Shown one piece after another: positions 1 to 46,422 of a stretch of 46,422 nt of DNA. The number at the start of each line of letters is the position of its first letter. Within the stretch, counting starts at the first letter, position 1. A program made the translations under genes and the position numbers. The stretch is from a virus. The notes beneath the pieces are model-generated. The model was not told the origin of the DNA. It was given only the letters and a program-made list of their open reading frames with translations, and made no database searches. Location of the stretch: positions 1-46,422 of IMG/VR virus record IMGVR_UViG_3300035670_000369. The stretch is one strand, 5' to 3'.

Positions 1-74
1 GGAGCTTTTGCACAAAGATTCTTATAAATCTTTACCCCTTCACTCTCATTTATTTGTCCATCAAATATACTCAT
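1..74 (-). CDS. 5' fragment of hypothetical gene (complete copy at 46013-46384)
   Basis: The ATG is at 72-74 and reading runs leftward off the window edge. It encodes MSIFDGQINESEGVKIYKNL and a few more residues, identical to the start of the 123-residue protein at the other end. It is a consequence of the terminal repeat, not a second gene. Confidence 0.85.
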   Translation of the reverse strand, partial: MSIFDGQINESEGVKIYKNLCAKA

Positions 75-112
75 ATTTTTATTTTATTATTATGGAGGGG
101 TGACTACCCATC
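1..112. repeat. 112-bp terminal direct repeat, left copy
   Basis: Bases 1-112 are identical to 46311-46422. This is either the overlap an assembler leaves when a circular or circularly permuted genome is closed, or a genuine short direct terminal repeat. The repeat holds the first codons of the gene whose full copy is at 46013-46384 and the AT-rich leader upstream of it. Confidence 0.95.
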
Positions 113-154
113 CAGTTATTAAACCATGTGTTCTGTTGCTGGCTTCATTACTTT

Positions 155-364
155 TTATTTAATTATTTCTATTGGTTCTTCTACAACCTCAACCAAACCA
201 TTTAGAGTATCGTACTCGTCTAAATCTGGTTTGATTATGTCGTCTATTGAAGCGACCTTTGCTTGCTCTATGGAAGTCAAGTGGCGTTGTACTTTAATTT
301 TAACCCACTCAACGACTTCTTTGTCGTTTAACGACTCTGGTATCTCTAGTGTTATTTTTTTCAT
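155..364 (-). CDS. hypothetical protein, 69 aa
   Basis: Not recognised. It starts MKKITLEIPESLNDKEVVEW, a short beta strand followed by a helix, and is acidic toward the C-terminus. It follows the sulfotransferase-like gene by six bases on the same strand and is the last leftward gene before the circle junction, so it should be transcribed with the fibre cassette. The strand-helix start resembles small ribbon-helix-helix proteins, but only one helix is evident, so I do not assign it. Confidence 0.6.
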   Translation of the reverse strand: MKKITLEIPESLNDKEVVEWVKIKVQRHLTSIEQAKVASIDDIIKPDLDEYDTLNGLVEVVEEPIEIIK

Positions 365-370
365 ATTGTT

Positions 371-865
371 TTAATTTCTTATTTTATATAAACTTTTGTC
401 TACTGCTTTTACCGCCTCTTTAGCGTTGAATTCTCCAATAAACTTCTTTAACTTGTTAGCTGTGCTGACTGGGTCGGTTTGCACTTCATCATAGTCTAAG
501 GTTAATGTTTCTCTGTTCTTCAATATTTTTTCCCATTCATTTCTCACTGTTTTGAGAGTCGCTAGTGTGATGTGGTGGTCTGGTCTGGCTTCATCCCAGC
601 TTTTAAGCATTTGGTTGAAATCTCTTTTAATGAAAATTATTTTAGCTTCGGGAGTATTCTTGGCTAAGTTGTAATGCAAACATTTGAAGCATTTTGTTTT
701 CGTTGGCTTATCAATTTTCTCAAAGAACCCGTATATATTTCTAAACTTCTGCATCTCGGTTGGATTATCTCTGGCTTTTGAGAACTCAATCTCAACTCCA
801 CCGAATTGTAACATCCTCATCATCATACTCGTTCCGCTTCTTGGTTGTCCACATAAAATTATCAT
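371..865 (-). CDS. sulfotransferase-like P-loop protein
   Basis: The 164-residue protein begins MIILCGQPRSGTSMMMRML; GQPRSGTS (residues 6-13) is the 5'-phosphosulfate-binding loop typical of PAPS-dependent sulfotransferases. IIFIKRDFNQMLKSW in the middle matches the region that binds the 3'-phosphate (a strand, then Arg and a Ser some residues later), and the C-terminus has the usual ending with acidic YDEV and a helix. It is shorter than usual (about 250-300 aa). It lies five bases after the main tail fibre gene, so it may decorate the fibre or a host surface sugar; that role is inferred. A kinase-like P-loop protein is the main alternative. Confidence 0.65.
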   Translation of the reverse strand: MIILCGQPRSGTSMMMRMLQFGGVEIEFSKARDNPTEMQKFRNIYGFFEKIDKPTKTKCFKCLHYNLAKNTPEAKIIFIKRDFNQMLKSWDEARPDHHITLATLKTVRNEWEKILKNRETLTLDYDEVQTDPVSTANKLKKFIGEFNAKEAVKAVDKSLYKIRN

Positions 866-870
866 ATATT

Positions 871-3800
871 TTAAGCTACTGCTTCTTGAACAGCCGTTAT
901 AACACCGTCGGTTATTGTAATTGTCCCATTGGTTGTGCCACCTATTCCGACAGTATAAGTCCCATCACTTACAACACTTCCGTTTCGGGCGGCGTGAATT
1001 GCTTTAACTTTTTGGTCAGCAAAGTGGATAAACTCCTCTCCATCAACTCCCCAGAGTATTGATGAAGTTGTATCTTTGAATCCGTAATAAGTTCCATAAT
1101 TATCATAGGCACTGTCAAAGAATTGAGCAACCCCATAAACCGATGCATTATTATAAGAACTATCAAAAAAGAAAGCTCTCCCCGTTACAATATGACTGTT
1201 ATAACTTGTATCTCTAAAAATGGCTGTTCCAGTAATTGACCCACCATAATTATAGGTGGTATCTTCAAACACACAGTCTGCCTTGACCTCTATTCCTGTT
1301 CCGAGATAAGCTGTCCCTCGTAAAATTACTTTGTTAGCGACTAAGGTTCCAGTTGAAGGATAATTATAATAAACATTCGCACTATCAATTATTACTAAGT
1401 CTGCACTGGTCGGTATTTTCCCATTTAACCAATTATCAGCAACACTAACATCTGAATCATAATCCCCTGTCCAGTAACAAGCTAATTCACCAGTCATTCC
1501 TGATGGAGAAGAATAGTTTAAAGCAGATGTTGTACCATTGCTTGCGTAAAGTATCCTATTATTTTGGTCTATGCTCAAAACAGGTGTTCCTGCATTATCT
1601 CCTATGCCTACTGATAAATTTATCACATTATTAGTAGTGTCATATTTTATTGTCCCTTCGTCACCAGATACCCCAAGATGTATTGAACTTCCAACAAGAT
1701 ACAAATCTTTAAATCTATGTGTATCGTCACCTAAGTCTATATCATTATTAGTTGTAGGTGCGAAGACACCATCACTTAAAATAACCTGTTGTGTTCCACC
1801 TATTCCAAAACCAATTGAGGTTGTGGCGTTAGCGTCAAGAGTCCCATCAGCCAAGCTATCTATGTATTCATTTCCATCAGTCTGGGTAAATGAAATCTTA
1901 TCATCCACTAAGGTCTGTCCTTGAATATTGAAATAGCCTGTTCCAACAACTTTTGGATTGAGTAAAAGATTTGTTCCATCATAAGTCAAAGAAACATCAT
2001 CGCCTGCACCCAAGAATAGTTTACGATTATCTGCTCTTAAAAAGACATCAGCGTTTAGGAATAAATCTTGGTCAGCAGTTGTGGCACTCATTGTCCCATA
2101 GATAATAGACTTAGTTGGTTGGTTAGCCCCGTGATTTATTCCAGTAACACTTAAGACATTGCTAACATTTCCAAGAGAAACACCAGCCGTTGCTCCTAAA
2201 AATATATTCCCTGTTCCTGTTGTAACTCCACCACCAGTAGCATACCCTATCGCTGTGTTGTATCGCCCACTTGTTATAGCGTTTAACGCACCATAACCCA
2301 AAGCCGTATTATAATGAGGACTTGCACTCGAACCACCCTGTCCAGCATAAGCTCCGACAAAGGTGTTCCTTGAACCGCTAACCGAGTTATATCCAGCATA
2401 TATACCGACATAAACTTCATCTTCTATTGAGTTTGAATAAAATCCTGCTTGTTTCCCGATGGCGATACTTCTTTTAGTCCCGCTTGCGCTATTCCAAAGA
2501 GTTTGTGAACCAATAGCAATATTCTCTCCACCAGTTTGTTGTCTACCAAGTGCATCGTAACCTATTCCGATGTTTGTCGTAGCAGAGTTAGTGTAACCAG
2601 CCGTATAGCCAGCTCCGTTTCCAATGTAGATACTGTTAGTTCCAAAACCACCTTTTCCAGCATTGACTCCTATTGCTATTTTTAGATTATCTCCAGCGTT
2701 TAGTAATTCAAATCTTCCGTCCATATAAAGCGTTCCTGTTCCAACCTCTTTGGGGTTGATAATCATATTCGTCCCATCATAAGAAATTGAAGCATCTGCA
2801 CCTGTGCCGTAATAACTTTTATAATTATCAAGTAAGAGAGTATTACCAGTTGCTTTAAAGGCATAAGTTCCATCAGCTAAATCCATCGTGATACTTCCAT
2901 CAGTAAACTTGCCAGCGATAGTTCCATCAGCGAGAGTTATGGTATTAGTTCCGTCTTTAAATACTCCAGCTTTTGAACCCGTTACTAATTCTGCCGATAT
3001 ATTTCCACTAGAGCTATCATAAAAATATCCAGCACTTGAACCTCCGACTCTATCCCCGTAAACAGCATACTCAACACCACCAATACTATCATAATATCCG
3101 AGATAACCTTTTGCTCCCCAGCCACCACCAATGCCTTCAATTTGTCCTGCACCACTTAAATCATATCCATCACCATCAATGTCAGAGGTCCAAGGAGTTT
3201 GTGAGCCACCACCTGCTGGAACCCAAGACAAGTTTCCAGAACCATCGTTGGTTAAGGCACCCGCTGCGTCTGCTGGGTAGTCAGTTAACCCTGCAAAAGC
3301 TAATGAGTATAGTGGTGGTGTCGCAATAAGCCAAGCAGAGAAGACAGGGTCGGTTTCGGCTGTTAAGAACCCATACCCTGTAATCTTATCATCTAAATAA
3401 CCTGCTGTTGGGTCAGAGGCATTAAGTTTAACTTTTTCATCAGAGTCGGTAGGAGCAGTAACCACCCATTTTTCAGTTGTTTCATCCCAAATAATCATAT
3501 TACCATCAGCTAAACCAGTAAGATTAACATCGGTTAGATCAGCGAGGGCTGAGACAGCGGTAGCATCAATAGTTAAAGTTGTTCTCCTATTAGTTGTATC
3601 TGTTCCTTTGGCTAATGTAATATTATCTCCAGCAATAATATCAAGATCATTAAAAACATCATTAAGTGTCACCCCATCAGCATATAGACTAAGCCGTGTC
3701 GTGCCTTGTACAATATCACCGTGCTCTCGTAAAGCTTCACGTGCGAGAAGTTTAAGTTCCTTCCAGAGTTTTTCAATTTCATCTTTATTCTTTTTGATTA

Positions 3801-4404
3801 AATCATCTTGTCTATTCTGGTCATCTTTAAATTCAGTCATTGCAACTTTAGTGGCTATAAGTTTCTTAATCTCCTCATCAACCGCTTGTAACTCTTTGAA
3901 TGTCTTCTCCCCAGCCTGAAGTGATAAGGATAGTTTCTTAACATCATTAATCAGCTCGGTATTACTTGGAATTGCTTCCTGAATAGCCTCCAAACGAGCC
4001 AGGAGCTCCTTCTTGAGACTTTCAGCATTAGTTGCGACCTTCTTATCAAGTAAGTCGAGGAGGGGTTTAGGATCGATAATAGATGATTTGAGGGATCCGA
4101 GGTTGTCTTGGAGTTTGGAGATTTCTTGTGACCAATCAAGATTATCACCATGTTCATTTTCTACTTCTCGTTCATCACTAAACTCAACAGTAAAACCTTC
4201 ATCTTCTAACTCTTTAGCTAAAACCTCTTCTTCATAACAATCAAAAACAATTATATAATCAGATTTGTCTTCTACTTCTTTAAGTTTTTGGATATAGTCA
4301 GCAAAACTATTTTGTTCCACTAAAACAACATCCTCTCCTTCTGCTTGTAGTTCTAGGAACAATTCTTTTCCTGATTCTTTGATTGAGAAGATGATGTATT
4401 TCAT
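871..4404 (-). CDS. large tail fibre with YadA-like head repeats
   Basis: 1177 aa, probably the main receptor-binding fibre. In order: residues 1-85, an alpha/beta fold with alternating strands (YIIFSI, DVVLVEQ, DYIIVFDC) and helices; about 90-220, a heptad-rich coiled coil; 220-560, fibre repeats including DLTDVNLTGLADGNMIIWD; about 575-745, repeats of the type IAIGxxAG, NTAIGYxA and NTFVGAYAG, as in the left-handed beta-roll of YadA-type trimeric adhesins; about 1030-1115, three repeats around FxDTSYN and FFDSSYNN; then a short C-terminal domain. The coiled coil and YadA-like part imply a homotrimer. No Shine-Dalgarno precedes the ATG. An enzyme-like fold at a fibre N-terminus is unusual. 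Confidence 0.8.
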   Translation of the reverse strand: MKYIIFSIKESGKELFLELQAEGEDVVLVEQNSFADYIQKLKEVEDKSDYIIVFDCYEEEVLAKELEDEGFTVEFSDEREVENEHGDNLDWSQEISKLQDNLGSLKSSIIDPKPLLDLLDKKVATNAESLKKELLARLEAIQEAIPSNTELINDVKKLSLSLQAGEKTFKELQAVDEEIKKLIATKVAMTEFKDDQNRQDDLIKKNKDEIEKLWKELKLLAREALREHGDIVQGTTRLSLYADGVTLNDVFNDLDIIAGDNITLAKGTDTTNRRTTLTIDATAVSALADLTDVNLTGLADGNMIIWDETTEKWVVTAPTDSDEKVKLNASDPTAGYLDDKITGYGFLTAETDPVFSAWLIATPPLYSLAFAGLTDYPADAAGALTNDGSGNLSWVPAGGGSQTPWTSDIDGDGYDLSGAGQIEGIGGGWGAKGYLGYYDSIGGVEYAVYGDRVGGSSAGYFYDSSSGNISAELVTGSKAGVFKDGTNTITLADGTIAGKFTDGSITMDLADGTYAFKATGNTLLLDNYKSYYGTGADASISYDGTNMIINPKEVGTGTLYMDGRFELLNAGDNLKIAIGVNAGKGGFGTNSIYIGNGAGYTAGYTNSATTNIGIGYDALGRQQTGGENIAIGSQTLWNSASGTKRSIAIGKQAGFYSNSIEDEVYVGIYAGYNSVSGSRNTFVGAYAGQGGSSASPHYNTALGYGALNAITSGRYNTAIGYATGGGVTTGTGNIFLGATAGVSLGNVSNVLSVTGINHGANQPTKSIIYGTMSATTADQDLFLNADVFLRADNRKLFLGAGDDVSLTYDGTNLLLNPKVVGTGYFNIQGQTLVDDKISFTQTDGNEYIDSLADGTLDANATTSIGFGIGGTQQVILSDGVFAPTTNNDIDLGDDTHRFKDLYLVGSSIHLGVSGDEGTIKYDTTNNVINLSVGIGDNAGTPVLSIDQNNRILYASNGTTSALNYSSPSGMTGELACYWTGDYDSDVSVADNWLNGKIPTSADLVIIDSANVYYNYPSTGTLVANKVILRGTAYLGTGIEVKADCVFEDTTYNYGGSITGTAIFRDTSYNSHIVTGRAFFFDSSYNNASVYGVAQFFDSAYDNYGTYYGFKDTTSSILWGVDGEEFIHFADQKVKAIHAARNGSVVSDGTYTVGIGGTTNGTITITDGVITAVQEAVA

Positions 4405-4417
4405 TGATTACATTATA

Positions 4418-7400
4418 TTAGTATTTTAATGTTTTTGCAAATGATCCAGAGATAATTTTAAATTTAATCAACTTGTCTCGTAAATCATTAAATTCTTCTT
4501 TTGATAGATCTACCTTAATCAAATTAATGGCGGCTAACTTCTCCTTATTAGATGTGGCTGTCAATATAGCATCTACTCTTGGATCATCACCTCGAATTAA
4601 CTTCTTAAGTAAAGCTGTTTTTAGAGATGTCAATTTTGCTTTATCTTTTACTTTCTCACCATAAATTTCTTCCCCCATCATTTTAAGCATCTTATTTGTA
4701 ATATCTTTTGGTTCATCTATTAACTGAGCATATTTTTCAACCACCTCCCTTTTAATCAATGAGACCTTCGCTTCTTCTCTTTTTACCTTTCCAATTTCCT
4801 TTTGAATATCTTCGGTTAGACCATAATCAGACATTTTAATAACTCTATTGAACCACGGTGTAACCCGTAAGAAGGTTTCCAAGGTTGTATCTTTACTTGT
4901 ATCATAGGTAGCAAAAGTACTAATTCCTAAAGTGTTAACGGTCCATTCGGCCATCTTTTTAAGTGACGCTCCACCACCAGCTGTAAAGGTTGTATCGTCG
5001 ATGACACTTCTACCACGGAAAGAATCGTAAGGATTCTTACCAGATAGATATTGAGTCCAACCACTTAAAATTGTTATAGCTGGGTTAATTGTTGGTAATT
5101 GTCCCGCACTAAAAGCAAATATATCCTGTAAGTTTTTTGTATCTTGATCTTTAGCAAAGTTGAGTATCTTCCAAAAGATAGAGGAAATTAGACGACCAGT
5201 TTCATCGTGTGGAATACGTACATAAATTACTTTACCTTCATCGTTGTAACCAAGAGGAATAGTGAGATAATTTGATTTATCATATTCTGTCATCTTATCA
5301 AACATATCCTTTAATTCTTTTCCAAAATATCCAGCCGCTGCTAAGAACATAAATAATTTAGGCATTAGATCAATTTTAACTGTCTTCCACCAATAACCAG
5401 TTCTCGTATTTGGATTAGTAGCAATCTGTATATCTGATTTAAGACCCTCTTTAATAATATTTGAGAATGTGAATACCGCGTTAGTCGTTTTTGTTTGGAT
5501 TCCTTTCCTACGATAGTTTGGTGTACCGGTATAGTTTCTAATGTTATAAGATAGTTCTTTACCAGATTCACCACCCTTAACGCGTGTCTGGGCACCAGCA
5601 ATCTTAGACACAATTTCTAGGGTATTAGCAATAAAGCGTATTCCCTCCAATAACTTAGTAATTGGTTTTAATAATGTTTTTCTTAAAGTTGTTATTTGCT
5701 TGGTGTCCTTTGGTAACAAACCATATTTATCTAATATTCTTTCGTATGTTGTATCGTCACTTAAATCAAACTGATAATCAGGAGCGGGAGAATTTATTGC
5801 TTTGCTTTCTACAAGGGACCGAGTAAAGTCAGTCAATTCTCCTTTAGTAAATTTAACAGCTGACGGAAGTGCTTTACGATATTCGTTTAATAAGTCAAAG
5901 ATTGTCGCATTTGGAATCAATTTGTAATTACGGCGGAAGTCTCTAATCGGGTTGAAGGCAGCTGCAAAACCCAAGTTATAGGTGGTAACTAATGGTTTAA
6001 ATAATTTATTATTAAATGTATCAAGCATCCAAACAATAGTGTTTAAGTCCCCAGTCTTGAATTTTTCAAAACTCTTGGCAATATATGGGTCAATATCATA
6101 ACTTTTTAACTTACCGTTTTCTAGTAGTTCAAGAGCTCCTTTATCTGGTGCCACAATATAACCGGTTACTTTACCTTCTACACGCCTTTCTTTACTTGGT
6201 GTAATCTCGTTTTCTTTAGTCAATAATTCTTTAGTCGCAATTTTAGATCTCTGAAAGGCGTTGAGTCTATTTAAGGCAATAGTCTTTAATATCGTTGAGG
6301 TGTACGGATTGGCAATTTCTTTTAGTGTACCTTTTTGAGCTTTAATAGTAGCAGGAATTTTATCCTGTAAATAATCAACCACAGCAAAAGTTACATAAGT
6401 GTCTTTATTATCTTTAATCTTAGTCTCAAATAACTCTTGATTATAAGAACCAACCTTAACAGCTTCCTCAACAGAACGAAAAACAATCTCATGAAAATTC
6501 TTAGCTGATTCTTCTAACACTTTAAATCGTTCTGGTCCAACAGACTTCTTAAGAAATGCCAGTTGTTCTTTAGCGGAATCAATTTTAAAACCCCAAGGGT
6601 TAGCTAGATCTTGTCTATCTGTTCCAACTTCTTTCTCTCCAGCTTTAGCTTCTTCGGGGAGAGATTCTGTTGGCACATTCTCCTTACCAATAACTCGATT
6701 CAAGAAAAGATATTCTCCAAAGTCTTCACGTGATAAATCAACGTCAGCTAGTGGTTTATCCACCATTCGGTTTATTTCATCTACCATTAAGAAGTTTTCA
6801 TTATCAACCAAAGACTGTTCTTCAAGAATATATTTTGGACTTAATTCTTCTGGTATCAATTCACCCCTAGCTTCTAGTTCTTTTTGTTTTTTAAGAATAG
6901 GGTAGTTTATATCATCTAACTGTTGTCTAGTTTTTTCCCATAGAGATTTAGCTCCAAGTTTCTTTTCCTCCATAAAACCCTTTTGTAGTTCTTCAGCTTT
7001 TTCAAATCCCTTGCGAATATCTTCACCACGTAATTTAAGTATGTCTTCTCTTGTCCCGGCAAGTTGTTTTTGTAATTCAAAATAAGCTTGTTTTACTTCT
7101 GGTTTATTATCTAAATATTCAAAAAACGTCTTATAGAAAGTTGGCGCCATTTTTTCTAATGTTCCTGGTGTATTAAACAACATTGAAATAGCATCAGCAT
7201 ATAATTCTGGTGCACTGTTTCGATAAGCGATATAACCGGGAGAAGAATTCTTTCTATCAAATGGTCTCCAATAATTTGTCACTTTAGTTAATTCTTCTTT
7301 AACCACGGCGTTGGTTATAACATCAGATGGTATCTTGTCGTGATAACGGACATTGATTTTGTCCTTTACTTCCTGTGGTAATTTACCACTAACCATATCT

Positions 7401-9835
7401 CCAAAGGTGTAACCCTCCTCCTCTAAAATTTCTTTTTGTGCTTGTTCTCTTAAAGACTTGAGATCTAACGTACCTAATTCTGGTGAATACATTGTCTTTA
7501 AGAACTTGTTTAAAGACAACAAACGAGCAAGCATATTACCACGTTTTAAATTATGATCAGGTAGATAATCAGTTAGGTGACCTATTTCGTGGGCCAGTGT
7601 CTTGGTTAATTGTGGTTCATTACCTTGTTTAAACAACTCTGGATTTAATTTAATTGCCCCCTCTCCCTCGCCATAAAACATACCTAAAGCCTTGGGAAAT
7701 TTCTTAAGGGTTGGGTATTGCCCCATAAGCTCTCGAGAAAGTCTAACCAACTCCGGAAATTCAATTGGTCTTATTGTTTGAAGACTACCAAGCTCAACTG
7801 GGTTATCATTTATGAATACACCGACATCAGCATAAGCCGTGCCCCCTTTATAAACTCTCAATTGTTGCTCGGCGCCTTTAGCTTTAAGAGCTTCGGTATC
7901 TAGTTCAATTTCATCTCCCACTTGTAGATTATCTTCATTGAGTCCAATAGCTGGTGGTTTAATTTTAAATGAAGACATTTCACCCTTAAACGATAGGGAT
8001 TTATCTTCATCGACTTGTAAAAATGGCTGAGCTTTAAATTCGGCATTATTAGCGATAATGGTTTTGAAATCAGATTTTTTAACTAATGGTTTATCTTGTT
8101 CTCCAACAACCTTAATTTCATCCTCTTTCTCGGCTTCTGTTTTTGCTTGGGAAGGTTTTAAAACTAATGGTCCTTCTTTCTTTTCTGTCACTGGAATTAC
8201 CTTTTTAATCTGTGGCTTTGTAATTTCTTGCTCTTCTATTTCAACATTATCAATTGCTTGTTTTGCCTTCAAAAAAGAATCTTGATTCTGGTCTTGGAAT
8301 TCTATTAATTTTTGAAGTTTATTTTCTGCATCAACTCTAGTTCCGGTTATCTCTTGATCACGAATTTTGTCATATTCTCTTTTTTGTTTTTTATCAAGAA
8401 AGTTATAAACAAAATTTGCAATAGGTCTACCTTTGTATTCAGTAAAATTGACATCCCAAACACCTTCAGATTCTTCGGTTATTTCAAAAGCCTCTTCTCT
8501 TGATTCCTCCCCAATTATTGTTGGTGGTACTTCCTCTACCTTTGGTGGTTGGACTTGAATCTCTGGAGCAATAGGACCAAATTCAGACTCATAGACCTCA
8601 ACTAAATCACGAACGTCCTTGCCTGCCTCTTGAGCATTTTGAATTTGTAATAATAAACTTTGTTTATTATCAAAACGAGATACGCGTTCTTGTTCTTCTG
8701 TTGACAGTGTATCAATCAATGCCTCACCTTCTGGAGAATGAATCTCTTCTAAGGTTAATTCCTTACCACCAGCTTTTATTTTATTATTTTGAATTGATTG
8801 ATTGATTATATAACCACCACCACCAACCAAAGCACCCGATATACCACCAATAACAAAGGTGGTTAATATTTGACCACTGGTAAAATATTCTTTAGCTTGT
8901 TTCATTACTAATCTCTTTTGCTCTTCTGTTTCAGCGCGTCTCCATTCGTCGGCTAGTTTTAATAGGTCTTGGGCAACTTCAGTACCACCCTCCGTTGTAA
9001 ATGTTTGTAGTATCGTTTTGGCTAAAGTTTTAGCTGGGGCTTTAAATAATGCTTCAAGTGTATTACCCAAAATTCTGTCTCCAACCACATCAATAGCAAT
9101 CGGAGCCAGGCTCTCAACTTTTCCTTTTGATTCTATTTGTTCTGCCGCCGATAAAGAAGTCCAATAAGCGGTAGATAAAGTCTTGCCAACAAAAGGAACA
9201 TATAGCAAACCAACCCCTAGTAGCGTCTGTGGAATTGAATCACTTAATTGATATAAAAACTTATTTAATTTAGATGGGTCATTAGCTTGAAAAGCACGGG
9301 TAGCCTCATAAGCCTGTTGAAAAGTAACATCAGGATCAATAGATTTTATAGTATCATAAATACCAGTCGTTGTAGTCCTCTTCGCTACTTCAGTCATAAT
9401 ATTCTGAACCTCAGGAATATTAGAAATCTTAAGTGGTAAATCTTTTGTCTCTTTGACCGCCTCGGCTGTAAATTTTAATGGCCTAGCTATTGCTTCTCTA
9501 GCCTCCTCACCTTTTTTAAATTCTTCTTCAGCAAAAATTTGTATCTTTTCCTCTCTCTGTTTATAATCTGTTTTTACTAATTCAACGATATTTTTAATTG
9601 GTTCTGGCACATTAATTTTTAATGGCTGAAATTCTTGTAAGAAGGATGGGGTGTATGGTTTGGGTTTATCAATAGTAATAGGTTGAACAGTTACAATATC
9701 TTTTTTAGGGATTTCAAAAGTCGGCACAATCTTTGTTTGCTCTTCTCTATCAACCTTTTCAAAAATTGGTACCCTCGTTATGCTTTTTTTGTTAGGTTCA
9801 TAAGTATCTCCTTTTTCAAAATATGGAACTGCCAT
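4418..9835 (-). CDS. giant polyvalent internal virion protein with zincin motif
   Basis: 1805 aa. Near residue 745 it has AHEIGHLTDYLPDH, a zinc metallopeptidase HExxH motif. The part around 1290 (GFAAAFNPIRDFRRNY) and 1540 (IRIPHDETGRLISSIFWK, approximately) resembles the LPD38 large-polyvalent-protein domain found in proteins ejected with podovirus DNA. The N-terminal 100 residues are charged and repetitive (five PIFEK/PTFEI-like blocks); hydrophobic glycine-rich stretches near 205-235 and 318-345 could insert in a membrane. It sits in the tail/fibre cassette next to another probable internal protein. I infer that it is packaged and ejected, with the peptidase opening the envelope or processing virion proteins. 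The domain names are recalled, not searched. Confidence 0.7.
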   Translation of the reverse strand: MAVPYFEKGDTYEPNKKSITRVPIFEKVDREEQTKIVPTFEIPKKDIVTVQPITIDKPKPYTPSFLQEFQPLKINVPEPIKNIVELVKTDYKQREEKIQIFAEEEFKKGEEAREAIARPLKFTAEAVKETKDLPLKISNIPEVQNIMTEVAKRTTTTGIYDTIKSIDPDVTFQQAYEATRAFQANDPSKLNKFLYQLSDSIPQTLLGVGLLYVPFVGKTLSTAYWTSLSAAEQIESKGKVESLAPIAIDVVGDRILGNTLEALFKAPAKTLAKTILQTFTTEGGTEVAQDLLKLADEWRRAETEEQKRLVMKQAKEYFTSGQILTTFVIGGISGALVGGGGYIINQSIQNNKIKAGGKELTLEEIHSPEGEALIDTLSTEEQERVSRFDNKQSLLLQIQNAQEAGKDVRDLVEVYESEFGPIAPEIQVQPPKVEEVPPTIIGEESREEAFEITEESEGVWDVNFTEYKGRPIANFVYNFLDKKQKREYDKIRDQEITGTRVDAENKLQKLIEFQDQNQDSFLKAKQAIDNVEIEEQEITKPQIKKVIPVTEKKEGPLVLKPSQAKTEAEKEDEIKVVGEQDKPLVKKSDFKTIIANNAEFKAQPFLQVDEDKSLSFKGEMSSFKIKPPAIGLNEDNLQVGDEIELDTEALKAKGAEQQLRVYKGGTAYADVGVFINDNPVELGSLQTIRPIEFPELVRLSRELMGQYPTLKKFPKALGMFYGEGEGAIKLNPELFKQGNEPQLTKTLAHEIGHLTDYLPDHNLKRGNMLARLLSLNKFLKTMYSPELGTLDLKSLREQAQKEILEEEGYTFGDMVSGKLPQEVKDKINVRYHDKIPSDVITNAVVKEELTKVTNYWRPFDRKNSSPGYIAYRNSAPELYADAISMLFNTPGTLEKMAPTFYKTFFEYLDNKPEVKQAYFELQKQLAGTREDILKLRGEDIRKGFEKAEELQKGFMEEKKLGAKSLWEKTRQQLDDINYPILKKQKELEARGELIPEELSPKYILEEQSLVDNENFLMVDEINRMVDKPLADVDLSREDFGEYLFLNRVIGKENVPTESLPEEAKAGEKEVGTDRQDLANPWGFKIDSAKEQLAFLKKSVGPERFKVLEESAKNFHEIVFRSVEEAVKVGSYNQELFETKIKDNKDTYVTFAVVDYLQDKIPATIKAQKGTLKEIANPYTSTILKTIALNRLNAFQRSKIATKELLTKENEITPSKERRVEGKVTGYIVAPDKGALELLENGKLKSYDIDPYIAKSFEKFKTGDLNTIVWMLDTFNNKLFKPLVTTYNLGFAAAFNPIRDFRRNYKLIPNATIFDLLNEYRKALPSAVKFTKGELTDFTRSLVESKAINSPAPDYQFDLSDDTTYERILDKYGLLPKDTKQITTLRKTLLKPITKLLEGIRFIANTLEIVSKIAGAQTRVKGGESGKELSYNIRNYTGTPNYRRKGIQTKTTNAVFTFSNIIKEGLKSDIQIATNPNTRTGYWWKTVKIDLMPKLFMFLAAAGYFGKELKDMFDKMTEYDKSNYLTIPLGYNDEGKVIYVRIPHDETGRLISSIFWKILNFAKDQDTKNLQDIFAFSAGQLPTINPAITILSGWTQYLSGKNPYDSFRGRSVIDDTTFTAGGGASLKKMAEWTVNTLGISTFATYDTSKDTTLETFLRVTPWFNRVIKMSDYGLTEDIQKEIGKVKREEAKVSLIKREVVEKYAQLIDEPKDITNKMLKMMGEEIYGEKVKDKAKLTSLKTALLKKLIRGDDPRVDAILTATSNKEKLAAINLIKVDLSKEEFNDLRDKLIKFKIISGSFAKTLKY

Positions 9836-9837
9836 AA

Positions 9838-11256
9838 TTATTCGTAATCAATAAAATTATCATCCAATGCTTTATTGAAATTAACAACACCGGTGGCACC
9901 ATAATTATCTTTAATCCAAGCTGTATATTGTTTATATACTTCTTTATCCATTTCTCCGGCTTCTTTGAATCTTAGAACAACCTCATTTATATCTTCGGTC
10001 ATTTGTCGATTTGTGTCGGCATTACTTGGTTCATTTTTTTTAGATGTTCCACCTGTTGGAATCTGATTAACCTTAGTTCCACCAGTAGTAGGATCATTAA
10101 CTACTTGATAATAATATTCTTTACCAGAAGCGTCTGTTGTAACTCCTTGATACATAACATTAGCATTTGGATCAGCTTGATAAAAGGCAACGGTTGAACC
10201 AAGTGGAGCACCGGCTTGTAATTCTAATGTTGAAATATTCGATAACATAGCAGGATCAAGGCTGTTAATATCAATCCCAGCCTTACTCATATTATTAACA
10301 ATAGTGGTTAACATAGCTCGAGAGTCATCCCTTATCTGATTCTTCTCAGTGGTGACCATTTGCTGAATCTGTAATGACTTATTAAACTCAAACTGATAAG
10401 CGGAATTAGCATTATCATAATCCTGCTGGGTGAGCTTCATTATGTTCTCAATATACTTGTTCTTATAGTTGAGTTTATTTATAGCCGCGTTTTGCTGTCG
10501 GGTATAGAAATCTAATTGATCTTGAACTAATTGCTGTTCGGTGGAAATACGGCCTTGGGCAAAGCCTAGTGATTGTCCTTCATATTCTGCTCGTTTGAAT
10601 TTTTCAAGATTGGCTAATGATTCAGCAATCTTTTCATCCCACATATTAACGGTATCTTCCAAAGCTTCAATACCAAGTTGCTCTCTTTGTTTAGCATAAA
10701 CATCACGTTGACTTTCAATCGTTGGTCGTTTACCAATACTTTCTTCAAAATCATTAAAATCTGTTTCATCGGTAATTGGTGGTGTCGGGATATTTTCTGC
10801 TTCACGGTCGGCAATCTCATCACGAACAACAGAAGAATCCACCGCCGCCCCCAAAGCGTTCTTTGACACTAGCTGTACACCCGAACTAGCACCAATGTTT
10901 GGTGCAATCTTCATTGCTTCATCGGCTGAAGATGCTTGTACTTGTTTTATGTTACCAGAGGCATCAACGTAGTTGTAGGTGTTTTTTGGAGTGGTGGTCG
11001 TTGATGCTGGAGTATATGAACCACTATTTACCTTAGCAGCAGCAGCTTCGACTTCAGCATAGGTCTTACCCGTAGCAGTCGCAAGGGCTTGAATAGATGA
11101 ATCAACGGTCGTTTTTGATCCTGAGCCTGAAGATCCCCCACTACCACCCGATGAAATCTTTTTGGCGGCATTAGAGACATCCTTTTCAGAGTAGTTTTTA
11201 CCTGTTACTTTTGAAACTATTTTTGCGAAATCTCCATATGATACTTCTTTTGCCAT
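9838..11256 (-). CDS. probable internal virion or tail protein, helical
   Basis: 472 aa, not matched to a named family. The N-terminus holds two similar small units, YGDFAKIVSKVTGKNYSEKDV and IQALATATGKTYAEVEAAAA in degenerate form, separated by a Gly/Ser linker. Residues about 190-330 are a long glutamine-rich helical segment (LVQDQLDFYTRQQNAAINKL) and the C-terminus is globular. It is three bases upstream of the giant zincin protein, which suggests co-translation and a shared role as ejected or inner tail proteins. No signal peptide or catalytic motif is visible. Confidence 0.6.
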   Translation of the reverse strand: MAKEVSYGDFAKIVSKVTGKNYSEKDVSNAAKKISSGGSGGSSGSGSKTTVDSSIQALATATGKTYAEVEAAAAKVNSGSYTPASTTTTPKNTYNYVDASGNIKQVQASSADEAMKIAPNIGASSGVQLVSKNALGAAVDSSVVRDEIADREAENIPTPPITDETDFNDFEESIGKRPTIESQRDVYAKQREQLGIEALEDTVNMWDEKIAESLANLEKFKRAEYEGQSLGFAQGRISTEQQLVQDQLDFYTRQQNAAINKLNYKNKYIENIMKLTQQDYDNANSAYQFEFNKSLQIQQMVTTEKNQIRDDSRAMLTTIVNNMSKAGIDINSLDPAMLSNISTLELQAGAPLGSTVAFYQADPNANVMYQGVTTDASGKEYYYQVVNDPTTGGTKVNQIPTGGTSKKNEPSNADTNRQMTEDINEVVLRFKEAGEMDKEVYKQYTAWIKDNYGATGVVNFNKALDDNFIDYE

Positions 11257-11264
11257 ATTATAAA

Positions 11265-11414
11265 TTATTTATTACCATTTGCTAAATCGTTTAAGAAAAA
11301 CTCAGTCATTGCTTTATCTTCCTCATCTTCTTTCCGTGAAGCCCAACCTGCACAGCGACAGAATATTGCGAGGAAGATGGACGCTATTATTATGTATGTG
11401 ATGATGTAGGGCAT
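11265..11414 (-). CDS. small membrane protein, 49 aa
   Basis: Begins MPYIITYIIIASIFLAIFCR, one transmembrane helix, followed by a charged cytoplasmic-type tail (RKEDEEDKAMTEF). It is packed between the helical virion protein and another tiny membrane protein, with a gap of one base to the latter. The N-in or N-out anchor plus charged tail would fit a pinholin or spanin subunit, but the lysis genes lie elsewhere, so the role is unknown. Confidence 0.55.
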   Translation of the reverse strand: MPYIITYIIIASIFLAIFCRCAGWASRKEDEEDKAMTEFFLNDLANGNK

Positions 11415-11415
11415 T

Positions 11416-11532
11416 TTAGTTATCTAACTTATTCTTTTCTTCATACTCCTCTCTGTGCATGTAAGCAATTGTGCCGAATAACCAGAGTCCGAGAGTTGTG
11501 AGTATGGCGTATGTGATTAGGAAGGTTGTCAT
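11416..11532 (-). CDS. tiny membrane protein, 38 aa
   Basis: Encodes MTTFLITYAILTTLGLWLFG, then a charged tail ending EEYEEKNKLDN. It has one predicted membrane helix and the same layout as its downstream neighbour. The two lie in tandem after the glycine-rich fibre gene (start at 11532, that gene's stop at 11538). Tight spacing and the shared plan support real genes; function unknown. Confidence 0.5.
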   Translation of the reverse strand: MTTFLITYAILTTLGLWLFGTIAYMHREEYEEKNKLDN

Positions 11533-11537
11533 AGTTT

Positions 11538-12698
11538 TTATACCGCATCTAATTGAAGCCAATAAAATGTTCCATTGATATTTACTTTAATTTTATGAGA
11601 GGCGGTAAAAGTTCCGATTGATTCCACCTGTTGTTCTAACATCAAACCAAGAGTTGCTGTTCCATCAGAAGAATCTTGGGAAAAGATTTGTATTTCTTCA
11701 TCAACGTGGTCAGCTGGTGGAGTTCCATTATTTATAGCTAAAGTTGAAACAGCATTTGTTCCAAAAGTCTGTGTTCCAACACCAAAATTACTGTTAGCTT
11801 GAAATAGGGCGAACGTTCCACTTTGATTTGGAAACGTGAAAATCTTATTAGAAGAGGCGATGAGAGAGAGGTCTAGAATAGCACCATAAGTAGATGCCCT
11901 CGTTTGATACAAAAATATTGAACCATAATCACCACTACCAGTTGGAGAACCAGGCATTAGAATAAGACTTCCTCCGTCTGAATCACCAGCAGAAGCATTT
12001 CCTCCATAAAAATATCCATTTCCTCCCGCTCCACTCGTTGCTCCACCAGCTCCTCCTTGAACGATAGTAGCACCGCCAGCACCTGTGGCACCACCGACAC
12101 CACCTTTAACATAACCAATTCCACCAGCACCTGAGCCATAACCATTTCCACCCTCAGTATAGGCATCTGCACCAGCATTGTTTCCAGCTATGCCATATCC
12201 ACCAGTTATAGAAATTCTACCAGGTGCACCACCGTCACTTGAATTACCACCAAATAATCTTAAAATTGTTCCTTGACCAGCAACATCTGGGGTTTTTATA
12301 TCAATATAATCTGAACCAGTTGAATCTCTGTCTGTTATATATATTCCACTATTCTGCAACAACTTACCTGTTGTGCCATCAAAGCGAGCGATAGCGTTGT
12401 CGGTGGAGGAGGAGGGACCAACCACATCTCCTGTGCCTGCAACTGATCCCCAAGAGACATCAGTACCATCAGAAATTAAAACTTGATTAGCAGCTCCAAT
12501 ACCTAAACGAGAAGCAACACCGGAAGCGTTACCAATAATTACATCACCGCGAGTGGTGATTGGGTTAGCAATAGTAAGAGCGGCATCTAAGAGCTCGTCT
12601 TGATCTTGAAGTGTCTGGAGTTCATTGCGCATCACCGCGCTTGAGTCTGGAGAGCCATATACTGGATTTGTTATTGTTCGGGGTGTAATAATACTCAT
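11538..12698 (-). CDS. glycine-rich tail fibre/adhesin
   Basis: 386 aa. Residues 90-125 contain the fibre phrase SSSTDNAIARFDGTTGKLLQ. Residues about 160-260 are dominated by GG pairs (GGIGYVKGGVGGATGAGGAT and similar), the kind of run that forms polyglycine-II helix bundles in phage adhesin tips. The C-terminus is a globular domain ending KVNINGTFYWLQLDAV. It is placed among the tail genes, next to an HNH insertion. The polyglycine-II comparison is by analogy to T-even adhesins and is not proven. Confidence 0.7.
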   Translation of the reverse strand: MSIITPRTITNPVYGSPDSSAVMRNELQTLQDQDELLDAALTIANPITTRGDVIIGNASGVASRLGIGAANQVLISDGTDVSWGSVAGTGDVVGPSSSTDNAIARFDGTTGKLLQNSGIYITDRDSTGSDYIDIKTPDVAGQGTILRLFGGNSSDGGAPGRISITGGYGIAGNNAGADAYTEGGNGYGSGAGGIGYVKGGVGGATGAGGATIVQGGAGGATSGAGGNGYFYGGNASAGDSDGGSLILMPGSPTGSGDYGSIFLYQTRASTYGAILDLSLIASSNKIFTFPNQSGTFALFQANSNFGVGTQTFGTNAVSTLAINNGTPPADHVDEEIQIFSQDSSDGTATLGLMLEQQVESIGTFTASHKIKVNINGTFYWLQLDAV

Positions 12699-12699
12699 A

Positions 12700-13275
12700 T
12701 TATTTATTTAAAATTAAAAATTTATTTATAAAATATCTCTGCCAATCTTCACGACTAAAATTTGTTTGTAGATGACAACTCTTACATAGTGAAATAAGGT
12801 TTTGGGGATCATTATTTTTTTTATTATAATCAATATGATGAACAGATAATTTATATCCAAGTTGTTCTTCAGTAAAATAACATTCCTGACAAGTAAAACT
12901 ATCTCTTTCTCTTATTTGTAATTTCAGAGGTGTTTTAAATTCCTTTCCATATCCACGATTTGAAAGACCCCCCATCCATAAATGGTGTTTGGAACCAGTC
13001 TTTCCAAACATTGGATTCTTAGAGCCTAATTTTCCTATAGATAATTTCTTTACTGTCTCTGGTTTATGTTTATAATGTACACCTGTTCTTGGATTTTTAT
13101 CACCAATTCTTTCAGAACTGTGTACTCTATTAGAACAACTCTTGGAACAAAACTTTCTTCCTACCCATATTCTTTTACTATCATAAACTGGTTCATTCTT
13201 AAAAAACGTCTTGCCACAACTTAAGCATTGTTTTGATGGAGTATTTTGTTTTCTTGGTACTAGACGTTTTTTCAT
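12700..13275 (-). CDS. HNH homing-type endonuclease (first of three)
   Basis: 191 aa. An N-terminal zinc ribbon (CLSCGKTF ... FCSKSCSNR), then a NUMOD3-type DNA-binding segment (PETVKKLSIGKLGSKNPMFG), then a C-terminal HNH core (CQEC ... LSVHHIDYNKKNNDPQNLI ... CKSCH) ending NFSREDWQRYFINKF. Such free-standing HNH genes nick or cut DNA and spread between phage genomes. It sits between a tail-structural gene and the glycine-rich fibre, overlapping neither; its stop is two bases from the fibre ATG. It is lower in GC than its neighbours by eye. Confidence 0.9.
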   Translation of the reverse strand: MKKRLVPRKQNTPSKQCLSCGKTFFKNEPVYDSKRIWVGRKFCSKSCSNRVHSSERIGDKNPRTGVHYKHKPETVKKLSIGKLGSKNPMFGKTGSKHHLWMGGLSNRGYGKEFKTPLKLQIRERDSFTCQECYFTEEQLGYKLSVHHIDYNKKNNDPQNLISLCKSCHLQTNFSREDWQRYFINKFLILNK

Positions 13276-13313
13276 ATATTTATATTTATTATATTATTTA
13301 TTTATTAAAAAGT

Positions 13314-14558
13314 CTAGCTATCCCACACTCCTGAGTCCCAAGTATCTTGTCGCGGAGCAATTGGAGCAGTTCTTGGTGCACGATCTCGGCGTGAAGATGG
13401 ACCGGAAACTGATTCGTAGTCATAATAAGAATTAGTAATCCATTTTCTTTCCGATGGTTTTGAGATTTTGTACTTTTCTAAACTATCTTGAAAATCTTTT
13501 CTATTTTCTTGTCGTTCTAATACCTCCAAACGAGTAGAAGCTCCAGCTAAATCAGTAGCACACTGGACAATTAATTCAAACTCATCATCACCAGCCACTA
13601 AAATATCAGTATCAGCGGTTGAGTTAGCTTTATAAGCACCAGCGGCACTCTTCCAGAAATATTCCGAGTAGTATCTGACATCGTGTATTATACCTGCACG
13701 AGCTACGATAAAATCTGTTCGCCAATTATTAGCGGCGGCCATACCAGCATCTTTATTAATTCGCAATTGGAAATAAACTACTGAAGCAATATTTGGTGAT
13801 CCAGTGTCTGAAGTCGGCCATGTAAATTTCAATAAGTTCCAACCGATCTTAAATGCTAGTCCTTCGTGAGTCGTGGTAGCTGTTGATTCCCAATAATTGG
13901 AACCATCAGTTCCCCAACGAATTGTGAATGAAGTTAAATCCGTTATCGCTGGAATATACTGCCAAACAAATATTTCCCGATTCTCATAGTCAGTCATGTC
14001 CACGGCACTCATACCAGAAAGGGTTAAAGTTGCGAGTGTATCACCAGTCGCTAAATCATATTTAAGAGAACCAGTACTATTTATGTAATCATATTCATCA
14101 ACCGAAAGATTTGAAGCATCATCAGCTGCCACCCACGTACCATTACCAGTGATTGAATCACATTGATGTAAAACTAATTCATCGGAATCTAATTCAGTCG
14201 CAATATTTAAATATTTAACCCCATCTTCTTCCACTACTGCTAGTCGTGATTTATCAAAAGTCTTAGTGCGGTCAAATTGTTCTGGAGTAGTACCATCAAA
14301 TTCCTCATAGCGATTAGCTTGTCTTTTAATATCAATAATAGCATCCTCTTTTAAATCAGCTGGTGCAGCATAACTATATACCTGATTATAAATTCCAGGA
14401 GAAATAGGGGTGGTGCGAATGGTTGAAGCAAAATCAACTAGACCATTAGCTTTACGTACTGCCCTATTCAAGAAAGCACGTAAGTCAATAACAGCAGTAC
14501 TCTTGCCATGGATGGCATCTTTGAAAGCTGTTTGTAGGTCTGTGTAGAGATATGACAT
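13314..14558 (-). CDS. tail structural protein (possible adaptor)
   Basis: 414 aa. The helical N-terminus (SYLYTDLQTAFKDAIHGKST ... RAFLNRAVRKANGLVDF) is like podovirus tail-tube or head-tail adaptor proteins. The middle is a beta-rich jellyroll-like domain (GSLKYDLATGDTLATLTLSG), and the C-terminus is an arginine-rich tail (SSRRDRAPRTAPIAPRQDTW). Position next to the probable nozzle gene supports a tail-tube complex role. I do not recognise the family with certainty. Confidence 0.6.
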   Translation of the reverse strand: MSYLYTDLQTAFKDAIHGKSTAVIDLRAFLNRAVRKANGLVDFASTIRTTPISPGIYNQVYSYAAPADLKEDAIIDIKRQANRYEEFDGTTPEQFDRTKTFDKSRLAVVEEDGVKYLNIATELDSDELVLHQCDSITGNGTWVAADDASNLSVDEYDYINSTGSLKYDLATGDTLATLTLSGMSAVDMTDYENREIFVWQYIPAITDLTSFTIRWGTDGSNYWESTATTTHEGLAFKIGWNLLKFTWPTSDTGSPNIASVVYFQLRINKDAGMAAANNWRTDFIVARAGIIHDVRYYSEYFWKSAAGAYKANSTADTDILVAGDDEFELIVQCATDLAGASTRLEVLERQENRKDFQDSLEKYKISKPSERKWITNSYYDYESVSGPSSRRDRAPRTAPIAPRQDTWDSGVWDS

Positions 14559-14575
14559 GGTTTTATTAAATTAAT

Positions 14576-16339
14576 TTATAAATCTTTACTTGTTTGGGTT
14601 TTATTGATAACCATCAATTGTTGTATTTCAATCAAGTTATTCACATCACGGAATTCAATCTTAAACTGTACGTGTGTTCCCGAGCCAACATCGGTTGTGG
14701 CTGTCATCATTTTTTTATAGTTTGTTGTTTGGTCTGTTATTGGATTGTTGTCTGATAGTTTGATCCAATCGTCAATAAGAACATAGGCGGTATTAGTATT
14801 AGCTGGATTAAAGACTGGTGTTTCATCAATAGTAATAGCCGTGCCTGTCTTAGTTGCAATGTGATAAGAAGAACCAGCCGAAGGACCAGTTAATAATTCA
14901 ATTTCATCACCAACCTTAGCCGTTCCAGCGGCTGACAGAGTACCACCAGTGGCGCTCGTCCACGTAAGGGTTGCAAGGTTTTTATTACGCCCAGGAACAG
15001 TCGTGCGATATTTCAAAATAATTTTAGCAGAAGCGGTACTTAATTGAGCATATTTAAGCCAGACGTTCTGCCAGTAATCTTCTACCTCATTTGACATAAT
15101 GAGCGGTGTGACAAAAGAAGAACATACCGTTCCGCCAACGTTTGTGAGAGATGTTACTCTAGAAATTATATAATCAGTAGTACCAACTAAAGTCTTAGCT
15201 GTGGTATAAGCACAAACAAATTTATTAGAATCATAAGTTGGCACTATTGCACCAACACTTCCTGCTTGATAACTTCCACCATATTGAGTGGCTGTCGAAA
15301 AACCATAACGATGAAATAGAATATTTGTAAAAGGATTATAATTCCATATTCCAGAACGAGCTTTATAAATATTTGTAGCGGGAGATGGAGCAGGCAAACT
15401 AATATAAGCCATATCACCATCAACGTAAGCGTTATGACCACTTAACATGTGTGAGGTATAAACTGTTTGATCTTCTAGTGTTGGAAACACTTGATCATCA
15501 AATTCTGAAAAACCAGAACCGTTCCATTCAGCCAAGCGACCATTAGAAAGAACATAGTAGGGTAAGTTACGGATAATAAAACCAGCTACCGGAAAACCAG
15601 AAACTTTATAAAGATTGTTATAAGTTAAATTAGTACCATCCCACTCAGCAATAGCACCAGCTCCTGTTAAAGTATTTCTAAATCCAAACCAGAAGCGATC
15701 AAGAGATGTCATCGCGTGAATACCAGTCAGGTTTGCATCAAAAGTTATAAAAGAATTTTGTACTGTATCAGCACTATCAATTGTATGAACTAAGTTTTTA
15801 TCAAGGATAGCCAGTAAACGATTTAGTCTAGCTAGTCTAGTTGATGTACCTGTTAATCCGGCTTGACCTAATGTTCCTTTCCACCATGAAGCAGTCCATG
15901 CGTTTGGTGAAGCAGCAGTATTTAAAATACTTAAGTCATCATCTTTCACTACAATTAATCTGTCTTCACCATTGGCTTTTTCATGTACGATCATATCATA
16001 GCATTGGGTGTTATCAGCTGGAGCATTAGCAGAAGTAACTTCAGCAAAAGCACCTAGTGTTGAACTGGTTGTGGCAAGCATTGGGCGAGTGGTGGCACCC
16101 TCATTAACGCAGGAGGCATACCAACGACTTTCTCCAGAAGCATCGGATAAAATAAAATTTGTCACCAATCCATAATCTTCTGATGTCCGATCATTTAATA
16201 CTGTTAATGATGGCGAAGATTTAATTGTTCCTGGTGAGGTCTCTAAATCAATATTAAAAGACTGTACAAAGTCTCCATAGTATTGTCCTTTGAATTGGCC
16301 TTTCCATTTTTGCAAATTTGGGTCTGGTATTATTGGCAT
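14576..16339 (-). CDS. tail nozzle/tubular-B-like protein
   Basis: 587 aa, almost entirely beta with repeated strand pairs and WNGSGFSEFDD, AEWDGTNLTYNN and similar blade-like units that suggest a propeller. It opens MPIIPDPNLQKWKGQFKGQY; an early FVQSFNIDLETSPGTIKSSP fits the 'parameters then data' opening seen in podovirus nozzle proteins (P22 gp10, T7 gp12 type). It lies downstream of the capsid genes with the adaptor-like gene next to it. Family membership is by overall character, not by a diagnostic motif. Confidence 0.55.
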   Translation of the reverse strand: MPIIPDPNLQKWKGQFKGQYYGDFVQSFNIDLETSPGTIKSSPSLTVLNDRTSEDYGLVTNFILSDASGESRWYASCVNEGATTRPMLATTSSTLGAFAEVTSANAPADNTQCYDMIVHEKANGEDRLIVVKDDDLSILNTAASPNAWTASWWKGTLGQAGLTGTSTRLARLNRLLAILDKNLVHTIDSADTVQNSFITFDANLTGIHAMTSLDRFWFGFRNTLTGAGAIAEWDGTNLTYNNLYKVSGFPVAGFIIRNLPYYVLSNGRLAEWNGSGFSEFDDQVFPTLEDQTVYTSHMLSGHNAYVDGDMAYISLPAPSPATNIYKARSGIWNYNPFTNILFHRYGFSTATQYGGSYQAGSVGAIVPTYDSNKFVCAYTTAKTLVGTTDYIISRVTSLTNVGGTVCSSFVTPLIMSNEVEDYWQNVWLKYAQLSTASAKIILKYRTTVPGRNKNLATLTWTSATGGTLSAAGTAKVGDEIELLTGPSAGSSYHIATKTGTAITIDETPVFNPANTNTAYVLIDDWIKLSDNNPITDQTTNYKKMMTATTDVGSGTHVQFKIEFRDVNNLIEIQQLMVINKTQTSKDL

Positions 16340-16344
16340 ATGTT

Positions 16345-16980
16345 TTATGTTTCACTAGTTAAAATTCCATCAGTGAAAGTGAGCTTGCGGTCGACCGCTC
16401 CACCAGATGAATCTGACACATAATAAACTTTAGTTCCTGCTAATGGTGTAATTGCTGACACAACACCAGATGTTAATTTAGCAATTCCAGAAAGACCAGT
16501 TGGTAAAGTAACTGTCCCAGTAAAAGTTGGAGAAGCAAGCGGTGCATAACCAGATAAATCCTGATCTCCTGTATTTGTTCCTGAAACTGTAGCATCTAAT
16601 GGTACGGTTAATGTTTTTGAAGTTGTTCCGCCTTTAATTGAAAATCCAACAGCCAAAGCATCTAAGTCCAAACCATTAACTGTCGTTGGTGTAATTGCTC
16701 CGAGAGAAATAGAAATGGTTGGAGTGGTAGTTGGGTTTGAGACTGTACCCGAGACACCATTGGCAGTGGTGACAGATACACTAGATACCGTACCAGCTCC
16801 AGCATTTGGATCAATTGATAAGCCAAGTGCTCGTTTCAATACAGCCACTGTTTCAAAACTAATCGGTAAGGTAAGTTGCTGTCGATTGGGATCTGATTGA
16901 AGTTTTTTCGTCACAGCCTCAGCCAAAACATCTATATCTATATTTTGATTATTTGATTGTGGACTGTTTCCGTAAATCAT
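16345..16980 (-). CDS. short tail fibre-like protein
   Basis: 211 aa. After a 60-residue helical start come low-complexity beta repeats (TVSSVSVTTANGVSGTVSNP) and the well-known fibre phrase DLSGYAPLASPTFTGTVTLP at about residues 142-161. It overlaps the start of the neighbouring coiled-coil membrane protein by four bases (ATGA type), so the two are translationally coupled. Probably a trimeric fibre or a fibre-attachment protein. Confidence 0.65.
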   Translation of the reverse strand: MIYGNSPQSNNQNIDIDVLAEAVTKKLQSDPNRQQLTLPISFETVAVLKRALGLSIDPNAGAGTVSSVSVTTANGVSGTVSNPTTTPTISISLGAITPTTVNGLDLDALAVGFSIKGGTTSKTLTVPLDATVSGTNTGDQDLSGYAPLASPTFTGTVTLPTGLSGIAKLTSGVVSAITPLAGTKVYYVSDSSGGAVDRKLTFTDGILTSET

Positions 16981-17273
16981 TTTTTAAGAATTTGTTCGAG
17001 TAGTGTTTCTACTCGAGTTAGGGATTTGGTTGTATCAAGGGCAAATGACTGATTATCTTGAATATGTTTTTCTAATTTAAGATCAAGGGTGTGCATGTGA
17101 TTATCCCTAAGATTAGTAACAGTAGCACTAAGAGCACCAAATTTTTCTTCAAATATCGCATCATTGATTGTGGATTTCTCCTGTGGTTTTCGAATGGATG
17201 TCCATAAGACTACTCCGACATTAAGTAGTGCCACAATTCCGAGAGCGTATGAAACTATTTCAGGTGTTAACAA
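16977..17273 (-). CDS. membrane-anchored coiled-coil protein, 98 aa
   Basis: An N-terminal membrane helix (YALGIVALLNVGVVLWTSI) is followed by a helical coiled-coil region ending LTRVETLLEQILKK. This layout resembles Rz-type spanins and phage haemolysin XhlA-like proteins; XhlA-like is attractive because of the order, but here the membrane helix is N-terminal, as in Rz. It sits between an HNH gene and a fibre gene, not in the lysis cassette. Function unsettled. Confidence 0.55.
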   Translation of the reverse strand: MLTPEIVSYALGIVALLNVGVVLWTSIRKPQEKSTINDAIFEEKFGALSATVTNLRDNHMHTLDLKLEKHIQDNQSFALDTTKSLTRVETLLEQILKK

Positions 17274-17274
17274 T

Positions 17275-17949
17275 TTATTTCATTTCAGCCACCAAACTTT
17301 GAAAGTAAGGCGACAATTCCGCTTCTTCCGCTCGTTTTCGAGGGTGATGGGCGTGGCATAATGTGATGCCGTTATTAATATCATACCTCAACTCTGGGTG
17401 ACTTGTAAAACCCAATATATGATGTACTTCTAAACGACCAAAACAATCTGTATTATTAATTTTACACTGATAACAATCTCGTTTCAAAACTCTTTTTCGC
17501 CACTCACTATATGAATAGCTCCTTCTATCTTTTACATCGTCACTAAATCTTTTCAATAACGTTCTGTCTTTTATCCACACAGGGTTATTTTCCCCACACC
17601 TACCATACATACCGTTTTTAGACCCTAAATGTAATTGTCCAATTTTCTTCCTTGTTTCTTCCGAATATATTTTACCCTTATTTCCTAAACTAATTTTTAG
17701 TTTATGTTCTTCAGATAAATTTTTACCAGACATTCCGATAGGTTTGGAACGACCCGTTTTGAATTGATTTTTTGCAGTGTTGCTTATCTTGTTTATGGTT
17801 TTTTGAGAATGATGCCTACCTAAATTTATTTTATTCCCCTTTTTAAATACCCCATTAGGACTAAAACAAATATGCTTTCCTTTACTCCATGGAATATTTC
17901 CTTTTTTAAATTGTCCCGAATTTTTGAATTTCATCCCTTTTGTTGCCAT
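17275..17949 (-). CDS. HNH homing-type endonuclease (second of three)
   Basis: 224 aa. Several NUMOD3-like basic repeats (SEEHKLKISLGNKGKIYSEE, TRKKIGQLHLGSKNGMYG) precede an HNH core: WRKRVLKRDCYQCKI, RLEVHHILGFTSHPELRYD, NGITLCHAHHPRKRAEEAEL. The C-terminus is SPYFQSLVAEMK. It is wedged between two structural genes (12 and one base gaps), a typical position for an intron-free homing gene. It is a different subfamily from the other two, lacking N-terminal zinc ribbons. Confidence 0.9.
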   Translation of the reverse strand: MATKGMKFKNSGQFKKGNIPWSKGKHICFSPNGVFKKGNKINLGRHHSQKTINKISNTAKNQFKTGRSKPIGMSGKNLSEEHKLKISLGNKGKIYSEETRKKIGQLHLGSKNGMYGRCGENNPVWIKDRTLLKRFSDDVKDRRSYSYSEWRKRVLKRDCYQCKINNTDCFGRLEVHHILGFTSHPELRYDINNGITLCHAHHPRKRAEEAELSPYFQSLVAEMK

Positions 17950-17961
17950 ATAATTTATATT

Positions 17962-18348
17962 TTATTCCTCATATTCACACAAAGCAACAACCGTGGCCAC
18001 ACCGTCAGTTGTTTCAGTTGCGGTCACTTCAATGTAATTTACAAAACAATTTGGATCTAACCAGAGAAAGGCATCACCATTAGCTGATAACGTTTTACTA
18101 GCAACACGTGTAAGTGTTTGGGAGTTTGTGTTTGTCACATTATCAATCCAAACATTTAGTGTCGTCATTACTGGTGTTACATCACCATAATCTAGCGAAC
18201 CCTTAATAGAGAAAACGTGGTTACCACTACTGTGGTCAGCTCGTCTTAATAATAAACCAACCCTTCGTGCCCCACCAACAAAGATTTTATCAGATGTTGT
18301 GGTGGCTGTTACTGCAGTTAATACTGGAATTCTTTTTATCGTAGTCAT
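17962..18348 (-). CDS. small virion-associated protein, 128 aa
   Basis: All-beta 128-residue protein rich in Thr and Val (TTIKRIPVLTAVTATTTSDK; NYIEVTATETTDGVATVVAL), with an acidic end CEYEE. It lies between a hairpin downstream of the beta-helix gene and the second HNH gene. Similar small beta proteins between capsid and tail genes are usually head-tail or tail-completion components; no diagnostic motif was found. Confidence 0.55.
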   Translation of the reverse strand: MTTIKRIPVLTAVTATTTSDKIFVGGARRVGLLLRRADHSSGNHVFSIKGSLDYGDVTPVMTTLNVWIDNVTNTNSQTLTRVASKTLSANGDAFLWLDPNCFVNYIEVTATETTDGVATVVALCEYEE

Positions 18349-18391
18349 TTTTTTATTTAATTAATTACTTATAAATTTTACGACCTAAGCC

Positions 18392-18413
18392 CAACCCTCC
18401 CGAAGAAGGATTG
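18392..18413 (-). promoter_or_regulatory. UUCG-tetraloop hairpin between two virion genes
   Basis: Read on the minus strand, CAATCCTTC-TTCG-GGAGGGTTG folds into a 9-bp stem (two G-U pairs) closed by a C(UUCG)G tetraloop, one of the most stable RNA loops. It lies 14 bases after the stop at 18428. No U-run follows, so mRNA end protection or processing is more likely than simple termination. Confidence 0.7.
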
Positions 18414-18427
18414 AGTTAAGCCACAAA

Positions 18428-19426
18428 TTAAGTAGCTGTAGCAAGAACACCAACCAAGTCTGTTCCGGTTGAAGCTGCTCCATAAGTATAGAGAGCATCA
18501 TTACCAACAGCATCGGAGGCGAAGTTCGTACAACCGTAAGCCGCACAGTTGTGGAAAGCTAGAATTCCCTTCACGAGTGAAGCAGAAGTCTTAGCAGCCA
18601 CAGCTAGAGCAACACCACCAGCAGAGTCAATACTAGCCACGAAGGTACAGTTCTTGAACAAGTTCGAGAATAATACATCAGTGTTAGCAGCGGTTGAAAG
18701 CAAGGTAGCAGTTGTTTCACTGGAAGAAATTATAAAGTTACAATCAACCATTCGGTTAGATTTAAACTCTTGTGAAGTAGTTACTTGATCAATAGTAAAG
18801 ACTGAACGAGCAGCACTGGTCAAAAGTGTTTCTGTTCCGAATTCACAATTAATATAAGTAGCTGAATCTGAACCAGCTAATACTTCAGTGGCAGTAGTCT
18901 CATCGAGATTATCAGCGACACCGAAAGTAAAGCTACAGTTTTTATACAAGTTACCTTCACCACCTTCCTCAAGAACATGAAGAGCGGTGGCTTCAGTACC
19001 AATTTGTATAAACTTAATATTACGGAAGCTATTTCTAACTCCAGTAACCTTGATAACGTAAGCAGCAGTATCTGCTGTTGCGTTTTGGACCTTAGCACCT
19101 TGCTGAATTAAACGATCACCACCATCAAGACCAATCACGTGAATACGATTCTTTGCCCAAGCAATACCAGTAGACAATGAATGAGTACTGTTTGCTGAAA
19201 GGAAAATCACATCATTAGCGTTTGTGGTAGCAGCCGCGTAAGCAAGCTCTAAGGTTGAATATAATCGCACATTTCCATCCGGATCTGTGTTAACTATATC
19301 TTGAATTCTGTCGAAGTTAGCATCGGTTGATGGCATAACGACTAAGAATTTTCCGAAAGTTGTAAGACCATTTGCGATAGCAATGGCTTGCAACATTCCG
19401 TAACCACTATTTTTATTATAATTCAT
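18428..19426 (-). CDS. beta-helix virion protein (pectate-lyase-like fold)
   Basis: 332 aa from the ATG at 19426, chosen because its A-rich leader matches other starts here; GTG at 19477 or ATG at 19441 would add 17 or 5 residues. The middle is made of regular rungs (NSFRNIKFIQIGTEATALHV, LYKNCSFTFGV, ATYINCEFGTE, RMVDCNFIIS, FKNCTFVAS) typical of a right-handed parallel beta-helix. There is no catalytic signature. It follows the major capsid gene after a structured spacer, so a head fibre, decoration or tailspike is possible. Confidence 0.65.
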   Translation of the reverse strand: MNYNKNSGYGMLQAIAIANGLTTFGKFLVVMPSTDANFDRIQDIVNTDPDGNVRLYSTLELAYAAATTNANDVIFLSANSTHSLSTGIAWAKNRIHVIGLDGGDRLIQQGAKVQNATADTAAYVIKVTGVRNSFRNIKFIQIGTEATALHVLEEGGEGNLYKNCSFTFGVADNLDETTATEVLAGSDSATYINCEFGTETLLTSAARSVFTIDQVTTSQEFKSNRMVDCNFIISSSETTATLLSTAANTDVLFSNLFKNCTFVASIDSAGGVALAVAAKTSASLVKGILAFHNCAAYGCTNFASDAVGNDALYTYGAASTGTDLVGVLATAT

Positions 19427-19460
19427 TTTTATTGAGCGCATCAGATCCACCACCACCTCA

Positions 19461-19477
19461 GTGAATAAATTATTCAC
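19461..19477. repeat. 17-bp perfect palindrome at alternative start
   Basis: GTGAATAAATTATTCAC is an 8-bp inverted repeat around one central base. It overlaps the alternative GTG start of the beta-helix gene and is 34 bases upstream of the preferred ATG. It could be an operator or a small RNA hairpin. Confidence 0.6.
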
Positions 19478-19514
19478 CTAACCTTTTGCGCGAATTAAAC
19501 TATTAAATATCTAT

Positions 19515-19593
19515 CCTACACAGCTGGGAGGAGAGAACGTATTGGTGACGGGAAGAAACCAAACATTCTCTCGGCTCAGCCGTGTAGGCTGAG
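19515..19593 (-). promoter_or_regulatory. two-state structured spacer after the capsid gene
   Basis: Two foldings compete. Fold A pairs 19515-19521 with 19582-19588 (CCTACAC/GTGTAGG), 19523-19526 with 19577-19580 and 19531-19537 with 19566-19572 (GAGAGAA/TTCTCTC). Fold B is the compact hairpin 19575-19593 (CTCAGCC, five-base loop, GGCTGAG), which uses the same 3' strand. On the minus transcript, fold B forms first, seven bases after the capsid stop. The layout resembles an attenuator controlling how much message passes beyond the capsid gene. Confidence 0.6.
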
Positions 19594-19599
19594 GTCTAT

Positions 19600-20607
19600 T
19601 TAGGCAGTTGCGTCACCTTTTGACATGTGAATCCATTGAGCATTCACAATTGCAATACCATAACCAGCTCTCACTCCAAAGTTGAAATCATCAGTTGAGA
19701 ACTCTTCACCGTTATTACCTTGTGAAGGAGTCTTCAAACGAGCCTCTTCCCAAGTAAGAACGTGTGCAGTTGATTCTGCAGTAGAAGCAATACCCCAATA
19801 CTTAGCTTTGGTAGAATCTACCAAACCGTTAGCATCAGTAGCTACTAATGGAAGAATAACGTGCTTATACTTACCCTTGTAAACGTTTACAACACCAGAG
19901 TTATTTACATCTGGAGCAGCAACGCTTCGTAAGTATTCAAGTGCAGTATTAACAGTGTTTGGATCATCAGTGGTCCAAAGAACGTCAAAATTGACTCTTA
20001 CTTTCTCACCAAATTGATTAACAGAGTTTTCTACTGCTTGTTTCTCCATCAACTCAAGAGCACCTCTTGAAAGTTGTGGGTTGTTTGCCAAGATGTTTCG
20101 GTATGTAGTAGCAGCGCTCTTAATAGTGTGAGCGGTGTAGAACAAAGCCAAAGTATCTCCAACAGCAACATCGACTGTATCACCATCCATATCTGTATAA
20201 GTCGTAGCTGCACCGAAAGTAATTCGGTGTTGTAAGTCTAATTCCTTTCTCTCCATGGCCTGATTAGCCAAGTTAGTGATGCGAGAAATAACATCAGAAT
20301 ATTTATTCTGAGTTCTCATTTCGTAGGTGATTCCGATATCAGTAGCCACACGATATGACTGAAGATTCTTTGAATAACCTTGCAACACCTTAGCTCTTTT
20401 AGCCTGATCTCCTTCTCCTTTCTTAGAAGCATACTTATTTAGATCAATTTCAGTATACTGTCTTATGTTACCAGTGTTTCCAGGAACTGACTCCATCTTG
20501 AAAAGACCAGAATTTGCAGCTGATTGGTCAACTGCCATCTTTGCTTTTTCGAAGATAACGTTAGCTAACTGGGTAAAGACCGGTAAACCTATGGTTGTTA
20601 ATTCCAT
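19600..20607 (-). CDS. major capsid protein (HK97-fold, Mu gpT-like)
   Basis: 335 aa. It begins ELTTIGLPVFTQLANVIFEK and contains QSYRVATDIGITYEMRTQNK and NQAMERKELDLQHRITFGAA, followed by an NNSGVVNVYKGKYKHVILPL-like strand; the helical and beta character and order are those of Mu-type major head subunits. Scaffold, portal and terminase lie upstream, a decoration protein directly before it, and structured spacers follow. It is expected to be the most abundant virion protein. No Shine-Dalgarno precedes the ATG; the leader is AT-rich. Confidence 0.85.
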   Translation of the reverse strand: MELTTIGLPVFTQLANVIFEKAKMAVDQSAANSGLFKMESVPGNTGNIRQYTEIDLNKYASKKGEGDQAKRAKVLQGYSKNLQSYRVATDIGITYEMRTQNKYSDVISRITNLANQAMERKELDLQHRITFGAATTYTDMDGDTVDVAVGDTLALFYTAHTIKSAATTYRNILANNPQLSRGALELMEKQAVENSVNQFGEKVRVNFDVLWTTDDPNTVNTALEYLRSVAAPDVNNSGVVNVYKGKYKHVILPLVATDANGLVDSTKAKYWGIASTAESTAHVLTWEEARLKTPSQGNNGEEFSTDDFNFGVRAGYGIAIVNAQWIHMSKGDATA

Positions 20608-20638
20608 AAAATTTTCGAATTAAATTAACTAATAAATA

Positions 20639-21064
20639 TTAGTTCACCTCTCCGGTAGCACCACCCAAGTTAAGGATGAAATGACCCTTAGTAGTTGAAA
20701 TAACTTTTACGACCTGAGCAGCATCATAAGTTGAAGCTCCTCTATTAATTGTCAAAGCATCAGTCAAGTCTACTAATAGACCAACATCAGCAGCAACAAG
20801 CCCAGATGTAACTGGGGCTTCCCACACAACATTTTTCTCGACAGGTACTTCAACAGGAACAGTCCTTGCGACTGCATAATCTGAATCAGTAGCAGCGATG
20901 GTCTTCCTAAGCACACCAACATGATTCAACGCAGCGGTTGAAGATGTAGCAGCAATAAGATAACCAGAGGAATAAGCAACAATCGATCCTTCTGCAATCG
21001 CTGTTGATACAGTGACAGGAAGATAAACGATCTTGGTCTTTCCAGCAACACGTTTGAATGCCAT
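20639..21064 (-). CDS. capsid decoration protein (DUF2190-like)
   Basis: 141 aa beta-rich protein, MAFKRVAGKTKIVYLPVTVS, with the 'set a value, then YSSGYLIAATSSTAALNHVG' pattern and the ending VISTTKGHFILNLGG that I associate with DUF2190/gpD-like head-stabilising proteins. Position immediately upstream of the major capsid gene (31-base spacer) supports this. It would bind the outside of the expanded head. Confidence 0.7.
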   Translation of the reverse strand: MAFKRVAGKTKIVYLPVTVSTAIAEGSIVAYSSGYLIAATSSTAALNHVGVLRKTIAATDSDYAVARTVPVEVPVEKNVVWEAPVTSGLVAADVGLLVDLTDALTINRGASTYDAAQVVKVISTTKGHFILNLGGATGEVN

Positions 21065-21194
21065 AATCTTATTTTATGATTAAAAAACTAATAAAGATTT
21101 TTCCCGTCTTTACTAGGTCGTTTTGACCAATTTACTCACTAGATACGCTAGTACGAAGAATAAATTGTTTTTTAACGCGGTTGTCTCCTCGATT

Positions 21195-21241
21195 ATGACT
21201 TGTGGTCATATCTCAGGGCTTGGTCGAAACAAGCACTGAGT
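21195..21241 (-). promoter_or_regulatory. tandem hairpins between small acidic gene and decoration gene
   Basis: Two stems lie back to back: TATGAC-TTGTG-GTCATA at about 21195-21212 and CTCAG/CTGAG plus GCTTG/CAAGC around a GTCGAAAC-type loop at about 21212-21241. They follow the 40-residue gene on the leftward message and lie in a 189-base gap before the decoration gene, so they may partially terminate or protect the capsid mRNA. No long U-run follows. Confidence 0.6.
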
Positions 21242-21253
21242 ATGCCCGCAAAT

Positions 21254-21376
21254 TTATGCGACAGTTTCTTCTGGGGCAGCAACTGGTGCCTCAGTAACTG
21301 GTTCGGCAACAACTTCTGGTGCTGGCGTTTCAACAACAGTCTCTGGAGCGGTTTCTACTTTTACTTCTTCTTCCAT
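21254..21376 (-). CDS. 40-aa acidic Pro/Glu/Val/Ala-rich protein
   Basis: Encodes MEEEVKVETAPETVVETPAP followed by EVVAEPVTEAPVAAPEETVA; strongly acidic and probably extended or unstructured. It sits between the capsid-decoration gene and two genes of unknown role, inside the head module. The biased but clean protein composition and good spacing to the next gene (12 bases) support a real gene. It may be a scaffold accessory or a head-internal peptide; unknown. Confidence 0.5.
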   Translation of the reverse strand: MEEEVKVETAPETVVETPAPEVVAEPVTEAPVAAPEETVA

Positions 21377-21388
21377 GTTTTTGTTTAA

Positions 21389-21787
21389 TTAGCTATTAAA
21401 TGGTGATGGTATTCCATCTTCTTTCTTTGATAATAACACTCTCTCTAAATTCATCATTGTCTGCTGATCGGCTTTTACACCCCACAGCTTTGTATTTCCA
21501 ACTTCCCTACTCTCATCTATACTCATTATAACACGCTGTGTTATAAAATCAATCTCAGAAATACGTACATTTGCATCACGCAACACTTTTAGGATTTCGG
21601 CAACTACTGGGAAACATCTTTTGTTTCGTAGTTCCGTTAAATCACACTGCTTATCGGTGATGGCTTCAGCAATTATCAACTTAGATAATTCCTCCGTACT
21701 TTTATCGGTAAAAGTAACCAAACATAAACCATTTTCATTTGGATCTCCTATCGACTCTACTTCTCTCTCTCCGTAATATCTTTTCAT
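21389..21787 (-). CDS. hypothetical head-module protein, 132 aa
   Basis: Not recognised. MKRYYGEREVESIGDPNENG then strands (LCLVTFTDKSTEELSKLII) and helices; the C-terminal end is LERVLLSKKEDGIPSPFNS. Its ATG shares a base with the stop of the next gene upstream (21787), so translation is coupled. Position between scaffold and capsid suggests head assembly. Confidence 0.6.
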   Translation of the reverse strand: MKRYYGEREVESIGDPNENGLCLVTFTDKSTEELSKLIIAEAITDKQCDLTELRNKRCFPVVAEILKVLRDANVRISEIDFITQRVIMSIDESREVGNTKLWGVKADQQTMMNLERVLLSKKEDGIPSPFNS

Positions 21788-22320
21788 TAGTTTAAATATT
21801 GGTGATCTACTTCTAATTCTCGACCATCGTCTAACATTTTTACTGTATAACGATATTGTTTTTCTCCGTTTAGACCTTCGCGTTCTGGAACCTCGGCAAT
21901 TTTTACCACATCAGCCTCAACTTTCTCGCGAATACGAGTAAATTGTGGAAGTGGTAAATCAATTGTTGAGCCATCTTCAAGTGTATAACAATGAATCTGT
22001 TTCTCAACCCAGTTTCCTTTATCAGATAAATCTTTATAGACCTCATCAATGATAGTCCTTGAATTTACAACCACCTTACCATTAAGTTTTGTTAACTTAA
22101 CCCGTGGAATAATTTTCTTTTTGGTCTTTGATTCAAATCTATCCTTCCTTCCTTCATCAGCCACATCAATGAGCATTTTTATTTTCTCATCTTTATCGGC
22201 ATTAGCTTTTTTCAAATCTTCCATTTCTGAAAGAATTTTTTCAAGCATAGTTTCTACCGCTGTCTTAGTGGCAGGTTTTGTCTCTTCAACTACTTTTTCC
22301 TCTTCATTTTTCTTTACCAT
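21787..22320 (-). CDS. hypothetical head-module protein, 177 aa
   Basis: The N-terminal 70 residues are charged and helical (EMEDLKKANADKDEKIKMLI); the C-terminal 110 residues are beta-rich (KVKLTKLNGKVVVNSRTIID-like; KQYRYTVKMLDDGRELEVDH). Coiled coil plus small beta domain, directly after the scaffold gene (five-base gap) and overlapping the next gene by one base. Possibly a scaffold-associated or head-closure protein; family not identified. Confidence 0.6.
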   Translation of the reverse strand: MVKKNEEEKVVEETKPATKTAVETMLEKILSEMEDLKKANADKDEKIKMLIDVADEGRKDRFESKTKKKIIPRVKLTKLNGKVVVNSRTIIDEVYKDLSDKGNWVEKQIHCYTLEDGSTIDLPLPQFTRIREKVEADVVKIAEVPEREGLNGEKQYRYTVKMLDDGRELEVDHQYLN

Positions 22321-22325
22321 AATTT

Positions 22326-22982
22326 TTATAGATTATAGGATGATTCAGCAGACTGATTTGGTTTAACCTTAAATGCAGGATTAGCCAAATCTTCGTCTTT
22401 GATATTCGCCCCGTACTTATTAAATTCTTCAGCGGCTGCTTTTACCTCTGGTGTTACTTCAGTTGGTGATGGTTTAGATGGTGTTCGTGAACCACTTGAT
22501 CCAGAACCTTGTACCTGTCTAATCACATCCTCATCAGCTCTACCACCAGTAGCTAGAATGTAAGCATCTTTCATTGCTTGCTCAATTTCTGCTTCTGTTT
22601 TTGCTTCACCCCTAACCTTATCAAACTGAAAGAGAATATTCTTTTTTAATTCCTCGTCTTTACCCGCATAAGCTTTTACGAGTCTTTCTTTTCTCTCCTC
22701 GGCAGCTTGTTTAGTTGCCTCTTCCATTGCTTGAACCTTTTGGCTTAGACTAGCAATTTCATCTTCCTTAGCTTTTTTTTCATCCTCTATTTTTTTCTTT
22801 TCTTCCTCTGTCTTTTTTCTCAGATTTCCAAAATTCAGATCTTTATCTTGGAATTCCTTAAGAGAAGCCTCCTTCTCTTCAAGCTGTTTTTTGATTTCAG
22901 CTGTCGCTTCTTCGGCTTTCTTAGCCGCTGCTTCGGCAACCTGCTTTTCAAATTCAGCTTTTTGCTCATCTGTCATTTCCAT
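22326..22982 (-). CDS. scaffolding protein
   Basis: 218 aa and nearly all charged helix: residues 5-110 form a long coiled coil (AEEATAEIKKQLEEKEASLK), a second helix follows (EELKKNILFQFDKVRGEAKT), then a Gly/Ser/Pro linker and a short helical tail. Composition, size and position between portal and major capsid genes are those of phage scaffolds, which line the procapsid and leave before packaging. No protease motif is present. Confidence 0.8.
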   Translation of the reverse strand: MEMTDEQKAEFEKQVAEAAAKKAEEATAEIKKQLEEKEASLKEFQDKDLNFGNLRKKTEEEKKKIEDEKKAKEDEIASLSQKVQAMEEATKQAAEERKERLVKAYAGKDEELKKNILFQFDKVRGEAKTEAEIEQAMKDAYILATGGRADEDVIRQVQGSGSSGSRTPSKPSPTEVTPEVKAAAEEFNKYGANIKDEDLANPAFKVKPNQSAESSYNL

Positions 22983-23091
22983 GTTTTTTATTTATTAATT
23001 AATAATACTGTTAACTGCAAGAGATGACGCGCTCTCACGACTCGCGATATTATCTAAAAATAAATTTAGATAAAAATCCGACCTTTATAAC

Positions 23092-23463
23092 CTATTGCGG
23101 AATAATTTCAAACTTATCAAATTTTTCCGCTGGCCTTATAGCCTGTAGGTGTTGATTGTGGTAATTTTCCATCTGCGTTTTAATTAAGTCTAAACCATTA
23201 ATTACTCCGCGCCCAACTAAACTTTGCTCCCATGTCAGAGCCTGCATTCCAATAAACTCTAATTGTGCCTGTATCATTCTTAATATTTCATTTTGAAATA
23301 CCGGATTAGCCCAAACCATTTCAGCATCCTGTAAATATTTTTTTCTATCTGATTCGCTTAATTTTTCAACCCAAATCAAATCTGATAAATCAATACTTCC
23401 AATTTGATGTCTATTTAAATCCACAACTGTCTTATTCTTTTTTGTTCCCGTACTTCTTGGCAT
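23092..23463 (-). CDS. hypothetical protein downstream of portal, 123 aa
   Basis: Basic N-terminus MPRSTGTKKNKTVVDLNRHQ, then a helical protein (WANPVFQNEILRMIQAQLEF; GRGVINGLDLIKTQMENYH). One base separates it from the portal stop, so it is probably co-translated. A head-tail connector or portal accessory is a reasonable guess; no family recognised. Confidence 0.6.
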   Translation of the reverse strand: MPRSTGTKKNKTVVDLNRHQIGSIDLSDLIWVEKLSESDRKKYLQDAEMVWANPVFQNEILRMIQAQLEFIGMQALTWEQSLVGRGVINGLDLIKTQMENYHNQHLQAIRPAEKFDKFEIIPQ

Positions 23464-23464
23464 T

Positions 23465-25453
23465 TTATTGATTTTCTAAAGTATTAACACTTGGTCTTCG
23501 TGGCTTACCAGCTTCGGTCATACTCTTGGGAAAGATAGAACCACGAGCTCCGTTCTGTCCCATCCCTGGAGTCTCAGTCATCTCTGGTGCTTCACCAAAC
23601 ATCTTGGTTGGATCTTCTCCCCAAACCGCAGCAAATCTCTCAGCCATGTGATCAAGTTGTACTTTTGGTCCAAAGAAATTAAGAGCAGTAGTAAGCATTT
23701 CCGAGAACAAAACTTTTGATAAGTCAGAGTTCTTTTTCTGTTTAGGATTAACCACTACATACCAAGTCATTTTGGCATACTTAATAATATCAGGATTGAT
23801 ATTTGTTATCCTTGTTGGTTTACCAGTTTGCTTTTTAATTTTTTCTTCCTTGCGATAAATATCAAGCGGGGTCATTTGCTCTTTAGTAACGTTCACCATC
23901 GAATAGCCCGGACCTTCTCCTTCAATATTTTTCTCAATACTGATACTGCGATATTTATTTTCTAAATATTTCTTTGAACCATCAACACTATCTTTAACAT
24001 TTACTCCGATTGGCTCAAACCAATTTTCCAATACGTTCCACATTCTTAATGTTCCGCACTTTACTTCGAGCATGGTGCATGCAAACACCGTAAGTGTTGT
24101 TAGAATATCAGCCTGGGTCTTAATATTATTTGACTGAGTAGCTGTGACACGATTAACCCCAATAGGGTTTTTTCCAGCTAGTGATCCAGATGGTACATCT
24201 TCTTCCATACCCTTTTGAATTTCCTGAATCATTGCCATTTCACTCTTGGTCATTCCCTGAGTTTCACCTAAGGCTGGAATTTTTGATGGATCTAAACCAT
24301 TGGTAATAGTGCCCGGCATGAATATCCTTGAAGAAAGAATCTGCCCAGTAAGATTTCCACGTGGTGGATTAAATGAGGCTTGAGTTTTAAGAATAGCGGT
24401 TCGATAAAACTCATTTAATAATGCCTCCTTATTTTTCATGATAGAACCGAGAGAGCGACCATAAGCAAAATGAGGAGATATCAACCACAACAATTGTGAC
24501 GTGATTGAATATTCAATTTCTTCCCCCCATTTTCTAATCATTGGCATACCCGCTGGGGTCATCAAGACTCCATTTAAGAAAATGGCATATTCATTTTTAA
24601 ATCGGTTTTGATATTTTACTACCTCAACATGGTTTTTCTTTAATTCTGTTATTGAAAAATTTCTATTATATTGAGACTCAGTTGGTGTCTGTTGTAAGTA
24701 AGTGACATCTTTGGAAACATGTTTCCATCTTTTCCAGTTACCATAAATTGATTCCGCTTCGGAATATGGAATTTGTTCTACCGTAAAAACATAAGGTTGT
24801 CTACGCATTTCTGGCTGAGTAATATCACCCAAGAAAACATTCTCTGGTACTAAAATATTTCTCGTTGGTAATGAATCAATTTTCTTTTTTCTGTTGGTCC
24901 ACTCAATTGAATCAATGTTTTTTCCATCGAAAGGTTTATTTAATTCTTTTTCGTGAATCCATTTTTCATACCAACACTCTTCCACAAAAACAGTTCCTTG
25001 TTCCAACAAAGAATATTGCCTTGCAAGTTTTCTTTCGTCATCATTGTCCAATTGGTCTGTCTTATAGATAATGTCCTCTATCCCTTGTCCGAGAGTAACC
25101 TCCTGTACTAGGTCTTGATTAAAAGCCATCACCTCAGGAGTAAGAGACATGTTGTTTATAAGAGACAAAATAGCTGTTAATTTTTGTCTAACAGTTCCGG
25201 TAACATAGGTAGTGTCTTGCTTATTACGTTTAGGAGTAATGAAAGCATTTGCGAGTTTACGATTACTTTCGGCGTACTCAGAAAAAGTTTGTCCGTCAAA
25301 TTCATCGTGGGCATTCTCGCGAGAATTACGAGCATCCATCATTTCTGTCAGTAATCTTCCTCTAAATTTTATTTCATCAACAGAATAATCAGGCGCAGGT
25401 GTCACTTGGACCTCAATATCAACATTTCCCGTGCTTGATTTTTGGGTTGGCAT
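23465..25453 (-). CDS. portal protein
   Basis: 662 aa. The order matches podovirus and Mu-type portals: an N-terminal helical region (FRGRLLTEMMDARNSRENAH), ARQYSLLEQGTVFVEECWYE, then the crown/stem segment where RTAILKTQASFNPPRGNLTG and SSRIFMPGTITNGLDPSKIP appear (approach to the stem, with a 'PGTI'-type turn), then KTQADILTTLTVFACTML helices. It forms the dodecameric entry channel at one capsid vertex. It follows the large terminase by 54 bases, with the scaffold and capsid genes downstream. Confidence 0.85.
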   Translation of the reverse strand: MPTQKSSTGNVDIEVQVTPAPDYSVDEIKFRGRLLTEMMDARNSRENAHDEFDGQTFSEYAESNRKLANAFITPKRNKQDTTYVTGTVRQKLTAILSLINNMSLTPEVMAFNQDLVQEVTLGQGIEDIIYKTDQLDNDDERKLARQYSLLEQGTVFVEECWYEKWIHEKELNKPFDGKNIDSIEWTNRKKKIDSLPTRNILVPENVFLGDITQPEMRRQPYVFTVEQIPYSEAESIYGNWKRWKHVSKDVTYLQQTPTESQYNRNFSITELKKNHVEVVKYQNRFKNEYAIFLNGVLMTPAGMPMIRKWGEEIEYSITSQLLWLISPHFAYGRSLGSIMKNKEALLNEFYRTAILKTQASFNPPRGNLTGQILSSRIFMPGTITNGLDPSKIPALGETQGMTKSEMAMIQEIQKGMEEDVPSGSLAGKNPIGVNRVTATQSNNIKTQADILTTLTVFACTMLEVKCGTLRMWNVLENWFEPIGVNVKDSVDGSKKYLENKYRSISIEKNIEGEGPGYSMVNVTKEQMTPLDIYRKEEKIKKQTGKPTRITNINPDIIKYAKMTWYVVVNPKQKKNSDLSKVLFSEMLTTALNFFGPKVQLDHMAERFAAVWGEDPTKMFGEAPEMTETPGMGQNGARGSIFPKSMTEAGKPRRPSVNTLENQ

Positions 25454-25507
25454 TTTTATTAAAATATTAAAGTTTATAAACTACTATCATTATATAATGT
25501 ATATTAT

Positions 25508-27067
25508 TTAAACGCAAGTGAACTTATCAAATGGTTCACCATCTTCTTGAATTTTTATTCCTCCAGCCACTCCAGCATACATCTGCATCTGCCAACAAAT
25601 AGAGAGAGCGATAACGGAATCCCAATGTTTGCCTTCTTCATCTTTGGTATTTGTCAAATCTTCTCGTAAATATGTCTTTAGTGATCTCAATAATTTCTCG
25701 TCTGGTACATTTAAACTTTTTTCCACAAAAGCAGAGTTCAGTGCCACTAGAGCTCTGGGCTTAGAAGCCATATTGGTATGCCAACCTAATTTATCTGTCT
25801 CAATATCATCCATCCTATCCTTCTTCACCTCTTTAAAAATATTATAATAAATATCCTTAAGTATAGCGATGGTTGTATTTCCTGGGTAATTTCTTTCTGG
25901 AGCCGCTATACAATTTCCAAACATCACCCCAGCCGACTTCACCACATGAGCAAACAAGTCTGGTGCTATCTTATCATTTTCATATATTGCTACCACTTCC
26001 GGCTTGGTATAATCATTCTCATCTTTAGCATCAAAATCAATTACCACGATTGATGCGTTATCTTTTCCAATACCATCTGAGGCATCTGCCGCTAAGGCGT
26101 ATCTATGGTTGGGTTTATAGTCAGCATAGTATCTCCAATTACCAATTACCTCTTTTGGTGGTCTAACTTTCATCGCTTCCAACGCTTCTTGATCGAAGAA
26201 CTTATCACCAGCCGCTTCGAATGCTTCTTCCGGTGTTGTTGGATATTCACGGTGCAATCGTGCCCAGCTCTTATTCACCGACAACCAACGATAGTAATAA
26301 TAAGTAATTTCTATATCAGTTAGGTTGTGCTTCTTCTGATATTCCTGAAAATCCTTTGGCAGAGTCTTTGGATCTTCAGGTATAATCTTTGACAGCTCAG
26401 CATCATCCCACTGCCAGTTATAGAAGTGAGCCTTATATTGCACCGGTAGTGTCGGTTCTCCGTGATTCCATGCTTCCCAGAACATATCATGAAAGTCCCC
26501 CCTATCCTCCTCCGCTGTGGACTCAATATCTACCCGACCACCATCAATGGGAATGGCTGGTATATCTCCTGTAATAACTTCATCCGCATCCTTGTCTGAG
26601 TTTTTACAGATTTTTGCAAACTCCGACACGTGCAGTCGCGTATAAGTACCACCACGACCATGAAGTCGCACCGTTACTGAGGAAGTTGTGCCATCACCCC
26701 AGTTAAATTTGATTTTATTAGCCCTATCCGCCTCAAGAACGTAAAGTTCCTTCAATTCTTCAGGGAAGTTGTTCCACGCATAGGTAATTTTCGAGTCAAA
26801 AATATCTTTTTGCGATATTTCATCGTAAGATCTCATCAAAATGTCAGTTCCAGGAACAAAAAGTGCATCATCAAGTGCATCAATGGCTTCATAAGTTGTG
26901 AATCCTAATTGACGGCTTTTAAGAATAATATTACGGTTGTGTTTGTTCTGGTGAAAGTGTTCTTGAGCTCGGTTTAGACGAAAAGTCACCATCTCACCCT
27001 GCTTGTTACGGATGCGATACAGATGATTTAAGCGCCATAGTTTATCTTGTATGCGATTATCTGCCAT
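25508..27067 (-). CDS. terL: terminase large subunit
   Basis: 519 aa from ATG at 27067, which overlaps the small-terminase stop by 11 bases; an upstream ATG at 27115 would overlap it by 59. ATPase: SRQLGFTT (51-58) is the terminase Walker A variant, TRLHVSEFAKI (about 143-153) Walker B, IESTAEEDRG (181-190) the coupling motif. Nuclease: YALAADASDGIGKDNASIVV begins the RNase-H-like domain, with later acidic residues (KKDRMDDIETDKLGWHT). It cuts and pumps DNA into the procapsid. The circular assembly suits headful packaging but does not prove it. Confidence 0.93.
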   Translation of the reverse strand: MADNRIQDKLWRLNHLYRIRNKQGEMVTFRLNRAQEHFHQNKHNRNIILKSRQLGFTTYEAIDALDDALFVPGTDILMRSYDEISQKDIFDSKITYAWNNFPEELKELYVLEADRANKIKFNWGDGTTSSVTVRLHGRGGTYTRLHVSEFAKICKNSDKDADEVITGDIPAIPIDGGRVDIESTAEEDRGDFHDMFWEAWNHGEPTLPVQYKAHFYNWQWDDAELSKIIPEDPKTLPKDFQEYQKKHNLTDIEITYYYYRWLSVNKSWARLHREYPTTPEEAFEAAGDKFFDQEALEAMKVRPPKEVIGNWRYYADYKPNHRYALAADASDGIGKDNASIVVIDFDAKDENDYTKPEVVAIYENDKIAPDLFAHVVKSAGVMFGNCIAAPERNYPGNTTIAILKDIYYNIFKEVKKDRMDDIETDKLGWHTNMASKPRALVALNSAFVEKSLNVPDEKLLRSLKTYLREDLTNTKDEEGKHWDSVIALSICWQMQMYAGVAGGIKIQEDGEPFDKFTCV

Positions 27068-27512
27068 TTCTTTTTTCAATATCATCAAGTATATCAGAGA
27101 TTGAGCGCTTACCACTAATTTTTTCCTCTAACTTCTTCTTTTTGCGTTCTTCCTCAGTAAGGGCTTTCTGAATATCAATATACCCAAAGTGATTTTTGAG
27201 TAGGAGCATACCGGTTGAGCGATCCATGGACTTGTTATACATCCGCTCGATGAGATCTGCTTCACATCTGCCTTTAGCATTTTCCAACAGAGAAGCATGT
27301 GGACCATCGTGTGGGTAGAGAAGTAAATCCTTAAGGGTCACTCCTAGAGCCATAGCGAGCCCTGTGAGCGTAAAAGGACGTGGTTGTGGGTGTTCTGTCG
27401 TTTGTACCTTCTGATTCTCAAAATAGGTGATAATTTGACGTCTTAGGAGCTCATAGGGTCTGGAGTTAAGGTCTTCTATGTTTGCTGAAAGTTTTGTTTC
27501 GGATGACCCCAT
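27057..27512 (-). CDS. terS: terminase small subunit (gp3-package-like)
   Basis: 151 aa. FTLTGLAMALGVTLKDLLLY is a helix-turn-helix-like DNA-recognition unit, followed by LLENAKGRCEADLIERMYNK and MDRSTGMLLLKNHFGYIDIQ, the helical oligomerisation part with the usual 'ALKNxFGY.DKQ' ending; the C-terminus is charged. It should recognise the packaging start and recruit the large subunit, whose gene begins within its last codons. It overlaps the preceding HTH gene by 37 bases. Confidence 0.85.
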   Translation of the reverse strand: MGSSETKLSANIEDLNSRPYELLRRQIITYFENQKVQTTEHPQPRPFTLTGLAMALGVTLKDLLLYPHDGPHASLLENAKGRCEADLIERMYNKSMDRSTGMLLLKNHFGYIDIQKALTEEERKKKKLEEKISGKRSISDILDDIEKRNGR

Positions 27513-27676
27513 TGTTTTTGTAGGATTAAATCTTTATTAATTTTAACGACCTTTATCACTTTTTCTGTTTGAATAATATCCGGGGATTTGAGTTTTTGCT
27601 CCCTAATCCACCGATAGACGTTTTGTGGCGCGTGACCTGTTTGTTTGCAGTATGCTGCTATGGATATGTAATTCAT
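27476..27676 (-). CDS. small HTH DNA-binding protein (MerR/excisionase type)
   Basis: 66 aa. SIAAYCKQTGHAPQNVYRWI is a helix-turn-helix with the arrangement used by excisionase and MerR-type binders, followed by a short wing (VIKVVKINKDLILQKQ). It overlaps both neighbours (27673-27676 and 27476-27512), making a tightly coupled group with the terminases. It may regulate the late promoter or help mark the packaging site; no integrase is present to pair with as an excisionase. Confidence 0.7.
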   Translation of the reverse strand: MNYISIAAYCKQTGHAPQNVYRWIREQKLKSPDIIQTEKVIKVVKINKDLILQKQWGHPKQNFQQT

Positions 27677-28008
27677 GGTCTTTTTAATTTTCTATTAATA
27701 ACTTCTTGCTCGTGTAAGATTCCTAAAGCATTGAAGATAATGGCTGATACATGATCTTCGTTAGGCTCTTCATTTGCCAGTTCATATTTATTGGCTAGGT
27801 ATTTTTGAATGTGACGAACTAATGATTTTTCATAAGACTCTATTGGGATTCCTTTTTTAAAGTTACCGGAACCGTATTTTGATTTTTTAGTGGTCATGTA
27901 CTGGGCATACTTTTTAAGGGCAATCCAAGAAATTGTTTCAATATAATCTTCTTTGTTATTTTGTGTGTCACGAATAGCTCCGGTTTTGAATTTTGTTATT
28001 TTCAACAT
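27673..28008 (-). CDS. dATP/dGTP diphosphohydrolase-like protein (DUF5664 type)
   Basis: 111 aa. KYGSGNFKKGIPIESYEKSL and VRHIQKYLANKYELANEEPN EDH, followed by VSAIIFNALGILHE, follow the all-helical KYG..N(F/W)KKG ... RH ... DHxAA..FN pattern of the DUF5664/MazZ-like nucleotide pyrophosphohydrolases. Acidic residues E/D-H on neighbouring helices would bind metal. The N-terminus is atypical. It is the first gene of the leftward operon, its ATG lying six bases from a -10 box. In Z-genome phages such proteins adjust dNTP pools, but no PurZ is encoded here, so that link is not supported. Confidence 0.6.
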   Translation of the reverse strand: MLKITKFKTGAIRDTQNNKEDYIETISWIALKKYAQYMTTKKSKYGSGNFKKGIPIESYEKSLVRHIQKYLANKYELANEEPNEDHVSAIIFNALGILHEQEVINRKLKRP

Positions 28009-28014
28009 AATACT

Positions 28015-28043
28015 ATATTAGCATAGTATAGTTTTAATTGCAA
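28015..28043 (-). promoter_or_regulatory. late-operon promoter, predicted leaderless
   Basis: On the minus strand TTGCAA (28038-28043), 17 bases, TAATAT (28015-28020), then six bases to the ATG at 28008. A start about seven bases after the -10 would make the ATG the first codon of the transcript. A palindromic stretch (ACTATA...TATAGT) overlaps it and may be an operator. Confidence 0.55.
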
Positions 28044-28054
28044 GTGATTTTTCA

Positions 28055-28090
28055 ATTACCACCCTATTTTTGATTACCACCCTATTTTTA
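28055..28090. repeat. tandem 18-bp repeat upstream of late promoter
   Basis: ATTACCACCCTATTTTTG is followed at once by the same 18 bases with one change (28073-28090). It lies 12 bases upstream of the late -35 box, where an activator or repressor pair could bind. Further ACCACCC and inverted GGGTGGT copies lie at about 28165 and 28213. Confidence 0.75.
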
Positions 28091-28234
28091 AATGGGTCCC
28101 CTTTTTATATTATAAATGCTTATATATTACTACGGTTATTCTCCAGTCCCTTTTTTGGGCGTGGGCGGGTGGTTTTTTGATGATCGGCTACCCCCTAGCA
28201 GATGATCTAATACCCCACCACCTGATAAATTATA

Positions 28235-28411
28235 TTTAAAATATGGCTTAAAATAAGGGTTTTTACAATAGCATATATCATATAATAGTCAATAGTTTAA
28301 AATATGGCTTAAAATAAGGGTAAAGTAAGCGTGTCGTGAAATGTATATTGCTAGCAACTGCCTGCTTTGGGCTTGCTGATCTTATATTCCTAAATGGCTT
28401 AAAATAAGGGT
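28235..28411. repeat. iteron-like repeats, three strong copies
   Basis: 28235-28260 and 28296-28321 are identical over 26 bases with core ATGGCTTAAAATAAGGGT. A third copy at 28391-28411 keeps 19 of the core bases. Spacing is 61 and about 90 bases, so it is not a regular CRISPR array. A fourth degenerate copy (AGCTTAAAATAAGA) lies at about 28678-28691, another partial one near 28607, and an inverted ACCCTTATTTT at about 28876-28886. Confidence 0.8.
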
Positions 28412-28947
28412 ATATTATACCATTTCAACCTTAAAACCAAATTTGAACTTGATTTATCATTTTTTTTCAAGATGTGGCTCTAGTTAGCCGTATTTGTGAT
28501 CGGGATTTCCGTAGAGGCATATATATCCTTAAATAAACACATATTTATAAGAAAAAAAAAAAAAAAACTAAAATAATTAATTCTTTTTAGTGATACATTG
28601 TATAATAAGGCTTAAAAAAAAATAATTTTTTTTTTAATAAAATTATACCCTCCCCGCTATTTGCCTTCACAAATATAGCTTAAAATAAGAAAATGACACC
28701 AAAAATCGCTTTTTCAACTTCTCAAAACACCAAAAAAACAGACTTCTGTTAAATATACATCAAATATACGCTTGTATTACACTTGAAAACGCCTAGATAC
28801 ACAACTGTAAAACAACAGCTATACAGCCGATATACATTGCACCTGTCAATGGTTTCCCTGTCAAATCGCCAAAAAACCCTTATTTTACAACCCTTTTTCA
28901 CCACTCAAAAACTACAACACACCAAAACCCCACTATCAAGCTATACA

Positions 28948-28987
28948 ATACTATCATACATACTATTATACTATCATACAAAGGTCG
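28948..28987 (+). promoter_or_regulatory. candidate early promoter with doubled -10/operator motif
   Basis: ATACTATCATACA occurs at 28948-28960 and again at 28968-28980, 20 bases apart. The second copy contains TATCAT (28972-28977), followed by AAAGGTCG (28980-28987), the same octamer found just after the TATAAT box at 31891. It sits 24-40 bases before the first early gene. The -35 is not clear. Confidence 0.4.
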
Positions 28988-29010
28988 TCAACAATTTAAT
29001 AAAATAAAAA

Positions 29011-29193
29011 ATGACAACAAAATATCTCTTTAATAGATCTTATTCCGGCCAACACGCCCGCTCTCGCCTAACGGCACTAGCCCGCCGTTACGCCCGCCTT
29101 ATCCCCGCCCGTATCCTTACCGGCCTACAAGCTGGCTTGCTGGTCTTAATAGCTTGGATCTTTATTACTCTTTATTTAATAGCAACTAATTAA
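29011..29193 (+). CDS. small basic membrane protein, 60 aa
   Basis: The first 35 residues are strongly basic (SGQHARSRLTALARRYARLI), followed by one membrane helix (LQAGLLVLIAWIFITLYLIA). The first early gene after the divergence region. A positively charged inner face and single anchor suit an early protein acting at the host membrane or nucleoid. Its codons (CGC, GCC, CTC) are more GC-rich than neighbouring DNA. Not recognised. Confidence 0.6.
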   Translation: MTTKYLFNRSYSGQHARSRLTALARRYARLIPARILTGLQAGLLVLIAWIFITLYLIATN

Positions 29194-29199
29194 AAAACT

Positions 29200-29355
29200 A
29201 TGTTTATATCACCCCTAAACAACACCGGCCTCTACTATATAAACTTCCGCTTTAACGGCCTAGACTACACCGCTACCGGCTTTTCTTCTGCCGGCCTTAT
29301 CAACTGGGCTTTTGAACAGATCGCAATAGCCCGATCATTTAACGCTTGGAAATAA
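29200..29355 (+). CDS. hypothetical protein, 51 aa
   Basis: MFISPLNNTGLYYINFRFNG then DYTATGFSSAGLINWAFEQI and a basic end. It shares the GC-rich codon choice of the previous gene, from which it is separated by six bases, and precedes the next gene by four, so it belongs to a short three-gene run. No motif recognised. Confidence 0.5.
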   Translation: MFISPLNNTGLYYINFRFNGLDYTATGFSSAGLINWAFEQIAIARSFNAWK

Positions 29356-29359
29356 CACA

Positions 29360-29680
29360 ATGCAAAAAACATCACCAAAACTTCTAAAAACCTATCCTTT
29401 TTATCATTTCAAAACCGCACAAGACTTCCAAAAGTTTTTACAGACAAAATATAAAAAAGGATCAGAAAAAATAGACTATATAGACATTGCCGGTATTTTA
29501 TATACTATGGAAAATTACGACATGGATGGCCGAGAAATATCCTACTACAACAAACGCACCGGACTCGGCTTTACTATCACCACATCTAACCGCTACAACC
29601 CTTCCGGCTTTACTGATGCAATAGTAGATGATCCCTACCTTATAGGATGTTATAGAAACGATATAACCTTTATTGACTAA
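29360..29680 (+). CDS. hypothetical early protein, 106 aa
   Basis: A lysine-rich helical start (LLKTYPFYHFKTAQDFQKFL) leads to a small alpha/beta part with YNKRTGLGFTITTSNRYNPS and an acidic end. Third gene of the early run and the last before a structured spacer. Not recognised. Confidence 0.55.
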   Translation: MQKTSPKLLKTYPFYHFKTAQDFQKFLQTKYKKGSEKIDYIDIAGILYTMENYDMDGREISYYNKRTGLGFTITTSNRYNPSGFTDAIVDDPYLIGCYRNDITFID

Positions 29681-29776
29681 CCTTGTCTTTACCTATACCG
29701 GCCATTATTGCAATAACGGCCGGCAAGGTGAATGCAAAAGCACTCACTGCCCTAGCTAAACCTTGCTAACGGCTAG
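29681..29776 (+). ncRNA. three-hairpin structured spacer, possible small RNA
   Basis: Three stems follow one another. The first is CCGGCC (29698-29703) with GGCCGG (29718-29723), containing an inner TTATT/AATAA stem, plus flanking CCTTG/CAAGG. The second is GTGAATGC/GCACTCAC around AAAA at about 29728-29747. The third is CTAGC (29752-29756) with GCTAG (29772-29776). It lies in a 123-base gap without an ORF. Whether it is a stable RNA or a processing and attenuation region cannot be told from sequence. Confidence 0.5.
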
Positions 29777-29803
29777 ATCTTTAACAACTAAATAAAAAAT
29801 AAA

Positions 29804-30232
29804 ATGAACTACAAAAAACAAGCAGACAATTTTTTGACTAAGTATAATTTAACTCTTAATATAAGAGATGCTATACCTCAAAAAATGCCGTTATGGTGTA
29901 AAGAAGGGGAAAAGCACGGCATAAATTATTACTGCTCACTAGTCAATAAAGAAGGGAAAAACTACTCTTTTGACTTTTGGGGAAGCATAGCAGACGCTGA
30001 AAAAGTAAGACATGGCGAAAAGAGAAATTGTTGTCCTTCAAATTACGATATCCTAGCTTGTCTTGATACTCTGTCAGACGGTTATAGTTTTGAAGATTTT
30101 TGCTCATCTTATGGCTACAATACAGACAGCCGAACAGCAGAGAAAACCTATAAAGCCGTTATGAAGCAAATTGCTGGCCTTAAAAAGATACTACCACCGG
30201 AAGCAATAGCTGAACTTAACGAAATAGAATAA
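29804..30232 (+). CDS. conserved phage protein of unknown function, 142 aa
   Basis: Recalls a common phage family: MNYKKQADNFLTKYNLTLNI, a beta segment (YYCSLVNKEGKNYSFDFWGS), then SNYDILACLDTLSDGYSFED and FCSSYGYNTDSRTAEKTYKA, and a final helix. The segment 'PxxYDxLxCL ... FEDFCxxYGYDxDSRxAExxYxAV' is shared widely, yet no function is known to me. It starts after a structured spacer and an A-rich leader. Confidence 0.75.
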   Translation: MNYKKQADNFLTKYNLTLNIRDAIPQKMPLWCKEGEKHGINYYCSLVNKEGKNYSFDFWGSIADAEKVRHGEKRNCCPSNYDILACLDTLSDGYSFEDFCSSYGYNTDSRTAEKTYKAVMKQIAGLKKILPPEAIAELNEIE

Positions 30233-30233
30233 C

Positions 30234-30341
30234 ATGCAAAACATAACCCTCCTCACTCTCGGCCAACTCCTAACCCACCCTAACCCCACTATCCGCCGGC
30301 TGGCTGGATCAATACTCAAGCTATTGCAAAAATCATTTTAA
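30234..30341 (+). CDS. 35-aa peptide, phage/CPR family
   Basis: MQNITLLTLGQLLTHPNPTI RRLAGSILKLLQKSF (split for length). One amphipathic helix with the pattern LLTHPNxTIRRxAxSILKxLQ that I recall as widespread in small phage and CPR proteins. It begins two bases after the previous stop and precedes a terminator, so it ends an operon. Confidence 0.5.
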   Translation: MQNITLLTLGQLLTHPNPTIRRLAGSILKLLQKSF

Positions 30342-30384
30342 CCTTTTCAACTCTAGCCGGCCTATAACAACGCCGGCAGAAACT

Positions 30385-30426
30385 AAAAAGCAAAATATCC
30401 GCAAGGGGATCATTTTGCTTTTTTTT
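30385..30426 (+). terminator. bidirectional intrinsic terminator
   Basis: AAAAAGCAAAAT (30385-30396) pairs with ATTTTGCTTTTT (30412-30423) and TCC with GGGA near the loop; a T-run follows, and A-runs precede it, so it can act in both directions. A second short hairpin (GCCGGC ... GCCGGC) lies just upstream. Confidence 0.8.
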
Positions 30427-30460
30427 GTTATCTCAAACCAACCCCTGCATTTACCTCTTT

Positions 30461-30595
30461 TTAAGGGGGCAGATAAAAATTATTTTTGAAAATCATTTTG
30501 TCAATAATTCCAAAACAAAGGTCGGGAATTGTTGCCAAATAATTTATCAAAAAAAAGTTGTGTTTCCCCCGCACATTAAATTGGGGCATTATAAA
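30461..30595 (+). repeat. duplicated intergenic cassette, copy 1
   Basis: Elements in order: TTAAGGGGGCAGATAAAAAT (30461-30480), a GGTCGGG box near 30520, TCAAAAAAAAGTTGTGTTTC (about 30547) and GGGCATTAT (about 30584). All recur in order at 32292-32423, except that the central box is inverted (CCCCGACC). It lies directly before the gene at 30600. Confidence 0.6.
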
Positions 30596-30599
30596 AATA

Positions 30600-30815
30600 A
30601 TGAAAAACTATTATGTTAGAGCAGATTTGGGAGAAGAAGTGCCAAGCTATGATTTTATTGTCAAAGCTAAGACACAAGAAGAAGCAGAGAAATTAGCCGA
30701 GAAAGAATTAAAAGAAAGTTATGCAGAACAGTGGAGTTATGGTGTGGGTGGAATTGATTTTAGTTGTTATGAAATAACAGCCGAAGAATTATTAGCACGC
30801 TTAACTATTAACTAA
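30600..30815 (+). CDS. hypothetical early protein, 71 aa
   Basis: MKNYYVRADLGEEVPSYDFI then VKAKTQEEAEKLAEKELKES, an alpha/beta fold with a repeated EEAEKLAEKE helix, ending EITAEELLARLTIN. The upstream ATG at 30558 would add 14 residues; the 30600 start fits the A-rich leader AAAATAATG. It follows the intergenic cassette. Confidence 0.6.
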   Translation: MKNYYVRADLGEEVPSYDFIVKAKTQEEAEKLAEKELKESYAEQWSYGVGGIDFSCYEITAEELLARLTIN

Positions 30816-30816
30816 C

Positions 30817-31017
30817 ATGACCTCACAACAATTTAAAGCCAAAATAGAAGCCCTAGCCCTACAAACCGATAAGGCCAACGCTGATCACCCTTATAGGCAA
30901 ACAGCCATAGCGATCATAGAACAAGTCCTAGAACCCCATTTTGGAGGCATAAATGGCACACTCTACTACACCCTTGAGGATGAGCTAGTCAATTTATTAG
31001 ATAATTATTTAAAGTAA
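30817..31017 (+). CDS. hypothetical early protein, 66 aa
   Basis: An all-helical small protein (FKAKIEALALQTDKANADHP; TAIAIIEQVLEPHFGG) with acidic EDELVNLLDNYLK end. It begins one base after the previous stop and its own TAATG stop overlaps the next start. Not recognised beyond its resemblance to small CPR-phage helical proteins. Confidence 0.6.
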   Translation: MTSQQFKAKIEALALQTDKANADHPYRQTAIAIIEQVLEPHFGGINGTLYYTLEDELVNLLDNYLK

Positions 31018-31181
31018 TGAATAACGACACACAAATTATCCACCACTTATGGTGGTTGCGATCGTTCCTTGACAGGCAGTTTAGCAACAAGGAATACAAG
31101 CAAGTAATTGATGAGGAATTAGACACGGACACAATCAAAGAGCTTGAGAGTTTATTAACCCACATTAAAGAAAATTATTAA
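31017..31181 (+). CDS. hypothetical early protein, 54 aa
   Basis: MNNDTQIIHHLWWLRSFLDR then a helix-rich acidic part (VIDEELDTDTIKELESLLTH). Its ATG shares one base with the stop of the preceding gene (TAATG), so translation is coupled. No motif recognised. Confidence 0.5.
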   Translation: MNNDTQIIHHLWWLRSFLDRQFSNKEYKQVIDEELDTDTIKELESLLTHIKENY

Positions 31182-31182
31182 C

Positions 31183-31497
31183 ATGAAAAAACAAATAGAC
31201 TACTATGGCAACGAAGCAAATTATATCCACTTAAAGTTTGGGGACGCTAGAAAACACTATTTTTTTACATCAGACTTTGTAGAAAAATATCCCGTGTTCT
31301 CTAAAGAATATGCCAAGTATTTTGACTATAATAATGAAGCACAATTTAAAAATCCATTTCAAATTGTTGCTTATGCTTATAAAAATAAAATACCAGTCCA
31401 TTTTTACTACAATTTCACAGACACACCCGCTAAAAATGAAAAAGAAATAATGGACTATCTTACACGAGAACAATCTTTTATTAGCGAATTAAAATAA
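31183..31497 (+). CDS. hypothetical early protein, 104 aa
   Basis: An aromatic-rich alpha/beta protein (ANYIHLKFGDARKHYFFTSD; EYAKYFDYNNEAQFKNPFQI) with a C-terminal helix. One base from the previous stop and five from the next start. No family recognised. Confidence 0.55.
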   Translation: MKKQIDYYGNEANYIHLKFGDARKHYFFTSDFVEKYPVFSKEYAKYFDYNNEAQFKNPFQIVAYAYKNKIPVHFYYNFTDTPAKNEKEIMDYLTREQSFISELK

Positions 31498-31501
31498 AAC
31501 T

Positions 31502-31792
31502 ATGAAACTATACGCAAAACTAACCTCCGAGCGAGGTAAAGAAATCACCAAGTCCGGCAACGACTGGCTGAAAATAGAAGTGCAAGATGAGAATAGAAAT
31601 ATCATCTTTACAAAGACACTATATCCAAACAAAACGAAATTAAAGGCCACCGAACCGGAAGCTGATGAATACTCTTGTAATTGTAATGAGGGAGGTAAAA
31701 CAGAAAACCATATCTTTTGGACTATGGAGAACTACCGAGAGCAAGGTAACCCAATCTGTCCGTTCTGTGATGATGAGATGTATAAGATATAA
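31502..31792 (+). CDS. small zinc-ribbon protein, 96 aa
   Basis: A beta-rich N-terminus (KLYAKLTSERGKEITKSGND) followed by two Cys pairs, CNCNEGG and CPFCDDE near residue 88, which could bind one zinc. It closes the operon that ends at the palindromic terminator. Probably a nucleic-acid- or protein-binding early protein; not identified. Confidence 0.6.
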   Translation: MKLYAKLTSERGKEITKSGNDWLKIEVQDENRNIIFTKTLYPNKTKLKATEPEADEYSCNCNEGGKTENHIFWTMENYREQGNPICPFCDDEMYKI

Positions 31793-31838
31793 AGAGCAAG
31801 CGTAAAACCCCGCCACAAGGCAACGGGTAAAACAGAAG

Positions 31839-31870
31839 CTCACTAGCGATCGCTAGTGAGTCTTTTGTTG
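31839..31870 (+). terminator. intrinsic terminator with perfect 22-bp palindrome
   Basis: 31839-31860 is a perfect palindrome with centre GCGATCGC, followed by TCTTTTGTTGTTT. It ends the preceding early operon before the promoter at 31868. Confidence 0.8.
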
Positions 31871-31896
31871 TTTCAAATGTGTCTTGCAATTATAAT
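31868..31896 (+). promoter_or_regulatory. early promoter for the denV-like gene
   Basis: TATAAT (31891-31896) with TTGTTT (31868-31873) 17 bases upstream. The AAAGGTCG octamer (31898-31905) lies at the expected start, as it does near 28980. The gene starts at 31936. Confidence 0.6.
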
Positions 31897-31935
31897 CAAA
31901 GGTCGTGCAAGGCAGATCAGAAATAATAAAACAAT

Positions 31936-32295
31936 ATGACAAGAATTAATGTCGGTATAGATCCCACAGATCTACACCCTAAACACCTCATTGCCGAACA
32001 CAGAGAAATAAAACGTATACCCAATGCTGTTAGAACTGGCCGTGCCGTTATCAAGAACCTACCCGAACACTTTACTCTCGGCACAGGCCATGTAAAGTTT
32101 TTCTATAACAAGCTAGGTTATTTACTTGAACGCTACCGAGAATTATACCTCGAATGTTTGAGGCGTGGTTTTGAGGTCCAAAATTACGAGAGTGCGTGGC
32201 GTGATATACCGCCCGAACTTATGGGAAGCTATACTCCCACCGAAGCCGATAAACGACTAATAGAAGTTAGAATACGGGAAAAACTATCCCATTAA
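31936..32295 (+). CDS. denV: pyrimidine dimer DNA glycosylase/AP lyase (T4 DenV family)
   Basis: 119 aa (T4 endonuclease V: 138). MTRINVGIDPTDLHPKHLIA places Thr2 as the catalytic N-terminus and AEHREI (Glu24, equal to Glu23 of T4) as the second catalytic acid; HVKFFYNKLGYLLERYRELY matches the conserved central helix. It nicks DNA at UV-induced pyrimidine dimers for repair by the host. It has its own promoter and terminator context, and its stop is followed by the second copy of the intergenic cassette. Confidence 0.9.
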   Translation: MTRINVGIDPTDLHPKHLIAEHREIKRIPNAVRTGRAVIKNLPEHFTLGTGHVKFFYNKLGYLLERYRELYLECLRRGFEVQNYESAWRDIPPELMGSYTPTEADKRLIEVRIREKLSH

Positions 32296-32423
32296 GGGGG
32301 CAGGTGAAAATAAAAATTAGGTTTTGACTCTTATAAAAATCTGAACATTTTACTCCCCGACCTTATTTTGCAACACCTTTCAAAAAAGTTGTGTTTTTCC
32401 ACCAAATAGTTTCTGGGCGTTAT
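32292..32423 (+). repeat. duplicated intergenic cassette, copy 2
   Basis: TTAAGGGGGCAGGTGAAAAT (32292-32311) differs from copy 1 at two bases; CCCCGACC (about 32354) is the inverse of copy 1's box; TCAAAAAAGTTGTGTTT (32380) and GGGCGTTAT (about 32415) follow. It overlaps the last bases of the denV-like gene and precedes the promoter at 32437. Confidence 0.6.
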
Positions 32424-32436
32424 CAACATCTATCAC

Positions 32437-32464
32437 TTGACTCCTGTAATACACTTGCTATACT
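32437..32464 (+). promoter_or_regulatory. strong sigma70-type promoter for the RHH regulator
   Basis: TTGACT (32437-32442), 16 bases, TATACT (32459-32464), nearly the same as the promoter at 40034. The gene begins 60 bases on. Confidence 0.75.
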
Positions 32465-32523
32465 GTTAGTAATTAGATGGGAAGATCTAGGTCGAAATTA
32501 ATAATTAATTAGTTATATTAAAA

Positions 32524-32973
32524 ATGAAACAAACTAAAGACACAATATACTCAATCAGATTATCAGCAAGAACTTGCGACATGTTAGAAGAACTGAAAGA
32601 TGATATCGGAGCCTTTTCTGGAGCCGATGTCATGAGGCAGGCAATTTATTACTTCTATCAGAAGTATCATAACACTAAGTATCTACCACAGAAGATGATC
32701 CAATCTTCTACTGGCAAAGAGCAACCAAAGCCTAAACTAACTCAAGAGCAGAAAGAGGAAAAGAAACGCTTTGATATCTGCTATGCTCTTGGTGGCACGA
32801 TCGTAGAGAAGAACGGGGCTAAGAACTGCTTATACAAAACCTATGAGGTGGTAAATCCAAGCTTGGTCGAGGCTTATGAGAACCAAGTACCATTCTCAAT
32901 GTTGGATGATTCATTAGTTAAAAATCAATTTAACCCATCAAAAGAAGAATGCGAAAGAATAATGAACAAATAG
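32524..32973 (+). CDS. ribbon-helix-helix regulator, 149 aa
   Basis: The N-terminal 45 residues (DTIYSIRLSARTCDMLEELK; GAFSGADVMRQAIYYFYQKY) follow the strand-helix-helix plan of MetJ/Arc proteins, with IYSIRL as the DNA-contact strand. The C-terminal part (DICYALGGTIVEKNGAKNCL) is a separate domain of unknown fold. It has a strong own promoter and could control the early genes. It overlaps the next gene by 25 bases. Confidence 0.7.
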   Translation: MKQTKDTIYSIRLSARTCDMLEELKDDIGAFSGADVMRQAIYYFYQKYHNTKYLPQKMIQSSTGKEQPKPKLTQEQKEEKKRFDICYALGGTIVEKNGAKNCLYKTYEVVNPSLVEAYENQVPFSMLDDSLVKNQFNPSKEECERIMNK

Positions 32974-33137
32974 TAGCTGAATTCACCAAACTTGGGCAAT
33001 GTATTGCCACTGAATATTCTCTTGGTGAACAATTAATTCAGCTCACCAAAGAGCAGAGACAAGCTCATCAGGCAACTCTCGCACAGCAAGATATCTGCAA
33101 TAATTTAAAAAACGATGAAGAAGTGTCAACTGTGTAA
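32949..33137 (+). CDS. hypothetical early protein, 62 aa
   Basis: Helical, Gln-rich (EQIVAEFTKLGQCIATEYSL; TKEQRQAHQATLAQQDI). It starts inside the regulator's last codons and overlaps the zinc-ribbon gene by 23 bases, so all three are coupled. Function unknown. Confidence 0.6.
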   Translation: MRKNNEQIVAEFTKLGQCIATEYSLGEQLIQLTKEQRQAHQATLAQQDICNNLKNDEEVSTV

Positions 33138-33267
33138 TGGAAAAAATGTTATTTTGGTACACCGGTCGAATGTACCACATGGAGATTATTTTATTCCTTG
33201 TAAATGTCTATTAAAAGATGGAACAAGAAAGCTTAGATGTAAACGAACCAAAAGAACCAGTCGATGA
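33115..33267 (+). CDS. zinc-ribbon protein, 50 aa
   Basis: MKKCQLCNGKNVILVHRSNV PHGDYFIPCKC then a basic tail (LRCKRTKRTSR). CxxC and CxC with a His between them would bind one zinc, and the basic tail suggests nucleic-acid binding. It overlaps both neighbours. Confidence 0.6.
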   Translation: MKKCQLCNGKNVILVHRSNVPHGDYFIPCKCLLKDGTRKLRCKRTKRTSR

Positions 33268-33322
33268 GAGTAAAGAAGATGACCCCGATGAATACTATGA
33301 TAATTTAGATGGGGGGAGTTAA
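33218..33322 (+). CDS. 34-aa acidic peptide
   Basis: MEQESLDVNEPKEPVDESKE then DDPDEYYDNLDGGS; very acidic, probably unstructured. It starts within the zinc-ribbon gene in another frame and overlaps it by 50 bases. A DNA mimic or inhibitor is possible; support is only the open frame and coupling. Confidence 0.4.
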   Translation: MEQESLDVNEPKEPVDESKEDDPDEYYDNLDGGS

Positions 33323-33334
33323 TTAAATAAAAAT

Positions 33335-33580
33335 ATGACAAATACATTAGTAAATTCAGAAAATATAGTTGGTAATATTGGTTCGTGTGAAGTAAAATCA
33401 AACACCTATGCCCTTTCAAGTTTTTACAAAGAGACTGTGGCGGTAAATTCCTGCACAGGAGAAATTGTAAGTGATACAACGTGGTATGATTATAGTTATG
33501 TTTATAAACCAGGTATAATTATAGTGGTTATATTGGCGATTGTATTAGGTTTTGGTTTAATACTTCGTTTATTAGATTAG
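33335..33580 (+). CDS. small C-terminal-anchored membrane protein, 81 aa
   Basis: A 55-residue hydrophilic part with two Cys (IGSCEVKSNTYALSSFYKET; VAVNSCTGEIVSDT) precedes one membrane helix (PGIIIVVILAIVLGFGLILR). A tail anchor, likely orientation N-out or N-in not determinable. It follows an A-rich leader, with no Shine-Dalgarno. Confidence 0.6.
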   Translation: MTNTLVNSENIVGNIGSCEVKSNTYALSSFYKETVAVNSCTGEIVSDTTWYDYSYVYKPGIIIVVILAIVLGFGLILRLLD

Positions 33581-33612
33581 ACCAAAGTAGTTATTTAACA
33601 AATCAAAGAGGG

Positions 33613-33735
33613 TGTGAGATGGGGGAAGCGGTATCTCAGTTGGTAGAGAGCGTCTCTATACTTATAGGACGGTAAAAAGACGCAGTCGTTGGTTCAAGTC
33701 CAACCCGTCCTACTTCCCCACCTCCCACTCTCACA
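33613..33735 (+). ncRNA. tRNA-like RNA with abnormal anticodon arm and long outer helix
   Basis: Clear tRNA parts: D-arm TCTC-AGTTGGTA-GAGA (33634-33649), anticodon-type stem CGTCT/AGACG (33651-33655, 33678-33682), five-base variable loop, and T-arm GTTGG-TTCAAGT-CCAAC (33688-33704). But the anticodon loop has 22 bases instead of seven. The ends pair as GGGGAAG/CTTCCCC (33622-33628 with 33713-33719) plus CGG/CCG with a five-base bulge, and further out TGTGAGA/TCTCACA. AGGACGG inside the loop (33666-33672) pairs perfectly with CCGTCCT after the T-arm, an alternative acceptor. No normal anticodon or encoded CCA. Confidence 0.6.
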
Positions 33736-33776
33736 AGTTTAGCAAGATAATAAAAAAATCAAATAACATTAAAAAT

Positions 33777-34247
33777 ATGAAAACAAATAAAAAAGAAAAG
33801 ATTACTAAGATAATAAGTTTGATTAAGAAAATGGAACAAAATACTTTCTTGTTGCCAGATTCGTGGTCAGAATTATTTAATATGGTATCAAGGTCGGCAC
33901 ATTACAAGACTTATGTCGGGGGTCGTGGTGATTATAGTAGGTATATAGACATTGAATATACAAAAAATGACGAGCTATATAATCCAAAGCAAGAAGACAG
34001 TTATTCAATTACAATCAGAAAAAATGAAGTTTATCTAAACAAACGATTAGGCGACCCTCAAAACGAAGTTGACTTAGTTTTGGATATTGTGGAGGCAATT
34101 TATAAAGAAAAAATCTCATTTGAGATAATGGACAAAGAAGTCGCAACCAAAAGATTAAAACTAAAAGAGTTAAAGGACAGCATTAAGAAGTCTACTGATG
34201 AATTTACTAAGTTAAAAAACGAGCTAGAATCTTCAAAGCAAGTTTAA
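33777..34247 (+). CDS. hypothetical early protein, 156 aa
   Basis: Basic start MKTNKKEKITKIISLIKKME, a beta-rich middle (YSRYIDIEYTKNDELYNPKQ), and a C-terminal coiled coil (VATKRLKLKELKDSIKKSTD). It follows the tRNA-like RNA and an A-rich leader. Not recognised. Confidence 0.6.
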   Translation: MKTNKKEKITKIISLIKKMEQNTFLLPDSWSELFNMVSRSAHYKTYVGGRGDYSRYIDIEYTKNDELYNPKQEDSYSITIRKNEVYLNKRLGDPQNEVDLVLDIVEAIYKEKISFEIMDKEVATKRLKLKELKDSIKKSTDEFTKLKNELESSKQV

Positions 34248-34260
34248 TCCCCATCCCAAA

Positions 34261-34389
34261 ATGAAACCTTATAAAGGAAAACTACACTGTCCTCAATGTC
34301 CACCAAATAAAGGTTGCAACTCTGACCCTAAATATCGTTGCCTAAGTAAAAATTTTACTAGAAAAGATAAAAGACATAGACCAAAATGA
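34261..34389 (+). CDS. 42-aa Cys-rich small protein
   Basis: MKPYKGKLHCPQCPPNKGCN SDPKYRC then a basic tail. CxxC plus two further Cys suit a single zinc ion. Its TGA overlaps the ATG of the next gene (ATGA), a coupling that supports it. Confidence 0.55.
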   Translation: MKPYKGKLHCPQCPPNKGCNSDPKYRCLSKNFTRKDKRHRPK

Positions 34390-34610
34390 AACATATAGAA
34401 AAAATTGAGAAATCTTTTAGAAATAAGTTTGTTAGGGGCAATGTCGTTGAAGAAGATATTGATGTTCCTTTTTCTTGGGATGTTATTAGAGACTTCCTCC
34501 GCTCCTCTCACACCTCGTTTGTAACTGATTTGATTAAAAGAGTGGAGGGGGAAAGAGGTAAGCCAGAGGCGGTCGATAATATTATTAGATTATTGAATAC
34601 AGAATTATGA
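34386..34610 (+). CDS. hypothetical early protein, 74 aa
   Basis: Helical protein (KHIEKIEKSFRNKFVRGNVV; PFSWDVIRDFLRSSHTSFVT; AVDNIIRLLNTEL). It is coupled by ATGA to both the gene before and the methyltransferase after (34607). No motif recognised; perhaps a partner of the methyltransferase. Confidence 0.6.
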   Translation: MKHIEKIEKSFRNKFVRGNVVEEDIDVPFSWDVIRDFLRSSHTSFVTDLIKRVEGERGKPEAVDNIIRLLNTEL

Positions 34611-35149
34611 AAAAATACCAAATAATATATGCAGATCCACCTTGGTCTTATCAAAATGGTGGAGTTCCACAGGGGGGGGTAAATGTTCAATATCCGACAA
34701 TGAAACTAGAGGATATTAGAAAATTACCAATAGCTGAACTGGCAGATGATACTTGTGTCTTGCTTATGTGGGCTACATTTCCACAACTACAAGAAGCATT
34801 TGAGGTTATAAAAGCTTGGGGTTTTAAATACAAAACACTTGGCTTTAGCTGGTTAAAAACTAACAAAGATGGCTCCCCGTTTTTTGGGATAGGATATTAT
34901 GCAAAATCAAATCAAGAAGTTTGTTTGCTGGCGGTAAAAGGTAAAGCTCACTCTCTTGTAAAATCAAATAGCGTTTCAAGTTTTGTTAGCACAGGTCGGA
35001 CAAAACACAGTGAAAAGCCACAGATATTTAGAGATAAAATAGTAGAATTATTTGGCGATATTCCTAGAGTTGAACTCTTCGCCCGAATAAAAACAGAAGG
35101 CTGGGATGTCTGGGGAAATGAAGTAGAGAGTGATATAGAATTAAACTAA
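34607..35149 (+). CDS. MT-A70-type DNA adenine N6-methyltransferase
   Basis: 180 aa. DPPW (residues 10-13) is the catalytic motif; QYPTMKLEDIRKLPIAELAD and LLMWATFPQLQEAFEVIKAW and 'KTLGFSWLKT ... YYAKSNQEVCLLAVKG' give the SAM-binding order of MT-A70/Ime4-like enzymes, with the acceptor region SFVSTGRTKHSEKP and closing RVELFARIKTEGWDVWGNEV. It would methylate adenine in phage DNA, protecting it from host restriction. The target is unknown. Part of a coupled run of small genes. Confidence 0.9.
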   Translation: MKKYQIIYADPPWSYQNGGVPQGGVNVQYPTMKLEDIRKLPIAELADDTCVLLMWATFPQLQEAFEVIKAWGFKYKTLGFSWLKTNKDGSPFFGIGYYAKSNQEVCLLAVKGKAHSLVKSNSVSSFVSTGRTKHSEKPQIFRDKIVELFGDIPRVELFARIKTEGWDVWGNEVESDIELN

Positions 35150-35189
35150 CCGCCCTAGATACTATTATTAAAATGTTAAAAGAAGAGAT

Positions 35190-35450
35190 ATGATGAGTGA
35201 ATTAAAAAAAGAGAATAGTGAGATGGAATTAAGTGAAGCTACAAAAAGGAATATGGAAATAAGTAAATCATTAATACATTGTCCTGAACACGCCAAGATG
35301 ATAGAAAGTGAAAAAGGTAACACAGGATACTGTAATAGTTTTGAGTGGGAGATTGGTGGTAATTCAATTTCTGTTAATCAGGAGTATTGGATTAAAATAA
35401 ATTATTGTCCTTTCTGTGGTAAAAAAATATTAAAAGAAGAGATAGAATGA
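35190..35450 (+). CDS. small zinc-binding protein, 86 aa
   Basis: LIHCPEHAKMI ... INYCPFCGKKILKEEI: the C-terminal CPFCGKK knuckle with an earlier CPEH and C in GYCNS suggests a zinc ribbon, with SFEWEIGGNSISVNQEYWIK between. It is typical of phage family proteins that start 'CPEH' and end 'YCPFCG'. Its stop overlaps the next start by four bases. Confidence 0.6.
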   Translation: MMSELKKENSEMELSEATKRNMEISKSLIHCPEHAKMIESEKGNTGYCNSFEWEIGGNSISVNQEYWIKINYCPFCGKKILKEEIE

Positions 35451-35752
35451 AAAAACTAAAACTAGGAGAATATATGCTTGGAGCCTATGAACTCGCCTGT
35501 GATGAATTGGCTCAATACTTTGTCACTAAATACTTTGGTAAGGAGGCGGAGTATTGGTGGATAGGTGATTGCCCTGGTGGTGTAATAGAAGTAGCTGATA
35601 GATATTTTGATATGCGAGATGTGCATGAGTTCTTAAAGAATAAATACACCGGGAAGATGATGTTCAAATACTACGACCAAAAAATGGATGCTGATATGAA
35701 AGGTGAGGACTGGAATTATAATATTTATAGTTATAAACAATGCAAAAAATAA
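35447..35752 (+). CDS. hypothetical early protein, 101 aa
   Basis: MKKLKLGEYMLGAYELACDE then LAQYFVTKYFGKEAEYWWIG and a beta part (GGVIEVADRYFDMRDVHEFL); acidic and aromatic. It overlaps the next gene by 13 bases. I recall similar phage proteins ('WWVGD..GG...IGDYFF') but no function. Confidence 0.65.
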   Translation: MKKLKLGEYMLGAYELACDELAQYFVTKYFGKEAEYWWIGDCPGGVIEVADRYFDMRDVHEFLKNKYTGKMMFKYYDQKMDADMKGEDWNYNIYSYKQCKK

Positions 35753-35910
35753 TTAAAAAACAAGTAATCTTAGAAGATGATGAGATTAAGACATTCCGTA
35801 ATGCTTTATATTACATAAAACACCGGATTGAAGAACATCATAGCAAAGGGGCATTATCGGTCGGTTCATTGCCTTATATAGAGAGTTTATTGGAAGAGTT
35901 AAAGAAATGA
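35740..35910 (+). CDS. hypothetical early protein, 56 aa
   Basis: Helical, charged protein MQKIIKKQVILEDDEIKTFR NALYYIKHRIEEH, ending SLPYIESLLEELKK. Start within the preceding gene's end and stop overlapping the next ATG by four bases (ATGA). No motif seen. Confidence 0.5.
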   Translation: MQKIIKKQVILEDDEIKTFRNALYYIKHRIEEHHSKGALSVGSLPYIESLLEELKK

Positions 35911-35981
35911 ACAAACTAGATTTATTCGTTTTAATACTTATCATTTTAATTGGGTTAATTCTTTGGGTGCCAACGTTATGA
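35907..35981 (+). CDS. 24-aa transmembrane peptide
   Basis: MNKLDLFVLILIILIGLILW VPTL: after four polar residues it is one membrane helix. Its ATG overlaps the previous stop and its TGA overlaps the helicase ATG at 35978, so it sits in a chain of coupled starts. It could be a real micropeptide or merely a translational bridge. Confidence 0.45.
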   Translation: MNKLDLFVLILIILIGLILWVPTL

Positions 35982-37177
35982 AATATACAGAGCAAAAACC
36001 AAAACCACATCAACAGCGAATAATTGATCTCAACCCAAAGAAGATACTTCTGAATTGGGAAGCAAGATGTGGTAAAAGTTTGCCGGCCGCTATTTGGATA
36101 GATAATCCGTGCCGAATTGGAAATACTTTTATTATTTGCACCAAGCAAAATAAAAAAGATTGGATTGAAATGGGGACTAGAGCCACGGTTTTGACGAAAG
36201 AGGAATTCAAACGCGTTGCTAACGCCATTAAAGACCCCACGGCAATTGTGGTTGATGAACTTCATCACTTTAACTCCGGTCTATTTCAAAAAGGTCGCAG
36301 TCAGCTCTCCACTGCCCTATATACTTTAATTAAGAAATATCCCTACTGTGACTTTATGGGTCTATCTGCTACTATGATCAGGCAGAATGCGTGGTCTCTT
36401 CATACAGCCTTATGTTATATAGGGGTCTATTATGATTGGAAAAAGTGGCGCGAAGAGTTTTTTTATTACGTTAAGTTACCTTTTCTTCGCTTCCCCACTT
36501 GGATGCCGAAACCTGATTGGAGAATAAATATAAGGAAGTATCTTGAAAAACATTGTGACATTGTTGGTCTAAAGGATATCATAAACGATCTGCCACCAGT
36601 AGAAACAAAAATCATTACAGTCAAGCATGAACAAAAATACGTGCGACCACTTGATAAAATTGTGACATGGGTTGACGAGCATCGATGGGAGCAAGGTGGT
36701 AAGTTAGAAGAGATTTTAAAACTTGGTTATAAGAAAGTCATTTTAGTATGTAAATATACCGAACAAATCGATTTCCTCAAAGACAAACTCAAGGACGAGA
36801 AGCCTGTTTTTGTCCTTGATGGACGGGAGAGAGACCAAAGTGTGGTAAAGAAACAAGCACAAGAGGCGGAGGAATGTTATTTCATTTGCCAGAGTGCGAT
36901 GGGAGAAACGTGGGATGGCTGGAGTTTTGGCTGTATGGTCTTTGTGAGTTTGGGGCATAGTTGCTACCAACACACTCAGATGGTTGGAAGGCAGAGGCAC
37001 TTGGAACACTTAAGACCAGTAGAAATCATATATTTGATAGGCGGCGTTTGGGACCAAAGGATCTACGATACTGTGGTGGTAAAAGGAAAAACATTTAATC
37101 CACATATTTATTTACATGAAGAGGAAGATGAGTTATTATTAGAAAATGAATCTTCCCGACCTACCAAAAACTCATAA
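35978..37177 (+). CDS. SF2 DNA helicase
   Basis: 399 aa from ATG at 35978. Motifs: ILLNWEARCGKSLPAAIWID (motif I/Walker A), DELHHF (motif II), GLSATMIR (III), then DFLKDKLKDEKPVFVLDGR-type region (domain 2) and SCYQHTQMVGRQRHLEHLRP (motifs V-VI, with arginine fingers). The compact form resembles phage SNF2/DEAD-box helicases used in replication or recombination. The TTG at 35963 is a weaker start. Confidence 0.85.
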   Translation: MKYTEQKPKPHQQRIIDLNPKKILLNWEARCGKSLPAAIWIDNPCRIGNTFIICTKQNKKDWIEMGTRATVLTKEEFKRVANAIKDPTAIVVDELHHFNSGLFQKGRSQLSTALYTLIKKYPYCDFMGLSATMIRQNAWSLHTALCYIGVYYDWKKWREEFFYYVKLPFLRFPTWMPKPDWRINIRKYLEKHCDIVGLKDIINDLPPVETKIITVKHEQKYVRPLDKIVTWVDEHRWEQGGKLEEILKLGYKKVILVCKYTEQIDFLKDKLKDEKPVFVLDGRERDQSVVKKQAQEAEECYFICQSAMGETWDGWSFGCMVFVSLGHSCYQHTQMVGRQRHLEHLRPVEIIYLIGGVWDQRIYDTVVVKGKTFNPHIYLHEEEDELLLENESSRPTKNS

Positions 37178-37541
37178 GAAAAAAGAAGCTAACTTTGGAA
37201 TACAACTCCGACATATTATTGATACACTCAATTTAGATTCTTGCTCAATAGAAATAAAACATACAAGAGGTAAGAACTCATTTCCATTTGACGAATTAAC
37301 CGATCAACAAATAAGTTGGGGGTTAAAGAATAAAACCGGCTCACTCATTAGGGTGCAGGGTGTTTGTGGTGAGCCTGATTATGTATGGCTTAAGAACACT
37401 CCTGCTTATGTAATTATAAAATACCCTGAGGGTATTGTTGTCATTCCCCTCGACTCCTTTCTTAAAGAGAAGAATTCTTCATCTCGTAAATCACTAACTT
37501 ACCAGCGCGCTCTTTGTATAGCCTGTTTAAATGTAACTTAG
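37146..37541 (+). CDS. RecU/Holliday-junction-resolvase-like nuclease
   Basis: 131 aa. SCSIEIKHTRGKNSFPFDEL (E-x-K) then DQQISWGLKNKTGSLIRVQG and GEPDYVWLKNTPAYVIIKYP (GEPD and a beta strand with K) follow the PD-(D/E)XK order of RecU-type resolvases with the 'FPFDEL..HQ' segment. It would cut branched DNA during recombination or before packaging. It starts in the helicase's last codons (32-base overlap), and its end overlaps the convergent minus-strand gene by 80 bases. Confidence 0.7.
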   Translation: MNLPDLPKTHKKKEANFGIQLRHIIDTLNLDSCSIEIKHTRGKNSFPFDELTDQQISWGLKNKTGSLIRVQGVCGEPDYVWLKNTPAYVIIKYPEGIVVIPLDSFLKEKNSSSRKSLTYQRALCIACLNVT

Positions 37542-37689
37542 CATCTCTTAACATTTTTCGGTAGTCATTGATCAGGGTATTCTTCTCCGCATAGGCACTC
37601 GGATAATCCGTTAGTTCTTTGTGGATAAGATGATTAAGAACTACTAGGTCAAGGTCATTTAATTTAATTGTTTTACGGTGGGTTAGCAT
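37462..37689 (-). CDS. hypothetical protein, 75 aa
   Basis: Helical protein (DLDLVVLNHLIHKELTDYPS; TLINDYRKMLRDAKLHLNRL) with an LYKERAGKLVIYEM beta end. Its ATG overlaps the ATPase stop by seven bases, arguing that it is real, and it overlaps the convergent nuclease gene by 80 bases. Function unknown; the helical part recalls the C-terminal domain of small replication proteins. Confidence 0.55.
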   Translation of the reverse strand: MLTHRKTIKLNDLDLVVLNHLIHKELTDYPSAYAEKNTLINDYRKMLRDAKLHLNRLYKERAGKLVIYEMKNSSL

Positions 37690-38945
37690 AAATCCTTATA
37701 TTCATCTGAAGCCATGGCTTCATCAACATTAACCTTATCAAACTCTCCAAAGGCTTTTTCAGTTTCCTCATCACCTTGAGCCACATCTTCATCAACTAAA
37801 TCATGCTCAACCTTATCAACATGATCAAATATATGCATTATTTCCCTGAATTCATCTTTTAATATCCACTTATCTCCCTGACTACCACCTTTAATTTCTC
37901 GGAAACACATACCCAGAGCGTTGATTTCCTCAAGCCACGGCTTAACTGAACCGGTCGGATAACCTAATTTAGTAGCCACGCCCTTGGTAGTCACACTAGC
38001 ATAATGGGCTAGTTCTTTTAATGCCATTCTTCTGCCTTTAGGAATAGAATCTAATGCTATTTTATAAAGTATCTTCTCATATTGTGGTGGCATCACACCA
38101 CCGCTCATAGCGATAAAGACTCTAGCTAGTAAGTGAAGCTGATTAGAAATACGCATTGGCATCTCTGGTGCTAGAACCAACCCCACATCTCCTTTCCAAG
38201 TCTTCTCCACTGGTGAACGAGCGGAAGCAGCAAAGTCGGAAACCGTTACTATCTTATCACTAATAGCTTCTGGTATATCATCTTTCATTTCCCCCACAAA
38301 TGGAATCATAGTATCAATATACTCCTTAAAATCTTTTTTTAATTCTTCACGATACTCCTTGATATGTCCAGCAATTTGAGCCGCTCGTTTGGTGGTCTTA
38401 CGCCTATCTTGCTCTGGTAAGGAGTAGGACATAGTTCTAAGACCCATACTTGAGTCTTGTCCGTCCATAGCGTGAATCTTTTCGGTGACACCAGCGATTA
38501 AAGTTATTTTACCTTGCCACATTAAATCTTCACCACGTCCGGTTGGTTTAGTTAGTAGTCCATCATATACCTCACGGAATTGTGCCATGATAGACTGACG
38601 ATCTTCTTTGGTCATTGAGAGAATAGTAGTGAAGTCTTTCATTACAATAATGGATGTTCGGGCAATACGGAGAAGGAGTGATGCCTCTTTACCTTTAACT
38701 GAAGCACCAGAGAGTAGGGTATTAGGAGTTAAGGTTGAGACTTGGTGGACGAAGGGGATACCCATGATGCAGTTAAGTACTTCTGACTTACCAGATGAAC
38801 TACCACCAACTAGCATGCACCAGATCGGGTCTCCGGGCATTCTATTTGAAAGAACCACTGCGGCCACCAAAGGAATAACACTATCATCTTCCAGATAGAA
38901 AATTGATTTGTATTTTTTTGTAAGTTCTTCAATGGTTTTAGACAT
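37683..38945 (-). CDS. P-loop replication ATPase (helicase/primase-like)
   Basis: 420 aa. GGSSSGKSE (47-55) is Walker A; IIVMKDFTTIL (99-109) is the Walker B region; later ISAVMSGLR-like order is replaced by DGQDSSMGLRTMSYSLPEQD (sensor). The C-terminal part holds a winged-helix-like ALKELAHYASVTTKGVATKL (about 315-335) and an acidic tail. The order suggests a phage or archaeal-type replicative ATPase loading on primed DNA. It overlaps the C5-methylase remnant by eight bases. The family is not certain. Confidence 0.65.
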   Translation of the reverse strand: MSKTIEELTKKYKSIFYLEDDSVIPLVAAVVLSNRMPGDPIWCMLVGGSSSGKSEVLNCIMGIPFVHQVSTLTPNTLLSGASVKGKEASLLLRIARTSIIVMKDFTTILSMTKEDRQSIMAQFREVYDGLLTKPTGRGEDLMWQGKITLIAGVTEKIHAMDGQDSSMGLRTMSYSLPEQDRRKTTKRAAQIAGHIKEYREELKKDFKEYIDTMIPFVGEMKDDIPEAISDKIVTVSDFAASARSPVEKTWKGDVGLVLAPEMPMRISNQLHLLARVFIAMSGGVMPPQYEKILYKIALDSIPKGRRMALKELAHYASVTTKGVATKLGYPTGSVKPWLEEINALGMCFREIKGGSQGDKWILKDEFREIMHIFDHVDKVEHDLVDEDVAQGDEETEKAFGEFDKVNVDEAMASDEYKDLC

Positions 38946-39297
38946 GATATTTCTTCATAAATGATAAGATATGCTTCACAACTTCTTTCAAAATACGAAC
39001 ATACTCCCAGAACAGACCTGACCTTGCACCATCTAAGCCTTGACGATTCTTCTTGGCGATTGATAAGTCTTGGCAAGGACTTCCTCCAATTAACAATGTT
39101 GTATCTCTCCACAAAGGAGTTGGGTGAAAATCTACCACTGAACCTATTTGTGTGGTCTTTGGATGATTTTTCTGGGTAATTTGAATAGCATACTTATCAA
39201 TCTCGGAAGCGTAATACTCCACATCGTAACCCAATTCTTTTAGGGCTTGCTGGGCGACTGATATACCGTCGAATAAACTTAGAACTTTTATTTTCAT
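38938..39297 (-). pseudogene. truncated C5-cytosine DNA methyltransferase
   Basis: 119 aa. It keeps motif I (LSLFDGISVAQQALKELGYD) and motif IV with the catalytic Cys (GGSPCQDLSIAKKNRQGLDG) and SGLFWEYVRILKE, but stops before motif VI (ENV), VIII, the target-recognition domain, IX and X, so it cannot be a complete enzyme (normally over 300 aa). Its ATG overlaps the primase stop and its end overlaps the ATPase start. Either a remnant or a domain kept for another role; no partner half is present. Confidence 0.75.
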
Positions 39298-39926
39298 ATA
39301 TATTTCTCACTTAAATTTTTAACCGCCTCTCTAAAATTACACGAATGTAATTGTTGAAACATATCAATCACATCTCCATCTTTACCGCAACCAAAACAAT
39401 GAAATCTGTTATTCTTTTTATAGTATTTAAGTGAAGGAGTTTTCTCCCCATGAAATGGGCAACAAGCAAAACCTGCCTTGTTAAATTCCATTATATCAGT
39501 GATCGGAATCTGCTTAATTTTTTCTATATCAAATGACTGTCCACTGTCCTTAATCTCAGTTAGCCTAGACAATTTTTTCTCATAATCTTTAACCCTTAAT
39601 TCAGAATCTGATATTGATTGTTTAATAAATTCATCAGTGGCTTCATTCCAACGGTTCTCATCAATGAGTTTGTTTAGCAATTGCCTCATTGATTTCTGAT
39701 ATTCATATTCAGCATTAATTTCTAATTTAGTATCTCGTTTAAAGTCTTTAAATGTATAAACATCACCGTTCATTTTATTAAAAATAAGCTTTGATTCATA
39801 GAAGAATCGTAAGGAGTTTAATGGAGGGAAGGTGTCAGTGATAAAAGCTCTGCCAGCAAAAGATGAAGAAACGTTTTTAAAAACCTCTTGACCAATTTCA
39901 AAATTTTCTTGTTCCCGTTCTTTCAT
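39294..39926 (-). CDS. CHC2 zinc-finger primase-like protein
   Basis: 210 aa. The C-terminal 70 residues carry the DnaG-type zinc finger: CCPFHGEKTPSLKYYKKNNR then FHCFGCGKDGDVIDMFQQLH, preceded by IPITDIMEFNKAGF. The N-terminal 140 residues are helical and unfamiliar, and no TOPRIM catalytic domain follows, so RNA primer synthesis would need another protein. It is the first gene of the leftward replication island and starts nine bases from a TATAAT box. Confidence 0.8.
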   Translation of the reverse strand: MKEREQENFEIGQEVFKNVSSSFAGRAFITDTFPPLNSLRFFYESKLIFNKMNGDVYTFKDFKRDTKLEINAEYEYQKSMRQLLNKLIDENRWNEATDEFIKQSISDSELRVKDYEKKLSRLTEIKDSGQSFDIEKIKQIPITDIMEFNKAGFACCPFHGEKTPSLKYYKKNNRFHCFGCGKDGDVIDMFQQLHSCNFREAVKNLSEKYI

Positions 39927-39935
39927 GATGTATCT

Positions 39936-39963
39936 ATTATAATACTATAGTTTTATTTGTCTA
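39936..39963 (-). promoter_or_regulatory. primase-island promoter, almost leaderless
   Basis: Minus strand: TAGACA (39958-39963), 16 bases, TATAAT (39936-39941), nine bases to the ATG. The 5' leader would be about two or three bases. Confidence 0.7.
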
Positions 39964-39972
39964 GTTTAAAAA

Positions 39973-40014
39973 TGTGGAAAAACTGTTAATAACTTTTTAC
40001 AAAAGTTTTCCACA
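39973..40014. promoter_or_regulatory. inverted DnaA-box-like pair, candidate origin
   Basis: TGTGGAAAA (39973-39981) and TTTTCCACA (40006-40014) face each other; both match the DnaA box TTATCCACA with one change, and an inverted repeat (TGTGGAAAAACT/AAGTTTTCCACA) surrounds GTTAATAAC. It lies between divergent replication genes, so an origin or a regulator site are both plausible. Confidence 0.5.
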
Positions 40015-40033
40015 GCTTATTCAGGTTTTACTC

Positions 40034-40061
40034 TTGACTTCTTGTCTAGCTTTGATAAACT
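40034..40061 (+). promoter_or_regulatory. HTH-gene promoter, predicted leaderless
   Basis: TTGACT (40034-40039), 16 bases, TAAACT (40056-40061), and the ATG at 40068, seven bases on, at the expected start of transcription. Confidence 0.7.
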
Positions 40062-40067
40062 TATTGT

Positions 40068-40250
40068 ATGACTAAGCAACGGGAATCTTTTTATAAAGAT
40101 AAGTTGATAGAAATGAGAGATGCTCTTATTTCTACGACGGTCGAAAGCGGTGTGTCAGTTACTGACACAGCGTTTATCTTTAAGATTTCTAAGCAGAGAG
40201 TGTCACAAATTATAAACGATAATAATAAAAACAATGACAGAAGAAAATAA
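40068..40250 (+). CDS. small HTH DNA-binding protein, 60 aa
   Basis: Helix-turn-helix SGVSVTDTAFIFKISKQRVS QIIND after a charged helix (KDKLIEMRDALISTTVES). First gene of the rightward recombination operon, with a divergent operon on the other side; it may regulate both. The next gene overlaps by 17 bases. Leaderless start predicted. Confidence 0.7.
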   Translation: MTKQRESFYKDKLIEMRDALISTTVESGVSVTDTAFIFKISKQRVSQIINDNNKNNDRRK

Positions 40251-40590
40251 AGATGTAATTGCAGATTTGTTTGCAGATGATTCCACTAAGCCGGAATCTA
40301 ATTGGTTTGCATTTGAAAAAGTTGGTGATTCCATTCAGGGTGAATTAGTGATGGAGCCCTATGATAATGAAACCAAGTTTGGTGAGCAGAGAGTTTATAC
40401 TCTTAAGAGAGCTGATGGTCAGGAGTTTAATGTTGCTTTGAAGCACACTACCCATAAGATGAATATTCAGCAACTAAAGTCGGCTGCTGTAGGTGATTTA
40501 CTAGCTTTCAGATTAAAAGAATTAGTTGATACTGGAAAAGTAAATCCAGCGAAAAGTATTGAGGTGAGAATTAAGCACATGAATAAATAA
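40234..40590 (+). CDS. possible single-stranded-DNA-binding OB-like protein
   Basis: 118 aa, beta-rich: FEKVGDSIQGELVMEPYDNE, FGEQRVYTLKRADGQEFNVA, AVGDLLAFRLKELVDTGKVN, IEVRIKH. The five-strand order with a glycine-rich middle suggests an OB-fold like small phage SSBs. Position, coupled with the RecB-like nuclease (one-base overlap) and next to the primase, supports a replication/recombination role. No diagnostic motif confirms it. Confidence 0.5.
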   Translation: MTEENKDVIADLFADDSTKPESNWFAFEKVGDSIQGELVMEPYDNETKFGEQRVYTLKRADGQEFNVALKHTTHKMNIQQLKSAAVGDLLAFRLKELVDTGKVNPAKSIEVRIKHMNK

Positions 40591-41420
40591 TGGAAGTTAA
40601 AGAGTTACAAAAAATAATAGATGAGCAAGTTCGTAATGTATGGGTGGCCGCCCATGATGAAAAAGGGCACCATTATAAAAACACTAGAACTGGTAAAATT
40701 GTAGACTCGGTGACTACCCAGTCCATTATTGAAAAGCCACATCTTGTTCCGTGGGCTGCTGGTTTAGCTGTAAAATACTTCATTGAAAGAATGGATTTTT
40801 ATGATAAGTCTAAACCAGAAGATGATGAGCAGAATGCTCGGTTGATTAAAGACTCTAAACTAGCTTTCCGTGCGGTGCGTGATGATGCCGGTGATATTGG
40901 TACTATGGCACATGACGTCATTGAAAGATATTTAAACCATTGGATTGAGACTGGTATTAGAAAGGAGATTAAAGCTTTCCTAGATGATTCACTTGATCCA
41001 CGTGTTTGGGCGGCGGCGAGAGCGGCTGAAGAGTTGTTCAATCAGCTTGATATTATTCCTGTGGCAACTGAGTTGTTGGTTGGTAGCGATAGATTAAATG
41101 GTGCTGGTACCCTAGATTTTATCTTCCTAAATAAAGGCAAATTATACATCGGAGACTGGAAGTCATCAAATCAGGTCTCAGACCAGTATGCCATCCAAGT
41201 AGCAGCTTATACTAAGATGTTTGAGAGTATGACCAAATTAAAGGTAGCTGGAGCGATGATTGTTCATCTATCTAAAGACTATAATAAAGTTCGATTATAT
41301 GATATTCCTTATCTTAATCGTGCCTATGCAGTCTTTAAACATCAGAATGCCATCTACAACTGGCTTCATGATGGTCGAGATAAATTAATAGAACGTAAGA
41401 ATAGAGTAATAATAAAATGA
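40590..41420 (+). CDS. RecB/Cas4-like PD-(D/E)XK nuclease
   Basis: 276 aa. GTMAHDVIERYLN (motif I with His), GTLDFIFLNKGKLYIGDWKS (D, then D-x-K) and QYAIQVAAYTKMFE (QxxxY) form the RecB-type nuclease core, without the iron-sulfur cysteines of Cas4. It is probably a 5'-3' or recombination exonuclease acting with the OB-like protein, like lambda Exo with Beta. The next gene overlaps by four bases. Confidence 0.85.
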   Translation: MEVKELQKIIDEQVRNVWVAAHDEKGHHYKNTRTGKIVDSVTTQSIIEKPHLVPWAAGLAVKYFIERMDFYDKSKPEDDEQNARLIKDSKLAFRAVRDDAGDIGTMAHDVIERYLNHWIETGIRKEIKAFLDDSLDPRVWAAARAAEELFNQLDIIPVATELLVGSDRLNGAGTLDFIFLNKGKLYIGDWKSSNQVSDQYAIQVAAYTKMFESMTKLKVAGAMIVHLSKDYNKVRLYDIPYLNRAYAVFKHQNAIYNWLHDGRDKLIERKNRVIIK

Positions 41421-41596
41421 AAAATAAACAAATTGCATGGTATGGTATTTTATCTGTTGGCGTGTTTTTCTTAGCAATACTTGCCGGTGGAGAATACGAA
41501 ACAGGTGGTGTTATGTTCCTTTATTTTGCTGGATTACTAGGTTTTTGGGTCTTTGTAATCTGGGGTTGGGTAAGATTGATCAAATCCAATGACTAA
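41417..41596 (+). CDS. small membrane protein, 59 aa
   Basis: Two hydrophobic segments, ILSVGVFFLAILAGG and FLYFAGLLGFWVFVIWGWVR, joined by EYETGGV. It overlaps the RecB-like gene by four bases (ATGA) and the next gene by eight. Function unknown; an early membrane protein, perhaps superinfection exclusion. Confidence 0.55.
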   Translation: MKNKQIAWYGILSVGVFFLAILAGGEYETGGVMFLYFAGLLGFWVFVIWGWVRLIKSND

Positions 41597-41897
41597 CCAA
41601 AACTTCCAAAAATATGCCTCTCTAAAGGCTCAAATCAAGGCGCTAAGCGATGAATTAGAGATACTTAAGCCAACTATCGTCTCCGAGATGGAATCCGAGG
41701 CAATGGATGAGGTAGTTTTGCCTGAAATTGGCAAGTTCTACTTCAAAGAACGCCGTATTTGGACCTATCCAGAGGAGCTAGAAGCCTTTGAGAAGCAACT
41801 CAAAGCAGACAAAAAGGTCGCACAACAGAAAGGAACGGCTACTTGTGAGATTGCAAAAGACCTGACCTTTCGAGGAATAGGTGAAAACGATGAATAA
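41589..41897 (+). CDS. coiled-coil early protein, 102 aa
   Basis: Charged coiled coil (SLKAQIKALSDELEILKPTI) then a short beta part (EIGKFYFKERRIWTYPEELE) and a second helix. It recalls phage proteins that act with the recombinase, such as Gam- or Gp157-like, but no exact match. It is coupled to both neighbours. Confidence 0.55.
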   Translation: MTNQNFQKYASLKAQIKALSDELEILKPTIVSEMESEAMDEVVLPEIGKFYFKERRIWTYPEELEAFEKQLKADKKVAQQKGTATCEIAKDLTFRGIGENDE

Positions 41898-42033
41898 AGA
41901 ACAACGTAAATTCAAACAGGTTATCAAGGCAAGGCTCAAACGCAAAGGCCGAGTACAGTTTGAGCTAGATAAGAAAAAAGCAATTATTAATAAATTAAAA
42001 AAAATCAATGAAGACACTGAAGTTAAAAAATAG
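41890..42033 (+). CDS. 47-aa basic helical protein
   Basis: MNKEQRKFKQVIKARLKRKG then ELDKKKAIINKLKKINEDTE; very basic helix that could bind nucleic acid. It overlaps the neighbours by eight and 26 bases. Not recognised. Confidence 0.5.
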   Translation: MNKEQRKFKQVIKARLKRKGRVQFELDKKKAIINKLKKINEDTEVKK

Positions 42034-42448
42034 TCACTTAGAAATGTTACTTAGGATATTGGATGGGGATTTACCATTCTCAAGATCTCGTAGACGTAAA
42101 ATGTTTACCGATATTATTATTCAAAAAATGAGAGACAAAGAAGCCGCTCGTATGGCCCTAATTGAAAAGTTTGGAAAGAAAGATCCAAAGACCAAGAAAT
42201 TAGTTATGGATGGTAATCGTTACCAATTAGATAAGCCAGAAGAGTTTAATAAGGAATATCTTATCCTTCACAATGAGGAGGTAGTAATTGACTTACCACC
42301 TTCACTTGATGAGAGTATTAAGTTAGTTAAGGATATTGTAGTGAAGACTGACATCACCGTTAAAGATGCTGAGATTGAATTAGTTGAAGAGATTATCAAG
42401 GCATTTGAAACAATATCGGAAACAGATGTTAAACCAAAAGGAAAATAA
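42008..42448 (+). CDS. hypothetical early protein, 146 aa (DUF1617-like start)
   Basis: MKTLKLKNSHLEMLLRILDG, then SRRRKMFTDIIIQKMRDKEA. It recalls the DUF1617 family of phage proteins that start 'KLKN..L..L..FL', but this is only a likeness. The C-terminal half has helices (AEIELVEEIIKAFETISETD) and a basic end. It overlaps the neighbours by 26 and 23 bases. Confidence 0.55.
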   Translation: MKTLKLKNSHLEMLLRILDGDLPFSRSRRRKMFTDIIIQKMRDKEAARMALIEKFGKKDPKTKKLVMDGNRYQLDKPEEFNKEYLILHNEEVVIDLPPSLDESIKLVKDIVVKTDITVKDAEIELVEEIIKAFETISETDVKPKGK

Positions 42449-42605
42449 ACCATTTGATTTAGGACTACATAAAGTTATAAGATGTCAGAATATCGTTGAT
42501 GGTCACGTATGTAATACCATCATAAGATATTGCCAAACGAGCTACCCAATATGTGACAAATGTCTTAAGTATCTTGAACAGAAATCAAAAAAAGCATCCA
42601 AATAG
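42426..42605 (+). CDS. small zinc-ribbon protein, 59 aa
   Basis: Start at ATG 42426 (an ATG at 42384 would add 14 residues). CQNIVDGHVCNTIIRYCQTS then ICDKCLKYLEQKSKKASK: two Cys pairs typical of a ribbon. It is the last rightward gene before the terminator. Confidence 0.65.
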   Translation: MLNQKENKPFDLGLHKVIRCQNIVDGHVCNTIIRYCQTSYPICDKCLKYLEQKSKKASK

Positions 42606-42617
42606 GGTGCTCTTTTT
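42588..42617. terminator. bidirectional terminator between converging operons
   Basis: AGCATCC (42593-42599) and GGGTGCT (42605-42611) pair around AAATA, with A-run before and T-run after, so it ends both the early operon (plus) and the holin operon (minus). A second small hairpin, ACGGA/TCCGT, lies at about 42634-42656. Confidence 0.85.
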
Positions 42618-42758
42618 GATAGTGTGAAATTGTTACGGAAATATTTTTGCTCCGTCAATTTCTACTAAACCATATTCTTAACCAATCAGACGACTCTTCC
42701 CTTGCTTTACCCACCTGCTGATACAGAGTAGATTACAAGGAGCTACCGTGATGACGAG

Positions 42759-42998
42759 TTAAGATTTCTTTAAGAAAAACGCATAAATAGCTGACGCCGC
42801 ACCAAGAACGGTCAAGACTGTCTGCCAATAAGATGTCTGTCTTAACCAAACATATAGTCCGGCAATTAAGATAGATAACAACAAAGTCACTGTCTTAGTT
42901 GCCCAACCTTCTGTTCCAAACTTCGCCTTTAACCAATCAATAGCGAGAGATAATCCTGCTCCAACTACTGTAATGGCGACAAAATCATTTATTTCCAT
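42759..42998 (-). CDS. holin
   Basis: 79 aa. Two membrane helices: DFVAITVVGAGLSLAIDWLK and TVTLLLSILIAGLYVWLR, with a third hydrophobic stretch VLTVLGAASAIYAFFL. Size, layout and place at the end of the endolysin operon fit a phage holin that opens the inner membrane for the endolysin. It lies 12 bases after the HNH stop. Confidence 0.75.
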   Translation of the reverse strand: MEINDFVAITVVGAGLSLAIDWLKAKFGTEGWATKTVTLLLSILIAGLYVWLRQTSYWQTVLTVLGAASAIYAFFLKKS

Positions 42999-43010
42999 TT
43001 TAATAAATTA

Positions 43011-43748
43011 TTATTTATAAAGCTCCTGCAATTTGGCTCGGGTGACTGGTCCGAGATTACCTTCTGCTGGAGTGATATTATATTTTCGCTGAAAAAACTT
43101 TTGCCACTCTTTTCGATTCAGACCAGTTTTTGTGTGACACGACAGACATAGAGTTATTAAATTTTCAGGAGAACAATTCTTTTTATTATAATCTATGTGG
43201 TGGATATTAAATTTCCTCTCACCTATACACCATTTTTTAAAACAATACTGACAAGTATTATTATCCCTACTACGAATTATATTTTTTAGATGATTTGTCC
43301 ATTCCATAGGATAAATTTCAAATGATTTCCCCCCTTGCCAATTACTACTTCTTTCTCCCCTAAGTGGATATTTTTTATTCCTTTCAGAATTCCAAGGACA
43401 TTTTTTACCAAGATGAGACAGGCTTATTTTCATTTTAGTTTCTTCCGATGGTTTAAATTTTGAGATAACTTTTGCTCTACAACTTCGTGAGCAGTATTTT
43501 CTTTTTCCTAAGTCACTAATAAAATATTGAAACTGCTTTTTACATAGAAGACATTGACTAATTATTATCTTAGTTGATTTTTTAGGATATTTCCGATAAC
43601 ATATAGAAGAACAAAATTTTGCTTTTTTATCTCTAAATTGTGGAACAACAAAATCTTTGTTGCACATTAAACATTTTTTAATTACATCTATTGTGGTTTT
43701 TTTAAATCTACCCATATTTATTCCATTTTTTGGTATTCCTTTTGGCAT
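43011..43748 (-). CDS. HNH endonuclease fused to end of a peptidoglycan-binding domain
   Basis: 245 aa. Two zinc ribbons (CLMCNKDF ... FCSSICYR; CLLCKKQF ... YCSRSCRA), a NUMOD3-like segment (SEETKMKISLSHLGKKCPWN), then an HNH core (CQYC ... FNIHHIDYNKKNCSPENLI ... CLSCHTKTGLN). The last residues, 224-245, NITPAEGNLGPVTRAKLQEL plus YK, are not HNH sequence: they match the end of the endolysin (NITPALGNLGPITKAKLYEL). The junction falls at the FFQRKY of the HNH end (compare WQRYFINKF in the first HNH). Expression would give an HNH with a peptidoglycan-binding remnant. Confidence 0.9.
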   Translation of the reverse strand: MPKGIPKNGINMGRFKKTTIDVIKKCLMCNKDFVVPQFRDKKAKFCSSICYRKYPKKSTKIIISQCLLCKKQFQYFISDLGKRKYCSRSCRAKVISKFKPSEETKMKISLSHLGKKCPWNSERNKKYPLRGERSSNWQGGKSFEIYPMEWTNHLKNIIRSRDNNTCQYCFKKWCIGERKFNIHHIDYNKKNCSPENLITLCLSCHTKTGLNRKEWQKFFQRKYNITPAEGNLGPVTRAKLQELYK

Positions 43749-43762
43749 AATTTATAATTAAA

Positions 43763-44746
43763 TTACGGAAACAATTCATACAGTTTAGCTTTTGTAATAG
43801 GACCTAAGTTTCCTAGTGCTGGAGTAATATTATTAGCAATTTGAAAAGCTATACACGCTTTTCTAGAGACACTCAACCATTTTCCTGTGCTTTCTACATT
43901 ACTTGGAAAATATCCAAGATATTTTAAACAATTCTGTGCCGAAATAATCGTGCCATCATACTTAGGTTTGTCTGGCGCCTCTTCATATTTCTTAAAGTTT
44001 AGAATGTAATTTGGTTTCCAATAAGTTCTCTTTAAGAAGAAAGACTCCGGTACTAAACGAACTGGGTATCCATCCTCACAAGCTGAGTCTTCAATCACTA
44101 AACACTTTCTACCTTCATCATCAAGAGTATAATCGACAGCCGTCACTCGATGTCCCATAGTCCATAAATTAGGTGGTTGAATTTCTTTAACTACCCTCCT
44201 GCCAAACCACTCACCTTTACCAAACATAACTGTCAGACCAACCCCCTTACCTGTATTCTCAATAGTTGAAGCCACAGTATCAATATCTAAATCCATAAAG
44301 ATTCTCTTAGCTCCGAAGATTTTAGACATATCTTCGGTGTATGATGGTAGTTTTATTTGCATCATTTTTAAATCATTCATTGATTGTGATGGAGAAAGTT
44401 CCTCTGGGATAGAGCCATAATTAGTAGCCTTGATTAGATCTTCGACTGTTGAGCCACTGATATTTGGATTGGCTCGTAACTGATAACCGGGGTTGGCGGA
44501 GAACACCATAAACTCCCCATACTTCTGTTTAGCAATGATTCCTCTTTCTTTTTCTAGTGAGGCCATAACACAACTTCCCGACTGCCCTTGTTTTCGGACC
44601 GGGTAGTTTTCATACTTATCTTTTTTCACCCAAACAACAGGAGCAATAGAAGCAACTAATTCACTCTGAACATAGTCACAATCCTTTTTCTCTTGCGATC
44701 TGGTATCTGGTAATGCTCCACTATTGAATTTTCTTCTCCAAAACAT
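43763..44746 (-). CDS. endolysin: papain-like cysteine peptidase with PG-binding domain
   Basis: 327 aa. YPVRKQGQSGSCVMASLEKE contains the catalytic Cys59; TMGHRVTAVDYTLDDEG has His199 and VIEDSAC the third residue (Asp220), the order of C1A/C39-type peptidases. Residues 265-327 are a peptidoglycan-binding domain (SAQNCLKYLGYFP ... ACIAFQIANNITPALGNLGP). No signal peptide is seen, so export should depend on the holin. It is transcribed from the promoter at 44753. Such peptidase plus 'LGPITKAKL' proteins are, by memory, frequent in CPR genomes and phages. Confidence 0.75.
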   Translation of the reverse strand: MFWRRKFNSGALPDTRSQEKKDCDYVQSELVASIAPVVWVKKDKYENYPVRKQGQSGSCVMASLEKERGIIAKQKYGEFMVFSANPGYQLRANPNISGSTVEDLIKATNYGSIPEELSPSQSMNDLKMMQIKLPSYTEDMSKIFGAKRIFMDLDIDTVASTIENTGKGVGLTVMFGKGEWFGRRVVKEIQPPNLWTMGHRVTAVDYTLDDEGRKCLVIEDSACEDGYPVRLVPESFFLKRTYWKPNYILNFKKYEEAPDKPKYDGTIISAQNCLKYLGYFPSNVESTGKWLSVSRKACIAFQIANNITPALGNLGPITKAKLYELFP

Positions 44747-44752
44747 ATAATT

Positions 44753-44780
44753 ATTATACTACGATTAATAAATAGCACAA
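44753..44780 (-). promoter_or_regulatory. endolysin promoter, predicted leaderless
   Basis: Minus strand: TTGTGC (44775-44780), 16 bases, TATAAT (44753-44758), then six bases to the ATG at 44746. A start at +7 would begin at the A of the ATG. Confidence 0.65.
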
Positions 44781-44798
44781 TGCTCTAATCTCTATTTA

Positions 44799-44818
44799 GC
44801 CCTGTTATCGCACAGGGC
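44799..44818 (-). terminator. hairpin after the SD-island genes
   Basis: GCCCTGT (44799-44805) and ACAGGGC (44812-44818) pair around TATCGC, 16 bases past the stop at 44835. No U-run follows in the minus direction (TAAATAGAG), so termination would be weak or factor-assisted. Confidence 0.55.
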
Positions 44819-44834
44819 AGAGCGTGGACTGTTG

Positions 44835-45080
44835 TCAGGAGTGTCCTAACGGCAAATCCATTTGGTCAGGAGACACAGGTGTGCTTTTCTGCACGAGCTG
44901 TATCTCGTAGTCTGGGTCAATGAGAAAGGTGTTAATGTAGAAGCAGAGCTTCTCTAACGGCATTGTTCCTTTCAGAATATGCCACGCCACGTGCCTTGAT
45001 TGTGGAACCAAAGCCGTATTCCTCTGGGAGTTATCACCTCCCCGAGACTTCTCCTTCCTATGATGCACTGTCCAATTCAT
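44835..45080 (-). CDS. HNH-like short protein, 81 aa
   Basis: MNWTVHHRKEKSRGGDNSQR then NTALVPQSRHVAWHILKGTM. The H-H-RK ... GG ... N ... LVP ... H..WH pattern recalls a common small bacterial family with an HNH-like core, but the core Cys pairs are missing. A GGAGG site lies six bases upstream, unlike most genes here. It overlaps the previous gene by 23 bases. Confidence 0.7.
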   Translation of the reverse strand: MNWTVHHRKEKSRGGDNSQRNTALVPQSRHVAWHILKGTMPLEKLCFYINTFLIDPDYEIQLVQKSTPVSPDQMDLPLGHS

Positions 45081-45354
45081 CTTGTGCCTCCAGTTGTTTG
45101 GTTTTTTCCTTGAACCATTTTGGCAGGACAGTAATTCCCGCCATCAGATCGATGCAGTAATCCTCAATGAATTTGGGGATTTCCGTCAACCTCATCGTGT
45201 CTTCCATTTCTTCGTCTTGTTCTAGCCAAGAAACGAAGTATTCGTGAACACGCTTATTGCTCCAGTGCCGACCATCGTAGTGAAGTGCTAGAGCAAACAC
45301 TACGACAGGGTGGAGCTTAAACTTCTCGCACACCGCCAGTAGTGCTGTTATCAT
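45058..45354 (-). CDS. hypothetical protein, 98 aa
   Basis: Start at ATG 45354, which has GAGGAGG six bases upstream; the frame is open to 45444 but those codons overlap the upstream zinc gene. Helical N-terminus (ITALLAVCEKFKLHPVVVFA), a middle RHWSNKRVHEYFVSWLEQDE, and a C-terminus DELDSAS. It overlaps the upstream gene by 38 bases and the downstream one by 23. No family known to me. Confidence 0.6.
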   Translation of the reverse strand: MITALLAVCEKFKLHPVVVFALALHYDGRHWSNKRVHEYFVSWLEQDEEMEDTMRLTEIPKFIEDYCIDLMAGITVLPKWFKEKTKQLEAQDELDSAS

Positions 45355-45487
45355 CTTGCACCTCCTCAATGTGAACACTGATGGGCGTATAGTTCCGACA
45401 GTCCAGATTGTTGGGATGATGACTTGTGTCCAAATCCTCACCACAATCAGGGCAGTCGCCTGTGAATCTATGCAGGCAGATTATCAT
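45317..45487 (-). CDS. 56-aa zinc-finger protein
   Basis: MIICLHRFTGDCPDCGEDLD then TSHHPNNLDCRNYTPISVHI; CPDC plus a later HH and C would bind zinc. An AAGGAGGT site lies five bases upstream, the strongest in the window. It is first in the three-gene island, with a 272-base untranslated stretch upstream. Function unknown. Confidence 0.6.
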   Translation of the reverse strand: MIICLHRFTGDCPDCGEDLDTSHHPNNLDCRNYTPISVHIEEVQDDNSTTGGVREV

Positions 45488-45759
45488 TTTTGACCTCCTT
45501 TTTGTTAGTAATTCAACTCAAAGCAGACACTTCACAACAGTTGCCATTTAAGGTCTTAGCGTGGCTCGCTACCCGTTGACGGACTTTCAGCCGATGTTAT
45601 TCTCGGAGAGACTAATTCTTGGGTATCTTACGAACTCCACCAATTATGTTGCCATCATATCTCTCCAAAGTCTAATTCATTGTAGACGTTTAGTCTGCTC
45701 TGAATTGAATCACTAACTTGTGTTAAAGAACTATAAGTTTAACGACATTATGAGGTCGT
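45488..45759 (-). other. 272-base untranslated, partly structured stretch
   Basis: No ORF or promoter of strength is visible. On the minus strand, TAGC-GAGCCAC-GCTA within GTC ... GAC gives a small stem at about 45545-45580, and ACGAC/GTCGT at about 45746-45762 could be the terminator of the upstream gene. It would be the 5' leader of the island, and a leader this long is unlike all other operons here. Confidence 0.4.
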
Positions 45760-46026
45760 CTAAATTGTCAAATGTGCGAACAACAAACTTAGCAAAATAG
45801 CCAAGATTACTGACATTCCTTTTTTCTTTGAACTCAATTCGTATCTTTTAGATACAGTCTTACCTGTTATTTTAAGTGAAATATATTCCCAAACAGACAC
45901 CACTCCAAACAGGGAGATTAAGATACCCGATAACCAAGACTCACCAATGAGCCAAGTGTAAAGAGTAGCCAGTAAGCACTCGCCAATTAGCAACCCTGTT
46001 ATTATGTTTTGACTATGCTTCTTCAT
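45760..46026 (-). CDS. three-helix membrane protein, 88 aa
   Basis: Hydrophobic segments ITGLLIGECLLATLYTWLIG, LSGILISLFGVVSVWEYISL and MSVILAILLSLLFAHLTI, with basic SKKKG between them. It overlaps the next upstream gene by 14 bases, so they are coupled. A second holin or an anti-holin is possible by layout; not proven. Confidence 0.55.
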   Translation of the reverse strand: MKKHSQNIITGLLIGECLLATLYTWLIGESWLSGILISLFGVVSVWEYISLKITGKTVSKRYELSSKKKGMSVILAILLSLLFAHLTI

Positions 46027-46384
46027 TTTTTAATTCAGCTGAACCATCTTCCTTGAAAGTTATCTCATAAGGTGGCACTAATTTCTTCCAGTCAGGATTG
46101 ATAATCATAATAGAATCCTGCCACATTGAATGGGAAGCAAAGATTTTATATGCCTCCGTGCCTAGATAACCCAAGACTTCACTCGCTACTTCACGGCTAA
46201 TTGGATTAGCCACTGTCCGATAATTAGTTTCAGGAATATCTACCACATCACTTCCCCATAAATCGGTAAAAGCTGATATGCACCTATTCTCTTCCCCCAT
46301 TTTTTGATTAGGAGCTTTTGCACAAAGATTCTTATAAATCTTTACCCCTTCACTCTCATTTATTTGTCCATCAAATATACTCAT
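46013..46384 (-). CDS. hypothetical protein, 123 aa
   Basis: MSIFDGQINESEGVKIYKNL then a mixed alpha/beta protein (NRCISAFTDLWGSDVVDIPE; SREVASEVLGYLGTEAYKIF) with an acidic end. It starts in the terminal repeat, so the window also holds its first codons at 1-74. Not recognised; the leader CATAATAATAAAATAAAA has no Shine-Dalgarno site. Confidence 0.6.
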   Translation of the reverse strand: MSIFDGQINESEGVKIYKNLCAKAPNQKMGEENRCISAFTDLWGSDVVDIPETNYRTVANPISREVASEVLGYLGTEAYKIFASHSMWQDSIMIINPDWKKLVPPYEITFKEDGSAELKNEEA

Positions 46385-46422
46385 ATTTTTATTTTATTAT
46401 TATGGAGGGGTGACTACCCATC
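46311..46422. repeat. 112-bp terminal direct repeat, right copy
   Basis: Identical to bases 1-112; see the left copy. The full start of the 123-residue gene and its upstream leader lie here. Confidence 0.95.

Follow-up and report, generated by a model that had tools for sequence, protein, structure and literature searches.

The HNH gene and the endolysin-like gene upstream

The window analyzed here is the whole virus record of 46,422 bases. On its minus strand, an endolysin-like gene is followed by a gene for an HNH protein. Both genes come from ORF calls, and the features of the locus are as follows.

43763-44746, minus strand: endolysin-like gene (the putative target), 327 aa, with a papain-like (C1) cysteine peptidase region and a C-terminal PG_binding_1 region
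43763-43846, minus strand: endolysin gene, 3' end in its present form (residues 301-327 with the stop codon), homologous to 43011-43094
43749-43762, minus strand: 14-bp spacer between the endolysin stop codon and the HNH start, from the sequence
43011-43748, minus strand: HNH ORF, 245 aa
43095-43748, minus strand: body of the predicted homing-type HNH endonuclease, residues 1-218, with cysteine motifs, a weak NUMOD3 match, and the HNH domain at residues 166-208
43011-43094, minus strand: C-terminal tail of the HNH protein, residues 219-245 and stop codon, matching the ends of two intact endolysins (L005 and L007)

The product of 43763-44746, which ends in FQIANNITPALGNLGPITKAKLYELFP and a stop codon, probably works as a lysin (endolysin). 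A Pfam profile search places PG_binding_1 at residues 267-322 with an E value of 0.0014, which is below the curated cut-off. A profile made from this protein and its two relatives, L005 and L007, matches papain/cathepsin chains, and L007 matches the Peptidase_C1 domain (E 2.4e-5). An AlphaFold model of the endolysin, made from a three-sequence alignment, has a pLDDT of 41 and was set aside.

The HNH protein ends in EWQKFFQRKYNITPAEGNLGPVTRAKLQELYK and a stop codon; the ORF runs into the tail without a stop codon of its own. Its catalytic domain is recognized in Pfam above the cut-off (HNH, E 7.6e-5), the match to NUMOD3 is weak (E 0.017), and the match to the PHROG 1271 HNH endonuclease has an E value of 7.9e-22. 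The protein is likely a homing-type endonuclease, for which site-specific cleavage of empty alleles and unilateral inheritance are predicted.

The shared gene end

The HNH protein and the endolysin upstream have homologous C termini, each of 27 residues (F219-K245 in the HNH protein). In a gap-free alignment over 26 codons, 18/26 amino acids, 48/78 nucleotides, and 11/26 third positions are identical, which bears out the match described in the sequence-only reading and makes it slightly longer than the 22 residues given there. When the endolysin is searched against its own virus record, the HNH tail is the only second match (residues 300-326, 67% identity, E 4.8e-6). Per site, most of the nucleotide differences between the two copies are synonymous (pS 0.82, pN 0.25), and the pS/pN values at the two other loci with paired gene ends, described below, are 0.74/0.17 and 0.52/0.25. 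Such an excess of synonymous over nonsynonymous divergence would be expected for functional gene ends diverging in different viruses. In the window, the two copies most likely drew apart at a time when each still coded for the functional end of a gene, and their synonymous-rich divergence therefore counts against recent copying in place. Misassembly is an unlikely source of the paired ends, because their DNA identity is only 62-70% over the aligned codons.

Taken in isolation, the tail matches PG_binding_1 only, at an E value of 0.073 and over positions 37-57 of the 57-position profile, so that the similarity to a peptidoglycan-binding domain postulated in the sequence-only reading is present in profile searches but weak, as it also is at the C terminus of the endolysin. 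A Pfam profile search with the full-length HNH protein has no PG_binding_1 match at E<1. The tail corresponds to a third of a domain, not to a complete one. Because it spans only this last part, peptidoglycan binding by the HNH protein is unlikely, and the idea that the enzyme binds peptidoglycan by accident was abandoned.

Intact endolysins with about 44% amino acid identity to the one in the window are found in two viral contigs, L005 and L007, and each has a single PG-binding end. They represent an uninterrupted allele with one 3' end, albeit in distant relatives. Apart from the tail matching the endolysin end, no HNH relative is found in these two records, both of which are possibly fragments. 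The HNH tail matches the endolysin ends of L005 (73%, E 4.3e-8) and L007 (67%, E 9.9e-8), and the match of these two to the tail is about as good as their match to the end of the window endolysin. It is because of these matches to intact genes that the tail can be read as an endolysin end. A tblastn search with the endolysin gives no match in named phages, and no endolysin relatives are found in the genome contigs searched.

Relatives of the HNH protein point to the same junction. Most of the matches between the HNH protein and its relatives at 80 loci end at query residue 216-231, and most of the relatives terminate within about 25 residues of the W..YF motif. The native end of the family thus coincides with the position where the window tail begins (residue 219). 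No PG-binding-like tail is seen among the C-terminal ends read at these 80 loci, at several of which (e.g., L037, L041, L044, L071, L074, and L096) the frame read is evidently not that of the HNH gene; with that proviso, the proposal that the tail is missing from other HNH genes holds. Two HNH ORFs of one virus, L051 and L097 on the same contig, share an odd tail (...LH.WCSAL.L) that is not seen at the other HNH-relative loci whose ends were read. The window itself contains two more HNH ORFs in the structural-gene region, 12700-13275, which ends in WQRYFINKFLILNK, and 17275-17949, which ends in SPYFQSLVAEMK.

Base composition offers a hint as to which of the two ends is native. The third-position GC content of the present endolysin end is 0.115, versus 0.322 in the body of the gene (Fisher p 0.027, uncorrected for multiple tests) and 0.192 in the HNH body (p 0.43); in the HNH tail, it is 0.346, similar to the endolysin body (p 0.83). 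Because the present end resembles the HNH body and the tail resembles the endolysin body, this signal, weak as it is, points to a native tail and to a present end that arrived with the HNH gene. It is seen in the window only and is absent in the L049 and L089 cases.

The same anatomy at other genes

The tails of HNH proteins were compared with the ends of the genes upstream by Smith-Waterman alignment, using 2450 cross-locus pairs as a control. The window scores 86, and L049 and L089 score 77 each; the control pairs have a mean of 14.6, a 99th percentile of 27, and a maximum of 42. This scoring pass left out twelve loci and the third window HNH ORF (17275-17949), which lack the motif used. A broader pass over 71 HNH ORFs returns the same top three, so that 3/71 show an end duplication. 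Its control pairs have a 99th percentile of 52, with one random cross pair at 330, a score that arises because loci with homologous neighbors are among the pairs. Matches below the top three look like chance, paralogous neighbors (L057), or frame artifacts (L037) and were set aside. The tail screen shows no gene-end duplication beside the window HNH ORF at 12700-13275; the one at 17275-17949 is included in a single, separate pass of the screen. No further case comes from sixteen HNH loci of named phages and L008; most of the HNH genes of the named phages are more distant from the one studied here.

At all three loci, a full-length gene is followed by the endonuclease gene and then by a further copy of the first gene's 3' end; the tail is in the HNH frame, and the similarity is anchored at both C termini. 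In L049, the upstream gene encodes a family 2 glycosyltransferase, and the HNH tail MPVNGWSDKDLQKLKEEEKK pairs with its end WPVNGWKEEDLKKLKEYEKQ; the glycosyltransferase homologs in L034 and L023 carry this end motif once. In L089, the upstream ORF encodes an unknown protein of 114 residues whose end, IIKGLMDKKFIKLNTVKEFIDLMNFFIKIL, is identical to the tail IVKRLSNKKILNLKTVKDFIKAMDLLIKIL at 16/30 positions, with both the ORF and the HNH gene ending in IKIL and a stop codon. L049 and L089 belong to other viruses, and the three target genes are mutually unrelated; the common factor is therefore the position at the 3' end of the upstream gene. The view that a cell-wall motif was special as the homing site does not fit the L049 and L089 tails, which are C-terminal copies of unrelated genes.

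Several other arrangements were noticed in the course of the screen. In G007 (52455-53730, L126), a short ORF lies downstream of a glycosyltransferase gene, and its C terminus, WLVECFIPISGWDEKKIKELKKNEK, repeats the end of that gene; the duplicated end lies at 53461-53730, with no recognizable HNH between the copies. It may be the scar of a lost element, or gene ends may also be duplicated by other routes. A second type of small homing-endonuclease-like ORF is found just upstream of the glycosyltransferase in L049 (1102-1599) and G007 (52034-52471), and in L034 and L023 an HNH sits just before the glycosyltransferase, so that this gene looks like a hotspot. In L068 (2770-3954), the HNH ORF continues in frame into a segment weakly similar to the cupin domain of mannose-6-phosphate isomerase (E 0.0072), and no upstream gene end matches this extension. 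In L099 (1618-4158) of Synechococcus phage S-EIVl, an HNH match lies within an ORF annotated as the terminase large subunit, as an in-frame insertion that has no recognized splicing element.

A putative 3'-end-replacing homing element

We interpret the HNH unit of the window as a homing element that replaces the 3' end of its target gene, with a probability of roughly 0.7; its activity is predicted. The unit would have two parts, a divergent version of the terminal portion of the target gene and, after it, an HNH ORF lacking a stop codon. In a mixed infection, the HNH enzyme would cut an intact endolysin gene in its 3' part, and repair templated by the donor would transfer the donor's 3' end and HNH gene. 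The incoming end would keep the endolysin whole and at the same time alter the target, which would no longer be cut. The old 3' end of the recipient would be pushed downstream to become the last 27 codons and the stop codon of the HNH ORF, and it could act as a second homology arm in the next round. The tail would thus be the native endolysin end, displaced, joined in frame to the HNH gene, and providing it with its stop codon; 43763-43846 would be part of a replacement end carried in by the element. Cleavage, resistance of the recoded end, the direction of displacement, and current mobility are all predicted from sequence, and the insertion site and the direction of displacement are deduced from distant relatives.

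This interpretation is favored by the homologous ends that flank the HNH body, by the intact relatives with a single end, by the native end of the HNH family lying at the junction, and by the recurrence of the same anatomy at two unrelated genes. The excess of synonymous differences between the copies, the third-position GC content in the window, and the lack of an intron match in Rfam also speak for it. Against it count the low number of cases among the screened ORFs, the weakness of the composition signal, the duplicated end in G007, and the fact that no near-identical empty allele, free of the HNH gene, was found among the relatives.

The G007 arrangement is also what speaks for a local duplication of the endolysin 3' end by ordinary recombination, in which the HNH gene landed between the copies later or was already there and no homing was involved. 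This is unlikely, given that an in-frame HNH gene at the native gene end recurs at three unrelated genes and that the many synonymous differences suggest divergence of the copies in separate functional genes. PG-binding domains can come as repeats, and the sequence-only reading had placed the insertion in a second PG-binding unit, belonging either to a tandem endolysin or to a neighboring homologous gene. Insertion into PG-binding coding sequence of an endolysin, with the tail kept in frame, is upheld; the second unit is improbable and was rejected, since both intact relatives have one unit, the 14 bp between the endolysin and the HNH gene hold no 5' half of another, and the L049 and L089 cases would be left unexplained. 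Most likely, the HNH gene lies inside a single endolysin 3' end, and insertion into one gene with a replacement end is preferred because it needs fewer events.

There is only a very slight chance that the HNH gene gained its tail at the endolysin of another phage and arrived already fused, by recombination, next to an endolysin whose present end is native. As this history would allow, the distance of the tail to the window endolysin is much the same as its distance to L005 and L007, but the compositional outlier relative to the gene body is the endolysin end, not the tail, if only weakly so. Phage genes are known to hold intron-encoded HNH enzymes, and the tail might accordingly be a 3' exon that is attached to the endolysin when an intron or intein is spliced out. 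This explanation, the least probable of all, was discarded: the endolysin gene is whole and reaches a stop codon ahead of the HNH start, and Rfam shows no group I or II intron around the HNH ORF at the gathering or at a relaxed threshold.

The closest parallels to the proposed 3'-end-replacing element come from fungi. Yeast WHO elements at FBA1 place an endonuclease gene downstream of a full-length target whose 3' end they supply, leaving the displaced old 3' end beyond the endonuclease, and the recoded end is proposed to give resistance (PMC7282813, eLife 2020). The window element has the same order of full-length target, endonuclease gene, and probable displaced old end. However, WHO proteins are HO/intein-derived with zinc fingers, are transcribed independently of FBA1, in some cases in the opposite orientation, and build clusters, and their displaced fragment need not stay open, whereas the window enzyme is a viral HNH protein fused in frame to the displaced end. 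By analogy, the window element might work like a WHO element, but its enzyme does not belong to the WHO protein family. In fungal mitochondria, mORFs with inserted C-terminal ends are found in atp6, atp9, cox2, and nad3, with the endonuclease ORF between the inserted foreign gene end and the displaced native one (PMC3630166, which cites Allomyces atp6). The atp6 mORF ends share 63.5% nucleotide identity (PMC3630166), compared to 48/78 in the window; in contrast to the phage HNH enzyme, mORF enzymes are of the LAGLIDADG or GIY-YIG type.

Among phages, the T4 seg and mob genes are free-standing, promoter-poor endonuclease genes that adjoin or overlap the upstream gene, and the mob enzymes have HNH domains, according to a review of T4 mobile elements (PMC2988022); the window HNH gene is likewise a free-standing neighbor of an upstream gene. 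Searches by term in that review, in a study of phage nuclease genes, and in a study of Skunavirus HNH genes give no gene-end duplication or displaced tail at a homing gene. In the ShiLan-type arrangement, an HNH element lies, without features of an intron or intein, inside a phage methylase gene (PMC11855218); as described there, it interrupts the gene, is read out of frame, and brings no replacement end, whereas the window element would supply one. No phage precedent for a 3'-end-replacing homing element was found among the open-access papers that were searched, and one may exist elsewhere.

If this interpretation is correct, phages share a homing strategy whose documented cases have so far come from yeast and fungal mitochondria, one that arose with an unrelated nuclease family and allows an important gene to be parasitized without breakage, since a new end is supplied. 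Phage proteins could exchange their C termini in this way, here the PG-binding end of a lysin, and such elements, along with the genes that they targeted in the past, could be recognized by a simple sequence signature. More tentatively, phages might carry a whole unrecognized class of homing elements, HNH genes lacking a stop codon. Such genes would enter many kinds of genes at the 3' end, provide a new end in exchange, use the displaced one as tail, stop codon, and recombination arm, and so repeatedly rewrite the C termini of, e.g., lysins and glycosyltransferases.

Elsewhere in the window, Rfam matches a tRNA above threshold at 33625-33712, which is not reported by ARAGORN. A short ORF at 38938-39297 resembles, by eye, the N-terminal part of a cytosine DNA methyltransferase, including a GGSPCQDLS motif, and appears to be truncated.
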